Source of the DNA: Ceratodon purpureus
Taxonomy: Eukaryota > Streptophyta > Bryopsida > Pseudoditrichales > Ditrichaceae
Assembly (NCBI GenBank): GCA_014871385.1
Contig: CM026429.1
Coordinates: forward strand, 12,871,783-12,935,782
Direction: 5' to 3'
Length of the DNA: 64,000 nucleotides
Numbering within the stretch: the stretch's first letter is position 1; the number at the start of each line of letters is the position of its first letter. The notes under the pieces are model-generated. The model saw only the letters and a program-made list of their open reading frames with translations, searched no databases and had not been told where the DNA came from. The translations under genes were made by a program, and so were the position numbers. Positions 1 to 64,000 of the stretch are shown one piece after another.

Positions 1-2
1 AG

Positions 3-986
3 GAACAGGAGCAGGAGGTCCCAAGGGAAGAAACGAAACGGAAGAAGCAGCAGGGCAAACCCACAGCGACATTGACACCCCGTAATCTTGGAAGGACTTT
101 TAAGTCTACTAGGGAAGATACTACTGGGATAGCCGGAGGGTTGGGACAGGTGATGGAACAACTGCAGCTGGTCCTTGCAAGAACGGCCAACATCAGGCAG
201 CAGCAGCAGGAGCAAGAGGAGAGGCAGCCATCGTATGAGTCGTTGCAGGTTGTCAATCAGGAACTGGAAGGGAAGATCAAGGGGTTGGCGGAAACCTTAC
301 AGTCTACAGCCCTGGAACTCTCGACACTCAAAACCGTATGGGCAGACACCCAAGGACGGTTAGCTGCCCTCACTAGAGCACAGCAGCAGGAGAAGACCGC
401 ACGAGCAGCCCGAGGAGGAGAATTGGAGGAAGTCAAGAAGCGTCGCATAGAGTTGGAGATGGCCACCAGTGCCCGCCTTCGAGGATTCGATCAGCTGGCC
501 CTTGAGAACCAGGAGCTGAAGCGTCAACTAGAAGTGGCCAACAGCAGTGCCACACCAGCCAGCCGAGGACTCCAGCGACACATCTTGGCTACTACCAAGA
601 AACAGGTGGGGGAAGAAATCAGAGCCTACCACGAGGACCAGGAGCGCCAAAACAGGTATTTGGTTAGATTTGCTGAGGCCTATCCTACGTTCGTCTATTG
701 GTCTGATGAGGAACAGGGAGTAGTGGAGGATGAGGGTGGTCAGCAAGCGGGGTCTACTCAGAATGGGACAGCAGCACCGGTAGTGGAGGAGCCAGGACCA
801 GGTTCAATCCAGTTGGGAACAGATCTGCTTCCTACCTCCTCAGCCCTTGGACCAGTTCTGACACCAGTCCCAGTAGGACCAGTTGCGACTCCAACCATAC
901 CCGGGCCAGTAGCAGCTTCCGAGCCCGAGATGACACCAGGCGAACAAGGCCAAGACATTATGAAGACCGCACCAACTAGTGGCTAG
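3..986 (+). CDS. coiled-coil ORF at the 3' end of an LTR retroelement (5' truncated by window)
   Basis: The reading frame is open from the window edge to a TAG at 984-986, so the start is not in view; the TTG at 72 is only an internal codon. The visible part, about 327 residues, starts Glu/Gln/Lys-rich, then has a long heptad-like region rich in Gln, Glu, Leu and Arg (roughly the first two thirds) that should form a coiled coil, then a YxxxFVYW-type aromatic stretch, an acidic patch and a Pro/Thr/Val-rich low-complexity tail. I recognise no gag, protease, RT or integrase motif. It ends only 139 bp before a purine-rich tract and the 3' LTR, so it is the last ORF of a retroelement. It could be a gag-like ORF of a non-autonomous element or an extra 3' ORF after pol. 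Function unknown. Confidence 0.6.
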   Translation, partial: EQEQEVPREETKRKKQQGKPTATLTPRNLGRTFKSTREDTTGIAGGLGQVMEQLQLVLARTANIRQQQQEQEERQPSYESLQVVNQELEGKIKGLAETLQSTALELSTLKTVWADTQGRLAALTRAQQQEKTARAARGGELEEVKKRRIELEMATSARLRGFDQLALENQELKRQLEVANSSATPASRGLQRHILATTKKQVGEEIRAYHEDQERQNRYLVRFAEAYPTFVYWSDEEQGVVEDEGGQQAGSTQNGTAAPVVEEPGPGSIQLGTDLLPTSSALGPVLTPVPVGPVATPTIPGPVAASEPEMTPGEQGQDIMKTAPTSG

Positions 987-1125
987 GTAGTAGGATACGT
1001 AGAGTACTGGTAGGACCAGTAGTAGACTCCCTTTTTAATTTTTATTTCCTTTTTTATTTTTGGCTAACTTCATAAAACTAGAAGCCAGAGCATCTGAGGG
1101 CAGATGCAGACTAAAAGCGGGATAA

Positions 1126-1724
1126 TGTTAAAGGGATTTTTTGTCTTTTTACTAGAGCAGTACTGTAGGAGCAGGTACAGTAAAACTGCTTGGAGCAGTA
1201 ACTAGTTAGTTACTGTCCATTTACTAGTCCCTGCATTTTTGGATGAAGTTTTGACAGTCGGATGTAATTCTGAACTGGATGAAAAATGGACATAGGAGGA
1301 TGACGGCTAGGGTTTGGGAGGTAGTGAGGAGTGAGAGCATGGCGGCTCTCACTCTCTCTCAGTCTCTTGTGTTTTCAGAGGTATGGTTAGGAGTTAGGAG
1401 GAGTTAGGAGGTAGGAGAGGAGGATACTGCTGTAGATCAGAGTTATGGGCAGTATGGTTGTACTTGATGGAGAAGTAATGAGAAAAGACACATTGAATTC
1501 ACAGATCTGAGTTGAGTATTGAATATTAGGGTTAGGGAGCATTGAATGAAGAAGCTTTGCATTGATGATCTGATAAGGGGCGGGGAGCAGGATTCTGGTG
1601 TTAGTAGGATCAGGTCAGTAGTAGTAGAAGGAGAAGGGTCAGTACTACATTTTTTTTCAGATTCCATGTGACTTAGTAGAAGTAACCAAGCTTTTTAAGG
1701 GTGAAGCTTAATCACCCTTTAACA
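1126..1724 (+). repeat. LTR (3' LTR of the retroelement above)
   Basis: Starts TGTTAAAGGG and ends CCCTTTAACA, a perfect 10-bp terminal inverted repeat of the TG...CA type. It is directly preceded by a polypurine-like tract (AAAAGCGGGATAA, about 1113-1125), as expected for a 3' LTR. Length 599 bp. It contains repeated GAGCAGTA-like and TTAGGAG-like motifs. The bases after it (AAAAT) would be the target duplication, but the 5' partner lies outside the window. The same GGGATAATGTTA context occurs at the two gypsy 3' LTRs near 58388 and 62116, which suggests a Ty3/gypsy-type element. Confidence 0.8.
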
Positions 1725-2246
1725 AAAATGCCCCGCAGATGGCCGACACATGTGAACCCCTGAAACGGTTCACTTTAGCGGGAGCGCATTCCCGCAAGGT
1801 TTAACGCGTAATTGTCGTATTTTCATGGTTTAATTAGGGCATTTCAGCCATTACCATCGATTCCCGGAATATCCGTGGTCTCGAAGGGGGTTTTACGCAA
1901 ATGCCTCGGCTTTGCTCTAATTTATACCAAATGGTTATTTTTGGCAGGCGCCAATATTTTAGTGGCGAGTTTTTAGTGTTTTCTAGCGATGGCGTGTTAG
2001 TCCTCTTGGCGGAATTGCTTATTACCCACTCTAAGTGGGGGTTTTTTTGTGCCCAAATTGCCCCTTGCCTTCTTCAACCCTAGTTGTGTTGGACCACTTG
2101 GGAATTAACCCTGTGGATGAATTGGTAGGGCGGATGAAATCCGTCCTTGGATTGGATGAAGCTTTCTTGCTTCAAGCTCCCTGGGTCAAGCAGGGAGAGG
2201 ATTGTTGCGTTTGAGGGTGGTGAAGTTTTTGGGAGAAGAGAAGTAG
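1725..2246. other. spacer between LTR and NOL8-like exon; possible extra exon
   Basis: There is no clear gene. On the plus strand a pyrimidine tract ending in CCCTAG (about 2062-2082) looks like a splice acceptor and is followed by about 40 open codons, including a VDELVGRMK stretch, to a stop near 2210. It may be an additional exon of the following gene; I could not join the frames with confidence. Confidence 0.25.
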
Positions 2247-3312
2247 TGTGGTGTGATTTTTGGAGATCTAGATGCTGCTCCCGTCGTGAAGTCACCCCTC
2301 GATGAAGTTGCAAAGGCTAGCAAATGGGCGAAGATGTTCAAATCAGCAACTAGTGCTGCTGAACCAGTTGAAGGAGTATTTTCTGGATCATTGGATGAGG
2401 CTGATGTACCTATGAGGCCAAGACCAGCCGTAAAAGTACCAAGGATGTTTGAGTCAGCTTCTGCTAATCATACAGAGGCCCCGAAAGTCTCTGCTGACAT
2501 AGTCACCTCAGGTTGGCTTTTCAATCTTTGATGTATAGGAGCAATTGCGTAGTTGCACTCGTCAGTCATCCATTTGGACGGTATTTGTCTGTTGAACCCT
2601 TTTGCTGAAAATTTCTCTGGGTTGTGATAAAGTGGTGGAAGACTGGAGTAGACGAACTCCAGTGGAGGAGAATCCGAATCAGTCCGATATCAAAGTTGCT
2701 AGCCAAGAGGAGGATGGAGATACGAGGAGCAATCTTTTATCACTGTTTAATGTGGAGCAAGACGAACCACAAGCTTGTGGGAACGAGCATGGACATGGAG
2801 TGTCAAGTTCAGTTCCACTGCCGGAAGGACAAAATGGTGTAGATGACAATACGAAGTGGATTCAAAGAGCAACATGGAAGTCGTTAATGGGTGCTGATGG
2901 CCGGGCCACTTTCTCATTGAAGCAGCTCACCGGAGAAGCTGAAATAACAACCAAAGCAGCTGAGGTCAAGAAAAGTGATTCAGTCCCGAAACACTCATTC
3001 AGTGCGTTCAGTTTCAACTTCACTCATATTGCAGCACCTGAAGCAAAACGAGAATCTGTTGGTATTGAGCAGCGGGCTGAGAAGGTGCCAGAATCAGGTG
3101 AGAAGCCCAAAGCTGCTGCTGCTGCTGCCAAGGCTCCAGAAGATGAAAGTGGGTGTTTGTTTATGAAGTCGGCTGATGCAGAAAAGGAGTGGCGATCTTC
3201 GAGATCGCAGCTTCGTATGGACTCCAGGGCTAAACATAAGGCTGCTGTGCGAAAGATGAAGAAGATGAAGGGGATCAGGGGGGGCAAGATAGTCTTACCC
3301 GACCTGTTTTGA
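2247..3312 (+). CDS. NOL8-like nucleolar protein, C-terminal exons (N-terminal part not seen)
   Basis: There are two exons, about 2247-2511 and 2633-3312, with intron 2512-2632 (G|GTTGGC...ATAAAG|TG). The phases fit: one base left over, then TG completes a Val codon. The joined product has an acidic Ser-rich middle, a WIQRATWKSLMG motif, an FSAFSFNF hydrophobic patch, an Ala-rich run, and a C-terminus with AEKEWRSSR followed by a Lys/Arg-rich KHKAAVRKMKKMKG block. The WK-LVG-like motif and the W-R/KHK-rich end resemble, from memory, the C-terminal region of plant NOL8-like RRM proteins (ribosome biogenesis). The RRM expected at the N-terminus is not visible; a retroelement lies immediately upstream, so this is either a truncated gene or a gene whose 5' exons are outside the window. 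Identity is moderate, exon structure good. Confidence 0.5.
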
Positions 3313-4162
3313 TTCTGAGAGGTAGTTTTAGATCAATTTTCCCAGGAAATGAGGCTTGCTCATTAAATACGAAGGGCTTCTTCATGCTGATTTTTGGCTC
3401 TGCTCCGTCCATAGGACGTGAACATGTAAAATTGATTATTTCTAAGAACTAGAGTAAGAGTTGCCAACTACTCTCTATCGGCTCTGGAGCGAAGGGGTTG
3501 ATGGTATCCTCCATCTGCATTGGTGATGCCCGATGCTCGTTTCAAATGGCTTTTTCAGAAACCTTGAATAGCTTGCTGAACTATTGATGTGTCGATTGCA
3601 TAACAATCTCATTCCAAGAATATATTTTCTAATTTGTCTTGTCAATTCCTCTTACAACATGGAACTTATCCAATGGGAGAGATTGAAACTCAGACTTACA
3701 ATGGGGATTACAAATGAGGTATTCCAAAAAAGCTCTCCTGCTTTTCTGCATCCTCAGCATTGACTAAAAATGAAATGCATGAGCGAATGAACAGATCAGT
3801 TTGTCCCGTCCGAGGAACCTGAACACTGATAATTTATTATTAGTCATGAAGAGTTGTGCTTCACTATTAAGCAAACCGATATTACTATGCTACCTGTGGC
3901 AATATCGTCATTATCACTAAGCTACCTGTGGCTGAACAGAATCTGTACAAAACAGATCCTCTGGCCAACTGGTGTCGCCATGGCTCTCAATTGTGAGAAC
4001 CAACAGTAGCAGTTGGGAACGAGAACAGATGGAAACCTGCACAATAGGAGGTCCCGACCTCGCTGTTCCTGCTCAGCAACTTGCAAAGTTACCAAATTCG
4101 CCCAACGCGATGGAATGTGGAACTGAAATCGTCATCTCCTGTTTCCCTCCGTCAATTCTTGT
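3313..4162. other. convergent 3' flanks, no gene seen
   Basis: This lies between the stop of the plus-strand NOL8-like gene and the stop of the candidate minus-strand exons at 4163. Only short ORFs without recognisable motifs are present; it probably holds the two 3' UTRs. Confidence 0.4.
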
Positions 4163-4568
4163 TTACAAACTTGCTTCCCTGGCAGGCACTTCTGATTCCA
4201 TCTCTACATCCTCGTGTTGCGCTCCACCCTGCAGCATTAATTGACAGAAGAAGTGGTTCAATCAATGACATACTACGAGTTAAGAAGCTACAGTCGGGAC
4301 CTTGATCTCTTCTGTTGCTGGGGTTGAACGTGAAACAGTTGTGAATTTCAAGGCTTAACATCGTGCTGGCCATCAAAGCCTGCGATGCTCCTTACCTTGC
4401 TCTGTCTTTTTTGGTTTCCTAGAAAGAGATCCAACGCGCCCTCGCCACGCAATATCTTCGCACCATCTCCTTTTTCATCAGGTGCACCCACAGAGTCTTC
4501 ATCCAGTACGACAGCATCTACCTTCTCGTCTCTCTTCGAGTGAACATCCGGTACCTGGCCATGCTCAC
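4163..4568 (-). CDS. two candidate terminal exons of an unrecognised minus-strand gene
   Basis: On the minus strand an open segment of about 57 codons (about 4568-4396), starting after a TTTTGTGAG acceptor-like site, ends in a textbook donor AAG|GTAAGG (4398-4391). The next segment begins after a pyrimidine-rich ATGCTGCAG acceptor at 4229 and runs 21 codons to TAA (4165-4163). Both junctions are phase 0, so the frame continues. The product is acidic (clusters of Asp/Glu, an ALDLFLGNQ stretch and an EDVEMESE tail). I recognise no family. The region upstream in transcription direction (above 4570) is AT-rich and shows no further exons, so the gene may be truncated. Confidence 0.35.
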
Positions 4569-4569
4569 A

Positions 4570-6490
4570 AAATATAATCAGTCCTAAAGTATAGTGCTAT
4601 AGGACTGATACTAGGACTAGCTACAGCTCTCGTTGTCACATTTTATGCCTGTCTTGGATCACCAAGGAGTAAAAAATCATTTCTATTCCAGAAAGGATTG
4701 AAATAACCTAATTTATTCCTAGAATTAAGATATTTCGAAGAACAACAATGTTGTGCACAATTAATTGTACAAACTTGTTTTAGAATATTGAACTGTTTAA
4801 GGAGTGTTTCTATTCTTTGATGCTTTCATTTCCTTTACATTTGTATACGAATACACGTATGAATGTGTATTGTCTTGCATTTCAAAAATTTCAAGAGAAT
4901 AATAAAAATATGCTAAATTGAAGAATTATTCAAATTACACATACAAATTACAACTATCCAAAATAAAATTCAATATAGGAATGATAGAATATATCAATCC
5001 TCTAAAAAAATGATTGAAAATTTCAAACAAAAGTTTAGGTCTTTGTAAGTTTCAAACAATAAATACAAATGTACCTAGTTGTCTTAGATCCAGTTTTCAG
5101 GATGAAGGTGTTACAAAGCTCTCATAGTAAAAAATATATACAATAGCCAAATGACAACAAGAATGAATTTCATGCATTGCTAATCTTTTAATTATTGCAT
5201 TGCAAACATTCACAACCACACATTTCTTGTGTAGTTAATTTTGAGGCTTGATGGAACTATCAATGCATTCAAAGCTATGTAACTAATAGACAAGTGGATG
5301 TAAAACAAAAAAAAAGAAAAAAGATTTAAGGGTACCACTCTTTACAATTATAGAGTTCTCGGACTTAACTATGACCTAATTGAATTTTCATGATTCTTTT
5401 GACTTAACTTGTAGTTTTAATTTTTTTTACTCTTACTTTCACTCATGCTCTAAAGCTTATTATTTATTCGTGGCCATGTTACTAATTCATTATCATATTT
5501 GCTTCATATTTTGGATCAAATCGTGGATCAAATAACTATTATATTAGAAGTTTAAGTTTAAATGACGATTTTACCATAAATCAACCCTTAAAAGACCAAA
5601 GTTGTAAAGGTCAAAAACTTCAACTTGGAGCCGTTGCTGAAATTCTTATGATAATTTGTACATAGATGTAGAAGTTTGTTCATTCCTTTTTCATTATATC
5701 ATTGCTAAATTCGTTTGAAAGTTTGATTTTTTTTATAAATGCTCAAAGTGCAAAAATGTGTACCAAAATTTAGTTAGTTTACCAAAAGGAGTTGGTCGAC
5801 CGTACCATACAAATTTTTTAATGCCCCATTATTTACTAACTATATGATTGAAAAATACAACAATGAAGCTAATTAGAGTGAAATTTTAAATTATTGAAAT
5901 TAGAGTAGAAAACCAATTTATGAATTTAGACAAATAACACTTTATTATTTCACAAAATATAAACATCGTACTGTAGACATATATGTTATTAATAAAACAT
6001 TGAATAAAACCCAATTAACTTAAGAAAACAAATAGAATTTTTAAAAATTCAAATATTATATACCTTAAGCACAACACTCCGTTCATCCATGCAACTGCCC
6101 GCTGCTCGAGACCCACTACAGGGTTACCATTTACATTTGCAATAATTGTAAGACACTATGGGAGAGTGCTCTAAAATGGAGCAGGTCAATAATGGAGCTC
6201 TAGTAATCTTCACTTAGAGGTACATAATAGCTTCCCAATCCAACAGTACCATGCACCAAGAGCAAACATTATAGGGTGCCATTTTAGGGCACCATTTTAG
6301 AAACACCTATTAATACAACTTCAAAATTATATAACTAATTGTAAAAGAGTCCAAAATTGGGGATTCCACTTGCTCTATGTTAAATTGTACCACGAACCAC
6401 TAATACAATATTTGAGAGCATGGTTTGTGTACATTTAACACAATTTCACAACTGAAACCCTTTGTCAAGTACGTAGAAAAGCGCATCTGG
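4570..6490. other. AT-rich intergenic region, no gene seen
   Basis: Very AT-rich with homopolymer runs and no ORF of note. Near 6160-6310 there are short foldback-like motifs (GTGCTCTAAAATGG and CCATTTTAGGGCACC) similar to those of the small foldback element at 41022-41226, so a decayed MITE may be present. Confidence 0.4.
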
Positions 6491-6544
6491 TGAGTACATG
6501 TTATCCCAAAAGTATATATCAGGCTGGGGTGGTCTCCCGGCGAT

Positions 6545-7051
6545 TCAAGAAATCCAAGCAACTCTTTTTATTGATTGAGCCCGCAACGACAACAGCAACT
6601 GACTGACTCGGGCATACAAGTTAGTAATTACAAAATTGACAGAGAAAGAGTGAGCAGATGAGCAAACAAATCCTGTACTAACAAAAAAAACGAGACTCCC
6701 TCTCTCAAGCAAAAAAGCTCTCGAGTTTTCTAGCACCTGACGTCCTAGTACTGATGAAACCGTGATACCAGCTGCGTCCAAAGCTGGAGTCTTGAGAAAG
6801 GCGGCCTGGCTGCACAAGCCCAAGAGCAAGGGCCACGCCCCAAAGCCAAGCCAAGCCAAGCTAGTCTTCGATCTGGTCGCGGTTGGTCGCTGACGCCTCG
6901 TCCGTCGTCGGTTGGGGCTTCGCCAGAGTGGGCACTGCATTGCACTGCCCTGCACTGCGTGTGGGGTCACCGCCGCGTTGATGGTGTCATGTGGGGTCTG
7001 CGATGGCACCACCACGCACCACAATACAATACTACCGCACTGTAACTCCAC
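6545..7051 (-). other. 168-codon ORF driven by the duplicated segment, unproven
   Basis: An ORF starts inside the duplicated segment and continues past its end, with an AATAAAA signal on the same strand near its stop (plus-strand 6565-6571). The first ~110 codons are shared with the ORF at 42898-43356, with two apparent amino acid differences (Met/Val and Leu/Phe). The product is Cys/Arg-rich with no known motif. More likely it is a non-coding leader or a chance ORF than a protein gene, but the promoter-like copy plus poly(A) signal makes a short transcript possible. Confidence 0.2.
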
Positions 7052-7350
7052 GCACCTGCTTCACTGCGCTCTTTCCTTCCTGCCTTCTACTCGTGCAACT
7101 GTGGAGTCCGGCCCCTCCGCGGCTCCGGCTTACTTTGTGTCATTCATGCATGCTGCACTGGGGCTTGAAGGTGGCAGAAGCCAGACATGGGTGGTGGCGA
7201 TGGTGATGGTGGCGATGGTGGCTATGCTATGTTAGGCCAGGTGCAAATTGCGGCATGGTATAGTGTTGTCATTGGCCCATGATCGCCATCTCCATCGCCA
7301 TAGCGTGGTGTTAATCTACGTTAAGTTAATGCGCCTCCGACGCCACCACC
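6771..7350 (-). repeat. inverted copy of the segment at 42593-43182 (promoter-like)
   Basis: Read on the minus strand, this GC-rich segment matches 42593-43182 on the plus strand. From about 7145 down to 6771 the copies differ at only a handful of bases by eye; from 7145 to 7350 they have more differences and small indels. The match stops sharply at ...GACGCAGCTGGT on both sides. The plus copy lies upstream of the RING-H2 gene, so this may be a duplicated promoter and leader exon. It lies about 35 kb away in opposite orientation. Sequence match is certain; the promoter role is inference. Confidence 0.8.
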
Positions 7351-8190
7351 TCAACCTTTCGCACGCGTCCCCACTTTTCTGTTTCTTTGGCTTGTTTCTG
7401 AATTCTCCCTTTTTCTGAGTTGTACTTCTTCCTGAGGGTTTTCTGGTTTTTTTTCCTGCTATTGTCTTCTTTCTGCAGTCTTTTACTGGAATGTTTTCGG
7501 TGAATTTGGGTTATATGACCCAAATTTAGTATGTAGAATTCATCATGTAGGATGTAGAATTAATGTTGAGCAAGATGGGATGTTATGCTAAGGCCCACTC
7601 ATAAGTTCTATGAATAGTTCAATGGGTAGAATTTAACGTGCACTGATTGATACAATGGAGGCTTTATTTAGCTAAAGGTGAATAAAGGAGACAAGGAGAG
7701 GGATCAATAAATGTTGAAGAAAATTCATCTTGAGATAAAAGGTCAATCAACCATCTTTATATTCCTTCCAAAGTTGCTTTACTACTATTTCTTTCATTAT
7801 TTCATTTAGAGATAGATATATCTTCAAATTTTGGTTTTGTTTTTTTTCAGTATAAAAACTTTGATTCATAATATTTATATTCTCCTAGATGATGTGGCAC
7901 ATTCTCCTCATAGGTTTGATTAATTTAGACTGTTAGACTAAATATAATACATGCCTAAATTAGACTATAGTAGCTAATATGTAGAAGAGGAATCTTGGTC
8001 AAAGTCTAAATCTAGTTACTTAGAAGTCTTGTTTTTTGCCAATAATATTACAATTTTAAACCGATGCACTTGTTTGCTAAGATCTATAGTTGCCTTAATT
8101 CGGTTGTCTTTGTAATCATAGGATGCCCCCATAATATAGAACAATTTATCAATGTCTCAGTATCACCATTCAATTTATGTTCCAGGGTTT
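7351..8190. other. AT-rich spacer, no gene seen
   Basis: Only short ORFs without motifs and homopolymer runs. No structure recognised. Confidence 0.4.
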
Positions 8191-8214
8191 TCGTTGGCTC
8201 AAGTGCACTTGGGA

Positions 8215-8580
8215 TTTGTCTAAATCCCACATTGGAATCTGTCTAAATCCCCCATTAGAATCTGTCTAAATCCTCCATTAGAATCTGTCTAAATCCTCCA
8301 TCGAGTAGGTTGACATAGTGATGTCAGCTAGTACACTTGAGATCCGTCTAAATCGCCCATCGAGCAGGTTGACACAGTGATGTCTGCTAGTGCACTTGGA
8401 ATCTGTCTAAATCCCCCATCGAGCATGTTGACATAGTGATGTCTGCTAGTGCACTTGGAATCTGTCTAAATCCCCCATCGAGCAGGTTGACACAGTGATG
8501 TCTGCTAGTGCACTTGGAATCTTCTAAATCCCCCATCAAGCGGGTTGACACAGTGATGTCAGCTAGTGCACTTGGAATCT
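8215..8580. repeat. tandem repeat array: ~22-bp units then ~60-bp units
   Basis: At 8215-8300 a unit around AATCTGTCTAAATCC recurs about four times. From about 8270 to 8580 a larger unit recurs, with GTGCACTTGGA-type starts at about 8331, 8391, 8451, 8511 and 8568 (period 60, 60, 60, then about 57). Each unit contains TCTAAATCSCCCATCGAGCA and TTGACACAGTGATGTC. The 60-bp period is a multiple of three, so a minus-strand ORF (8387-8752) stays open with a 20-residue repeat; this is probably a by-product. Confidence 0.85.
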
Positions 8581-9004
8581 CTCCAAGGTAAACGACTTGT
8601 TTCCAATTAGGCCTCCAATAACGCATAATAGGTCGACCTATTTCCAACCATAGGCTCACATCATTTTCGAATTCATTTGTAAATGGCAATATAGTATAAA
8701 GTTCACAAGTATTCAGTTCCAATTGGAAGAAAGTTTGATTTTTGGATATCATGTGTTCTTGACATTAGGATTGGAATTTAGTTCTTGGAAATAGATCAGC
8801 CGATAGAGCAAGAATGGGTTGGAGAGAATCTTCACTTTGAAAATTCATAGTAAATTCAATATTGCTCTAAAATTTGTTCAAAAATATATGATCTTCCTCA
8901 AATCTATTTCCCTACGCTCCAAAATTATATGCGTGTTCGTTACTTCAACGGAAGTATGCTGAATTACTTAAGGTGATTGGAAACATGTCGTTTACCTTAA
9001 ATTC

Positions 9005-9392
<388 letters not shown>

Positions 9393-9520
9393 TGTGTTAG
9401 AAACTTCTTGTACTTAAAGCATCCCCAATGGCCTGCTATGCACTCCGTCTAAATTTGAATTTATCTTTGGACTCACTCAAAATTAGAAATTGAAATTACC
9501 ATCATTGAAAGCGCATTTAA

Positions 9521-10381
9521 CCCCTAAAGGACAATGTGGCAAAATGGGGCTATTTTGGAGTTTGGGCATGTACCTGCGGATGCAATTTGAATTCAAAATT
9601 TACGAAAATTGTAGTGAAAGTAGGCATTGGTGAGAGCTTCGTGTCGGTATTTTTTATTCTCAATTCCAATGTCGGAGTGAAAAGTTATTCATCTTTGAAC
9701 CGCAAAAGCTCCTCCAAGGGCAGTCAGTTAGCCAATGAGAATGATAGTGAATGCAGCAAGTTCTGCCCAAAACTGCCCAAAACTGCCCAAAATTACCAAA
9801 ATCTGCCCAAAGACAAAACTTTGAAATTCCACCAAAAATTGAGATTTTGATATTTTTCAAAAATAAAAATTTCTATGTATAGATAAGGCAGTAGAGCATG
9901 TTCCCACCGTTCGGATTTTTGGACCAATTTTTTTTTCATATGCTATTTTTATTGTCAAAAAACAGCCTTTGTTTGTGAATTTCAGTATACCCCCTAGCGG
10001 AAAATGATTTTTTTGGCAACCTTCCACAAATTTTTTGAATATGATTTTTTTATTACAATTAGCTAACTCAGTCTTCTTTGATGTGCATCAAAACCGCCAA
10101 AATCCATAATGCAAAAAAATGGTTTTTTGGGTCTTCAAAACTCTGCTAATCCCTTTTTGCGCAGGGAAAAAAACTTGATTTTCAACTTTGAACGTTATGA
10201 TCTTGCAATTGGTGAGGAATGAGTGTGTAAGATTTGGTGGACATGTAGACATAGAAGTTAGCTACAAGATCTTACGGTTAGATGTATTAATTAAGACCCC
10301 AACTTAGCAAAATCCACCTTGATTTGAAGAGTGGCTGTTTTCAGGCAGTTTTGATGAAAAATACCCTAAGAACTTTAGGGG
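9521..10381 (+). mobile_element. TTAA-flanked non-autonomous element, copy 1
   Basis: Flanked by TTAA at 9517-9520 and 10382-10385. Ends are CCCCTAAAG and CTTTAGGGG (9-bp perfect terminal inverted repeat). Length 861 bp. Internal sequence (GCCCAAAACTGCCC repeats, ATTCCACCAAAAATTGAGATTTTG, GTTCCCACCGTTCGGATTTTTGG, CTCAGTCTTCTTTGATGTGC) is highly similar to the reverse complement of the copy at 54857-55722 and more distantly to 38508-39311 and 39467-40386. The longest ORF is about 104 codons without transposase motifs. TTAA target duplications and C-rich ends fit piggyBac or Sola3 superfamilies. Confidence 0.85.
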
Positions 10382-10385
10382 TTAA

Positions 10386-10918
10386 GTAAAAGTGAGATAT
10401 TTTTAATGAAAAAAAATATTTGAAAATATAGTCAGATGTGAAAATTGGAATACGAGGACTTTCTTTGAAGAGGACGCCGCCGTTGATCGTTGTTTGTACA
10501 CGGATGTGTTTGTGTGAAGTCGGCCAACTTCAAAGTTGGTGATTGGCAAATGTAAGGAACAATCCATGGTGGTTGATTCCTCCGCTATTCACCGTCTATG
10601 AGATGGTCAATGCATCCACTCGTTCAAAGATAGATTCAAATTTAGACGGAGTGCATAGCGGGCCATTTGGGATGCCCTTACAACTGAAAAACCAATTAGT
10701 GAGCAAAGTAAAATTAAGGAATCGATTCCAGAACTGTACTCTTTGATACCGCTCAGTCGCCTAATATTTTATGTTCATAAACTACAAACACTTGAGAGAT
10801 ACTGTAGATACCATCACATAACAATGTGATTCAGAATTTTGGATCCAAAACAGAACAATGATGCATTATATCTTCGAAAGATAACTAAGCTAAAAACCTA
10901 ACTGATAGCCTAAAATTA
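10386..10918. other. 3' flank of UTP21, no other gene seen
   Basis: Short ORFs only; the part adjacent to 10919 is probably the UTP21 3' UTR and terminator region. Confidence 0.4.
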
Positions 10919-13693
10919 TCAACCGTGCATGTTGCTAACAAAATTAACTGTACATCTAACTTTCTGGAATGTATTGTCTAGACGTTGCCAGGTTTTCCTT
11001 TGCTGCTCCCACAAGCTCCTTGCTTTTTCCTTCAGAGCATCTTGACTAACAATTGTGTCGGCATGAACCTTCAGAAATACCTGTAATAATGCTTGAATGA
11101 ACTGAAAATTCTGCATCATCACAAGCTCTGCCAGCAGGAAGTCCATCACCATACTAATCTCTTGAAGCTCCTCCGGATGTGCGCTGGCGTCCTCGTCTAC
11201 AATCTGCATCATTCGAAGGGTGGCATCCACTTCTGACGGACTAATCGACTTCAAATGATCTACTAAACTAGTATAGTTTTTGCTCTCTGCACATGAATAT
11301 AGCAATTCTAAGAAAACGCTCTGAAAGTCAACATGCTCTGATTTTCCCGAGCCACGGCTAACGGTCTTGCTTCCTCCTTCCACTGCTGATTTGTTCAATC
11401 CATCTTCACCAGGAGCAATAAATATCGGATCACCTGAAAGTGTTGGCATAGTAGGCAAAAAGAAGGGAGCTTTCTCTGGTTTCTTAGGAGGCGCAATAGG
11501 CTTGTTTCGGACCTTGATGATGTCCAAGTTTATAAGGCCCTTCCATTGGGTCTTGGGAAGCAGGGTAAGAGTGACAAGATGAGGAATCGATGGGCCCTTC
11601 ATTGCGGGTATCTCACCATCAATATCCATGGTTCCACGAGTACTGACTTCCACAGCAGCTACCTCTGGTACCTCCTCAGCATCTTCATCCACTTCATCTT
11701 CTTTGCTAAGACCCACGGTTGGCATTGATACAACCCTCACACCTTCACTAGCTTTCGTTGTCAAGTCCTCAACTCCAGAATACATTAACCTATTCGCCCA
11801 CATGTAGATCCCGTTACGATTGACGTGTGAAGTAGCCAGCATGTCCATACCTGGTGAGAGGGACAACGCTGTGACTGCTGTACCCAATTGCATCGCGTCT
11901 ACCTGCTTTGCAGCTATTACATCCCATACGCGAATAGTAAAATCCATAGATGACGACAGTAGCAGCTTCCCGTCTTCGCTGAAACACATATCAGTGATAC
12001 GATCAGTGTGACCAGGAAACCTCCGAACAAGACGCCCAGCAACCACATCGAACACTCGAAGCACCTTGTCATCTGCCGCAACCGCTATCAGGCCATTCCC
12101 TCGGTGAGCGGTCATTTTCCCCACTGGCGAACCCACTTGCAACGTGGATTTCAGGATCCGATTCTTGAAGTCCCACACCTTAAGTACTCCATCATATCCT
12201 CCACTCGTAAGCAGCGTATTTGTGCTATCGGAGGCGAGTCCATTTACAGCTCCATTGTGTGCATGCAAACGGCCAATCGCTGGGTCTTCATATATTCCCC
12301 TATGCAAACCTGACTGAAGATTAAACTTTTCGATCCTACCCCCTTCTGTGCCCAACACTACAACATCACCACTTGCAGCTATTGTACAGCTCTTGATAGG
12401 GGTTGGGGCGTCACTAGAGGGTCGAAGGATGTGCTCTCCAACTGCAAACTTCTGTAAACGCCACGAATATGCTGCAGTTGAATCCATATGACAGGTCACA
12501 ATATTACTCCAGTCACGCTCCCTGATTTCAACCGCATCAAAGGCAATCACTGGTGGCAGTTTCAACTCCTCTTCCTTGATGTGAGCACTCCGTGCCCGCT
12601 TCTGTAAATGCCCTTGTGAGAGTTCTCTACTTTGTTGATCCTGAATGGTGGAGAAAACCCTAAACGACCTGTCTTGACCAGCAGATAAAATATGCCTTCC
12701 GTTTCCATAATACCTAACACAAGTGGGCGGAGCACTGTGACCATTCCTGAAACGAAGCAGTCGCCCCTCCCCATCACTAGTATCAAAGATCCACATCTTC
12801 AAGGAATTATCAGCACCCCCACTGAGCAACACAGGCTCGCTAGCCAAAAACTGCAACGAAGAAATCTCTGAAATGTGGGCATCCTCCACAACAGCTTGCA
12901 GCTTCCGCTTCTCCAGATTCCAGATACTAATCACCCCTGTCGTCCCGCCAGCAGCCAAGAAAGGCTGCCCGTCCGTCCTGAACGAGAGTGCTGTAACAGG
13001 CCCTCTGCCTGTATGCGTAAAACTCACAACCGTCTCATCATAACGGAGATTATGCACATATATCTTACCATTGGCACATCCTACAGCTACTATATCAAGT
13101 GCCGGAGACGCCGTGCAGCAGCGAACAGGCGAATTCCACCCCTTAAACTCATGAACCAAACTACAAGTCTTAGTATTCCACAACTGTAAAGGCCCCTCTT
13201 CACTCCCAATGAGCACCTTATTCAGATACGTATCAGGGTGCATGATACACGTCGGCGTGAACGACTCCCGGAACTGCCATTCCCGAACGGGCTTCACCTC
13301 CACCCCCTCCTCCCCAGAAGCCGTCTCGAAAGCCTCCCACACACACAGCCGCCCAGACGCATCAATACTCAGAATCTGCTGCCCAAACTCCAGCAACAGC
13401 GTCAACTTAATCATATGCGCGCTCCACCGCGCCACCTGATGCGCCCGCCTAAACACCACGACATCAAACCCAGTCGCAACATAGGTAAAATCCCTGAGCG
13501 TCACCAGAGCTTGAATCTTCTTCGGCAGCTGCGGCCCCACGAACACGAGCGTCAGCTTGGCGCAATTGAACACCTGGAACGCATTGCCGACGCTGACGGT
13601 GACGAAATTCTCCGCTCCCCGTCGCTGCACGGCAAACGGCGTGGAATCGGTGATGTAGCCCAGTGCTCGAAAGGGCTCGAACATGCCCACCAT
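10919..13693 (-). CDS. UTP21: U3 snoRNA-associated protein 21 (UTP21/WDR36), intact and intronless
   Basis: Product is a WD40 protein of the small-subunit processome (UTP-B complex) in the nucleolus, needed for pre-18S rRNA processing. The chosen start (13693) gives 924 residues, close to the plant family size, begins MVGMFEPFRALGYIT as homologues do, and has a good initiation context (GCAGCCATGG). The frame is open upstream to an ATG at 13843, giving 974 residues, but those 50 residues look unlike the family. Visible: VSVGNAFQVFNCAKLTLV and FRRAHQVARWSAH near the N-terminus, two consecutive beta-propellers of WD repeats (LWNTK, IWNLE, MWIFD, VWDFK, VWDVI), an acidic linker (EDEVDEDAEEVPEV), then the C-terminal Utp21 domain ending in an LWEQQRKTWQRLDNTF helix region. 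No frameshift, stop or intron in 2.8 kb. Neighbours are transposons; no operon. Confidence 0.93.
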   Translation of the reverse strand: MVGMFEPFRALGYITDSTPFAVQRRGAENFVTVSVGNAFQVFNCAKLTLVFVGPQLPKKIQALVTLRDFTYVATGFDVVVFRRAHQVARWSAHMIKLTLLLEFGQQILSIDASGRLCVWEAFETASGEEGVEVKPVREWQFRESFTPTCIMHPDTYLNKVLIGSEEGPLQLWNTKTCSLVHEFKGWNSPVRCCTASPALDIVAVGCANGKIYVHNLRYDETVVSFTHTGRGPVTALSFRTDGQPFLAAGGTTGVISIWNLEKRKLQAVVEDAHISEISSLQFLASEPVLLSGGADNSLKMWIFDTSDGEGRLLRFRNGHSAPPTCVRYYGNGRHILSAGQDRSFRVFSTIQDQQSRELSQGHLQKRARSAHIKEEELKLPPVIAFDAVEIRERDWSNIVTCHMDSTAAYSWRLQKFAVGEHILRPSSDAPTPIKSCTIAASGDVVVLGTEGGRIEKFNLQSGLHRGIYEDPAIGRLHAHNGAVNGLASDSTNTLLTSGGYDGVLKVWDFKNRILKSTLQVGSPVGKMTAHRGNGLIAVAADDKVLRVFDVVAGRLVRRFPGHTDRITDMCFSEDGKLLLSSSMDFTIRVWDVIAAKQVDAMQLGTAVTALSLSPGMDMLATSHVNRNGIYMWANRLMYSGVEDLTTKASEGVRVVSMPTVGLSKEDEVDEDAEEVPEVAAVEVSTRGTMDIDGEIPAMKGPSIPHLVTLTLLPKTQWKGLINLDIIKVRNKPIAPPKKPEKAPFFLPTMPTLSGDPIFIAPGEDGLNKSAVEGGSKTVSRGSGKSEHVDFQSVFLELLYSCAESKNYTSLVDHLKSISPSEVDATLRMMQIVDEDASAHPEELQEISMVMDFLLAELVMMQNFQFIQALLQVFLKVHADTIVSQDALKEKARSLWEQQRKTWQRLDNTFQKVRCTVNFVSNMHG

Positions 13694-13871
13694 GGCTGCC
13701 AACCCTTGAGAGCACCCAGTCGTGAAAATTCTGGGATTGCGATCTATGACATGAAAGTGAAGACCAGGGATGCGATGCGATGCGATCAGTTGCAGCTCCG
13801 GAAGCTCCGATCCGGCGACATGGATGCCGAGAGGGAGACACACAACCTCGCTGATGATAGCCCTGTTGTGC

Positions 13872-13938
13872 AGGGTTTAGGGTTTAGGGTTTAAGGGATG
13901 GGTCGTGAGAGGGAGGTTCAGAGTTTAGGGTTTTAGGG
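13872..13938 (-). promoter_or_regulatory. telo-box cluster upstream of UTP21
   Basis: On the minus strand three consecutive AAACCCTAA-type units (13872-13897) and another pair (13924-13938) lie 180-245 bp upstream of the start codon chosen. Telo-boxes are known in plant promoters and leaders of ribosomal-protein and ribosome-biogenesis genes, so this fits coordinate control with other nucleolar genes. Not a telomere: only a few units, inside a gene-bearing region. Confidence 0.8.
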
Positions 13939-13987
13939 ACTTTCCGTTGCTGGGTCCAGGAGAGAGACGCTTCAACCCGCTTTGTAA

Positions 13988-14418
13988 AAATGGCCTATTC
14001 AGGAATGTTCGCACTTGGCCTTAGAGGTGGTCTTAAAAGGGGTCTTCCATCCTTATAAAAATGTGTGTTCGCACCTAGGTTCTTTAGTAATTACCAATCC
14101 TACATGGATGTACACATGGCACACTTTTAAGAATGGGTGTTAGTTAACATTTAGGAGGACAAAAAATATTTGAGCAATAGTAGGCAATTGTTAAGGAAGC
14201 ACCAAATTAGAAAATATTTTTTAGGTTTGAACACTAAAGAATGGTCTTAGCTAATGTGGCAGGTGAGGGGCCATTATGTAATCCCCCTACTATTGCTAAC
14301 ACTTTTCCAAACGTGATTGATGACACCTTTCCTACAGAGAATGTATTTTTCCCAAAATTGTGGAAAGTTAAATTTTTATCCATGGTTTTTGCAAAGACTA
14401 AGTGCGAATAGGTCGTAA
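13988..14418. mobile_element. foldback/MITE-like insertion upstream of UTP21
   Basis: The two ends are imperfect inverted repeats: TGGCCTATTC..TTCGCACTTGGCCTTA near 13990-14025 and TTTGCAAAGACTAAGTGCGAATAGGTC near 14389-14415. Inside, AGCAATAGTAGG (about 14173) and CCTACTATTGCT (about 14304) are a perfect 12-bp inverted pair. No coding capacity. Target duplication not identified. It ends about 300 bp from the UTP21 start. Confidence 0.5.
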
Positions 14419-15440
14419 GTATGATACCGGGGCCACACCATGCCTCCAGTGGTGCTCAACCAGGCGGGATGGACTTGGCTGTGGGTCCGGTGTGACCATG
14501 TTCCAACCACCCCAGCGACTGGCCCTAGTTGAGAAAATTGTGAGCCTGCCCAAAAGTGGTGTCCGACTACCTTGACATCATCATAGGTTCCAGTTTTTCT
14601 GATTGCTTTCTTCTTCATTTTGACTTTCTTTCCGATATTTTTACAGGAAGATAACATGGGAACACCATAAATTGTGAAGTAGATTGTCATTGAAATAAAT
14701 AAAAGGATGACCAATAATTGTTTTTTTAGGAGATGAGCATTAATCGATTGGCTTCTTTTATTTTCATTTCAGTGGGTAGAATGGTGAATTGGTCCAAATC
14801 TTGACTCTGTACTAGTCTTGCTATCTTTTTAGAACTAGTATCGAGTATGGAACTACCAAGGGATTTAAAATACTTTCTACTCTCATAAATTGTAGAAAAA
14901 TATTCATATGGGATAAAATAAGTTCTCACCTTGCTTCTTTATGATTTCTTCTCTTTTCTATATTTATAAATTAAATCTTAAAATAATTTTTTATCTCAAG
15001 TATGAAAATCTCATTATTCCCTCAATTTATGAAAATTATACTTTATAATTATAAGTTTTTTTGTAAGAGCAAATTGACTCTTTCTTACCATTTGAACAAA
15101 ACCTAAGGCTAAATTGGTTCATTCTAGTGACTTCTAATTAATTTTGTCTTTGGTCTTTTCACTCTAACTAAAAGAACACTCTAGCTCTGTACTTTCCACA
15201 TACAATGTGCTTTTTAGCACGTCAGGCTATGTTGTAGACAGTTTCAAATTTAAAATGGGTTGAAAACAAAGAGAAGTCAAATCAAAATTATTATGGCCAA
15301 ATTTATACTACAAATTTGAATAGGGAGCAAACTGTTAGGTTGTGAAAATCCAGATGAGAAGTTTGTATGTTTGAGTTATCAACAAGTTATTAAGTACAAA
15401 TGAAAATTTATTATGTTTATTTCATTACAATGTGGTGTTC
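14419..15440. other. spacer with a GC-richer patch, no gene seen
   Basis: 14420-14590 is GC-richer than the surroundings and has a 112-codon minus ORF without motifs; the rest is AT-rich with short ORFs. Nothing recognised. Confidence 0.35.
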
Positions 15441-15481
15441 TTATCACCTTCAAAATATAAAGGCAAAATTTAGTACACTCT

Positions 15482-16566
15482 TTACAAAAATATTACTTCA
15501 TTATCTAACCAATATTGAAACAAGGCCTTTCTGATTTTGGTTCTTGCACGAGCAGATCTTCTTTCTGATGGTTCTCGATCTTTTGTTTCAGAATATCTAT
15601 CATTATTATTGGGCATAGTATCAATACAATCATGTGGTGACGTTAATTGTCTATCATTACAATTGTATCTACAAAAGTTATGTAGCACACAACAAGCAAT
15701 GATTATATTGTAGCATATTTGACATCAACATTCAAGTTTTTCAAAATTCCCCATCTATTTTAAGGATACCGAAGGTGTTTCAATTTTGACACTTCCTTGT
15801 CTGATACACTTGTCAAAGGCATCTTGATCATCTTGTCCAGACAACTTTGCATTGAAAGGCTTCTGAATTTGTTGCAATAAAGGATAAGTCGAATCTCCAA
15901 TAATAATGGGTTTTATAGCTTCACCATCAATATTGATGCTATGTTCTTGTAATATTTGCCTTTTCATTAGTTTTTTGGAAACTCTGTAGATAGCATGTGC
16001 GTAGCATCATGAGTGCCCCATGGCGCTAAAACACATACATCCAAAAAAATTCGATTACTATCACATATTCCTTGTAGCAATATTGTATGTACATCGTGTC
16101 GACACCAATAATCTGCTGGGGTGTATTTTGTGTGGGGTTTTATATATAATTAACATATGATCCATCTATAGCACCACATATTTGAGGCAATTTGGTTATA
16201 CGATGAAATCCACGTATAATATCTTTCAATCTTTTGCCATTTGGGATAGCAATAAATCGAGGATATAATTTATCTTTGTCAGCCAATGCATTAGATATAA
16301 GCATCTAATACTTCCAAACTTGTTGTTTTTCCAACGTCAAACATATTTCCACCATTCCAATTTGTTCCAGCATGAGCTAATTTGTGAAGAACCATTTCAA
16401 TTGCTTTCTGAACAGGGACAACATCTTTGTAATTGGTGTCTTGATGTTCAATGTAAGGTTTCAGAAAGTCACAAAGCTTAATAAATGTATTGTATTTCAC
16501 ACGACAATCCCTAAACCATACTTCATCTCGCATTTCATTGTTTAGTAGATACACTTTTTGATACAT
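15482..16566 (-). pseudogene. PIF/Harbinger transposase, decayed
   Basis: Read on the minus strand the region gives, in order, an N-terminal part with IEMVLHKLAHAGTNWNGGNMFDVGKTT (the helix before the DDE domain of PIF transposases; about 16440-16320), a CGAIDGSYV block holding the first catalytic Asp (about 16175), YWCRHDVHTILLQGICDSNRIFLDV (about 16115-16040), GDSTYPLL holding the second catalytic Asp (about 15895), and a MLHNFCR block near the C-terminus (about 15685). At least two stops and frame changes interrupt it, and the third acidic residue region is unrecognisable. It encodes a cut-and-paste DDE transposase family; this copy cannot make one. Confidence 0.8.
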
Positions 16567-17281
16567 GACGTCCTATTGATGAATTGATCTTGGAAATGTC
16601 CTCCACCGTCATTTTGGCAATGTTTTTTTCCTTGACCTCTCAATTTAAAAAAAACATGCTAGCCATAGGACAAAAAAAAAGGAACAATTTTGGAAATATG
16701 TTCTTCATAGGAAAATTGAAATAACAAGTCTGCTTTCATGTCCTATAATTTTGATAAAACTTACCTAAACTATGAAATCTAAAATATAAAATTATGTGAA
16801 GATCAAATGAACTCAATGACAAAAAATTCAATAGATAAAATATCATTAAGACATCATTAGTATGGAGATGAAATGACATGAATCTTTATATATAAAGAGC
16901 AATTAAAAACGCATGGAATTTACAGAGAAAAAAATAACTTTAAAAATCCAATTCAAAGTAAAGATTAAAAAGAAAAAATTCACTTAAATATAAGAGTAAA
17001 GAACAAAAATAAAAATAAAAAATAAAATAAAGAAAAAGTCAATAAATAAACTAAAAATACATTGAAAGAAAAAATAAATAAACCTATAAAAGAACATGAC
17101 CAACATATAGTTACAGAGTTGTTTGCTGTTGATAGAATGTGATACACATATTCTATTTGTTTTCATTGTTATGTTGTAAAATTATTGAAAACATAACATT
17201 TGTTTTTACATTTGAAGTTAACATTCAAAGATCATAACTGGACATAGGGGTATAGATGCAGGTCAATCATATAGACCTGCT

Positions 17282-17881
17282 GTGGTGGGCACTACTGATG
17301 ATTCTTCTTATGTAAATCCAAGTGTAACATCCACAAAAGTATCTAGTCTGAATGCTGAAATGGAAAATGAAGAACATGAAGAGCCAGAAGATAGAAGTCA
17401 CGTACAAGGAACTGAAGGTGCCGCAACAAATACTGAAGTTAGAGATAACATGATTGTAACACCTGTGCCAACCAATCCATCTACTAGTCACAGAGTGGAT
17501 GTTTATGTCACTGGTCAAAGGACATCAGAGAAACGAAAACAACCTGAAGTTGATCAAGAAAGTCAATATATGGCGAATGCATTATTGAAGTTTGCTGCAT
17601 TATATGGTAAAAGTGAGCAGTCCAGGGTGGAACAAATGTAGTTATTTGAAACTTCTAGGATACAAGCTGCTGCTAAAATTACCAAGGCCAATCTTGAATC
17701 GCAAGAAAGGGTTGCTAAGATGTATATTGATGCACAAGAGAAGGCAACAAATAATATAATTGAAGCTGAGGAAAGGATGCAACGACAAAGACTAGAATTT
17801 GAAATGATGATGGAAACAAGACGTGAAGAATTTTAAAAGCAGCTGATGGAACTAAAAGAGACTTTGAGGAGCAAGGAATGA
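17282..17881 (+). pseudogene. companion ORF of the PIF/Harbinger element (coiled-coil C-terminal half)
   Basis: The same frame runs 199 codons with two internal stops (TAG at 17639-17641 and a TAA near 17834). The first part is acidic and Ser/Thr-rich with TGQRTSEKRKQPEVD; the second part is a long charged helix (ANLESQERVAKMYIDAQEKA..., then EERMQRQRLEFEMM). This is typical of the C-terminus of the Myb/SANT-like second ORF of Harbinger elements or of related plant proteins. It stands head-to-head with the transposase 0.7 kb away, which is the arrangement known for many Harbinger elements. Confidence 0.5.
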
Positions 17882-18820
17882 AGACTTGAAAATAAAATAG
17901 AACTATGGTATGTAATTTGATATTTAAAAAAAACTATAGGTTGTTATGTGTTGTTGCGGATGTTACGGATGTAGTTGAATAGGTTTTGTACATGATATAC
18001 TCCATGTTTTAAATAAAGTGACTTTAAATCAAAAAGTTGTCATATTCATGTTCAAGATCATTTAATAGGAATTTATAGAATAAACCTGAGTTTAATGACA
18101 AAAAACGAGAGGATATCAACATGTAATTGCACACACTAGGATCATTATGAATTAGTTGCCTTTCAAAAGCGAAGAGCCTACCCAAGCCCCCCTGGAAGCT
18201 GCGTTGTTCAAGTAACGGGCAGTCCTGCAACAACGTAGGTGCCTGACTCAAGCTCCAGCCGGGCAGAGTGGCTGGAGTGCTGGAAGTAAGCCCCACCCCC
18301 TCCCACAGCCACCCCAACGAGGCTCCATGGTCGAAAAGTGACCCCTCTATTCCTAGAAGAAAATACGGGTTGATGTTTTATCGCTAGCTAAACCGGTTGG
18401 AGCCTAGTGTGGCCCTCCTATGAGCTTGACGGTTCTTTTTAAGGCCACTGTATGAGTATTTGTTATTTTTTTGGTTTTTTGGACATTTTTTGGTTTTTTT
18501 ATTTCATTCATATTGTTTTTAGTATTTCTATAACTTTTAATAGGCTTTTTAGTTCCAGATTGTAGTAGATGAAATGGATTTGACTAAGGCATGAACGGAT
18601 TAAAATCACCAATACATTATCGCCAAATAACTTCTATTTTTTTATAAAAATTTGATTGCAGCACTAATTTTGGTTGGAGATTCTATTTAAAAAGATTAAA
18701 CATAGGGATGATAATCATGCTCTTTTTAGTGAGATTAATATTGAAATATATGGCTTTATGAAAATATTTCATACCACTAGTATGACTACATTAGATTTTT
18801 TTTTTAAACCAAGAGTACTG
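17882..18820. other. spacer; GC-rich patch at 18170-18420
   Basis: Mostly AT-rich. The patch at 18170-18420 (AAGCCCCCCTGG..., CCCACCCCCTCCCACAGCC, AACCGGTTGGAGCCTAGTG) stands out by composition and may be a short dispersed repeat, but I found no second copy in the window. Confidence 0.3.
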
Positions 18821-18822
18821 GT

Positions 18823-19188
18823 TTATAAAGCGCGGAAATACTCTGCACCATTTGGAACCCTAATCCTATGATGTCTCTCCACGTCTCTCAGAGCTCTTTG
18901 CAAATTAGAGGAGTAATCAAGTTCGTTTGACTTTGAATGTAGAATCACCAAGGTAACTTCAACATTGAATGCGGGGTCCACTGGTTTAAAAGCCATACAT
19001 AGTTTTACTTTGTCTTTGAAGGACATCATTCTTTTATCTTCATGGTTGCTATTAATGTCTTGACATATTCTTAAATTGATGCTTTGTTCCTCAATGAGAT
19101 GGAGACCATCATGATTGAAGAATGTTTGTTCAACTCCAATTTTAATTAGAAATGAAGCTTGCAATGGATAATATTGGCCACCAATCAA
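18823..19188 (-). CDS. unrecognised ORF of 121 codons
   Basis: This is longer than expected by chance in such AT-rich DNA. The product has a mixed hydrophobic/charged composition (SFKDKVKLCMAFKPVDPAFNV in its middle, IRVPNGAEYF at its end), no signal peptide, no membrane segment and no known motif. It may be a remnant of an old gene or transposon. Low confidence that it is expressed. Confidence 0.2.
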   Translation of the reverse strand: MIGGQYYPLQASFLIKIGVEQTFFNHDGLHLIEEQSINLRICQDINSNHEDKRMMSFKDKVKLCMAFKPVDPAFNVEVTLVILHSKSNELDYSSNLQRALRDVERHHRIRVPNGAEYFRAL

Positions 19189-19199
19189 CTACCACTTTA

Positions 19200-20700
19200 T
19201 TGATAAGGTAAAAGAATCTATAATTGCTAACATAATCTTTTTAAGCTAAGTACGAGAGTAGTATTCAATAAAAATATAATTTTTACTAATACAAAAAAAG
19301 ATTCATAAAATAAAGTTTTCATAATTTTATCCCTAATACTAAAGTCACTACAAGAAAATCTATTTTTTCAAAAATTCTAATTAAATACGGTCGCGCATTT
19401 AACTAAATTAAATATGGTCTTTCAATCAACCAAATTAAATTTTTATTAATGAAAACTCAAAAATAACAAAATTTATAGTACATTGTAATCTTAAGAACAA
19501 TATTTTATTTGCTTTATAAAAATATATAGATCAAATCCAAATTTTTCCACAATAAATTATTTCATTATTCAAAAAATGGTAGAAGATATAAGTTGTCTAA
19601 CAACATGAAATTGGTTATAACATCCTAGTTTAATATTTTTTGAAAAAAAATGTAGATAGTGGAATGCACCATGCTTAATAGAATTAATTTTTTTTGTTAA
19701 TAAAATCTAATGACCATCTATGTTCACAGATTTTTCATTTTTTTAGGTTATTGTATTTGATATTAAAGGCTTAACATTCACATTAAATAATAATAAATAA
19801 TAAATAACCACCAAATTCAAAATCAATCATCCTCATCTTTATTAACTGATTAAACTATTAAGTTATTGACAATCCAAGTGATAATATTTGGATCAATATG
19901 TTGATTTCTGGCTTTGTTTGTAAAAGTAGTAATAATATTCCAATTCTGAAATAATAAAAGTGTCACGGGAAGAAATATTTGGTAAAGAACTTAGTCAGAC
20001 TTGATAAAATTCTGTTACAGAAATCCCCATTCAAAGATTAATGAACAGTCAGAGGTATTTTTTAATTTTTTAAAAATTCGGTACAAACCTATTGGGTTTA
20101 CGGAAAAAACTACATTTTTTGTTCCTCTCAGTGCACATGAAATTTGAACTCAAGCAAAGCAAGAGCACACACAGAACTTGAAGGACTGAACCCAATGTGC
20201 TGTGTGTGACACAAATGTCGAAGTCAAGGATCTGATTCATCTGAATCTGGTGTATCAGAATAAAAGCATGACCCAACTCAACCAACACTCACAACACAGA
20301 CAGTGATCTCAACCATGTCAAGGAACACGTACAATACAAGAAATGTACATTACAGCCATACTATACTATTCCAAAACTGCCCAAGGTAAGGTATCTCAAA
20401 TATGTGGAATTGGTAGTGTATTTTAGTGAGGGAACTGAAGGAATTCACACAAAATCACACCCTTCATTTTCATAATCCTTTCCTTGACTTCAATACTTCA
20501 ATACTTTTTGTACCACATCGCTTGTTTCAACTTCAGACAATGTAGGAAAATTTTAGGTGTTACACATTTGATCGACCCCAAGCCAAATCACTGCCTCTCA
20601 AGCTAAAATCTTGCACCTGTGATTTTCCATAACGCTTAGCAAAACAAGCTCACGGAAGGGTGTACCGAAGATTCTGATACAGGATTATCAGAAAACATAA
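19200..20700. other. AT-rich region, no gene seen
   Basis: Only short ORFs. Nothing recognised; the 3' end may hold distal promoter sequence of the SIP1 gene. Confidence 0.4.
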
Positions 20701-21567
20701 ACGCAAAATGCTACATTCTGGTCCCTTTTTGGATCTGTGCAGCTTCGATCGGAGGACTCCAGAGTCCAGAGTCCAATCAAGCTCCTAATTTCGCAGTCTC
20801 GTGCCGAAGACCAAGGGACAGGGGACATAAAAGTCCGGAGAAGAAAAGTCTCACTTAGAACTGAAAAAGAGCAGGAATTTTTCAGACTTCGTGCTACTGA
20901 GGAGTTTCGGAATCTCTGAAGGAAACCAGCAACCTTCGGTTATTTGTATTGTATATATTGTATTCAGAAATTGTGCACGAATTACAAAACAGAAAGCTAG
21001 CGCGCAGACAAGAGTACAGTAGTTCCACACAACAATCTGCAGCTACGTAAGAATTAGTGTGTGTATTCTGGTCTGCTGGAGTGCACTTACTAAGTCTTAT
21101 AATTAGCGTTTGTTTTGCAGCACACTGCAGTTTAATCTCTTCTCTTTCACATGAGGCTAAGTTGAGCGTACGAAGATATTCTCGTGTTTGTGCGGATTGG
21201 GTGAGATTTATTGGAATACGTTGTTGTTGTTGCAGTTGCAGTTGTTGACTTGACCGAGGATTTTTCCGAGGTGAGGTGGGCTTCGTGGCTTGGGAATTGT
21301 CAAAGTTCTATGATTTGTTGCATTCTGAGGGTTAAGATGAGAGTCTAGGTGGCTTAATCTGGTGAAGATTTGGGCTATGGTTGTTTTGGTGGAGTTTTTC
21401 TGTCAGTGAGGGGTGTTGAGGTTTTGTTGAATTTTGATTCAGGTGGGCTGGCGATGGCGATGAGAGTTAGCTTTTGGAGGAAGAGAGGCGGTTCTGACGT
21501 TATATGATATGTTCCTTGTTGCTGATGCAGATTTTCTTGTAAGGTTTGAAGGGATTTTCGAGTTACG
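20701..21567 (+). promoter_or_regulatory. probable promoter/5' leader of SIP1
   Basis: This has GC content rising towards the gene. A donor-like CCGAG|GTGAGG near 21272 and an acceptor-like TTGCTGATGCAG ending at 21531 suggest a 5' UTR intron of about 260 bp just before the start codon. No TATA box is assigned. The boundaries are inference. Confidence 0.35.
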
Positions 21568-22389
21568 ATGGGGTTGGCGCGGAAGGCAGTCGCGGATGCG
21601 TCCATGACGTTCCTGTGGGCGTCCAGCATAGCCTCGCTCGGGGCTGTGGCGAAGGCCATAGCGCCGTCGCTAGGTCTGGATGGCCCACGGACGGTGTATG
21701 TCATATTCGCCTTGGTATCCTTGCACATCTTCTTCTTCGGCTTCCTAGGGGAAGTCCTCGGGGGGGCGAGCTTTAACCCGACGGCCTCGGTGGCCTTCGC
21801 ATACGCGGGGGTGAGCAAGGACGACCTCCTCACGCTCGCCGTTGCCATCCCCGCCCAGATGGTTGGCGCAGTGGGAGGGGTCCTGGCAATCCAGCAGGTC
21901 ATGCCGAAGCAGTACCAGCATATGCTTGAAGGGCCGAAGCTCAAAGTCCCCCTCCAGACCGGCGTGATCGCAGAGGCGATTCTCACGTTCGCCATCACGC
22001 TCATCGTCATGTGGGCGCTCCTGCGTGGCCCTCGCAACCCCATCGCGAAGACGTTCTGCATCATCTTCGCCACCATAGCGCTCGTCGGCGCCGGGGGTGC
22101 GTACACTGGCCCCGCCATGAACCCCGCCAACGCTTTCGCATGGGCGTTCGTGGCCAACCAACACGCGTCGTGGGAGCACTTCGCAGTCTACTGGGTCGGC
22201 CCCATGATCGGCACCATCTTCGCCGTGTGGGCTTTCAACCTGCTCTTCGGCAGCCAGATCGCTCATAATAAAGCTGCAGCTGCGAAAACAACCAAGGCGT
22301 CTATGAAAGAAGATGGGGAAGCAGCGAAGAGCAAGAAGGTGAAGAGCGAAGATTCAGATGACATCTCGAATAAATTGAAGGCATCGTAG
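21568..22389 (+). CDS. SIP1: SIP1-type aquaporin (small basic intrinsic protein)
   Basis: 273-residue MIP-family channel, intact and without introns in the coding region. The first pore box is NPT (residues 70-72, SFNPTAS) instead of NPA, the hallmark of SIP1 proteins; the second is canonical NPA (185-187, GPAMNPANAF). Six hydrophobic segments are visible, with a conserved ALLRGPRNPIAKTF loop and YTGPAMNP before helix 6. The C-terminal ~45 residues are Lys-rich and highly charged (KKVKSEDSDD), as in SIPs, which reside in the ER membrane and conduct water or small solutes. The start at 21568 gives MGLARKAVADASMTFLW, matching the family N-terminus. The coding region is much more GC-rich than its surroundings; a 260-codon antisense ORF over it is a shadow. 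Confidence 0.93.
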   Translation: MGLARKAVADASMTFLWASSIASLGAVAKAIAPSLGLDGPRTVYVIFALVSLHIFFFGFLGEVLGGASFNPTASVAFAYAGVSKDDLLTLAVAIPAQMVGAVGGVLAIQQVMPKQYQHMLEGPKLKVPLQTGVIAEAILTFAITLIVMWALLRGPRNPIAKTFCIIFATIALVGAGGAYTGPAMNPANAFAWAFVANQHASWEHFAVYWVGPMIGTIFAVWAFNLLFGSQIAHNKAAAAKTTKASMKEDGEAAKSKKVKSEDSDDISNKLKAS

Positions 22390-23555
22390 ACCGGTTTCTG
22401 AAAGCAATTTTGTAAAATCCAATTTCTGGTTCGGTTGTCTATTATGTGACCGCCATCCATTTTATTACTTGTATCTCATATTCTTGTACAGGATCTAATG
22501 GTCAGAATTTTTCAATTATTCTTGTGCGACGTTCAGCATAGTTACCGACTAGTAATATAGATTGCGTTCTGTCCATTCTTCATAATTTTTTCTTATTTCT
22601 AGTCCTATCATGCAATCTGTTTAGTTACCGCAACATAGATAGCGTTCTACCCATTCTTCATTCACGGACTGTGTTTAGACATGTAAGTACACATGTCGGC
22701 TTGAATCTGAAGAAATTGAGAACATCACTGAGTACGCTACCTAAAACTTTGAAGTTTTCGATGACTCTGGTAATCAGTTGGTCTCAACAAATCACCTAAA
22801 TATTGTTCTGGATGAGCTGATTTGGCTTTTGATTGAGTTCGTTTATCTTTGATAATGCAGACACAGTCTACACTGTCTTTCGTCATGAACAAAAATGTTG
22901 TTTAGAGAGGACTGGATGGACTTGTGTTCAGAGTCACTGGTTGTCGGATACTTGTAGAGGTCTGATTATTCTGGATCGGTATCTTTGCACACAGAAGTAG
23001 GGCAATGAGGTACATGCCACTTCATAGTGTGGAAGGTGAAGAGCACCTCTTGGACGTGTGAGAATATGCATGCATCAGTTTTACACGAATTACAGAACGT
23101 TCACAATGGAATCAGATATGCTGACCTTGTAGCATGGACGTACTTATGATGTGTGCTATCAATGAGTAGCAGGCTGAAGTTCAATATGCCCTTCAAATGC
23201 AATGCTACAGCATATGCCCTTGGACAGACTCTTGATTCACGCCAGAGCTACACTTCTTCTACAGTGGTTTGTAAGGTAGTGGCATTTAGGTTTTGCCAAC
23301 TTACGTTCTGCTGGATCTGGTACACCACCGGCCTGCCGGTAGCTTAGCTGGAAGAGACCGATCAGAATCAGGATCCTCTGAGCTGGCCCTGCACAAGTTT
23401 GTGAAATGTCGACAAAATTGTTCCGTTTGTCAAGCGCTTGTTCCGTTTGTTCAAATCCGACCAATTTCTCCTTAAAGTAAATTATCTTCCTCTCTTATGA
23501 TTGATGTTTGGATTCTCCGGTGCTCATGTTAGGATGTGTGGTCATCTAAGCGAAG
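22390..23555. other. 3' flank of SIP1, no gene seen
   Basis: The first ~150 bp are probably the 3' UTR. The remainder has only short ORFs without motifs. Confidence 0.4.
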
Positions 23556-23565
23556 AAAGTGAACA

Positions 23566-23965
23566 AAAAAGGGTGGAGGTGTTGAAGCCTTTATCAAATT
23601 ATCAAGTGCTTATCAAGTGTCTGAGACTTTGCCATCTGCAGAGGTTTTGACAAAGATGGGCGCTCCACGAAAGAATGACTGCGTTTCAAGTTATCACAGA
23701 AGCTAATCCATTCTTGTTTGGGAGTACTCAACCACTGGATATGGCATAATGTAAGCCAAAATTAAAGGCCTCCTTTGATTCTACTGGGTCTTTGTGGAAG
23801 ACCAAGTTGTCTCTTGAAGGGAAGACAGCTGGGATTTTTGGAAGCCAAGCTGGAGGATGAAAGACTACTGTACAAGTATTGCAGAGATGGGTTTTCCTTC
23901 TTCTGGATCATACAACTTTCAATTTTCCACGTGTGGATTTGAAACGAGAATGGGAGAGAGAGATG
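23566..23965 (+). pseudogene. FQR1/WrbA-like NAD(P)H:quinone reductase fragment, copy A (broken)
   Basis: Across shifting frames this reads in order: GVEA (about 23578), YQVSETLPSAEVLTKMGAPRKND (23610-23685), then after a frameshift ITEANPFLFGSTQPLDMA (23695-23748), a stop, ASFDSTGSLWKTKLSLEGKTAGIFGSQAGG (23769-23857), and another stop. This is the order of the flavodoxin-like quinone reductase family (Q-PETL, KM-APPKSD, ITPNELAEADGFLFGFPTRFG, AFLDATGGLW, LAGKPAGIFYSTGSQGGGQETT). The family carries out two-electron quinone reduction with FMN. At least two stops and one frameshift exclude function. No introns appear between the blocks, so a processed copy is possible. Confidence 0.8.
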
Positions 23966-24060
23966 AACTTCAGTCTTCGAAGGAGACCGCCGTGAATTAA
24001 GTGTCTGTTCGATCTACCCCCAATCCAAAGCCCACAGGACAAAGGTATGGAAGTAAAGAT
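23930..24060 (+). repeat. dispersed repeat, copy at 23930-24060
   Basis: The portion around CGTGAATTAAGTGTCTGTTCGATC and CCCACAGGACAAAGGTATG is matched at 26175-26275 (CGTGAATTAAATGTTTGTTTGATC, TCCACAGGACAAAGGTATG). Same orientation, about 2.2 kb apart, flanking the transposon-split pseudogene. Nature unknown. Confidence 0.5.
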
Positions 24061-24629
24061 CTACTCCTTCCTTTCGAGAGTAGATTGAAACGAGAATGAC
24101 AAGCTTTGTTGTTTTGGAAACCTTTGATGGAATGGTTGAGATTAATTGTCTAAAACGTGACCTTCTGAAAATTTGAAACTAATGTATTGTTAATTGATTT
24201 CTTAAAAAGATTGTGTGCTCCAAAATAATGGGTGGTTCTCTAATGTAGAATGTGTTGTCACTAAAAAAATCCACTAAAATTTTCCAAACTATGATATTTC
24301 CAAACTTTTAGTACCCAGTAATACACATTGCCCTCTTCTTAATGACAAGGGGCCCCCAAGCAGGATTGCCATTGGTGATCACTTGTAAATATTTTGTTGA
24401 TGAAAAAAAAAAACATTTAAAAAAAAAGACAATCTAAATTTATATTAATGGGGCCCATCAAGCTAAATTGGAGTCCTTGGTTACAAAAAAACATCAAATC
24501 TACTAAAAAGCTTGATGCATTCCTCCTAAATTTAAAAACAACAAGGGGAAGAGGGAGAGGACATGCCCATTAAGACAAAGATGAGGTTTATTCCCCAGGC
24601 TTTTGGTACATTCATCTCATACCCCTTGT

Positions 24630-25765
24630 ATCTTTGGTGTGGTGGCTAGACCACTATCAATCGGCTGACACATCATGGGATGCTCTACATACCGTAGGTG
24701 GAGGGCTGGTTTGACACTAAATAATTCAAAAATTATAAGTTGAATTTTATTTGAAATTATTACTTATTATTGCCGGAATCAATCTAAAATACAGTAAGCA
24801 TTTGACGAAATAAATTAAATTCATTAGGTTCAACCCTAAATGGATGGTATGTGTGAGATTCATTGAGGAGAAGGTGCTCCTTTTGTAATCAAACCCACTT
24901 ACATTAGTCCACAAAGAGTATGGATTAAGACGTAGCAAGACTCTAGGTGACGTTTTTGAAATGTGTTGTATACAGATTTTTGGAGTCCAATTAAGCATAG
25001 AAGATGAAGTTTAATGGAATTGTGTCAAACTTAAAAAAGTTGAGAAACCAAGCCTTCTTCCACTTCCAACAAATTTTGTGTTAAAATAAATTTTATGCAA
25101 AAGATATAGACGAAAAAACATTGTAAAGGTCTATGTGTCAAACTGCGTTTCTAACAGTTTTTCAAAGCTCAATTGTGCTTAGAGGATCAACTTTTTTGGA
25201 ATTGTTTTGGTCTAAGAAAATCTTAGGAATCAAGTACTCTTTCACCTCCAACAAACTTTATGTCATTTGAAGACTTTATGCAAAAGCTATGCATGTTATA
25301 AAAATAAAGACTAACTAGGTGCTTCACTTTAAAGTTCATATATTCCACATGGATTGTTGCCAATACAACTCCACTCCACTTGTATAAATTACATAGCATT
25401 CTTAGAACTCCACACTCAAATCTCACATGCTAACTTGTTGTAAAAGACTTGGGCTTGACAACATGACAGAATTTATAATTTTAAGGAAAAAATTGCCAAA
25501 ATGATCAAAATTATTATTTTTAGGTGTCAAACCTGTTTTTTCCACTTTAATTAATTATTTGACAAACAAGTGTCGAACCAGCCCTCCACCTATGGTATCC
25601 CAATTCCAACTTGTGGTGTTTGGATATTCAAGTTCAATTAGCCAAGGGGAGATGCACCTCACATTGCTGGAACTTTTGCAGGAGATGGAACATGGATACC
25701 TTCTGAAACACATTCATGGGTCAGTTGACTGCAACAGTCTTGCAAACATGTTTGGCAAGGAAATA
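24630..25765 (+). pseudogene. FQR1/WrbA-like fragment, copy B, split by a transposon
   Basis: The left part (about 24630-24690) reads GG, stop, TTINRLTHHGMLYIP, which corresponds to QETT..QLVHHGMLFVP of the family. The sequence then enters a transposon (24691-25600). On the far side the reading resumes: IPTCGVWIFKF, RGDAPHIAGTFAGDGTWIPSETH (about 25600-25705), matching the family's GAGTFAGDGSRQPTE end, followed by a degraded C-terminus. It contains stops and frame changes. Whether copies A and B are one gene broken by repeat insertions or two fragments is open; A stops and B begins at about the same point of the protein (the GGG-QETT motif), which suggests one gene. Confidence 0.7.
24691..25602. 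mobile_element. TIR DNA transposon (non-autonomous) inside the FQR1-like pseudogene
   Basis: Terminal inverted repeats of about 30 bp: ACCGTAGGTGGAGGGCTGG..GACAC at the left and GTGTCGAACCAGCCCTCCACC-TATGGT at the right, with few mismatches. Length about 0.9 kb. Internally, two related segments (about 24820-25110 and 25120-25300) share the blocks CCACTTCCAACAAA..TTTTATGCAAAAG and CACCTCCAACAAA..TTTATGCAAAAG, an internal direct duplication. No transposase ORF. Target duplication uncertain. Confidence 0.65.
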
Positions 25766-25874
25766 AAGCAAATAACACAGAGGCAGTTGAAGTCAATTGC
25801 ATTCTTACACAAAGGATCTTTAGAATATTTAGTGAATATAAAAATCAAATTCTATGACAACCTTTACTCCTGAG

Positions 25875-26072
25875 TCCTCACCTTCAGAGGTTGAGGCCAA
25901 TGTTAATTCCTCCATCAATGAGAATAGGATATTAACCCTTTATTGGCCTCAGCCATCCAGGCTTGGCTCCTGCTCCTCACCTTCAGAGGTTGAGGCCAAT
26001 GTTAATTCCTCCATCAATGAGAATAGGATATTAACCCTTTATTGGCCTCAGCCATCCAGGCTTGGCTCCTTC
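25875..26072 (+). repeat. 99-bp direct tandem duplication (two units)
   Basis: Units 25875-25973 and 25974-26072 are virtually identical (each starts TCCTCACCTTCAGAGG and ends CAGGCTTGGCTCC). The 99-bp period keeps an ORF open with a 33-residue repeat. A second small array follows at 26078-26170: TTGCCCTTATCACAATTTGATCAATGTAATGCA twice, and GATCAATGTAATGCATGAA-type pieces. Confidence 0.9.
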
Positions 26073-26299
26073 TGTAAATTTGCCCTTATCACAATTTGAT
26101 CAATGTAATGCATTTGCCCTTATCACAATTTGATCAATGTAATGCATGAATTTGATCAATGTAATGCATGAAGATAGAAAAAACTTTGGTCACCAAAGGA
26201 GGCCAACGTGAATTAAATGTTTGTTTGATCCACCCCCATCTAATGTCCACAGGACAAAGGTATGAAAGTTGTAATACATGAATGTCAAAGTCAATAATA

Positions 26300-26900
26300 T
26301 AAATTGCAAATGACTGCCTTGATGAATTGCACATGATTTTGATTGGAAATTCTCTTACATGAACAAACTGTTGTTCCTCCTATGAACTCAAAAATTTCAA
26401 TCAAATGTGAAAAAACTATAAATAGACCTATGATCATACAATTTTAATGTATGTTATTTCAAAGTTTTAAGAATGTATGGAATGGAAACACCATTACACT
26501 AAGCAACAATGCTGAGTTATAGGTAAGTTAGATTCAAGTTCTACAAGTATGATATCATTTATTCTAAATATTGGAAAGATATAATTAATCAATTATTCCA
26601 AACTAAATTTCAACCAAAAAAAAAATCACCTATAATTCAAATCTAGTTTTTTGAATCTACTCAAATAATTTGAAATCCATTCAAATAATGATATTACCTT
26701 CATTCATCAACAAAAGTTTTTAGAAGAGACACTGAAAAATATTTAGAATACATTTTAGAATTAGTCTATACAAAATTTTAACTCGTTTTATAACATAGAT
26801 ATAAATGGGTAAACTTGTTTTTAGATGAAAGCATTTTGAGCATGATATCGTATGTCAATAGCAAGTCTGTTCACCGTTGGATGAGTGTGTTTATATTTTA
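26300..26900. other. AT-rich spacer, no gene seen
   Basis: No ORF or structure recognised. Confidence 0.4.
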
Positions 26901-26929
26901 GATAAGAGTCATCTTCCAAAAAATTTAAT

Positions 26930-27285
26930 TGTTTGACATTATTTTGAAAAGAACAAAAATCATTATTTTTCTAATTTTAACATTAAGATCTTCAATTATA
27001 TTATTGTACTAGATAGCTCAATGAATTTCATCATAATCAACCATAGAGATAGAAGATTATAGCGATTGAAATTTGAAAACAAACTTTTTTGACACAATTT
27101 TTGACTAGGTCGTCACACTCTAACTTTATTTCCCTTCAGTTTTTTGCATTATGCATTTCAGAGTCTATGGTGCATGACAAAAAAGACTAAGTTAGCTTAT
27201 TGTATAAAAAAATTATAAACTAAAAACAAGTGTAGCATGTTGAAAACAATATTTTTATTGAATTGAATGCAAAAGAATGCTAATT
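26930..27285 (+). mobile_element. fragment of the TTAA-element family (related to copy 4)
   Basis: About 350 bp aligns with 39540-39860: AAAAATCATTATTTT..CTAATT, GATCTTCAA, GAGATAGAAGATTATAGC.ATTGAAATTT, AAACAAACTTTTTTGACA, TTTTGACTAGGT, and AAGTGTAGCATGTTGAAAACAATATTTTTATT. No terminal CCCCTAAAG or TTAA ends are seen, so it is a truncated piece. Confidence 0.7.
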
Positions 27286-27535
27286 TAAGCTCAAAAAGTT
27301 CTACCCGTTTGAAGAGTGCCCTAGAATGTGACGACACCAATTTGTCAACAAGATAGTCCTTTGGAAAATACAAAACTGCCAGCTGATTATTGCTAGCCTC
27401 ATTTGATTTCGAATCTCACGAAAGAAAAGAAAAAAAATTGCAAAATCACAGTGTGCATGTGGTTTAGATGTATATACGTACTTAATTGTAAAATTATATT
27501 GTCCTAATAATAAAGCAGACAAAAAAGAACAAGGC

Positions 27536-28723
27536 ATGTTAGTTCATAGACAAGACAACGGAAAGGTATTTGTATTCAAGATGTCAGTTGACCGTCCTGA
27601 GAGTGGCGTAGATTTGGTGAAGCGGATGCAACCGGGCGGTGATCTCCAGGACTGCTGGATCATGTTTGATCACGTGAAGCGTGTTGCTAGCTGGACCACC
27701 ATCGTATGCCAGGTGTACGACAACAAATACTGCAAAGTAATGACAATAGCCCTTTGTGACATGCAGTCTCAGGATGCAGAAGCGCAAGAGTTATTTTGGG
27801 TTCAATTGAACAGAGTGATGCGCAAAAATGGAGTGAAGAATACAAACTTTAATGGTTTTATGGCTGATAGAACCGGAGCGAATTGACACGTTGTCCAAAA
27901 AGTATACGGCAGTGGAGATCCTTACGTACCCATGGAGGACAGAGTGCGCACATGTTTGTTTCATTGGACAAAGTGCCTTCAACAAAAGACCTCAAGACAC
28001 ATACTACTCGGATTCCAAGACCAATACATTATCATGTGCAAAGGATGGAAGAACTCAAGACGAAGCAGAGGCGCAGTACAACATCATTCGTCGATGGTGG
28101 CTATCTTGACGGAAGAAGGCAGGCGGACACTGAATGATTGAAGGTGTTTTGGCACTTCCGGTACAGGAAATGGGGCGGCTCCATGCAGCTGGTATGTTTC
28201 ACAGGATTACTTACATCTTTGTTTTGCAAAATTCTGTTTTTAGTTAGTGTCGCAAACATCATTGGTAATTTACAAAGCTTTAATTTATGTAGGACCTCAC
28301 TCTTGACGAGAGAGCGGACATGCCATCTTGCAACCTGGTAGAAACAATCCATAACCAATGGCTTGAGCAATCTAGGAATACGATGACGTGTCTATATGAA
28401 GCTACAGTGGACGACCTCATCTCCACCTTCATGCAGTGCACAAACTACAGATTCTGGTTGAAAGGAGGGATTCAAAGGAGGAAAAGGATCGGATAAGGCT
28501 GAGCTGCGATTACGCCATGCCCAACGCTCTGGAGACCCCAAGCTGATTGCTGAGGCAGTGAAGTCATATCTAGGGGCTGAAGATCTTTTGACCAAGAAGC
28601 GAGGCCTGGAAGGTGCAGAGATTTTTGGTTCTCCAAGACGACGGGGACCTCAAGGTTCACCTACAAACACAAAACTTGGAGCTAGTCAAAACCAAAGTAT
28701 AGGATTCAAGGTAGGAGTATGAG
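27536..28723 (+). pseudogene. transposase-like gene of an uncharacterised plant family, broken
   Basis: One frame runs 27536-28140 with TGA codons exactly where a Trp is expected (27884-27886, after RTGAN, and 28135-28137, after TLND). Visible motifs: GGDLQDCWIMFDHVKRV, CQVYDNKYCKVMTIALCDM, FNGFMADRTGAN, PMEDRVRTCLFHWTK, HFRYRKWGG. After a frame change an intron-like gap (GTATGT...TTATGTAG, about 28189-28293) precedes DLTLDERADMPSCNLVE, TVDDLISTFMQCTNYRFWLKGG and a Lys-rich tail (LRHAQRSGDPKLI..., KSYLGAEDLL). I know this set of motifs as a repeated, uncharacterised protein family in seed-free plant genomes; it looks like a DDE or MULE-type transposase but I cannot place it firmly. Confidence 0.6.
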
Positions 28724-29880
28724 CATATCCAAGTAGAAAAAGAAGTGCATGAAGCCAAAAACTTATGGTTTTGCATTTCCGGGGTTTCATCGTCCCGAAA
28801 TTTTGTGACAATTTTGCAATATGAATACAAGTATCATCATCAATGTATGTTCTGATACCTTACCAATATGATTTGTTCACTCTTGAATTTATAGTAGTAT
28901 ACATTTTAACAATTTTGTCATAGTTAAACAATTTTGTTCATAAGTTTGAGAAGATAGATAATCTAGTAGTGTGTTGATGAGTCAAAATTGTAGAAACACT
29001 ACTTTTGCTTCTATTAGCTGTAGTTATCGAATTCACGATATTGAAGATGAAATTGATGTTGAACTTCATATCATATGAACTGCAATTTGTAATTACATTG
29101 TATGTTATTCTTGTGAAGATGCTCCAATTCCCACTTTTAAATCAAAATCAAAAGCTTCATCAATATCTACATCTTTTCTAAACAAAATCATTCATATACC
29201 CATAATTAGAAATGTTTCCTTATCTCATTTGGTTCTTTTATATATTTGATATTACATGCATTTTTGAATTCTTGAAGGATTCGGAGGTACATTGCTAAAC
29301 TTGCTTCTCAACAGTAAAAGACCAAAAGATAATTTTGTTACGAGTAAATTAAAAAGATCCATATTAGAAAACTCACAGTCTTTCTTGCAATAACAAAGTT
29401 ACCAATGAAGGTTGAATATACCAATTCTAAGTAAAAATAGTAATATAAAAAACATCTCCGTCCAACATTGGGCATGTTGATGCCACAAAAGTACATCAAA
29501 ATAATTGTGAGAAAGTGTTCACAAAAATCCCGAGCGCAAAGTAAATGTGGCATTAGGACGGAATTGTGAAAAAAAAAAAAAAAAACAGCTCCTTTGAAGG
29601 TTTGCGTTGAACTGTGAATTAAGCCTACAATCACTCCGTTAGTTACCAAAAACAGGTTTACAATAATAAAGTAATAAAATTCCCTTCAAACTAGACTAAA
29701 CACTTAAAATAAAGCATGTGCAACCAATGAAACTTCTCCTAATAGTAGGATGATTGTGCAACAATCTCGTCACATTTGATGCAATGCGAGAATAACTTAC
29801 ATTCTCTTTGTAGGATCCCATTGTTTCACCTTAGCTCACTGCATATATAAACCTTTGAGTTCTCGTAAACCCCAGCAGAT
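28724..29880. other. AT-rich spacer, no gene seen
   Basis: Short ORFs only, with a poly(A) run of about 17 at 29568-29585. Nothing else recognised. Confidence 0.4.
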
Positions 29881-29890
29881 AAACCTACAT

Positions 29891-30128
29891 GTGAAATAAA
29901 TGTACATTTTGGTCCGAAATGACCCTAAACTACCAGATGATGGACTTGGGTACCCTTTGGTTGTTGCTAGGGGACCAAGGGATTGGCAGTTCGATTCCAA
30001 TCGGCTGTAAAATCTCACTTGTACCGGATGGATAATCCAACGATGGGTTGCAAAAACAACTTGTCCACTTCGCCGTGGATTGCTAAAAGTAACCCGTGTC
30101 TCTCCCAAAAAAAACAAAAAAACAAAAA
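29891..30128 (+). mobile_element. tRNA-type SINE with target-site duplication
   Basis: A B-box-like element AGTTCGATTCC (about 29990-30000) differs from the pol III B-box consensus at one position. The unit ends in an A-rich tail (AAAAAAAACAAAAAAACAAAAAAA, about 30106-30128). Direct repeats AAACCTACAT flank it at 29881-29890 and 30129-30138, giving a 10-bp target duplication. Length about 238 bp, no coding capacity. The A box is not convincing. Confidence 0.65.
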
Positions 30129-30641
30129 AAACCTACATTTGATGACTAATTTGAATGAATTAAATACTAGATGAAAGTAAAGAGGATTCGGACCTTGTAG
30201 TCGCTAATGAATCTTTCTGCGTCACCGGAGCCTGCAAGGGATGTGCACTACACATGCAGTTCTTAGTCAGAAACTTTGATTCAGAATTGCTTTACTCGTT
30301 TGAAAGCTGGGACGTTGAACCGTTACAATAGTTTTCACCTGTATGGTCCGATTCCGAGCAGTAGACCCCCGGTGACGACCCGAATGTGCTGAATGATGTG
30401 GTGACAATCGAAGGTATGTGGAAGTTTTGACATAAGGAGAAGCAATACAAGTTACACATAAATTTTAGCTTCCAGCCCACAAGTCGAGCAATAGCTTAAA
30501 CTTACCATTATAGGTCGACTTACAATTACGATTCATTATACACAATTACAAAGAACGATTTAATGTTCATGTCAATGATTGGGAAGTGCAACACACTGAA
30601 TGAAAATAAAGTAAATAAGCTGTCTATTTCAGGGTTCTTAA

Positions 30642-30866
30642 CCCCTGAAGGGACTATGAGCCCTTTCCGGCCGTACATACTGTATGCTATTTTCACGTAT
30701 TTGAGTAGCAAGCACTTTTCAAAGCTTTCCGTGAGTAACTGCAATATTGTGGGCGACAGAAAAACGCATTCAACAGTATACACTCATTTCAATTACTGCA
30801 AAATTACAGCTGCGGTATGAGCTACAATACGGGCCGTATGCTCAGACCTCAAGGGACGTTCAGGGG
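30642..30866. mobile_element. 225-bp TTAA-flanked MITE
   Basis: TTAA at 30638-30641 and 30867-30870. Ends CCCCTGAAGGGAC and the inverted GGGACGTTCAGGGG. The terminal inverted repeat (CCCCTGAA) is close to CCCCTAAA of the larger TTAA family, but the interior (CGGCCGTACATACTG, ACGGGCCGTATGCTC) is different and partly self-complementary. No coding capacity; a plausible second, shorter family mobilised by the same kind of transposase. Confidence 0.75.
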
Positions 30867-30879
30867 TTAATTAATACCT

Positions 30880-31900
30880 TACTCAACACTGCATTACCTC
30901 TACTTTTATTGAACTTGCTACAAGATACCGAGCACTCGGGACCTGTCAGTGACAATGTCAATCGCATGAATACTGTCAGCAATTCAAAAAATGGAAAAAT
31001 GCAATCAAGAAGCTTCAGCATCTATTGCACATGCACCTTTGTGAGCTATCTAAGATTCAAAATAGAAGCCCATCTATCCTATGGGTCACAACTCTTATCT
31101 TCAAAAATATATCACACTACAAACCCTCCCACTTAGTTGCGGCTGGAGTGAATCATTTTGGGTTCCTTAGAGCGATGATGACAGAATCCCCTCGTAAAAA
31201 CATCTTATTGATGAAGCGGACCTTGTTCACAGGCTTTGGCTTTCTTCCTGCCCTTACCAGCAAACGTTAGCGTCCAACTCTAGGGCATGTCGTCAAACAT
31301 CACAAGATTCTATATATGATCCTTATCAATCCCAAAACAGAATCTTAAGAGCGGAAACCTTTGCAAGACTTCGAGGCACAGTGCTGGAGTACGTCTGTGC
31401 AAGCTAATCACGTGCAGGCGTTGGGATTCGAACCTTGGTCTCTACGGGCACAGCAGTGAACCCTGACGTTCGCGGCTCATGGGGAACTCTGGGAACGTCA
31501 TCACTACCTTCAGGTCCCATAATAAAAATCAGAATGTTTTATAATTAATGTAGGTATGCCAATGACCGCACATGCATACTTCAAAACCTTCCCATGGACA
31601 ATCAAGAAACTTACAAGGTCTCTAATTTTGTGAGAGTTTAGTTTGTGAGATTGGGATTTACCTCAAAAAAACAACATTAAAAAAAAATTATTACAAATTT
31701 TTTTATAGCATGTTAAAGAGCGAGGATTAGAATTTCATCTGATATTGAGTCTCAGCCCTTCACCGCACAGTGTGCGGTACCTGTGCGGTAGCTGTCTGGT
31801 GGAGTTCCCTTCAAGTTCCCATTCGAATTATCCTTGTTCCCACTATGACAGAATTGGATGATATCTGTTCGAAAGGATGATGCTTTTTGTTAGGTCGTCT
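30880..31900. other. spacer; possible degraded tRNA-derived sequence near 31427
   Basis: On the minus strand GGTTCGAATCCC (about 31427-31438) is a perfect B box, but no A box or tRNA fold was found around it. At 31770-31795 GCACAGTGTGCGGTACCTGTGCGG is a short inverted/direct GCGG motif. No gene. Confidence 0.3.
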
Positions 31901-32188
31901 CTCCCAGAATGTTTACCGTTAGATCGTCTCTCCCGTTTTCGTCTGTGAGCTTGAGGCTCCCACACACCCTCAAGCTTTCATGGTCTCGGATTTCTTCTCT
32001 CCCACTAACGGCAGCTCTTTTCTCCTACAAACGGCTGGAGCTTGCAAGCTTGCGTGCTCACCTGAGATGCGGAGGAGGGTGGGATTTTTAGTTTTGAGTT
32101 TTTATGCGGGATTATTGAGTTCGGTTGTAAAAGTTTTGGGGTTTTGGATTGGTTTTGACGAGTTTGTGTGGTTTCGGTCGGTGTGCAG

Positions 32189-32371
32189 ATGCTGTACTTG
32201 CTATACGAGTCTGCCTCCGGGCATGCATTGTTCGAGACGACGGGGTTGGACGAAATCAAGCAGAATGCGGAGGCGATTCAGGAGTCCGTTACGGACTTGA
32301 CCCGGTTTGGGAAGGTTGTAAAGTTGTTGGCTTTCAGCCCGTTCACTTGAGCTATGGATGCTTTGGAGCAG
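32189..32371 (+). pseudogene. NOP56 N-terminal exon fragment (broken)
   Basis: After an acceptor-like GTGTGCAG the frame reads MLYLLYESASGHALFETTGLDEIKQN.. through LTRFGKVVKLLAFSPFT, the N-terminal domain of NOP56 (box C/D snoRNP core protein). A TGA at 32348-32350 interrupts it where a Ser is expected; the same frame then gives AMDALEQ, matching the family, so the lesion is a single nonsense change. The rest of NOP56 (coiled coil, Nop domain) is absent; a kinesin fragment follows 0.7 kb downstream. It is a truncated copy, not the functional gene. Confidence 0.8.
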
Positions 32372-32839
32372 TGACCGAGGGTTGGTTCCGTTTTCCTCTT
32401 GTCGCCGTCTTTGTAGTTGGTGTTGGACTTGCGCAGATGCTCATTTTGTGAAAAAGGGGGATTTTTGATGTCTGAGTGAAGTGGAGAGCTTGTTTGTGAG
32501 TAAAAGTCTGAACTTTTTGATCACATCCGCCTCTCGCCAATGTGATCTAAACTCGTAGTAGTACTAGTATGCGATGAAAGACGCTGATGCGAATGGATGG
32601 TTTTGCGAAACACACACGCCACTCCACTCCGTGTCTGTACTCGAGCTACGCGAGTACTGCCTTGCCCTTTACCCTAAGTTAGCCATAATTTAGTTTACAT
32701 TTCGAGGTTTATTGGCGAGTTGGAGTTAACTTTGGCACGAAGGTGGACTCGGTGTTGGGGTTGTGTCAGTTTACGTCATTTGAGGGTCGGTCTGACTCGT
32801 TCGGAGAGGCTGTTTGTCGCAGGTTGTGAGAGATGTGCA

Positions 32840-32890
32840 ATTTGTATGTGTGTGTATGTATATGTGTATGCGTGTGTGTGTGTGTGTTGG
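32840..32890. repeat. imperfect (TG)n tract
   Basis: Alternating TGTG/TATG run, simple sequence. Confidence 0.8.
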
Positions 32891-33059
32891 TTTGAGGTTG
32901 ATGTCCTTTTTATTCTCGTTTCGGGGTTGATTTTGGATTAGTGCAGTGGGTTGTCTGTTCCGGGGTTGTCAAGATGTGTCACTTTGGATGCTTTCTGGGA
33001 GTGGATTTGTACTGAGTTGTCTAATGAATGTTCGTCTGAACCTTGTTGAAATCGCAAGC

Positions 33060-33689
33060 AGTTGCATTCATACTTGGTGTCCAAGATGCAATATGTGATA
33101 GATTTGACGGGTTTAGAGCGACAAAAGTAAACTAGGTTTGCTGGTGAGCGGCTCAAAGAAGCTGGCAATATCAACAAGTCTCTCCCAACTCGGGTATGCC
33201 AACGCTCTGATCACTTGTTCGTTGCATATAATTCTCTTGAGCTTGAACGAGGCTGTGATTTGATGTTGAAATATCTCTCTTGACCTGGACTTGCAGGAAC
33301 GTGATTAATATTTTGGGAGAAGTTGCGCAATCTGACAAGCACCGCCACATACCTTATAGAGATTCTCGGCTGACCTTTCTGCTGCATGAGTCTCTGGGTG
33401 GGAATGCAAAGCTATCGATGATTGGTGCCGTGTCTCCTTCAAGCAAGTTCATTTTCTTAAACCATACATGCCACCCTTCTGTGGATCAAGCTTATTCATA
33501 TCGAATGATTATCACTACACGCTGGAACGTCTCTAATTTTCAATCCTGTTATGATTCAGCTGCAAGAGCGAGACGCTTAGTACACTAAGATTTGCTCAGA
33601 GAGCCAAGGCAATTTAGAACAAGGCATTGGTCAATGAGGAGAAAGCTAATGATGTGAACCTACTCTGTGAACAGATCCGTCAACTCAAG
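33060..33689 (+). pseudogene. KIN-12-type kinesin motor fragment (broken)
   Basis: Three exon-like blocks. Block 1 (about 33085-33193) reads VIDLTGLERQK, stop (TAA), then AGERLKEAGNINKSL, the switch II (DLAGSE) region with Ala/Ser changes. A missing TC dinucleotide near 33182 shifts the frame before the donor at 33194. Block 2 (33297 to about 33450) reads [42 protein letters not shown]. Block 3 (about 33553-33689) reads [13 protein letters not shown], stop (TAG for Gln), NKALVNEEKANDVNLLCEQIRQLK, then a donor GTACCT. The order and the [16 protein letters not shown] and LREQIRQLK signatures are those of plant KIN-12 (phragmoplast kinesins such as PAKRP/POK). Introns are retained, so it is a genomic fragment rather than a retrocopy. 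Not functional. Confidence 0.85.
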
Positions 33690-33973
33690 GTACCTTTTCC
33701 ATTTTCATGCTTAACAGATGTTTAATGCTGTAGTGATGCTTGTGCAATGACTGAACATTGCAAGCAGTTGCACCAGATTCAAAGCTAGAGAGTATTCAAA
33801 GTCTATATTCTGTAGGTCTTATTCTGAACTCTACTTGAATATGCATTTTTCCACTATCTAATTCTTATTCTGCAATTTGAATTCTCTGACACATGTGATA
33901 TGACTCTTTTGTAGACTACAACTGGAGCTTGAGTAGTCTTCTATCTCACTTGCACCACCACCCTAAAGGTAAG

Positions 33974-36534
33974 TTAGTCTTCTTTCTTCTCCATTTGCTT
34001 GATCCACCTCTTCACCATAGCATCAATTTTGATGTCCTCTTTCTTTTTCCTTTTTTCTTCCCTTGCTTTCCTCTTCTCCTCAAGTGTTGCATCCTTTGCA
34101 TTCTTAGCATCCTCTTTTTCTTTATTTTCATTCAAAAATCCTACACTTGTTATCAGCCTTCCATGACAATGAAGAGTGTTGGTTCTCTTCCTAGAAGTAG
34201 AAGCATGGAATTGAGGGATTGCCAAAATCTGTGATAATGTCTGACCTTTGCTCTTATGTGTGCTCTTTGATTTGTTTGTAGGAGCGGGGACATGAGGCTG
34301 ATGGGAGGAAGGAGCTCCTAGTTGCACACTAGGCTGCTCATGTGGGACACTAGGCTCTCTTGAGATGTGATTTTCTTCTTCCATGTACTAAGAATACCAT
34401 CCTTGGTAATGGACAGAAATATCCTTGGTAAGATCAATTGCTGCTACATCTCCTTGAGCTCCATCATTGTTATTGCTACACACAATAAGATGACAATAAA
34501 AATCAATTGCATGTCTCAATAATGCTTTTTACATCCCAAAATAAACATAGAGTGGATTTGGTGTCATTAGCTAACCTTGTGGTTTTATACACCTGACTTG
34601 GTGTAATTTTTTGAGTCTCTTCAGCCAATGATAAGTGTGACAATGATTGTGATATATCTTCACGATCCTCTTCAACTAGGACACTTGTTTTCAGCTTCGT
34701 TGCAAAGGACCCAAGCGGGGTGGCATCAACTTGAGGAAGCTAAGGAAAGAGGCTGGGTATAGGTGACAAAATGGGAGGGCTTCCAAGATGGGAGAAATAG
34801 TTAGGCATGGGTAATTGCAGATTTGGAGATGCTATTTCACCTTCTCCTTGAGGTAACTTATTCCTTACATAAGCCTGATCAGCACCTAGCTTCAAATCCA
34901 TTGTTGTTTTGTCAATTGGGTATAAACATGTTGTAGAGAAACCAGCCCTAATGCTTTCTGGTTTTAGTGCCTTAGCAAGTGCTCTTCATGCCATTTCAGC
35001 TAAGGTAGTCTTCATAGTTGAACCCTTTGCCCAATTGGGATCCTTTTTCATTTTCTCCATTTTCTCCATTTTCTCATGTGCTAAATTCAATTTGAAGGGA
35101 TGGAAGATGGCTACATCTAGAGGCTGTAATTCATGAGTTGAATGGGCAGGGAGGGTAAGAATCTCTAACCCAATCTCTAAACCATGGTCATACAGCCTCT
35201 TTTGTGACATGGCTGCAATGACCATCTAGGATCAGCAAATGTTTATTCTCCCTAGAGATTCCCTTTGGAACATTGTCCTTGAAATGCTGCAGCCATTCTA
35301 AGAATATCTTAGAAGTCATTTATCCATTTTCTTGCCAAGACATTGCTGCATTGGGCTCACAATTCTTTATATATGGTAGCAGCACCTATTTTCGGACACT
35401 TAAGGAATTCACTATACTTGTGGAGGTGGAATGAGTGGCTTCCTATTTTACAGTGATTAACAATAAGAAAAAACAAAGTTTCCCCATTTTTGGGATATTT
35501 ATAAGCACTTACAATAATAACTACAAATTTTGGAAGTGACCAACATAGGTTGACCTATAGCCGGACACCCTTTTGCATGTACGCATGGGATACATTATAG
35601 GTAATTATAGGGTCATCAAATCTCCACTGCAGCAAGAATCTGGGGTGTACGCCTTTAGGGGGGGCCGCCTTTAGGTGCTTACACCATAATCAAGGATGGG
35701 CCTTGTTTTCTTCTTGAAAATGTACAGGTCGGGGATGGAGGACCCTGCTGCATTAACACAAGTCATGATGCTCATCCACTCCCTATTATTTGCTATGGTA
35801 TGTCTGACTGACCTGCTGCCCTTTTTTGCCACCACTTTGATTGTTGAGTTCCCCCCTCCAGCACTCACTCCAGTCTCATCTGAGTTCCAGATGTGGCTAG
35901 GTAGAAATTCATGTGCTGAATACACCTATTCAAGTAGGTTGTAAAAGAAGGTGGCTGAATCTCTATTAAGTCCTAGTGCCCTCTTCATCTCTAGACCATC
36001 AGCACACCTCAAAATAATAGTAGGATGTCTCTTCATAAATCCATCCCACCATTTTTGCCCTGGAATTCCATCTTTAAATGGATGATGCCTTGGTGCATTC
36101 CTTAGAATAGTTTGAATGGTGCATTTGAGCATATTCAATGTCACACACAAGGCCACCTTTTGCATAGAGAAGCACCATTCCACTAGTGCCAGCTCTTCTA
36201 CTTCACTTAAGTATGTTTGGTGTCCAATCTTCTTTGTAGATGTCTTGCCATTCTTCCAATCTTGTATGGTTGATGGGGGGATGCCATACAACTCTCCAGC
36301 TTGTCTAATTGAGAGCCTTTTAGAGTTAACTGCATCTAAGGCAAACCTCATAGACTCCTCTGACCATGTGCCTCTTGTGCCATATGTTCTCTTTCTTGTA
36401 GGTTTGCATGAAGGAAGATTCTGTCTAGGATTTGGTGGACCTAAGTTACCTTGAGGGCCACTTCTAATCTTCTTTGGGACTTGTGCATTCGTCCTCAGCT
36501 GCTCCCAGGGGTGTAGAATGGGATGCCTAGCCAT
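33974..36534 (-). pseudogene. pogo/Tigger-type (jerky-like) transposase, decayed
   Basis: Read on the minus strand: an N-terminal Psq-type helix-turn-helix (SIRQAGELYGIPPSTIQDWKNG, about 36330-36260), a CENP-B-type HTH (GQKWWDGFMKRHP, about 36065-36025), a TAG at 35928-35926, then IWNSDETGV (first catalytic Asp, about 35885) and NREWMSIMTCVNAAG. A 299-bp insertion at 35381-35679 interrupts it. It resumes with NCEPNAAMSWQENG, stop, SKIFLEWLQHF, HLLILDGHCSHVT (second Asp, about 35230), a frameshift, GLEILTLPAHSTHELQPLDV (third acidic site, about 35160-35105), and ends with a Lys/Glu-rich tail (34080-33974). This is a Tc1/mariner-superfamily DDE transposase of the pogo clade. Several stops and shifts: dead copy. 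Confidence 0.85.
35381..35679. mobile_element. 299-bp MITE-like insertion in the Tigger transposase
   Basis: It begins AGCACCTA and ends TAGGTGCT (8-bp perfect terminal inverted repeat). Conserved transposase sequence stops on one side (RPILDYG) and resumes on the other (NCEPNAAM), so it is an insertion relative to the family. The flanks suggest a TA-containing target, not resolved further. Confidence 0.6.
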
Positions 36535-36539
36535 CTAGC

Positions 36540-38500
36540 AGTAGATAAATTTCATTAATACAAGTTGAAGGGATACAGTGTGAATATCTTAGGGTTTTAG
36601 CAGTAGAATGAAAGAATGTGTGTAAATAATGGCAATGTGAAGATTAGTATCATAACTTGCAAATGGAGCATTGATGATAATGCCGTAAAGCCTATGAAAT
36701 CCCAAATCCTACTCCACAGCTTACGGTCTGCAAAGACGCTACCCCTCGCAACTGTTCGAAGTTTATAAGAAGGCGCAGTCTCCTACTTGAAGAAGGTACC
36801 TCACTGTGAACTTCATCCGTTCAAAATGTTTCATCCAGCCGATTGAGCATTTGTCATTCATCCAGCACGATGACACTTAATGGATGTAATTTAGTTGATG
36901 CAAATACTCATCCAAATTCAAAACTATTGCCCAAACTATCGAACGTGTTCCCGAAGTTACCATCGTGGGAGCGTGCTGTCCGGTTGTTGTGCGGTCCGTA
37001 GGATCTGTTCGGTGAATAGCATGTATACCTTAGACAAATATCGCTCAAAAAAATTGCTCATAATTTTTTCCATCCTTCAAATTTTTTGTTTTTATTTTTA
37101 TTTTTATTTTTAAAAGATTATTTACAAACGAAGCTACTACCAATGTATTGTACTACCTTTTAAACAAGAGATTCATGTACTTTATTCTTCACGTATAATT
37201 CCAAACGAAAGGAGTGTAATTTGTTATAAAAAATGATAGCAACTAAAACATTGAAGACTTGAAAAAATTAAAAGATGTGTAAAAGCCCTAATTCTGGTTT
37301 ATAAATTTGGATATCAAAGTTTTCAACTAAGTTTTAAAAATGGAAACTTCCATGATCTTCTTAAATTATTATTTTTCTTGAATTTGAGAATACAATGTTC
37401 ATTTTTCCAATTTTCCATTTTTCCATTTTTCCATTTTCATCCATGGCAAAATTGTTGGTTCCAATTAAACTTTTTTCTTAAAGTAAATACAAAACTAGAT
37501 ATTGAAGATATTACAATGGAAATCTTTTATTTTGGAACTTTTCTATATTTTATTTCTCAGATTGAATCTCAGCCACTTTTCGTAAAAATATAGACAACAT
37601 ATGTGATTTAAATAGACTTTAGACTAGATTAAAGAAAACACTAAGTGGCAGCATATAATAATGATTATATCTATATGTATAATTATAGAGGTTTGATTGC
37701 TATGTAGTAAACTGGGGTTTATTGATTGGAGCCAATGTCCATCATAAAATTGGTTTAGATTCAAAAGTTTACTGATTTGTTTTAACACTTTGATGAAATT
37801 TATGACTTGAAATCTGAAGTGTCTGAAGTAGAAATTAAATTGGACTCCAAAACAAATAATAATTTTCTATAAACATATTTAAAACTATTCAATGGTATAT
37901 ATAACAAACATTATTATTTTCTTTTAATATGCAAAATGATTCCTTTTAGTAAACTTATCGTGTTCATTTAATTTCCTATATGTATATAGGAACACTAATA
38001 CTTTTGTTTAAACGAGCTTTTAGGGTCAAGGATAATTCTAATTTCTAATTTATTCTATTCATAAAGTTTTGTCAAATACAATGAGAGAGGAAATTCAATA
38101 ATGATCTAAATTAGTATTTTAAACAATCATGCTATAATGATGAATTTGTATAAGTGTTCTAGATTGAGGTCTTCAATGTTTGTCAAATGAGAATAGACCC
38201 TTCAAAATGTACCTCTTTCAAAACATCTTTTCAGCACAATATCTCAATGTGAAAACAAAGACGTCACTTAAAGTCTTCACTGTCATATACTTGTGAAGCA
38301 TTGGTCATACACTATTAATAAGTCAAATTTTATTTGACAGTGTAATCAAGTGGGAAAGCTGAGGTGGTCTTGTCGAAGACGTGACATGATTTTGTAGGAG
38401 AGACTATGTGAGCATATAGAAGAGGTTGGAGGTACTGAAAGAAGTAGAATTACATGATTGGATTCTTTGTTCTTCACATCGTACTAAAACATGTATCATA
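36540..38500. other. AT-rich region, no gene seen
   Basis: No ORF of note. 37395-37435 has a (CCATTTTT)-like tandem repeat. Nothing else recognised. Confidence 0.4.
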
Positions 38501-38507
38501 TAATTAA

Positions 38508-39311
38508 CCCCTAAAGCATCAATTCAACATAAACGGATTGATTCAGGGTTTAGTCAAGCTCTCCGTAAGTCAATTTTTATTGGATGAAGCTGTAAATATG
38601 AACAATGATCATATTATTTTCATAAATTCTTCATACTTTAGGAAATGTTTGCAGTCAAAGTTTGAAAACACTATTAAGGCATAGTAAAATCTGTCCAAGA
38701 CTGCAGTATGTGCTCAAAATCTACCGAAAATCAATTAAATCACAGAACCTTCAAAAATTCACCAAAAATTGAGATTTTACTTTTTTTCAAGTTTTGTTTT
38801 TTGTGCATGTGAATACAGTTTTAAGGCATGATTTCACCGCTCGGATTTTCAATCCAATATTTCTCCATTTGCTTTTTTTACTATGAAAGACCGTCCTTTG
38901 TGTTTGAATTTCAGCATACCTCTATATGAAAAATCAAGCATTTCGTTAGGTTTTATAGGTCATGTGAGGGTAAAACGTGCATAGACATATTCCTAATCCA
39001 CTTAGGAATAAGAATTTGAAGAGCCTCACATCAAATATGCTTTTGAAATTGATTTTTTTGGCTCACAAAACACTTCAAACCCATTTTGCAACAAGAGAAA
39101 TAAACTTTTTTTTCTTTTCTAACTTTAAACATTATGATTTCACAAACGGTAAGGAGGTTGAATTTAAAATTTAGGGTGCATATACATGCACAAGTTATTT
39201 CCCACGGTTATTTCCCCTTAAAATACATCAAGACTTGAAAACTTATACCTTGTATTGAAAAAGGCGAATTTTGAAGGTTTTTGGTAGTCTTGAGGCCTTT
39301 CAACTTTAGGG
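38508..39311 (+). mobile_element. TTAA-flanked non-autonomous element, copy 3
   Basis: TTAA at 38504-38507 and 39312-39315; ends CCCCTAAAG and CTTTAGGG (one G shorter). 804 bp. Same orientation as copy 1 with recognisable shared blocks: TTCACCAAAAATTGAGATTTTA, CACCGCTCGGATTTTCAATCCAATAT, CCGTCCTTTGTGTTTGAATTTCAGCATACC, CTTTAAACATTATGATTTCACAAACGGT. More diverged than copies 1 and 2 are from each other. No transposase. Confidence 0.75.
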
Positions 39312-39466
39312 TTAATACGTAAATCTCATACAAGTTTTGTATTTCATTCATGTATTCTCGGATTTTCATCTTGGATATAATCCATATTCTTGTATTCAGT
39401 AGTCATTTGCCAGCATGAGGTACAATTCTAATGATCTCCACATTTAAGTTTTACCCTTTGTGTTAA

Positions 39467-40386
39467 TCCCTAAAGTTCCTTGACTATGTTTCACCAAAAA
39501 ACGCTCCAAAACTGCCATTTCCAATATAAAAAGCTTCAATGACTAAAAAATCATTATTTTCTAATTCGAACAATAAGATCTTCAACAAGATTATTTTAGT
39601 AAACAGCTCAAAAAATTTCAGTATAATCGACCGTAGAGATTAGAAGATTATAGCAATTGAAATTTTAAACAAACTTTTTTGACAAGAGTTTTGACTAGGT
39701 TGACACACTCTAACTTTTTTTTTCTTAGGTTTTTTGCATTATGGATTTTGGCAGTTTTTGGTGCATGTCAAAGAAGACTAAATTAGGGAATTTCATTAAA
39801 AAAATTACACCAAAAAGTCAAGTGTAGCATGTTGAAAACAATATTTTTATTAAGTTGAATACATAGGAGTGTTATATCTTATTTCTTTCCTAGAAATTCC
39901 ATTATTCAATAAAATCCCAATCTAAAAAGTCAAAGTAAAGATTGATGTCCATATTTTCATTGAAAAGAAGAAAAAACCTAAAATAATACTTTTTCTAACT
40001 TTTATGAAGGAAAGAAGATGTTTTTTTAGTACACTGCCCGAAACGGTGAGAAAATTTTGATATTTTGTGGAGTGGACATTATGCACTCAAAGTCGTATTT
40101 TTTTGGAAACCTCAAAGATGACATCATGAAGTATTTATAGAAATATGTTTAGAAGTAATTGATATATTTAGCATGGCTGCCCGAATTGCACATTTAATAG
40201 CTTTTTCCTCTTCGGGTACCATAACTACTTTTATAAATGTCCAATTGAAAAAAAGTTAGATTCCCTCAAAGTTTTTGTTATTGCCTACATTCACAAAAAG
40301 TTTCAAAAAATCTCAACTTTAATTGAAGTCACAGGTACATGCCCGAATTTAAAAAAACCCATTCTAGGACAATGGTCCTTTAGGGG
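39467..40386 (+). mobile_element. TTAA-flanked non-autonomous element, copy 4
   Basis: TTAA at 39463-39466 and 40387-40390; ends TCCCTAAAG and CTTTAGGGG. 920 bp. It shares the AGGACAATGG..CCTTTAGGGG end with copy 2 and the CCAAAACTGCC and CATTATGGATTTTGG blocks with other copies; its left half is also present as the fragment at 26930-27285. No transposase ORF. Confidence 0.8.
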
Positions 40387-40390
40387 TTAA

Positions 40391-41021
40391 GAAAGGTAAT
40401 TAACCTCACAAAAGGTTACAACAAAAAATCTCCACATCTTTCTAATGGTTTCAAATACCTTGTCTAGAAATTTACCAACCCCTCTCCTTTCTTCTTTCCT
40501 TGCAAGTCTCAGCATCCAAACAACATAACCCAATCTGACTCACCAGAAAGAGTGAGCACCCAGTGGCCATCAGTGGATCACCACCGGATATCCACTGGGT
40601 TAAGCAACTTAATAATTTACTGGTTTTACTCTGGGTGGTTCCTTTGACCTCCCAGCTTCAGAATGAGCCATTCATTCCCATTACTGAGAGCAATAAGTTT
40701 CTGGTGACCTTGAAAGCCAACGTTCATGGCCCACTTGATAGAATAATAGCTGCTTTCCATACTAATTTATGGTGTTGAATTCCCGGTGATGATCCGTCAC
40801 AGTGATCCACTTCACTACACCCAATGCTATTAAACCAAAATGACAAATCACGCTCTACAAAAACCAAAAAAATGTACAATCCCCAAAAAGGAAAAAGAAA
40901 AAAAAGAAAAAAAAGAATATTGGATCCCATAGAAAACCCACAAATCAGAAAAAAAAGCGACAAAGCAGGTAGGATGGATGAGGAGACGGTCAGCAAGTAA
41001 GTTAGGATCAAGTTGTAAAAT
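40391..41021. other. spacer, no gene seen
   Basis: Short ORFs without motifs; an A-rich stretch at 40855-40920. Confidence 0.4.
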
Positions 41022-41226
41022 CGCCACTGTTCTAAAATGGCTCTTCTGAACAACTTTAGCTCGTTTCAGGGCTAAAATGTAGGTGGGTTGTACATTGCTC
41101 ATTATTTTAGGTCACAATGAATAAGGATTAAACTAGACGCCTACATTTACGCCCTGAAATGAATTAAAAACAAAACAGTACATTTGAACCATTTTGGAAC
41201 ATTTGAACCATTTTAGAGCAGTGGCG
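41022..41226. mobile_element. foldback MITE, about 205 bp
   Basis: Ends are CGCCACTGTTCTAAAATGG and CCATTTTAGAGCAGTGGCG (19 bp inverted, one mismatch). Inside, TTTCAGGGCTAAAATGTAGG and CCTACATTTACGCCCTGAAA are a second inverted pair. It would fold into a long hairpin. No coding capacity. Confidence 0.75.
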
Positions 41227-41229
41227 TAT

Positions 41230-42590
41230 TTGGGTGCCCCTACCTTAGTGGCCAACCAAACTTTATGGTTTGAAGGACAAAGCCACGCTGGACAGGACAC
41301 TCCCAATCATTCTGACATGGCAGTCCATGGACACCACTTCCTGCACCTGGATGACCAGCATGTGCGTTGCAAATGGATGGATGAATCACGGTCACCAACC
41401 TGCATGTGACCATTGCCCAAAAGCGTGTTCCCCTGCATTTAACGAACTAACACAGAACTTCACGGTACAAGTTGGATGACGAATCGGACAACACCGAATC
41501 GGATGACGTGGCTAAAAGTGGAAATCACCTACGAATTGATCGCCGGCGCAATCAGACAACTTAGCTAAGGCTGATTAACCAATCCTGATTTATATATGTG
41601 ACGTGTTAGGCAAGCAGCCCAAAGCTTGGATGAACTTGGCCATAAGTTGGGGTCACTGGGACATGAAAGAAAGTTGGAACGATTGGGGTGGAGTTGGAGT
41701 TATTGGAAGTTCATTGTGTGTACTGGATTGGGTCGACACTCTCACTTCCACTAAAGATTTGAGTGTGGTATACTCCAGTGTGTGGGATGCTGGCTTGAGA
41801 TGACATCTAGCATGGGGAAGGATTGAGTACACGTAATTAAATCAAAAATCAATAGTACTCCAAGAGAATCCCCAGTGACAGAGTTTACCCTCTTGGTTGT
41901 AATTGTGTTCCACTGTTCGGGAAGTTTCTAATACAATCCAGCTATTATCCCCTTTTCCATAAAAGCATTCGGTAATTTTGTATGATACCTACATGATACC
42001 TAGGTGATACCCATGTGATACTTAGGTAATATTTAAAATACGAGTCGGAAAAAATCCTAACTCTATCAAATTGAATCGGTAATTTGACAACTTCATTCGG
42101 CTGATTTACAACTGACTGCCGGATCTCCCCGATCATTGTTGTGTTCCAGTTTAAATCACTTAATTCCTGTACAATGGACAAAGAAGTCCTGTTTACGATA
42201 CACCATTATGGCAAACATAATAATAGGATGGTAGAGACGAGAAAATTCTTTGAATATGAACAGAACAGACAATGGCCCAGGGAGCAGTGCCACATTAATA
42301 TAGAGTACCTGTTACTGGTGATGAAACTGATTATAATATACTGTAGAGCAGAATTACAATATTACGTGATGATCTTCCAATTAAGTCTGTCCCAAAATAG
42401 GGGGAAAGAAAATGAAAAAGAAACTAGGAGTAGAAAGAAAAATTCCAAAGCAGCCAGATGGATAAAACTCAGAAAGGATCCAAGAGAGAAAAACAAACTT
42501 GGAAAGCCGAAAGCTTGACACAGAAAGCCTAAAAAGGAAGACCTGGAACAGACCTTCAATTAAAGAGAAAGACTTAGAAAGAGGACAGAG
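41230..42590. other. spacer with an 11-bp tandem repeat at 41977-42024
   Basis: No recognisable gene; a few 65-125 codon ORFs lack motifs. At 41977-42024 the unit TGATACCTAGG/TGATACCTACA recurs about four times. Confidence 0.45.
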
Positions 42591-42592
42591 GG

Positions 42593-43182
42593 CAGACGTG
42601 GTAGCGTTGGAGGCGCATTAAGTTAAGTTAACGTAAATTAATACGATGCGATGGCGATGGCGATGGTGCTCATGGGCCAATGACGCCGGGATGTCATGCC
42701 GCAATTTGCAAGGGGCCTAACATAGCATCACCACCATCGCCACCATCCCCACTACCGATGATGTCTGGCTTCCGCCACCTTCAAGCCCCAGTGCAGCATG
42801 CATGAATGACACAAAGTAAGCCGGAGCCGCGGAGGGGCCGGACTCCACAGTTGCACGAGTAGAAGGCAGGAAGGAAAGAGCGCAGTGAAGCAGGTGCGTG
42901 GAGTTACAGTGCGGTAGTATTGTATTGTGGTGCGTGGTGGTGCCATCGCAGACCCCACATGACACCATCAACGCGGCGGTGACCCCACACGCAGTGCAGG
43001 GCAGTGCAGTGCAGTGCCCACTCTGGCGAAGCCCCAACCGACGACGGACGAGGCGTCAGCGACCAACCGCGACCAGATCGAAGACTAGCTTGGCTTGGCT
43101 TGGCTTTGGGGCGTGGCCCTTGCTCTTGGGCTTTTGCAGCCAGGCCGCCTTTCTCAAGACTCCAGCTTTGGACGCAGCTGGT
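42593..43182 (+). repeat. plus-strand copy of the segment at 6771-7350; probable promoter/leader of the RING-H2 gene
   Basis: GC-rich segment in inverted, near-identical match with 6771-7350. It ends at GCAGCTG|GTGCGG, a donor-like site, where the two copies diverge. It lies about 2.7 kb upstream of the RING-H2 start codon on the same strand; a non-coding first exon ending here and an acceptor such as TTGCTGGCAG at 45707 would give a 5' UTR intron. Sequence match is observed; the role is inference. Confidence 0.6.
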
Positions 43183-45900
43183 GCGGGAGAGGAGAGGCTG
43201 TGCAGGGGGTGGTGGTGTGATTGGCGCCATGCGGGTGAATCGCCTCGTGCCCCTGCAGTAGAGTGTGCGATGGGGTGTGGGGGTGGCCCGAGGGCACAGG
43301 CGATGGGGCTTTCCGTGTGGAGCGTGGGAATCGTGATGGGGCAGGAATCGTCGTGAGGAGACGTGGCGGGTGGGTGGGTGGGAGAGAGTCGGGGGTTGCG
43401 GTGTGGGGAGGGAGAGGAGGAGGCTTGCGGGCGTGGTGATGGCGGTGGGAGGTTTCGTGGAGTGGGGGAGTGCTGGGGTGATCTAGAACAGCGGTGTTTG
43501 CGGTTGGGGGGGAGAATTGGGTGGTAATCTGTTGGTGTGGAGTTTTGTTCTTCGGAGCGATAGGTGACAGCGGTTTGTGTGGCGTTTGGTTTGGTGTGCA
43601 GGCAATCGGTATCTTTGGAGGAGGCGCTTGTAAGATCACTTGACCCTTTCCGAGACGAGCTTGTGTGGAGTGTAGTTGTGGTGTGCGTCTTGTGTTGATA
43701 CTGTTGGTGGGTTTGGAAGCGGGTGGTTTGGGTTCGGAAGCGTGGGTTGTGTGTTGATGAGTTACGATTGGGTTCGTGGGTAGGGTTTCCGTGGGGGCGC
43801 AATGAATTGGATCTTGTTTCTTTCGTGTGCGCCCTGGACTTCGTAGTTTCAGGTAGATAGTGGTTCGCGTGTAATGCGGTTATGCGGTAGCCGGAAGTAG
43901 CTGGTGGCTGTGTACGATACCGGGAGTTCATCGGGCGATCTGTTTTGTGTATGTTTGTTTGTGTTTGCGTCTGTAGGGGCGCTTCGCTTGATTGGCGTAC
44001 GTTAGTATGTTACGATGTACGTGGTAGTGGATTTGGTGGTTGTTTCGTGGTTATGTCCTGCCTAATCGGATGCTTTAATTTGTGCGGACGACAGAGGCAT
44101 GGACTTTGCATGCACTTTCGTGACCACAATTTTAGAGCTGAATTCTCTTGCAACTTTTAGTCTGTGCGAGACTTTTGCTTCTTAATTGCGCTCGCCATGT
44201 CATGTCCACGTAGGATTTAGTGTTACATGTCACCTCTGGTGGTAGGCATGTTCACATCTTAGCACCTTCGCCCTTTGATGTAGCATCCATGTACTGCCAC
44301 CAGGTGTGTACGTAAAGCGACACAGTTTTCAGTGCTGCTGCCCGTTTGATATCTGTTGTTGGTTCTCGAAAAGGCAAATTGGAACACGGTATCCGCAGAA
44401 AGGAAAGGAAAAAGTAGATGTTGGATGGTGTAAATGTGGAGCGAGGCGGTCGTGGTTGGATTCACCTTGTGGTGGAGTGTTGTTACTCGTGAATCTGTTC
44501 GTCGGATTACGATGACCTAAACCGGGAAGCACAGTCGGTGTGAGCATGGGTTGGCAGTGTTGTAGCGAGGATTGAGTAGCATTGGTGAGATGTGGGTGAG
44601 AGGTTCCGGTTGGTTTGTGCTGCAAAGGTTGTGAATTGCAGCTGTGTGGCAGAAAGGGTGGAATTTGGGATGCGTGTTGATCGAGAATGAGGAGAGTCGT
44701 AGTGAATGTCGACGCCGCAGATGCAAAGAGGTAGTCGAGCTACTTTTCCCAGTGTGATTGACGTCACCTCATGACGGCTCATTATAGCGGTTTTGATGAT
44801 ACTGTCTTACTTTAATGCGATTGTGGAGAAGGAGATTTTTGTTGAAGATAAGACGCTTACGGAGAAGGCTCTGTTAGTTAACCTAAATTTGGCTTGAGAT
44901 TCAATTTTGTGGTATCAATTGAAAAAGATGAAGTGCATGAATTCGCAGACGGTTTCTGTGAAAAGCAGAATTTATGCTAGTTTGCCTCACGTGCTGAAAT
45001 TATGCTAATATGATCGATTATTTTTGTAGTTTGTCGTCATATTCGAAATCGCTCCTCTTGGTTCTGCTCCCTAAATTGAACGGATCGTCCTGATGATTCA
45101 CAATGTCACGAATCATCCGGCTAGAACTCACATTTGCTTAAATTGCAATGACCTCGCCGTGGTAGGGGAGTTGATATAATTTGCTGAGTGATATGATGTT
45201 TCCTTATATTTGCTGTTACTGTGGCTTTTCTCCAGTTCGGTTCTGCAGAGCGACATTTCTCCTATCTCAAATCCTAAATTTCTCTTCCGAGTCTGATTTT
45301 ATTTTAGTGTACCGTATTTCTAGGCATTACGGGGTCTCTGTTGATAACCAGTTCACGAAATCTCCAGTACTTGTACAAAAAGCAGAGTAACTATACCGAA
45401 TGTCCGTCTTCGTTCCAGGTATTCCATGTTATTTTGAATTCAGTTCTCTTCTCGTAGTCGTGTCTAAAAATTTCGCTGCATTGTAAGTAAGAGTAGTGGC
45501 TGCAATGTGCTCGAGCTCGGGCTGGTGAGATTATCACATTTAATCTAGTTCACACTTCTTTTGGTAATGCTTTTAAACCATCCTACCCCGCTACACCGTC
45601 ACTGTCATACACTACATAGATCGAGTCAAGCACATGAGGGCTTTCGCAGATTTGCAGATTAGAGATTTTTGCTTCAATGTGCCTAATTTGGAATCAGTTG
45701 CTGGCAGGCCACCTTTGGAGGTACACTTAGTAGGCTCAGCTTCAGAGAGGCCTCAGTTTTCTTCAGAATGTCTAATGCATTGGAGGAATGAAAGGGATTG
45801 GAGGCTATAACCTTCCGTTGAAGCTTTGTAGTCGCTAGATTTTTCTCTAGGCTCCTCCACCGCACGCTGCCTTTAGGCCCCGTTCATCATCTCTGAGAAG
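43183..45900 (+). other. probable leader/5' UTR intron region of the RING-H2 gene
   Basis: GC-rich near 43.2-43.9 kb, then more AT-rich. No convincing protein gene; a 291-codon minus ORF at 43056-43931 is Pro/His/Thr-rich low complexity and looks like a by-product of a G-rich plus strand. TTGCTGGCAG|GCC at 45698-45710 is a candidate acceptor. An in-frame TAG lies about 30 bp before the start codon. Confidence 0.4.
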
Positions 45901-48900
45901 ATGGAGGAAGGGATGGATCCGAGAAGGGGACCTCCGCTCATGGGAGGGAACCGATGGGGTTCTGGCGATATTTATCACTTGGGCAGCAGCAGCGGAGATG
46001 GAGGAGTGAACAACATGAACACGAGGATCCGATTTGAGGAGTCTGGAGAGTCATCAACAGGACTGAGAATGGGTCATCACGAATCTGGGAAAGGCCCCGA
46101 GAGCAGTAGGCCACCTGTTCGGAAGCCATCCCAGGTGCCTCCAAAACTGGTTGCTGCACGATCCTCTGGAGGTCGTAGAGTGCAGAGACAGCATCAGGGT
46201 CCGATCCAAGGGCAGTGGAATGTTCTGCATGGGTTTGCGGACGGGCTGAACGAGGGCAGTTCAGAGACGATGGGTATGGAAGGCGACGGGAACCTGGGAA
46301 TGGGGCTGAGCACACACCTGGGTCTGTCGGAGGAGATCATCGTGCACCCAGCTCATGTGCATTCACTGTCGAACTCGGAGTTTCTGGGCAGGGGTGGTCG
46401 AGCGGGAGGCAACACGCTAGACTTTCTGTCAGGCAGGAGCCCGATGCAGGCGAACAGCGTGCCGGACTACTTCGGAGGGAGGACAGGAGGGCACGAGGGA
46501 GAGAACATGAACTTGCGGATGGGGACATCCGGATTACCACCGATCGGAAGCAGAGGGGTTGGGGGAAGTGGATGCGTGGGCTATCCTGGTAGCAGGAACG
46601 GGCTGGAAGAGCGGGCATTAGACGGTGGGGGGAATCTGGGGTTCAGCTCTTTGTTCATGGATCGTCAGGACTTTCCAGGCGGTGGGAGGAGTGGTATGAG
46701 CGAGCTGCGAGACGAAGTAGGGGCCGGGAGTATGATGTCGGAGTCGCTTTTCATGGACCGCGGGGGTTACCGGGATGACGTACAGTTACACAACAGCAAC
46801 AACGGGTTCATGGGCGGAGCAGAAGCATTCCTGCCAAGCGGAAGCAGGGGCCACGGCCCGTCGGAGGAAGGTGCGGGTTGCGGCAGCGAGGGGCGGCATT
46901 ACGGTGCAGAGAGACAGTCTCCGTTCAGCATGGGGGGGAGCAGTCCTCTGGAAAGCTCATCAGGCAGTCACGGACACGTGGGTAGCAGCTCGAGAAGCTC
47001 AGCGTGCAAGAGGAAGAGCTGTGGACCTGTGGCTCCCGGGAATGTGTGCTCCCGAAGCGGGTCCCCTCATAGAAGTGGGTATCGCGATGGTTACAATGGG
47101 CGGGGCGGAGGAAGCAACGGAATGAGCAGGCGTACGACAGGCATCGGGAGCTCGTCTTCGAGCCCGGAGGGTTTGGGTTCGAGCTCGTCCCCTTCGGATG
47201 CAGTGTTTCTGGGGCGATACGCGGAAGCGCCTGCAATGGCATCTGGAATGGAGGATCCCGTTCCGCGGAGACTGAACTTCGGGAGGGAGGCATCCGAATC
47301 GTCTCCGGATTCCGTGAGGGAAGGTCGTTATGGGAAGTCAGTGGCAGGCAGCAGCAGCGGGATCCCGAACTCGCAGAGGACGAGTCGGGGAGGATCGAAC
47401 GGAGTGGTGTCGAACAATGGCGGGGTGAACCATACGCCTCCGTTTCCTCGGACCGTGAGGCGAGCAATGCCGTCGCATGACAATCTGCCTCGGCGTACAG
47501 CTGTTGCAGACTCTTTGATGGATGATGATGACGATGATTTGGGACTGTCGAGAAGCAGCTTGCTGGAGCAGATGCTGAGTACAAGCCAGAGCAGCGTACT
47601 CCCAGGAGGGAGGGTTGGAGGTTCAGGGTCACCCCGGCGGAGCGAAGGCGGTTTCGGGACGAGTAGCGCAGGAGATCGGGCGATGCAGAGGTACCTGGGA
47701 AACAGCGGACGAGGTCTGTCGAGCAGTGGGAGTCAGCTCGGGGGAGCCGCGGGTCTGGAGAGTCGGTTGCGGAGCCGCGTGCTGAGCCATCACTCAGAGC
47801 TGATGTCGCAGTCGTCGGGTCCGGGATCGCATCCGGTGTCGCTGACGATGCACACAGGGCTGCACGGGGGCGGTGGGCCATCGACGCCTTCTCCATCTCG
47901 ACCGCCGCCACATCCTCCAAGTCTGCGGGGCAGGCTGCAGGGGAGCAGTCTACAGTCGTTACTGCCACCACCATCACCTTCGGGACCTGCACCTTCGCGG
48001 CTGCCGCCGTCACCACCTTCGCGGCTGCCTCCGAACCCATCGTCGATGAACCCATTGTCGTTCGCCCCGTCGATCGATTCGCTGCCATCACCGGCGAGCC
48101 TGTTCCGGGGTTCTCTGATGCATGGGTCATCAGGCGGCGGACTCCGTGATCGGGGGTTCATGTCAGCGGCGGAAAGTCTGCTGGGAATGCCGTTCCGGGG
48201 GTTGCAGATGTCGACGGGAGATGGAGGTTCACAACCACGACTGGTGGCGGAGGGACTGGCCGAGGTTGGATTCTAACCGGCCGATGATTGGGTGCATGTG
48301 ATGGGGTGGTGGTGGGGGTATGCAAGTAGTTGGTCATGTTAGCACGAAATACGTTTGGGCATGCAACACTTTTTGGATCTGGGTTTCATCGAAGACATGC
48401 GAGTGTGAATGTTTGAACGGAATTGGTGATTGGAGTTCGAGAGTACTCGTTGGACATGCTAATAATGATGATGATGAATGTGTGGGCAGATTCTGATGGC
48501 ACTGGAACGCGTGGAACGAGACGAGGACCTGACATATGAGGTATGGTGTTGGATTGGCGTAGGTCCTGTTGCTACTGCGCTTGGTTGGTGATGATTGCAG
48601 AGATGAGCGGGATGCTTTGGTTGTGTGGAATGGTGTGTGCAAGATGCAATTGCTTTGGGTTTTCGGGGTGCGTGTGGCTAATGTTTGGTGTGTGATCGTG
48701 CATTGGGATCCGCTCAGCAACTTTTGATGCTGGAGGCAACGCTGCTGTTTGGCGGAATGGGGCTGCATGACCAGCACAGCGATATGCGACTCGATGTGGA
48801 CAATATGTCTTACGAGGTACGGAGTGTTCTGGACTTGGTACTGTTGAGGAGTTGGTCATTGTGTTGCTCGGTCGTGTGTCGACTTAGAATGGAATGTTTT

Positions 48901-49557
48901 GAGCTGAGACTGACGTGGTCTGTCTGGATCCGAGCAAAGAAGTATGGAGGTAGTGTAGGTAGTGGCATCATGTTGGATGTGGGTTAACATGGAGAGAGAA
49001 TGGGTGTGGGCGTGCAGGAACTGCTAGCGTTGGAGGAAAGAATTGGCAATGTGAGCACCGGATTGACGTCTGATGCGATAGCGCAAAAGCTAAAGAGAAC
49101 GCGGTACTCGTCCCTGGATGCTGTGGTAGCGCGGTACTCACAAGAGTGCGACATCAAGTGCAGCATCTGTCAGGTACTTGGATCGAGTGGTTCCGTTGGG
49201 AAGGCCCTGAGTATAAGATATTACACGATGGAGTGTAGATTTTGACGTCAGTCTATGCAGTGCGGCTATTGATTTGTTGAGAGGTGAATGTCAGGATTCA
49301 GCTGGATGTGAATGGAATTCGTAAAGCTTGGTGCCTGTAATCGTGTACATTGAATGTTATTCGCGTTTGTAGAATAGTGTTGAGGAATTTGAGAGGGATT
49401 CTGATGAGTGGGTATTTGAATGTTTCAGGAGGAGTACGAGGAGGGCGATGAGTTGGGCAAGATTGAATGCGGGCACGGGTATCATTCGCAGTGTATCCAG
49501 CAGTGGCTTGAGCAAAAGAACCAGTGCCCTATTTGCAAGGCCGCGGCCTTCTCTTAG
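45901..49557 (+). CDS. RING-H2 E3 ubiquitin ligase of the MBR1/MBR2 type, five exons
   Basis: Exons 45901-48264, 48490-48540, 48718-48816, 49018-49173, 49429-49557; all junctions phase 0, all GT-AG. Product 932 residues. The first exon (788 codons) encodes a long disordered region very rich in Ser, Gly, Arg and Pro (ending in SPPSRLPPNPSS-type repeats). The small exons encode the family's conserved end: ALERVERDEDLTYE, LLFGGMGLHDQHSDMRLDVD, NMSYEELLALEERIGNVSTGL, then the RING-H2 finger with metal ligands C886, C889, C904, H906, H909, C912, C923, C926 and C-terminus ICKAAAFS. RING-H2 proteins bind an E2 and transfer ubiquitin; Arabidopsis MBR1/2 act with MED25 in flowering control, a substrate link not implied here. 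ATG 45901 is the first Met after an in-frame stop. Donor GTTGGA at 48265 is weak; an alternative is GTGGCG at 48244. Confidence 0.9.
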
Positions 49558-49559
49558 AT

Positions 49560-50540
49560 GTGTTGATGTAAGGAAATAAGGGTGGTTGTGATTGCCTCAA
49601 CCCAATGGACTTAAAACCATAGCCATATTGGGAGCGGCATATGAAGCTGACGACGATATCTAGAATCTTGAGATAACTTGGAATTGGTCAAATGTATTCT
49701 TACATGCATTTTAGTTATTTTAACAATGCTGCTTTATCTTTCCAACAACGCTGATTTTCGTTTTTACTATGGTGTTTTATCTTGCAGTGCTCTTCATTGT
49801 TTGAACTTTGAGGGCTTTCGTTAATTGCCCGGGTTTCTTCCTTTATGTGCGTGTATTACCATGCGTAGCCGTTGTTTGTACTTAGATTGTTCTCTTCTAG
49901 CTGCATTTTTGTTAGGATCTTTTGCAATCAGTTGAACACAATATGAGCTTGACTGTAATTATGATACTTCTGATTTTGAGTTTGTGAGGTATTATACCGG
50001 TTTGAGGACATTTCGAAATTGAACACAAGTTTGATCGAATGGTTGAAAGTTCCTAGTGTTGCTGTACTCGGGTTTGTGTTCGATGTCGTGATGGCTTTTA
50101 GAAAACCATCTTGTGGTATCTTGAGGTTAGTTTGGCGAATTAAAGCCTTGTCGCGTGTTACAGTGGAGATCTGTTTGGCACTTTGTAAGGTAAGGTAGCC
50201 TTTTTCCGTGCATTTTAGGATTTCACCAACAACCACGGAAATTAATTAACTTACGAGATGTGGAGGTGGAATAAAATGAAACTTGAAAATTTGTTTCCAG
50301 CTTGTAGGGATTTTCGAAGTGTAAAACTCTAGCTACATATGGGTTAATATAGCTTGGCATTGAGTACATGTTGGCCTTATATAAGTAGGTTTGAATTTTT
50401 GAAATAATAAGAAATTATCCACAAGCAAATCAATGTTCTAAGGTGGTCTATTTAGCAGCATGGGTTGCGGTTCCCCTTGGGTAGACAGGTCGCTGTGAGC
50501 TTGATTTCCCCATACATCTATTCTTGCTCGGGGCAGGACT
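49560..50540. other. 3' flank of the RING-H2 gene, no other gene seen
   Basis: Probable 3' UTR followed by AT-rich spacer. Confidence 0.4.
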
Positions 50541-50544
50541 CCCT

Positions 50545-50887
50545 GCTTGCGCTAGAACTCGGGTCTCTCTATTTCCCCCATCAAGAGGTGCTACCGAGGT
50601 TGTGGTTCGGTTGCTAGGCTCGGTGGGTTCCATTATGCTGCCCCTCCCCGTTTTGGGGTCATGGGGTCCTTTTTTGGTTTTTTTTTTTATAAATTTGGGG
50701 CCGTAGGCCCCAAATTACCCTGGAGAGGTCCTCATGAGATCACTAGGACCCCAACTCAAGGCAAATAATAGGGGCAGAGAATTGCCCCTCCCCCTCCCCA
50801 ACCCCCCGACCCTGGCATCCGACCCACCCTCCAAGCACCGCTTGATGGGGGGAAATAGACAGATCCCTAGAACTCCCTTGCGCTTGC
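50545..50887 (+). mobile_element. MITE-like element with ~45-bp imperfect TIRs
   Basis: The left end (GCTTGCGCTAG..TCTCTCTATTTCCCCCATCAAGAGGTGCT) and right end (AAGCACCGCTTGATGGGGGGAAATAGACAG..CTAGAACTCCC) are inverted repeats. The centre has a GGGGCCGTAGGCCCC palindrome. A second copy, inverted and carrying a (TA)n tract, lies at 9005-9392. Confidence 0.65.
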
Positions 50888-50889
50888 TT

Positions 50890-51588
50890 TTCCATTAAGG
50901 TTGGAGCACCTTAATGCGAGGAAGAATATGATTTTATAAAAAATATCAAGTGTAGAAAAAAAAGACTACGGAGGAAAGAGACTACGGAGGAAGAAGTTTT
51001 TAATTTTTTTCCATTAAAAATGAAATATATTTATTTTTAATTAACTCTCTGTAAATATCCATGCTTGTCATATAGACTATCCTAAAACTAAAAAGAAAAG
51101 CTCCACTCTTGGAGCATTGTGTCACCCAATTCCGTGACCTTGTAGGGACTAAAATGAAGAAGGACACAATTCAGTTATGGGCTTCAGCAATAATAAATGA
51201 GGACTTAGTTTTCACCAAAAAGCAATGAAATTTGGACTTAACGTGTATCCTTCGTAGCCGTGAAGTGGTCAATGCGGTGGACAAAGAACAAACTTGTGCG
51301 TGATTTGAAAACCAAGGTCTAAGCAATTGTCCTTGTATTGTCAAGTTATTACAACATCTCTTCTTCATGCACATTTTAAAATGTTAATGTCGCACTCTTG
51401 TACTTTGCTACTCACTCATCTTAGACCATTATAAGCCGCGTATTCTGACCAAATAGAATACATGAGCTATGTCGGTGTTCCAAATTATACTAAATTACCG
51501 GCTCCTAGAGACATGCTAAAATTGTTTGTCATGTGCCTTAATGAATTTGAATTATAAGAACTTATGAACTAAAGTATCAAGCTATGTA
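50890..51588. other. AT-rich spacer, no gene seen
   Basis: Nothing recognised except short ORFs. Confidence 0.4.
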
Positions 51589-51589
51589 T

Positions 51590-51855
51590 TGTTATGAACT
51601 GGTGTGTTCCTAACAAGTATAGTTGCTTAATCGTTACAATTACTTAAACGGTTAGTCTTTCGTCTTCTTTTAAAACCTATGTGAGGAGGGTTGTTCTTCA
51701 CACGACCTTCTCAAAATACAAGCAAGTTGATTTTATTGGCAATCACATGGTTTCATATTAAGTTTTTACATGTTGAATCATTGATTAGATTATGCAATTG
51801 AAGTGAGCAATGACCAAGGTCTGTAGATCCTCAACATAGTTCAACTCACAATTCC
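51590..51855 (+). repeat. 5' LTR of the Ty3/gypsy chromovirus
   Basis: Starts TGTTATGAACTGG and aligns over about 245 bp with the 3' LTR at 58388 (shared blocks include GAGGAGGGTTGTTC and a long identical run from CTTCTCAAAATACAAGC to AAGTTTTTACA). By hand count roughly 12 percent of positions differ. The exact 3' border is uncertain. Confidence 0.7.
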
Positions 51856-52859
51856 ATGAATTCGTTGATTAAGTTCTCACCAAAATTTGTGCCGATTCAA
51901 TTGACTTTGTAATTTGAAAAGTGAAACTCATGGAAATGCGTTGGATTGCAAGCGTTGGGTTCTAGCTTGCAAGAACTGAGGGAATTGACTCCACGCCAAT
52001 CATTAATACGCAAAGCCATAAAATTAAAGGCCCGCACATACGAGTTCTACAAAGATCTTTTAAAGCAACAACCTCTTGGGGTGGAGATGCTGTGATTTTA
52101 TGAATGGTTTTGCATTCCAAATAGAAGATGGCAAGAGAAAGCAGGGCTTAAAAATGATTTATGAGCAGGAATATATTATGCCGAGTTAGTAATGATGGGG
52201 TCACTGCTGGCTCTAGAGACAACTTTTGTCAAGGTGCAACATTAGATCATATGCTGAAGTTAGATACATTAGATCATATGCTCATCACATTTACTATTGT
52301 TTTGAAAAAATGGGTGCAAATCATGCGCTTACTTGCTGAGTCAAATTTTGACGATTCAAGCTGCATGTAAGCAATAAGCTTGGATATCAAGATATCCAAT
52401 AAGTTACAGAATGCAAACATTGTGGTAATCATTGAAATCATCTTCTCTGCAATTGTAACGTTGTATAGTGTAACTGTAGAGACAGACCAAAACGTATGAA
52501 AGATTTGAATGCAGGTTGTGTATCTGTAGTTATTTTATTATGTAGGCGTAAATTGGGGCCAATTTTTAGCCTTCTATCCACTGCTTTAATATTTGATGGT
52601 GGTTGCTTGTGGCGAAACGACATGCTTGAGGAGTTGTACATGCAATGAGTTTGAACTTCAGAAATGTTTGCACCACAAATGTTGAAAGCAGAGCCTCGGG
52701 CCTCAAGCTTATAAGAACAAGTAATATGTTAATTCAATCCCTCTAGTGTTCTGTGAGCAATTCCATATCAACGTAATGCAACATAGGTGTCAACCATTCT
52801 TTATTTATCTTTTGTAACAACACCATGACTGACTACGCTCAGAGTTGTTGGAATATACA

Positions 52860-53640
52860 ATGAGCAACATGGATCAGCATGGAGTTGACGGGGAAGGAAT
52901 GGGGCTTGTGGGATCAAAGGGGGTGATTCCAATTTGACGGCTTTTATACAGCAGCAAATTCAGAATGACTTCCAAGCAGCAGTTCCACATATTGTCCAAA
53001 AAATATCGGATCAAACATCCATAGGATCCCAGCAGCCTGCTCTATCTAAGCCAACAAGTTAGACAACCAAGTCCAAAGAAATGTCCAAGGAACCAGGAAG
53101 ATTGAATCTGGTGAAAGAGAATTGAAGATGGCTGATATTTAGAAGTTCTTGGAAAAGAAGGGAAATGAAGTCAATCGCTGGTTTTCACAACTGAGATTGG
53201 TATTTTGAGGTAAGCCAAGAACTTACAGTCTGGATAGAGATAAGGTAGCTTGTGCACTTTCCTATATAATTGGTGTTGCACAGAATTGGGCCATGCCGTT
53301 GCTCCAGGCAGTTGATGAGGATCGTAAACATGAATTAAAAACCATCTATGGCGCTTTTTGAAAATCTATTATTTCTGTTTATGGAGATCTTGATAGGAGA
53401 TGCAATGCATAAGATCGATTGGGATGGCTTTGACAAACATGGTCTATGGCAGCGTATGTATAGTCATTCAATGAGTATGTAAGTCAAGTCGATTGCAAGA
53501 AAGCCAGTTTGGTTGCATGATTAATGAAAGGTCTAAAAGACAAAAGTCTGGACTCTGTAGTTACCGCAGAAGCACAACCTCAACGGCTTCATGAATGGAT
53601 GACTATAGCATCCCAAATTGATAAGTGGTTGTAGGGCATT
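52860..53640 (+). pseudogene. gag region of the chromovirus
   Basis: An ATG at 52860 begins a broken frame. Downstream (53120-53635) the recognisable capsid-type segment includes WFSQLRLVF, DRDKVACALSYIIGVAQNWA, VYGDLD and MKGLKD, interrupted by many stops, most of them TGA or TAG. Confidence 0.65.
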
Positions 53641-53989
53641 CTGAGTATCAATGCCAAGGCCATTGTTGGGGATGTAGGAAGGTGGGGCATGTGGGGCCAA
53701 ATGCTCCACGCTCCACAAATCCGTCCAAGCCTTTGTCTGTGGCAGCTATTGATGAAGTAATGCCGGGAAAAGAGAAAGCTCAAGACTAAATCAATTAATT
53801 CGGTATCCGGACACCTATCAAAGTGCCATGGCAACCATGCCAAAGAAAAGTTTCATGGAAGGAGAATTTGGATGTTGAGGAATGGAATTGGAGCAACGAG
53901 ATTATGACAATTTCCAAACTCATTTCCAAGAATGTAATTTACAAGGTAAGGATCGTGCAACCGAATTGGATCTACTTTGTCTTTGTGCA

Positions 53990-54157
53990 ACCATTGATAT
54001 GGTAGCTCATTTGATGTTGGCATGTGAAGTGAATTCAGTGGCGGCTCTTGTGCTAATTGATTCAGGTGCCACCAAAATCTTCATACACCCTGAATTTGCA
54101 CAAGTGTGTCATGCCGAGTTGAACCAAAAAGGATTGTTAAGAATCGCGAGTGATTGA
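53990..54157 (+). pseudogene. aspartic protease region of the chromovirus
   Basis: Short open stretch with the family motif VLIDSGATKIFI, the catalytic Asp being in DSGAT, followed by HPEFAQ. This is the retropepsin part of the polyprotein; the surrounding frame is broken. Confidence 0.7.
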
Positions 54158-54544
54158 CGGTAGAATTATCAACTCCTATCTCATTACTTAAGAAGCAACA
54201 GTCGAATTCAATATTGGAGACCATTTGGAAACGCTTGTAGCAAACATAGATCTCCACCATGTGTATGCTTTGAGTCTCCATATTGTCAAAAGGATTGCAA
54301 AAAAACTGCGAGAACCAAGTAGCCAGAGAATGATAGCATCGATGATTGGAGAGGATGGCACCGGGTTAAAAGAGGTGGAATCACATCCACAAGCTAGGAA
54401 TGTAATTCATCGATACAAAGGGGATCAAGTTTGGAAGCTCTGAGGGTGGCTACATGGTAAATGGACCAAGAGCCGGCAAGTAGTCATGCGTTTGTATCAT
54501 CTACGCCTTTTAAATTATCAGCCAAAGATGTAAAAATCTAGGCG

Positions 54545-56360
54545 ATAGAAATATAAGAATACATGGGCTCCAAGGAGATTTCACTCCCCTCACAATACAA
54601 TGATTTACAGAGAGCATTCATTGATGAGGCTTTGAATGAATTACCTCCCTACAATTCATCAAACATAAAAATAGAATTTAAAGGAGGGCAAGAGTCAAAG
54701 AACATAGGATTGCAACCCATGTCTCTACAAAGATTGGAAGAATTATGGAAATACCTAGATGAGAATTTAGATAAATGATGGATCCGTCGATCCAAGTCTA
54801 TAATTTCGGAAAAAGGATGGGTGTATCAAAATATGCATTGACTACCATAATGTTAACCCCTAAACAGCCAAGGGTGTTTTTCATCAAAACTGCCTGAAAA
54901 CAGCCCCTCTCCAAAGCAAGGCGAATTTTGCAAACTTGGGGTCTTAATTAGTACATCTAACCGTAAGATCTTGTAGCTAACTTCTATGTCTACATGTCCA
55001 CCAAATCTTTCACACTCATTCCTTACCAATTGCAAGATCATATTGTTCAAAGTTGAAAAGCAAGTTTTTTTCCTGCGCAAAAAGGGATCAGCAGAGTTTT
55101 GAAGGCCCAAATAACCATTTTTTTGCATTATGGATTTTGGGGGTTTTGATGCACATCAAAGAAGACTGAGTTAGCTAATTGTGATAAAAAAACCATATTC
55201 AAAAAAGTTGTGGAAGGTTGCCAAAAAAATCATTTTCCGTTAGGGGGTATACTGAAATTTACAAACAAAGGCCGTTTTTTGACAATAAAAATAGCATATG
55301 AGATACTTTTGGATTTAAAATCGGAACTGTGGGAACATGCTCTACTGCCTTCTCTATACATAGAAATTTTTATTTTTGAAAAATATCAAAATCTCAATTT
55401 TTGGTGGAATTTCAAAGTTTCGGCTTTGGGCAGATTTTGGCAGATTTTGGCAATTTTGGGCAGTTTTGGGCAGAATTTGCAGCATTGACAGTGGCTGTGA
55501 GCTTGCCCGAAGTTTGGCTGAATGCAGCTTTTGACACTCAAAACCTCGTTACTTTTTTTCAGTATGTTAAATAAAATAAAATAAAATAAAAAAATCTGGA
55601 CAAACCTCTTCAAAATGCCTACCTAAATTATTTTTTTCAAAGATTTAGGAATTAAATTGGAATTCTAGGAACCTGCCCAAATTTTTAAAAAAGCCCATTC
55701 CAGGACAATGGGCCTTTAGGGGTTAATAAAGTCATGGTACAAAGTCGATATCCTTTGCCACTAATTCTAGAGCTTATTGATAGATTGGTGGGGGTATTTT
55801 TTTACTAAATTAGATATTCAACAGCTTATTACTAAGTTTGTATGGCATTGGGCCACTAGTTTAAAACGGCTTTTAAAACTCAGTATGGCTTATTTGAATA
55901 TTTAGTCATGACGTTTAGATTGACTAATGCGCCGGCCTAGTTTCAATCTTATATGCAGGAATTTTTTGGAGACCTTCTTGACATTTTAGTAGTCATATAT
56001 TTTGGTGATGTCCTCATGTTTTCAAAAATATAGAGGAGAACCAACAAGTAGTGCGAGATGTACTTCAACGCTTATAAAAACATGCTTTGTACGCTGAGGA
56101 ATCCAAGTGCCAATTTCATCGTGAATTGGTTAAATTTTTAGGGATGATTCTTTTAGACCAGGATTTTGCAATGTGTGAAGATGAAGTAAAAACTATTAAA
56201 GATTGGCCAACACCAAAAATGGTAAAGGATATTAAAGAATTCCTTGGCTTTCCTAATTTTAATAGCCGATTTATTCTTGACTATTCTAAGATTGTAGTAT
56301 CCCTTACAACTGTGATAAAAAAGAGCATGAAATTTGAATGGGCGTTATCAACAGACCTAG
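54545..56360 (+). pseudogene. reverse transcriptase region, interrupted by the TTAA element
   Basis: The left part ends ...CIDYHNVN at the insertion; the right part continues from 55727 with the RYPLPLI-type block of finger/palm, FEYLVM(T/S)F, then YFGDVLMF where YxDD is expected (so the catalytic motif is damaged), and on to DEVKTIKDWPTPKMVKDIKEFLGF (56175-56260). Multiple stops. The insertion splits the domain between two conserved blocks without loss of retroelement sequence. Confidence 0.8.
54857..55722 (-). mobile_element. TTAA-flanked non-autonomous element, copy 2, nested in RT
   Basis: TTAA at 54853-54856 and 55723-55726; ends CCCCTAAAC and CTTTAGGGG (one mismatch). 866 bp. It is the reverse complement of copy 1 (861 bp), with most of the length clearly alignable and long near-identical runs. 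It interrupts the retroelement's RT frame; leaving out the element plus one TTAA joins DYHNVN to KVM..RYPLPL, the normal order of that motif. Longest ORF under 100 codons. Confidence 0.9.
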
Positions 56361-56371
56361 CATTTAGATAA

Positions 56372-56730
56372 TTGGTATCTAGATTTTCCAGATCTCCGAT
56401 GCTAATTCATCCTATCTTTGATTGTCCTTTCATTGTGGAAATCAATGCATTTGACTTTGCAACATGTGCTATACTTTCACAACAAAGAGATGATGGATTA
56501 TTGCACCCTTGCGCATATCAAAGATCTAAATTGTCCGCGGCCGAGCAAAACTATGATATATATGGTAAAGAACTGTTATGCATCGTGCAAGCATTCTAGG
56601 ATTGGCAGGTTTATTTGGAAGGATCTCCTCATGAAGTAAGTGTAATTTTTTATCATACAAATTTAGATTACTTTCTTTCTACCAATCAACTAAACCGCCA
56701 GCAAGCTCGATGGTTGAAATTTCTATAAGC
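56372..56730 (+). pseudogene. RNase H region of the chromovirus
   Basis: Reads [49 protein letters not shown], stop (TAG where Gln is expected), DWQVYLEGSPHEV and LNRQQARWLKFL, the typical plant gypsy RNase H. A first-site Asp-to-Asn-like change (VEINA for VETDA) is visible. Confidence 0.85.
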
Positions 56731-57026
56731 ATTTAATTTTGTAATCTAATAAAGGCCAAGATCAGTGATCACTTGACGGAAGAGTCAATCGTCTATTAAA
56801 AAGATCTGATGTTATTCATGGACAAAATTAAGAAAAACGACCATTTTTACGGTTGGTTGTATTACAATATTTTGAATCGGTCTGGGCTAATTTACGAATT
56901 ATTGAACGTATAAAATTTGCCATTAAAGAAGATATTATCTGCAGACAATAATGTCATTTTAAACAGGTAATCCTCATCAATAGCCAAAAGTCATCCGACA
57001 TCAACTTTAAGGATAGTATACTCTAA

Positions 57027-57918
57027 GTGAAGGTATTCTCTATTTCAATGAAAACAATCTATGTACCTGATGATGCAGAACTTAAGGGGCAAATACTACA
57101 ATCAAGACATGATGCTCCTGCCGCTAGGCACCAACAAAGAATACAGACACGGGATTTGGTATCAAGATCATTCTATTGGCCTTTCCTTTGTCGTTATGCC
57201 CACCAATATTTAGACTGTTGTGACCTATGTCAAAGTTCGAAGCCCACTCATCATGCAAAATATGGCCTTATGCAACCTATTCCTGCCGGTCATGCACTTT
57301 GGAAAAGAATATCTACAAACTTCATTGTTCAATTAGCACAAAATAATGGTTATGATTCTATTATAGTAGTGATCAGCCAAAACACTAAGTTAGCTCATTT
57401 TATAGCCACAAAAGAACAATAGGCTCAGATAAAACGGCTTCATTGTATTTACAACACATATGGAAGGAGCATGGCACCTTAAATTAAGTAATCTTATACA
57501 GAGGACCCGTATTTGTATCTAAATTCATGTGCACGTTACTTCAACAACTTCAAATCCAACCAGCTCTAACCATAGCGTTCCACATGGGCAAAGAGAGAGG
57601 GTGAAACAAGTGCTCAAACAATTCCTACAAATGTTTAGAACCAAATGCCAAGATGACTTGTTTCAGTTGATGCCTTTGGCTAAATTTTCAAATAATAATG
57701 CATGCCATTCCTCGACTGGATTCTCCCCATTTTACGCCACTTACGGGTATCATCCATCCCTCACATTTTTGAAATCAACCACAAATATTCTGGTTGCTGA
57801 GGACCGAATTAGGCATCTACAAAAAGTCCATGAAGAATTAAAAACAATGATTGAGTTGGCACAAAAACAAGCAAAATTTAAGTATGATTGTAGAATAAAA
57901 GTTCAATCAACTTTCTAG
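57027..57918 (+). pseudogene. integrase region of the chromovirus
   Basis: The zinc-binding N-terminus (H..H..C..C: SRHDAPAARH, CCDLCQSSK) is present. The core begins STNFIVQL, where the first catalytic Asp has become Asn, then DSIIVVISQNTKLAHF, a stop near 57421, a degraded middle, and a recognisable CHSSTGFSPFYATYGYHPSL block (57710-57760). A stop at 57916-57918 precedes the next part. Confidence 0.85.
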
Positions 57919-57978
57919 ATTGGAGACAATGTACTTCTTCGCCATCTAAACATTGCAACAATAGCTCCATCAAAAAAA

Positions 57979-58375
57979 TTGTCTCCAAAATTTCTGGGAC
58001 CGTTTCAAGTATTAGCTAAAATCTTTAACATTGTTTACCAACTTTGTCTCCCAAAGACATTAAGAATCTACAATGTATTTCATATATCTCTGCTTAAAAA
58101 ATACCAAGAAGACACTATTCCAGGAGGTCAATGTTTGCCACCTCCACTTGTTATCACTACCAATGGCGAGGTCGAATGGAAAGTACACAAAGTACTCGAT
58201 TTAAGGTTGTTTGGAAGATGGAAAAAAATCAAATATCTCGTGGCATAGAAGAGTCACGGTCGAGAAGAAAACTCTCAGGAACCTACTGACCATCTTGAGA
58301 ACGCATTTGACGCTGTTGTAGAATTTCATATGCTCCATCATACCGCTCTTAAAATAAATCATCGAATAGGACGTT
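57979..58375 (+). pseudogene. integrase C-terminus and chromodomain
   Basis: KLSPKFLGPFQV, VYQLCLPKTLRIYNVFHISLLKKY, then the chromodomain start VEWKVHKVLDLR and KYLVA, with TAG where a Trp of the chromodomain cage is expected, followed by the rest of the fold (QEPTDHLENAFDAVVEFH). The chromodomain identifies the element as a chromovirus, a lineage that targets histone marks in heterochromatin. Confidence 0.8.
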
Positions 58376-58387
58376 AAAGGGGGATAA

Positions 58388-58650
58388 TGTTATGAATTAG
58401 TGTATTCTTAACAAGTACAGTTGCTCTATTGTTACCGTTACTAAAACTCTTAGTCTTTTGTTTTTTTGAAACCCATGTGAGGAGGGTTGTTCGTCACGCA
58501 ACCTTCTCAAAATACAAGCAAGTTGATTTTATTGGCAATCACATGGTTTCATATTAAGTTTTTACACGTTAAGTCATTGATTAGAATATGCAATTGTAGG
58601 GAGCAATGATCAAGGTCTGCAGATCTTCATACGTACAGCTCAAAAGATGA
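58388..58650 (+). repeat. 3' LTR of the chromovirus
   Basis: Starts TGTTATGAATTAG directly after the polypurine tract and aligns with the 5' LTR at 51590. The end is placed at about 58640-58650 where the alignment fades. Confidence 0.75.
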
Positions 58651-60250
58651 ATTACATCAAAATAAAATACTTGTTACTACAAAAAGTCTATATAACATGA
58701 TTTATGATATTGCTGAATAAGACTTAAAGTTGTACATAAAATAAAATTCACACCAATGAAGTCCTCTAGTCTTTGAGTGAAAGTTGTGTATAATTCAAGA
58801 GATTCATGATTCAACTACATTCAAAAGACGAGCGATTATTGATTGTAAGATTAAACAACTTCTTTTAAGTACCCCCTCCACTTTGTCATTTGTATTGATT
58901 TAATGTTTTAGTCTACAAATATTGAATTATTGGTGCTCAGCGTTTCTTACTTTGTTAAAAATCCTAGTCACTGCATTAGCTCTTCAATGTCCCGATTCAA
59001 CATCGTTTTCAAAAAATTGTTATAAAATAGTAAATGCAAAACGTAAATGGAGTTGATGCAGAAAAAAAAATTGTAATTATCAATGTGAAGATAACATCTG
59101 TATGGTTGGATTCATCATGTTTATTATTAAAAAAATTAAATTAATCCTGCAAGGTTTTTTCTTAAAATTCAATTAAAAATACATTTTAAAAAATTTACTG
59201 AAATTGAAATAACATACACTACGAGATGATATAGTTTCCACTATTTGATTCTAATTATTATGGAAATTCATGTTTAAGGTCTTTCTTTGTAAATTAAAAT
59301 TGGAACATGATATAAATCACTTCCGTAATTTTTCAAAAATTTACATTAACTTATTTTTATCATTTTTCAATTATTTTTTATAGAAATAAATTATTTTACA
59401 TTCAAATCAAGTAATTGTAAGAAGTTTATGATTTCTCATTTTCATTTGCATCCCGTTTTCTCAATCTCCATATTCAATATAATTTATATACTTGATCTCT
59501 TGAAAAGTGATAAGATTTTTACTTTGAAGTTGATTTTCAATTCTTGTACAAATTTTATTTTTTTATTAATCAACGCACTTTCAATTTTAAAATCAATATC
59601 TGATAATGAATTGGAATGAAATTGTAATGTCCTTTGACTGATATATTTGCTGAATACAAATATACTAGCCTTGTTATTATATTTGAGTTTCATACAATAT
59701 TAAAAACTCCAAATTCACATCTTTTAAGATGTCCTTCAATCAACTAACATATAACAAAGCTGCAAAAATCCAATTTATTGATGTATGGGTTAATGAAAGG
59801 ATTTTTGGACATGTGCAAATGATGCACTTTTGTTGGATATGCATTCATAGTTTGAAATTGATTGGATTTTTTTCTTGAACTGCGCTTCCAAATAAATTTA
59901 ACTCCTATATTGTTGTTGCATTTGCATTTTCTATATGCCTGAAAGCAAATTTTGTGCTTTGAGGCATGTTTTTACGATCATATTGTACCACACCTGCTTT
60001 TTTTTTCCCCTCTATGGAGTATATTCTCGTGGCCTACAGACTTATTATAACCTTTTTTCGAGTTCATTAGCTTTTCTTTAACGGAACAATTTTGTAATAC
60101 ATATCTGCATCGGCTTATATGTTTTGATATGCAACCAAATCATTGTTTCATATTTCAACTATATAAATAAATAAAATATCAATGAGTGATAAATCACTTG
60201 AATTCAATACTTTAGCATTCACTACTTCATTAAAATCTAGTAATAAAAAG
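58651..60250. other. AT-rich region, no gene seen
   Basis: No ORF of note. 58975-59045 resembles 63515-63575 (blocks ATAAAATAGT.AATG and AAATGGAGTT), a short dispersed repeat. Confidence 0.4.
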
Positions 60251-60254
60251 TAGT

Positions 60255-61395
60255 GGATGTTGTTGGTTTTAGATAATTATCTTCATAAACATATTGTCAC
60301 ACATTCTCAAATTTTTTATTCTCCCAACATGGTTGTTCTTAAAAATTGCTCTAATTTTTTGTGGTCGGAAATTATGCGAACTTGGTGGGGTGATCCTTCA
60401 AGATACACTCGTCAATCCTGGAATGCCAAAACAATATTCAATAATTCTTTATCATATATATCATAATTTTGTTCTGCTGGCGTCATTTTAGAACTTCGGT
60501 ATGCACAAGGATGGAGATGACCATCCTCCCCATGCTATGATAAAATTGCTCCTGTTGCAGTGTCAGATGCATCTGTTTCAACAATAAATAGCTTTTCAAA
60601 ATTTAGATATATTAATAATCGAGCCTTCAAGAATCGAGATTGGATTTCTTCAAATGCCTCTTGAGTTATTTGAGTCCATTGAAATGGTTGATTTTTCCGT
60701 GTCAATGTTGTAAGTGGAACTGCAATTTCTGAATAATTACAAAGGAATCTTCGGTAGAAATTTGCAAATCCTAAGAATGCTTGTACCTCTTTTATTGTTT
60801 TTGGTGTTGGCCATTTTCGAATGGCTTGGACCTTATCTGGACACATTTCCAAGCCTTTATTTGAAACAATCATTCCTAAAAACTCAACCGAGATACGATA
60901 GAATTCGCATTTAGATGCCTTTGCATATAGGCCATGTTGTTGTAAACATCTGAGAACCTCTCTTACAACCTATTGATGTTCTTCTAATTTTTTTGAGAGT
61001 ATGAGTTTGTTGTCCAAGTAAATTACTACAGAGATATCCAATAAATCACTAAAGATGTATTGCATATGGGCTTGAAATTGGGCCAGAGCGACGATTAACC
61101 CAAACGACATTACTAAATATTCAAATAGCCCATGTCGCGTCTTAAATGTTGTCTTCAATTCATGACCTAGTGCCATTCAAACTCGATGATCAGCCTGTCT
61201 CACATCCAATTTAGTAAAAATGTTAGATCCATTTAAACGATAAATGAGTTCGAAAATTAGTGACAATGGATACTGATTTTTTTATTGTGACACGATTTAA
61301 ATTTCGATAATTAAAGCAAACTTTAATAGATCCATCTTTCTTTCGAGCAAATACAATTGGGGCAGAAACAAAAAAATTTGATCTTCTAATCCATA
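60255..61395 (-). pseudogene. Ty3/gypsy RT-RNase H fragment, minus strand
   Basis: On the minus strand: an RT block with [30 protein letters not shown] (YLDD expected; last Asp is Asn), EFLGMIVSNKGLEMCPDKV and IRKWPTPKTIKEVQAFLGFANFYRRF; then RNase H with [42 protein letters not shown], a TGA where Trp is expected, and RVYLEGSPHQV. Frames are broken. It is related to, but distinct from, the chromovirus at 51.6-58.7 kb. Confidence 0.85.
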
Positions 61396-61396
61396 G

Positions 61397-62115
61397 CAGC
61401 ATTTGCTTAAATTATTCCTTCCATGCTGCAACAACATTCTCACCATTTTATGCCACGTATGGCTACCATCCAACATTATCCTTTAAAAGTCCTACAAATT
61501 CAACAATCCTTATTGTTGAAGAAAGAATTTGCCACTTACATGGTGTACATGAAGAGGTGAAAAATATGATAAAATTGCAGGAGAGCAAGCTAAACAAAAC
61601 TATGACAGACATGTTCAAGAACAATCTAGTTTTAAAGTTGGTGATAAAGTATTACTCACGCATAATAATATTGCTACAACACAAGAATCTAGAAAACTAG
61701 CACCAAAGTTTTTAGGACCATATCCTATTATAGCTAAAATATCCGACATAGTATATAAGTTAGTGACTACCTAAAACACTTCGCATCCATGACATTTTTC
61801 ATGTATCACTTTTAGAGAAATATTGACAGAATACTATTCCTAGCCGTAAGTACAAACATCCGCCACCAATTATAACTCCATAGGGGGATATTAAATGGAA
61901 AGTTTATAAAATAATGGATTCGCGCTTTAGCAGTGGCGGCAAAAATTCTAGTATCTTGTCTCTTGGAAAGACTATAGACCTGAACAAAATTCATAAGAAC
62001 CTGCAGAGAATTTAAAAAATGCTCCAGAAGTAAAAGAATTTATGCGTGAGTAATACTTTATCACCAACTTTAAAATGATATTCCACCAAACACTGAGACT
62101 TAAAAGGGGGGATAA
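61397..62115 (+). pseudogene. Ty3/gypsy integrase C-terminus fragment, plus strand
   Basis: On the plus strand: the TTLCHVW/FYATYGYHPT-type block (61440-61480), EERICHLHGVHEEV, then a degraded KLAPKFLGPYPI..LVT.LKTLRIHDIFHVSLLEKY-type block (61690-61830) and a PPPIITP..EWKVYKIMD chromodomain start (61860-61920). It ends in a polypurine tract (AAAAGGGGGGATAA, 62102-62115). It lies back to back with the minus-strand RT fragment. Confidence 0.75.
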
Positions 62116-62321
62116 TGTTATGACTTTGTCATAACAGCTGGACTTAGGTACAACTAAACCTAAAGGCATGGTAGTTAGAAAGGTAATTGTAGAAGTTACA
62201 ATGTCATTCCTATAAGATCCTAATGAGAGGGTTGTCTCTCACGTCACATTTTGTTAACACAAGGAATGTGTTGACTTGTGAGTGTTGACAGAATTGCCAA
62301 TAGAGTTTGAAGGTTTTAACA
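62116..62321 (+). repeat. 3' LTR of the second gypsy element
   Basis: Starts TGTTATGAC just after the polypurine tract and ends in TTAACA at 62321 (TGTTA...TAACA). Shares the general layout (GAGAGGGTTGTCTCTCACG, then ATTGCCAATA) with the other gypsy LTR but is clearly a different subfamily. The end is a best guess. Confidence 0.6.
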
Positions 62322-62324
62322 ATG

Positions 62325-64000
62325 GTTCTTATTTTTATTTTTATCCGCTAGAATGCTTGTGTAACTAATGATAATTTTCATATCTATTTTTATATCCAAT
62401 TGCTTGAGAATGGATAGTTCAAGATATCCTTTTTGCACCAATGTACATTGAAGAATTTTGTGATTTTTTTTTGTTTTTTTCACTTTTTTATGTAAAAAAC
62501 TTTATAATCTTTGAAAAAATATCATGAAAACCTTGTAGACTAGTTATTTCAATATCTTTAGTGATAAATGTATCATAGATATTTTTTATTTGTTTTGAAA
62601 AATTGAGGTTTGATTTTTTTTTTGCATATAAGGCAACATAATGACATTTCTAGGCAATCACTACAAATTTTATGGCAATAATGGCACGTAATACTGTTGT
62701 TTTGTATAAATAGTCAATTCAACCATAGATGTTGCGTCCATATATATTTTATGGAAATGCCACTCTAAGGTTTTTGAACACGGAATAACATATGAACGAT
62801 CAAACAACTTCTGAGTGTATTCTAGAGTTTTACAACTTATTGTTTTTGAATCATAAATTAACTCTAAAATCCGTTGGGATTCTAGAAGTTAATGTCAATG
62901 ACTTGTGCAATTAAAGGCTTTTTTGCCTCATGTATCCCAAGCTCATCCATCTTTGCAAGATGAATGGTATTTGGCTAATAAAAGTAAGGTAATAGAATGT
63001 AAGGTACTAAATACTTTGGATATACTTTAATGAAAATTAAAAAAATATATATATTCTACATTATATACATTATATAGTCACTTGTAAAATCTTGCACCTT
63101 AGTTTTAAACTTAAAAATGTAAAAGTGCATATTAAATTAAATAAACAGTAAAAAACAAAAATCCCAAGTACCATAGCTAGGCCTTAGCTAGTGCATTTTT
63201 TTTCCAAATTGTACATATAAGGTGAAAATAGACCTTATTAATTTACAAAGCTTGGATTTTTTTGTAATTTTACTTGGTTTTTGGTTTAAAAATAGACATG
63301 AAAGTTATTATATCTCTACATCCAAAATGGAGATGTTGGAATTGATAATTTGAATAAAAACATAAATAATCTACTGCCATAGAGTCTATCCGTAAGTTTT
63401 TATAAACTATAAGTATTAATAGTATTTAACTATTCATTTTTTATGTTGAAAATATAAGAGCATTTTAAAATTGATTACAAAAAATATTATAAAATTGTAA
63501 TCCTTTAGCGTCTCCATTCAGCACTATTTCCAAAGATTTGTAATAAAATAGTTAATGAAGAACAAAAATGGAGTTCGTGTACAAAGCAAAGTTGTTAAAC
63601 CGAGGGTTTATACTCTCTTTCTTCCTTGTCTGCGCTCAACAGCTCTCTCCTCATCGTTAAGACTTGCTTCTAATTTCCTATAGAATGGCATGGGCCAAGC
63701 TGCACTTAGGTGTTGGAAGAATTAGGGAGTGCAATACGATGATACAAATTGTTACACGGTGAGTAATATTGGCAGCGTGGATTGAGTAGGGCCGAGAAGT
63801 GGGTGAAATGAGAGTTGGAGGCCACTTCCAGGGACAAAATTAAAGAATTTTATGTACAAAAATGGAAATTTGACCCAAGAATTTATTTAGAAGATGGAGT
63901 AGAAAAAATCACAAAGAAAAAATGTGATTTTACACATTTATCCTTCATTGAATTTTTTAAGAATTTTAGAGTGAAGATCTTGTTTGGCCTTCTACTTGTT
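62325..64000. other. AT-rich region to window end, no gene seen
   Basis: Short ORFs only. At 63600-63765 the composition is less AT-rich and an ACACG|GTGAGT donor-like site occurs at about 63761, so a non-coding or leader exon of a gene beyond the window is possible but unsupported. Confidence 0.35.

Follow-up and report, generated by a model that had tools for sequence, protein, structure and literature searches.

The piggyBac transposon, whose seamless excision restores the TTAA target, is a main tool for seamless genome engineering; native piggyBac elements are documented mostly outside plants, and some repeat classifications for green plants may include piggyBac. The animal elements, exemplified by piggyBac of Trichoplusia ni (6x67) and piggyBat of Myotis (9c0f), share with the moss elements described here the duplication of a TTAA target and ends that start with CCC, and their transposase is of the same DDE_Tnp_1_7 type, which in the moss is found in the partner elements and in which three Asp columns are conserved. 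Reference piggyBac is 2472 bp long (PMC10813416), whereas here the host is a plant, the complete elements measure 5.1–6.8 kb and their frames run to about 1000 amino acids. According to that article, plants are among the organisms from which piggyBac has been isolated, and its ends usually start with CCC; the four 5′ motifs named there do not include the CCCCT of the moss elements, though CCCCT starts with CCC. The piggyBac-type MITEs of animals, such as mPok1 and mPok2 of Daphnia Pokey, are likewise short and lack a transposase, and full-length piggyBac elements presumably move them; the moss family differs from them in its length of about 870 bp, its conserved interior, its plant genome and a visible split into subfamilies. 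Among land plants, the fern Ceratopteris richardii also has piggyBac-annotated repeats: a table lists 1230 fragments totaling 122 kb, and this table, which describes neither ends nor transposases, is the sole mention of piggyBac found in that text (PMC6890710). The first-pass annotation held piggyBac to be rare or unreported in land plants; this is only partly right, since "unreported" is contradicted by the fern table. Among the titles and abstract openings listed from the open-licence literature, none describes complete piggyBac elements from a land plant.

The window analyzed here is a stretch of 64,000 nucleotides from the moss Ceratodon purpureus (C9:12871783-12935782), and the genome searched comprises 362,488,568 bases in 151 contigs. 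Element A of this window lies within a decayed reverse transcriptase frame of Ty3/gypsy type, arranged as follows:

54776..54852, plus strand: part of the interrupted reverse transcriptase frame that precedes element A (..CIDYHNV), to which 12 of 12 fetched relatives align
54853..54856, no strand: left TTAA of element A, one copy of the target duplication, placed by the empty site
54857..55722, plus strand: element A, 866 bp, very probably a non-autonomous piggyBac-type element, without transposase, ends CCCCTAAA / TTTAGGGG
55723..55726, no strand: right TTAA of element A, second copy of the target duplication, placed by the empty site
55723..56400, plus strand: downstream part, reverse transcriptase region (..NKVMVQSRYPLPL..), decayed, RVT_1 at E 8.7e-4, which is below the curated cut-off

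The first-pass annotation had described a TTAA-bounded element of 866 bp that lacks a transposase. Its coordinates are exact, including TTAA at 54853-54856 and 55723-55726, and we agree that element A codes for no transposase because the longest stop-to-stop frame in the consensus of the A family is only 111 amino acids. The terminal sequences are CCCCTAAAC... on the left and ...CTTTAGGGG on the right. Both ends start with CCCCTAAA and thus with the CCC of piggyBac inverted terminal repeats, and the perfect inverted repeat of this copy, TTAACCCCTAAA / TTTAGGGGTTAA, is 12 bp long counting the TTAA. Element A is AT-rich (35% G+C) and contains a run of 10-base units resembling TTTTGGGCAG.

The interrupted retrotransposon provides the empty site of the insertion. 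Two repeats of about 247 bp that are 87% alike (51587-51833 and 58385-58629) lie around it and may be its long terminal repeats. When the flanks of element A are joined with a single TTAA, they read ..CIDYHNVNKVMVQSRYPLPLILELIDRLVG.., and the earlier proposal that removal of the element plus one TTAA restores the reverse transcriptase frame could be compared with related retrotransposons. A genome search with the downstream flank gave 37 matches, in which the window itself is perhaps counted, the best relatives being about 70% identical; 12 of these were fetched as 260-base pieces (68–71% identical). The spacing at the junction is the same, without a gap, in all 12, in agreement with the proposal, and the relatives have one tetramer (TTAA in L073; TCAA, TGAA or TAAA elsewhere) where element A has two copies of TTAA. 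We therefore conclude that the insertion gained 870 bases, including one TTAA copy, and lost none. The claim of a 4-bp TTAA duplication stands insofar as no target bases were lost, but the empty site of element A is not the direct evidence for which it had been taken, as it fits a 2-bp TA duplication equally well.

Element A is accompanied in the window by four further TTAA-bounded elements and one fragment:

9517..10385, minus strand: element B, 869 bp including both TTAA, A family, 91.7% identical to A over 639 bp
26955..27282, plus strand: decayed D-like fragment with no ends left, 82% over 332 bp
30638..30870, no strand: element E, 233 bp, TTAA-flanked, ends CCCCTGAA, interior unrelated to A–D
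38504..39315, minus strand: element C, 812 bp including both TTAA, an older relative that in reverse orientation is colinear with A
39463..40390, plus strand: element D, 928 bp including both TTAA, older relative, both ends matching the full-length element PB49 described below

In a self-comparison of the window, the similarity of A and B begins precisely at TTAA, and TTAA is present at all 10 ends of elements A–E. Elements C and D are separated by 147 bases; not all of the ends are perfect, D starting with TCCCTAAA and C finishing with CTTTAGGG. When at most one mismatch is allowed, the window has 11 occurrences of the motif TTAAYCCCTAAA, where 1.25 would be expected (none of 100 shuffles reached 11), and nine of them are element ends. 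A screen for TTAA followed by 8-base inverted ends returned six pairs, against a mean of 0.34 and a maximum of 2 in 100 simulated sequences; four of the six involve elements A–E, one of them joining the outer ends of C and D. The two that are unrelated to A–E lie at 61632-62073, a TTAA-flanked inverted repeat inside retroelement-like sequence that looks like a rearrangement, and at 18687-19244. The window also contains an inverted repeat pair of about 590 bp (6767-7352 and 42598-43182) that is 93% identical, G+C-rich and unlike the TTAA elements, as well as a UTP21/WDR36 homologue (10922-13876, minus strand) in a single uninterrupted frame of 985 amino acids, with no introns seen in the coding part.

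Genome-wide, a search with element A found at least 41 places (3182 first-look candidates, the best 40 of which were scored); B is not among the 41. Thirty of them were fetched for inspection of their ends. TTAA is present at 57 of the 60 ends, and the three exceptions, TTTA, ATAA and TTGA (L016, L024 and L030), are each one base off. The flanks of different copies have no mutual similarity at E 1e-10 and no fixed base beyond TTAA. The choice between a 4-bp TTAA and a 2-bp TA duplication is settled because the TTAA recurs at these 57 ends in unrelated flanks, and on the same observation the TTAA-specific insertion that had been read from element A extends to its family. The first bases are CCC in the 30 copies with few exceptions (CAC on the left in L029; altered on the right in L024 and L012). 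The consensus built from 31 copies has ends that match each other at 13 of the 14 positions next to TTAA (CCCCTAAA[C/G]GCCCA), and 29 of the 31 aligned copies differ from it by 1.8–6.7%; L013 (13.2%) and B (15.8%) belong to other subfamilies. In L004 and L013, the left flank ends with ..TTTAGGGG ahead of TTAA, and these copies therefore seem to have inserted into the TTAA that closes another element. No copies of element A were found in the viral contigs, prokaryote genome contigs and phages that were searched, and Rfam gave no match at the gathering score.

The same genome is rich in piggyBac transposases. A search with PF13843 (DDE_Tnp_1_7) gave 998 candidates, and all 116 scored matches, with E-values of 5.3e-84 to 4.2e-73, exceed the curated cut-off; 93 of the 116 have no stop codon inside the match, and the open frames range from 390 to 1207 amino acids. 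No match to PF13843 was found in any of 14 control genomes. Six of 30 fetched transposase loci (L031, L032, L033, L036, L050 and L051) have a correctly oriented TTAACCC end within 1.5 kb. Four of the 116 loci, a non-random choice picked for a visible end or for homology to A, were extended, and all four are elements of 5.1–6.8 kb with paired TTAA-CCCCT ends:

C7:9685898-9691421: PB49, full-length piggyBac element, 5524 bp
C3:8651442-8656568: PB50, full-length piggyBac element, 5127 bp
C3:24418643-24423772: PB51, full-length piggyBac element, 5130 bp
C2:17857099-17863874: PB37, full-length piggyBac element, 6776 bp

The PB49 frame of 1012 amino acids, whose first Met is codon 147, matches positions 4–347 of the 349 of the DDE_Tnp_1_7 profile (E 2.4e-79). 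Its protein is a distant sequence match, at E about 1e-28, to the solved piggyBac proteins and aligns with both piggyBat 9c0f (E 1.2e-28) and piggyBac 6x67 (E 5.1e-28). Three Asp columns of these two proteins are kept in PB49 (IDEmm / MDNFFTS / GVDVADQ), which we take to be the catalytic residues of piggyBac. Transposases of the piggyBac superfamily have a C-terminal, cysteine-rich zinc-binding domain; in the PB49 frame a Cys/His-rich tail is visible, and no Pfam zinc model matched it at E ≤ 0.01. Near-identical transposase loci occur: L053 and L058 are 99.2% identical over 3200 bp, and L056 and L059 are 98.1% identical over 4129 bp, a similarity that extends over all of the fetched sequence and may reflect a segmental duplication. 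Homology breaks were located in five locus pairs, for L031/L032 two bases beyond a TTAA-CCC end and for the other four elsewhere. Nested in PB37 is an element of 929 bp (L037/L067, G000:C2:17858205-17859133) that is flanked by TTAA on either side and has the ends TTAACCCCTAAATGC.

The small and the full-length elements are linked by their ends. The right end of PB37 is 81% identical to A over 79 bp, and up to 85% identical over 78 bp to other copies; its left end has 18 of the first 20 bases of the family consensus, with little similarity beyond. The ends of PB49 match D at both ends (77% over 62 bp and 75% over 96 bp) and at an inner block, and they also match the right end of B, at 72% over 207 bp, and that of A, at 75% over 75 bp. 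The transposase frame of PB37, like that of PB49, is downstream of the end that corresponds to the right end of A. Because their ends match those of PB37 and PB49, the small elements can be described as piggyBac ends that enclose other interiors. Among the four of 116 transposase loci that were extended, we found no full-length element with ends more than 90% like those of A. With ends that are 72–85% similar, PB37 and PB49 are relatives of the small elements and not a proven source of A. The first-pass annotation had suggested piggyBac or Sola3 transposition, expected the genome to contain an autonomous partner and recommended a search for longer relatives that encode DDE_Tnp_1_7 or a Sola3 transposase and have the same ends. 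The piggyBac suggestion is supported by the abundance of PF13843 transposases and by the alignment of the TTAA-CCCCT ends of complete elements with the ends of the window elements, and the search recovered PB37 and PB49 at the similarities just given. The expectation of a partner holds for the existence of piggyBac-coding relatives, but the very source of A is not proven by ends that are 72–85% alike.

Given the TTAA duplication, the CCC termini and the presence of piggyBac-coding elements with homologous ends, we are highly confident that element A belongs to the piggyBac superfamily as a non-autonomous, MITE-like element and is moved by the transposase of a full-length piggyBac element. In the mechanism we propose, a DDE_Tnp_1_7-type transposase made by such an element elsewhere in the genome would bind both ends of element A, excise it at TTAA and paste it into another TTAA, with duplication of the target. 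Transposases of the PB37/PB49 type, or a closer relative among the loci that were not fetched, would move the A family, presumably by cut-and-paste chemistry, and may be active today.

Kolobok is another superfamily that duplicates TTAA and has been reported from green and red algae, so that movement of element A by a Kolobok transposase has to be considered; however, the Kolobok termini are 5′-RR..YY-3′ (PMC9587614) and therefore do not fit the 5′-CCCC ends of the A family. As these ends are, in addition, common to piggyBac elements, we regard a Kolobok origin as very improbable. Sola3 also duplicates TTAA, and Sola elements are present in plants, but a Sola3 assignment for element A is not needed when piggyBac elements of the same genome have homologous ends, and we give it hardly any weight.

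The window itself offers one further candidate for the autonomous partner. A broken gene at 27407-28690 (plus strand) belongs to a large protein family without a Pfam model, whose full-length relatives have about 720 amino acids up to a likely splice site and are predicted to contain an N-terminal ubiquitin-like fold, a GCM-like zinc domain and an ISCth4-like DDE domain. The gene is downstream of and close to the D-like fragment 26955-27282, and the predicted domain of its relatives is transposase-like; against a partnership, the sequence read shows no flanking TTAA-CCCC ends, the nearest folds (ISCth4 and, weakly, Hermes) together with the GCM-like zinc domain point to a MULE-type enzyme, and the ends of A are shared by piggyBac elements instead. 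We consider it very unlikely that this gene belongs to the autonomous partner; on the predicted folds, its protein family is perhaps a MULE-type transposase family. A frame at 35929-36534 (minus strand) with Psq and Tc5-type DNA-binding helix–turn–helix domains is probably the remnant of a pogo/Tigger-like transposon. Among the 25 listed of the 61 Pfam families matched by the 145 window frames of at least 78 amino acids, there is no DNA-transposon transposase, which leaves the absence of one from the window unproven.

That element A duplicates TA only, as Tc1/mariner elements do, with a mere preference for TTAA and a repeat starting ACCCC, has next to no probability: its own empty site would allow this, but in place of the free outer bases of a 2-bp TA duplication the fetched A-family copies have the outer T (left) or outer A (right) at 59 of 60 ends, against a chance of about 0.30 each next to TA.

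With element A assigned to piggyBac, the mechanism is one already known, and what is new is the land-plant host and the abundance and apparent intactness of the transposases in its genome. Whether C. purpureus hosts a hugely expanded native piggyBac lineage that was recently active or still is, with elements of 5–7 kb, uninterrupted frames of up to about 1000 amino acids and a large family of TTAA elements of about 870 bp moved by them, we judge to be evenly balanced; some pairs of transposase loci are 98–99% identical over 3.2–4.1 kb. If true, the moss would provide a piggyBac system that is native to a plant and genetically accessible, on a scale that, among the matches listed, is undescribed for land plants. 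A moss with many uninterrupted piggyBac frames and clean TTAA elements allows activity tests of native plant piggyBac, as well as study of host tolerance and of the role of the long N-terminal part of the transposase. Our results also suggest that TTAA elements may remain unclassified when plant repeats are annotated.
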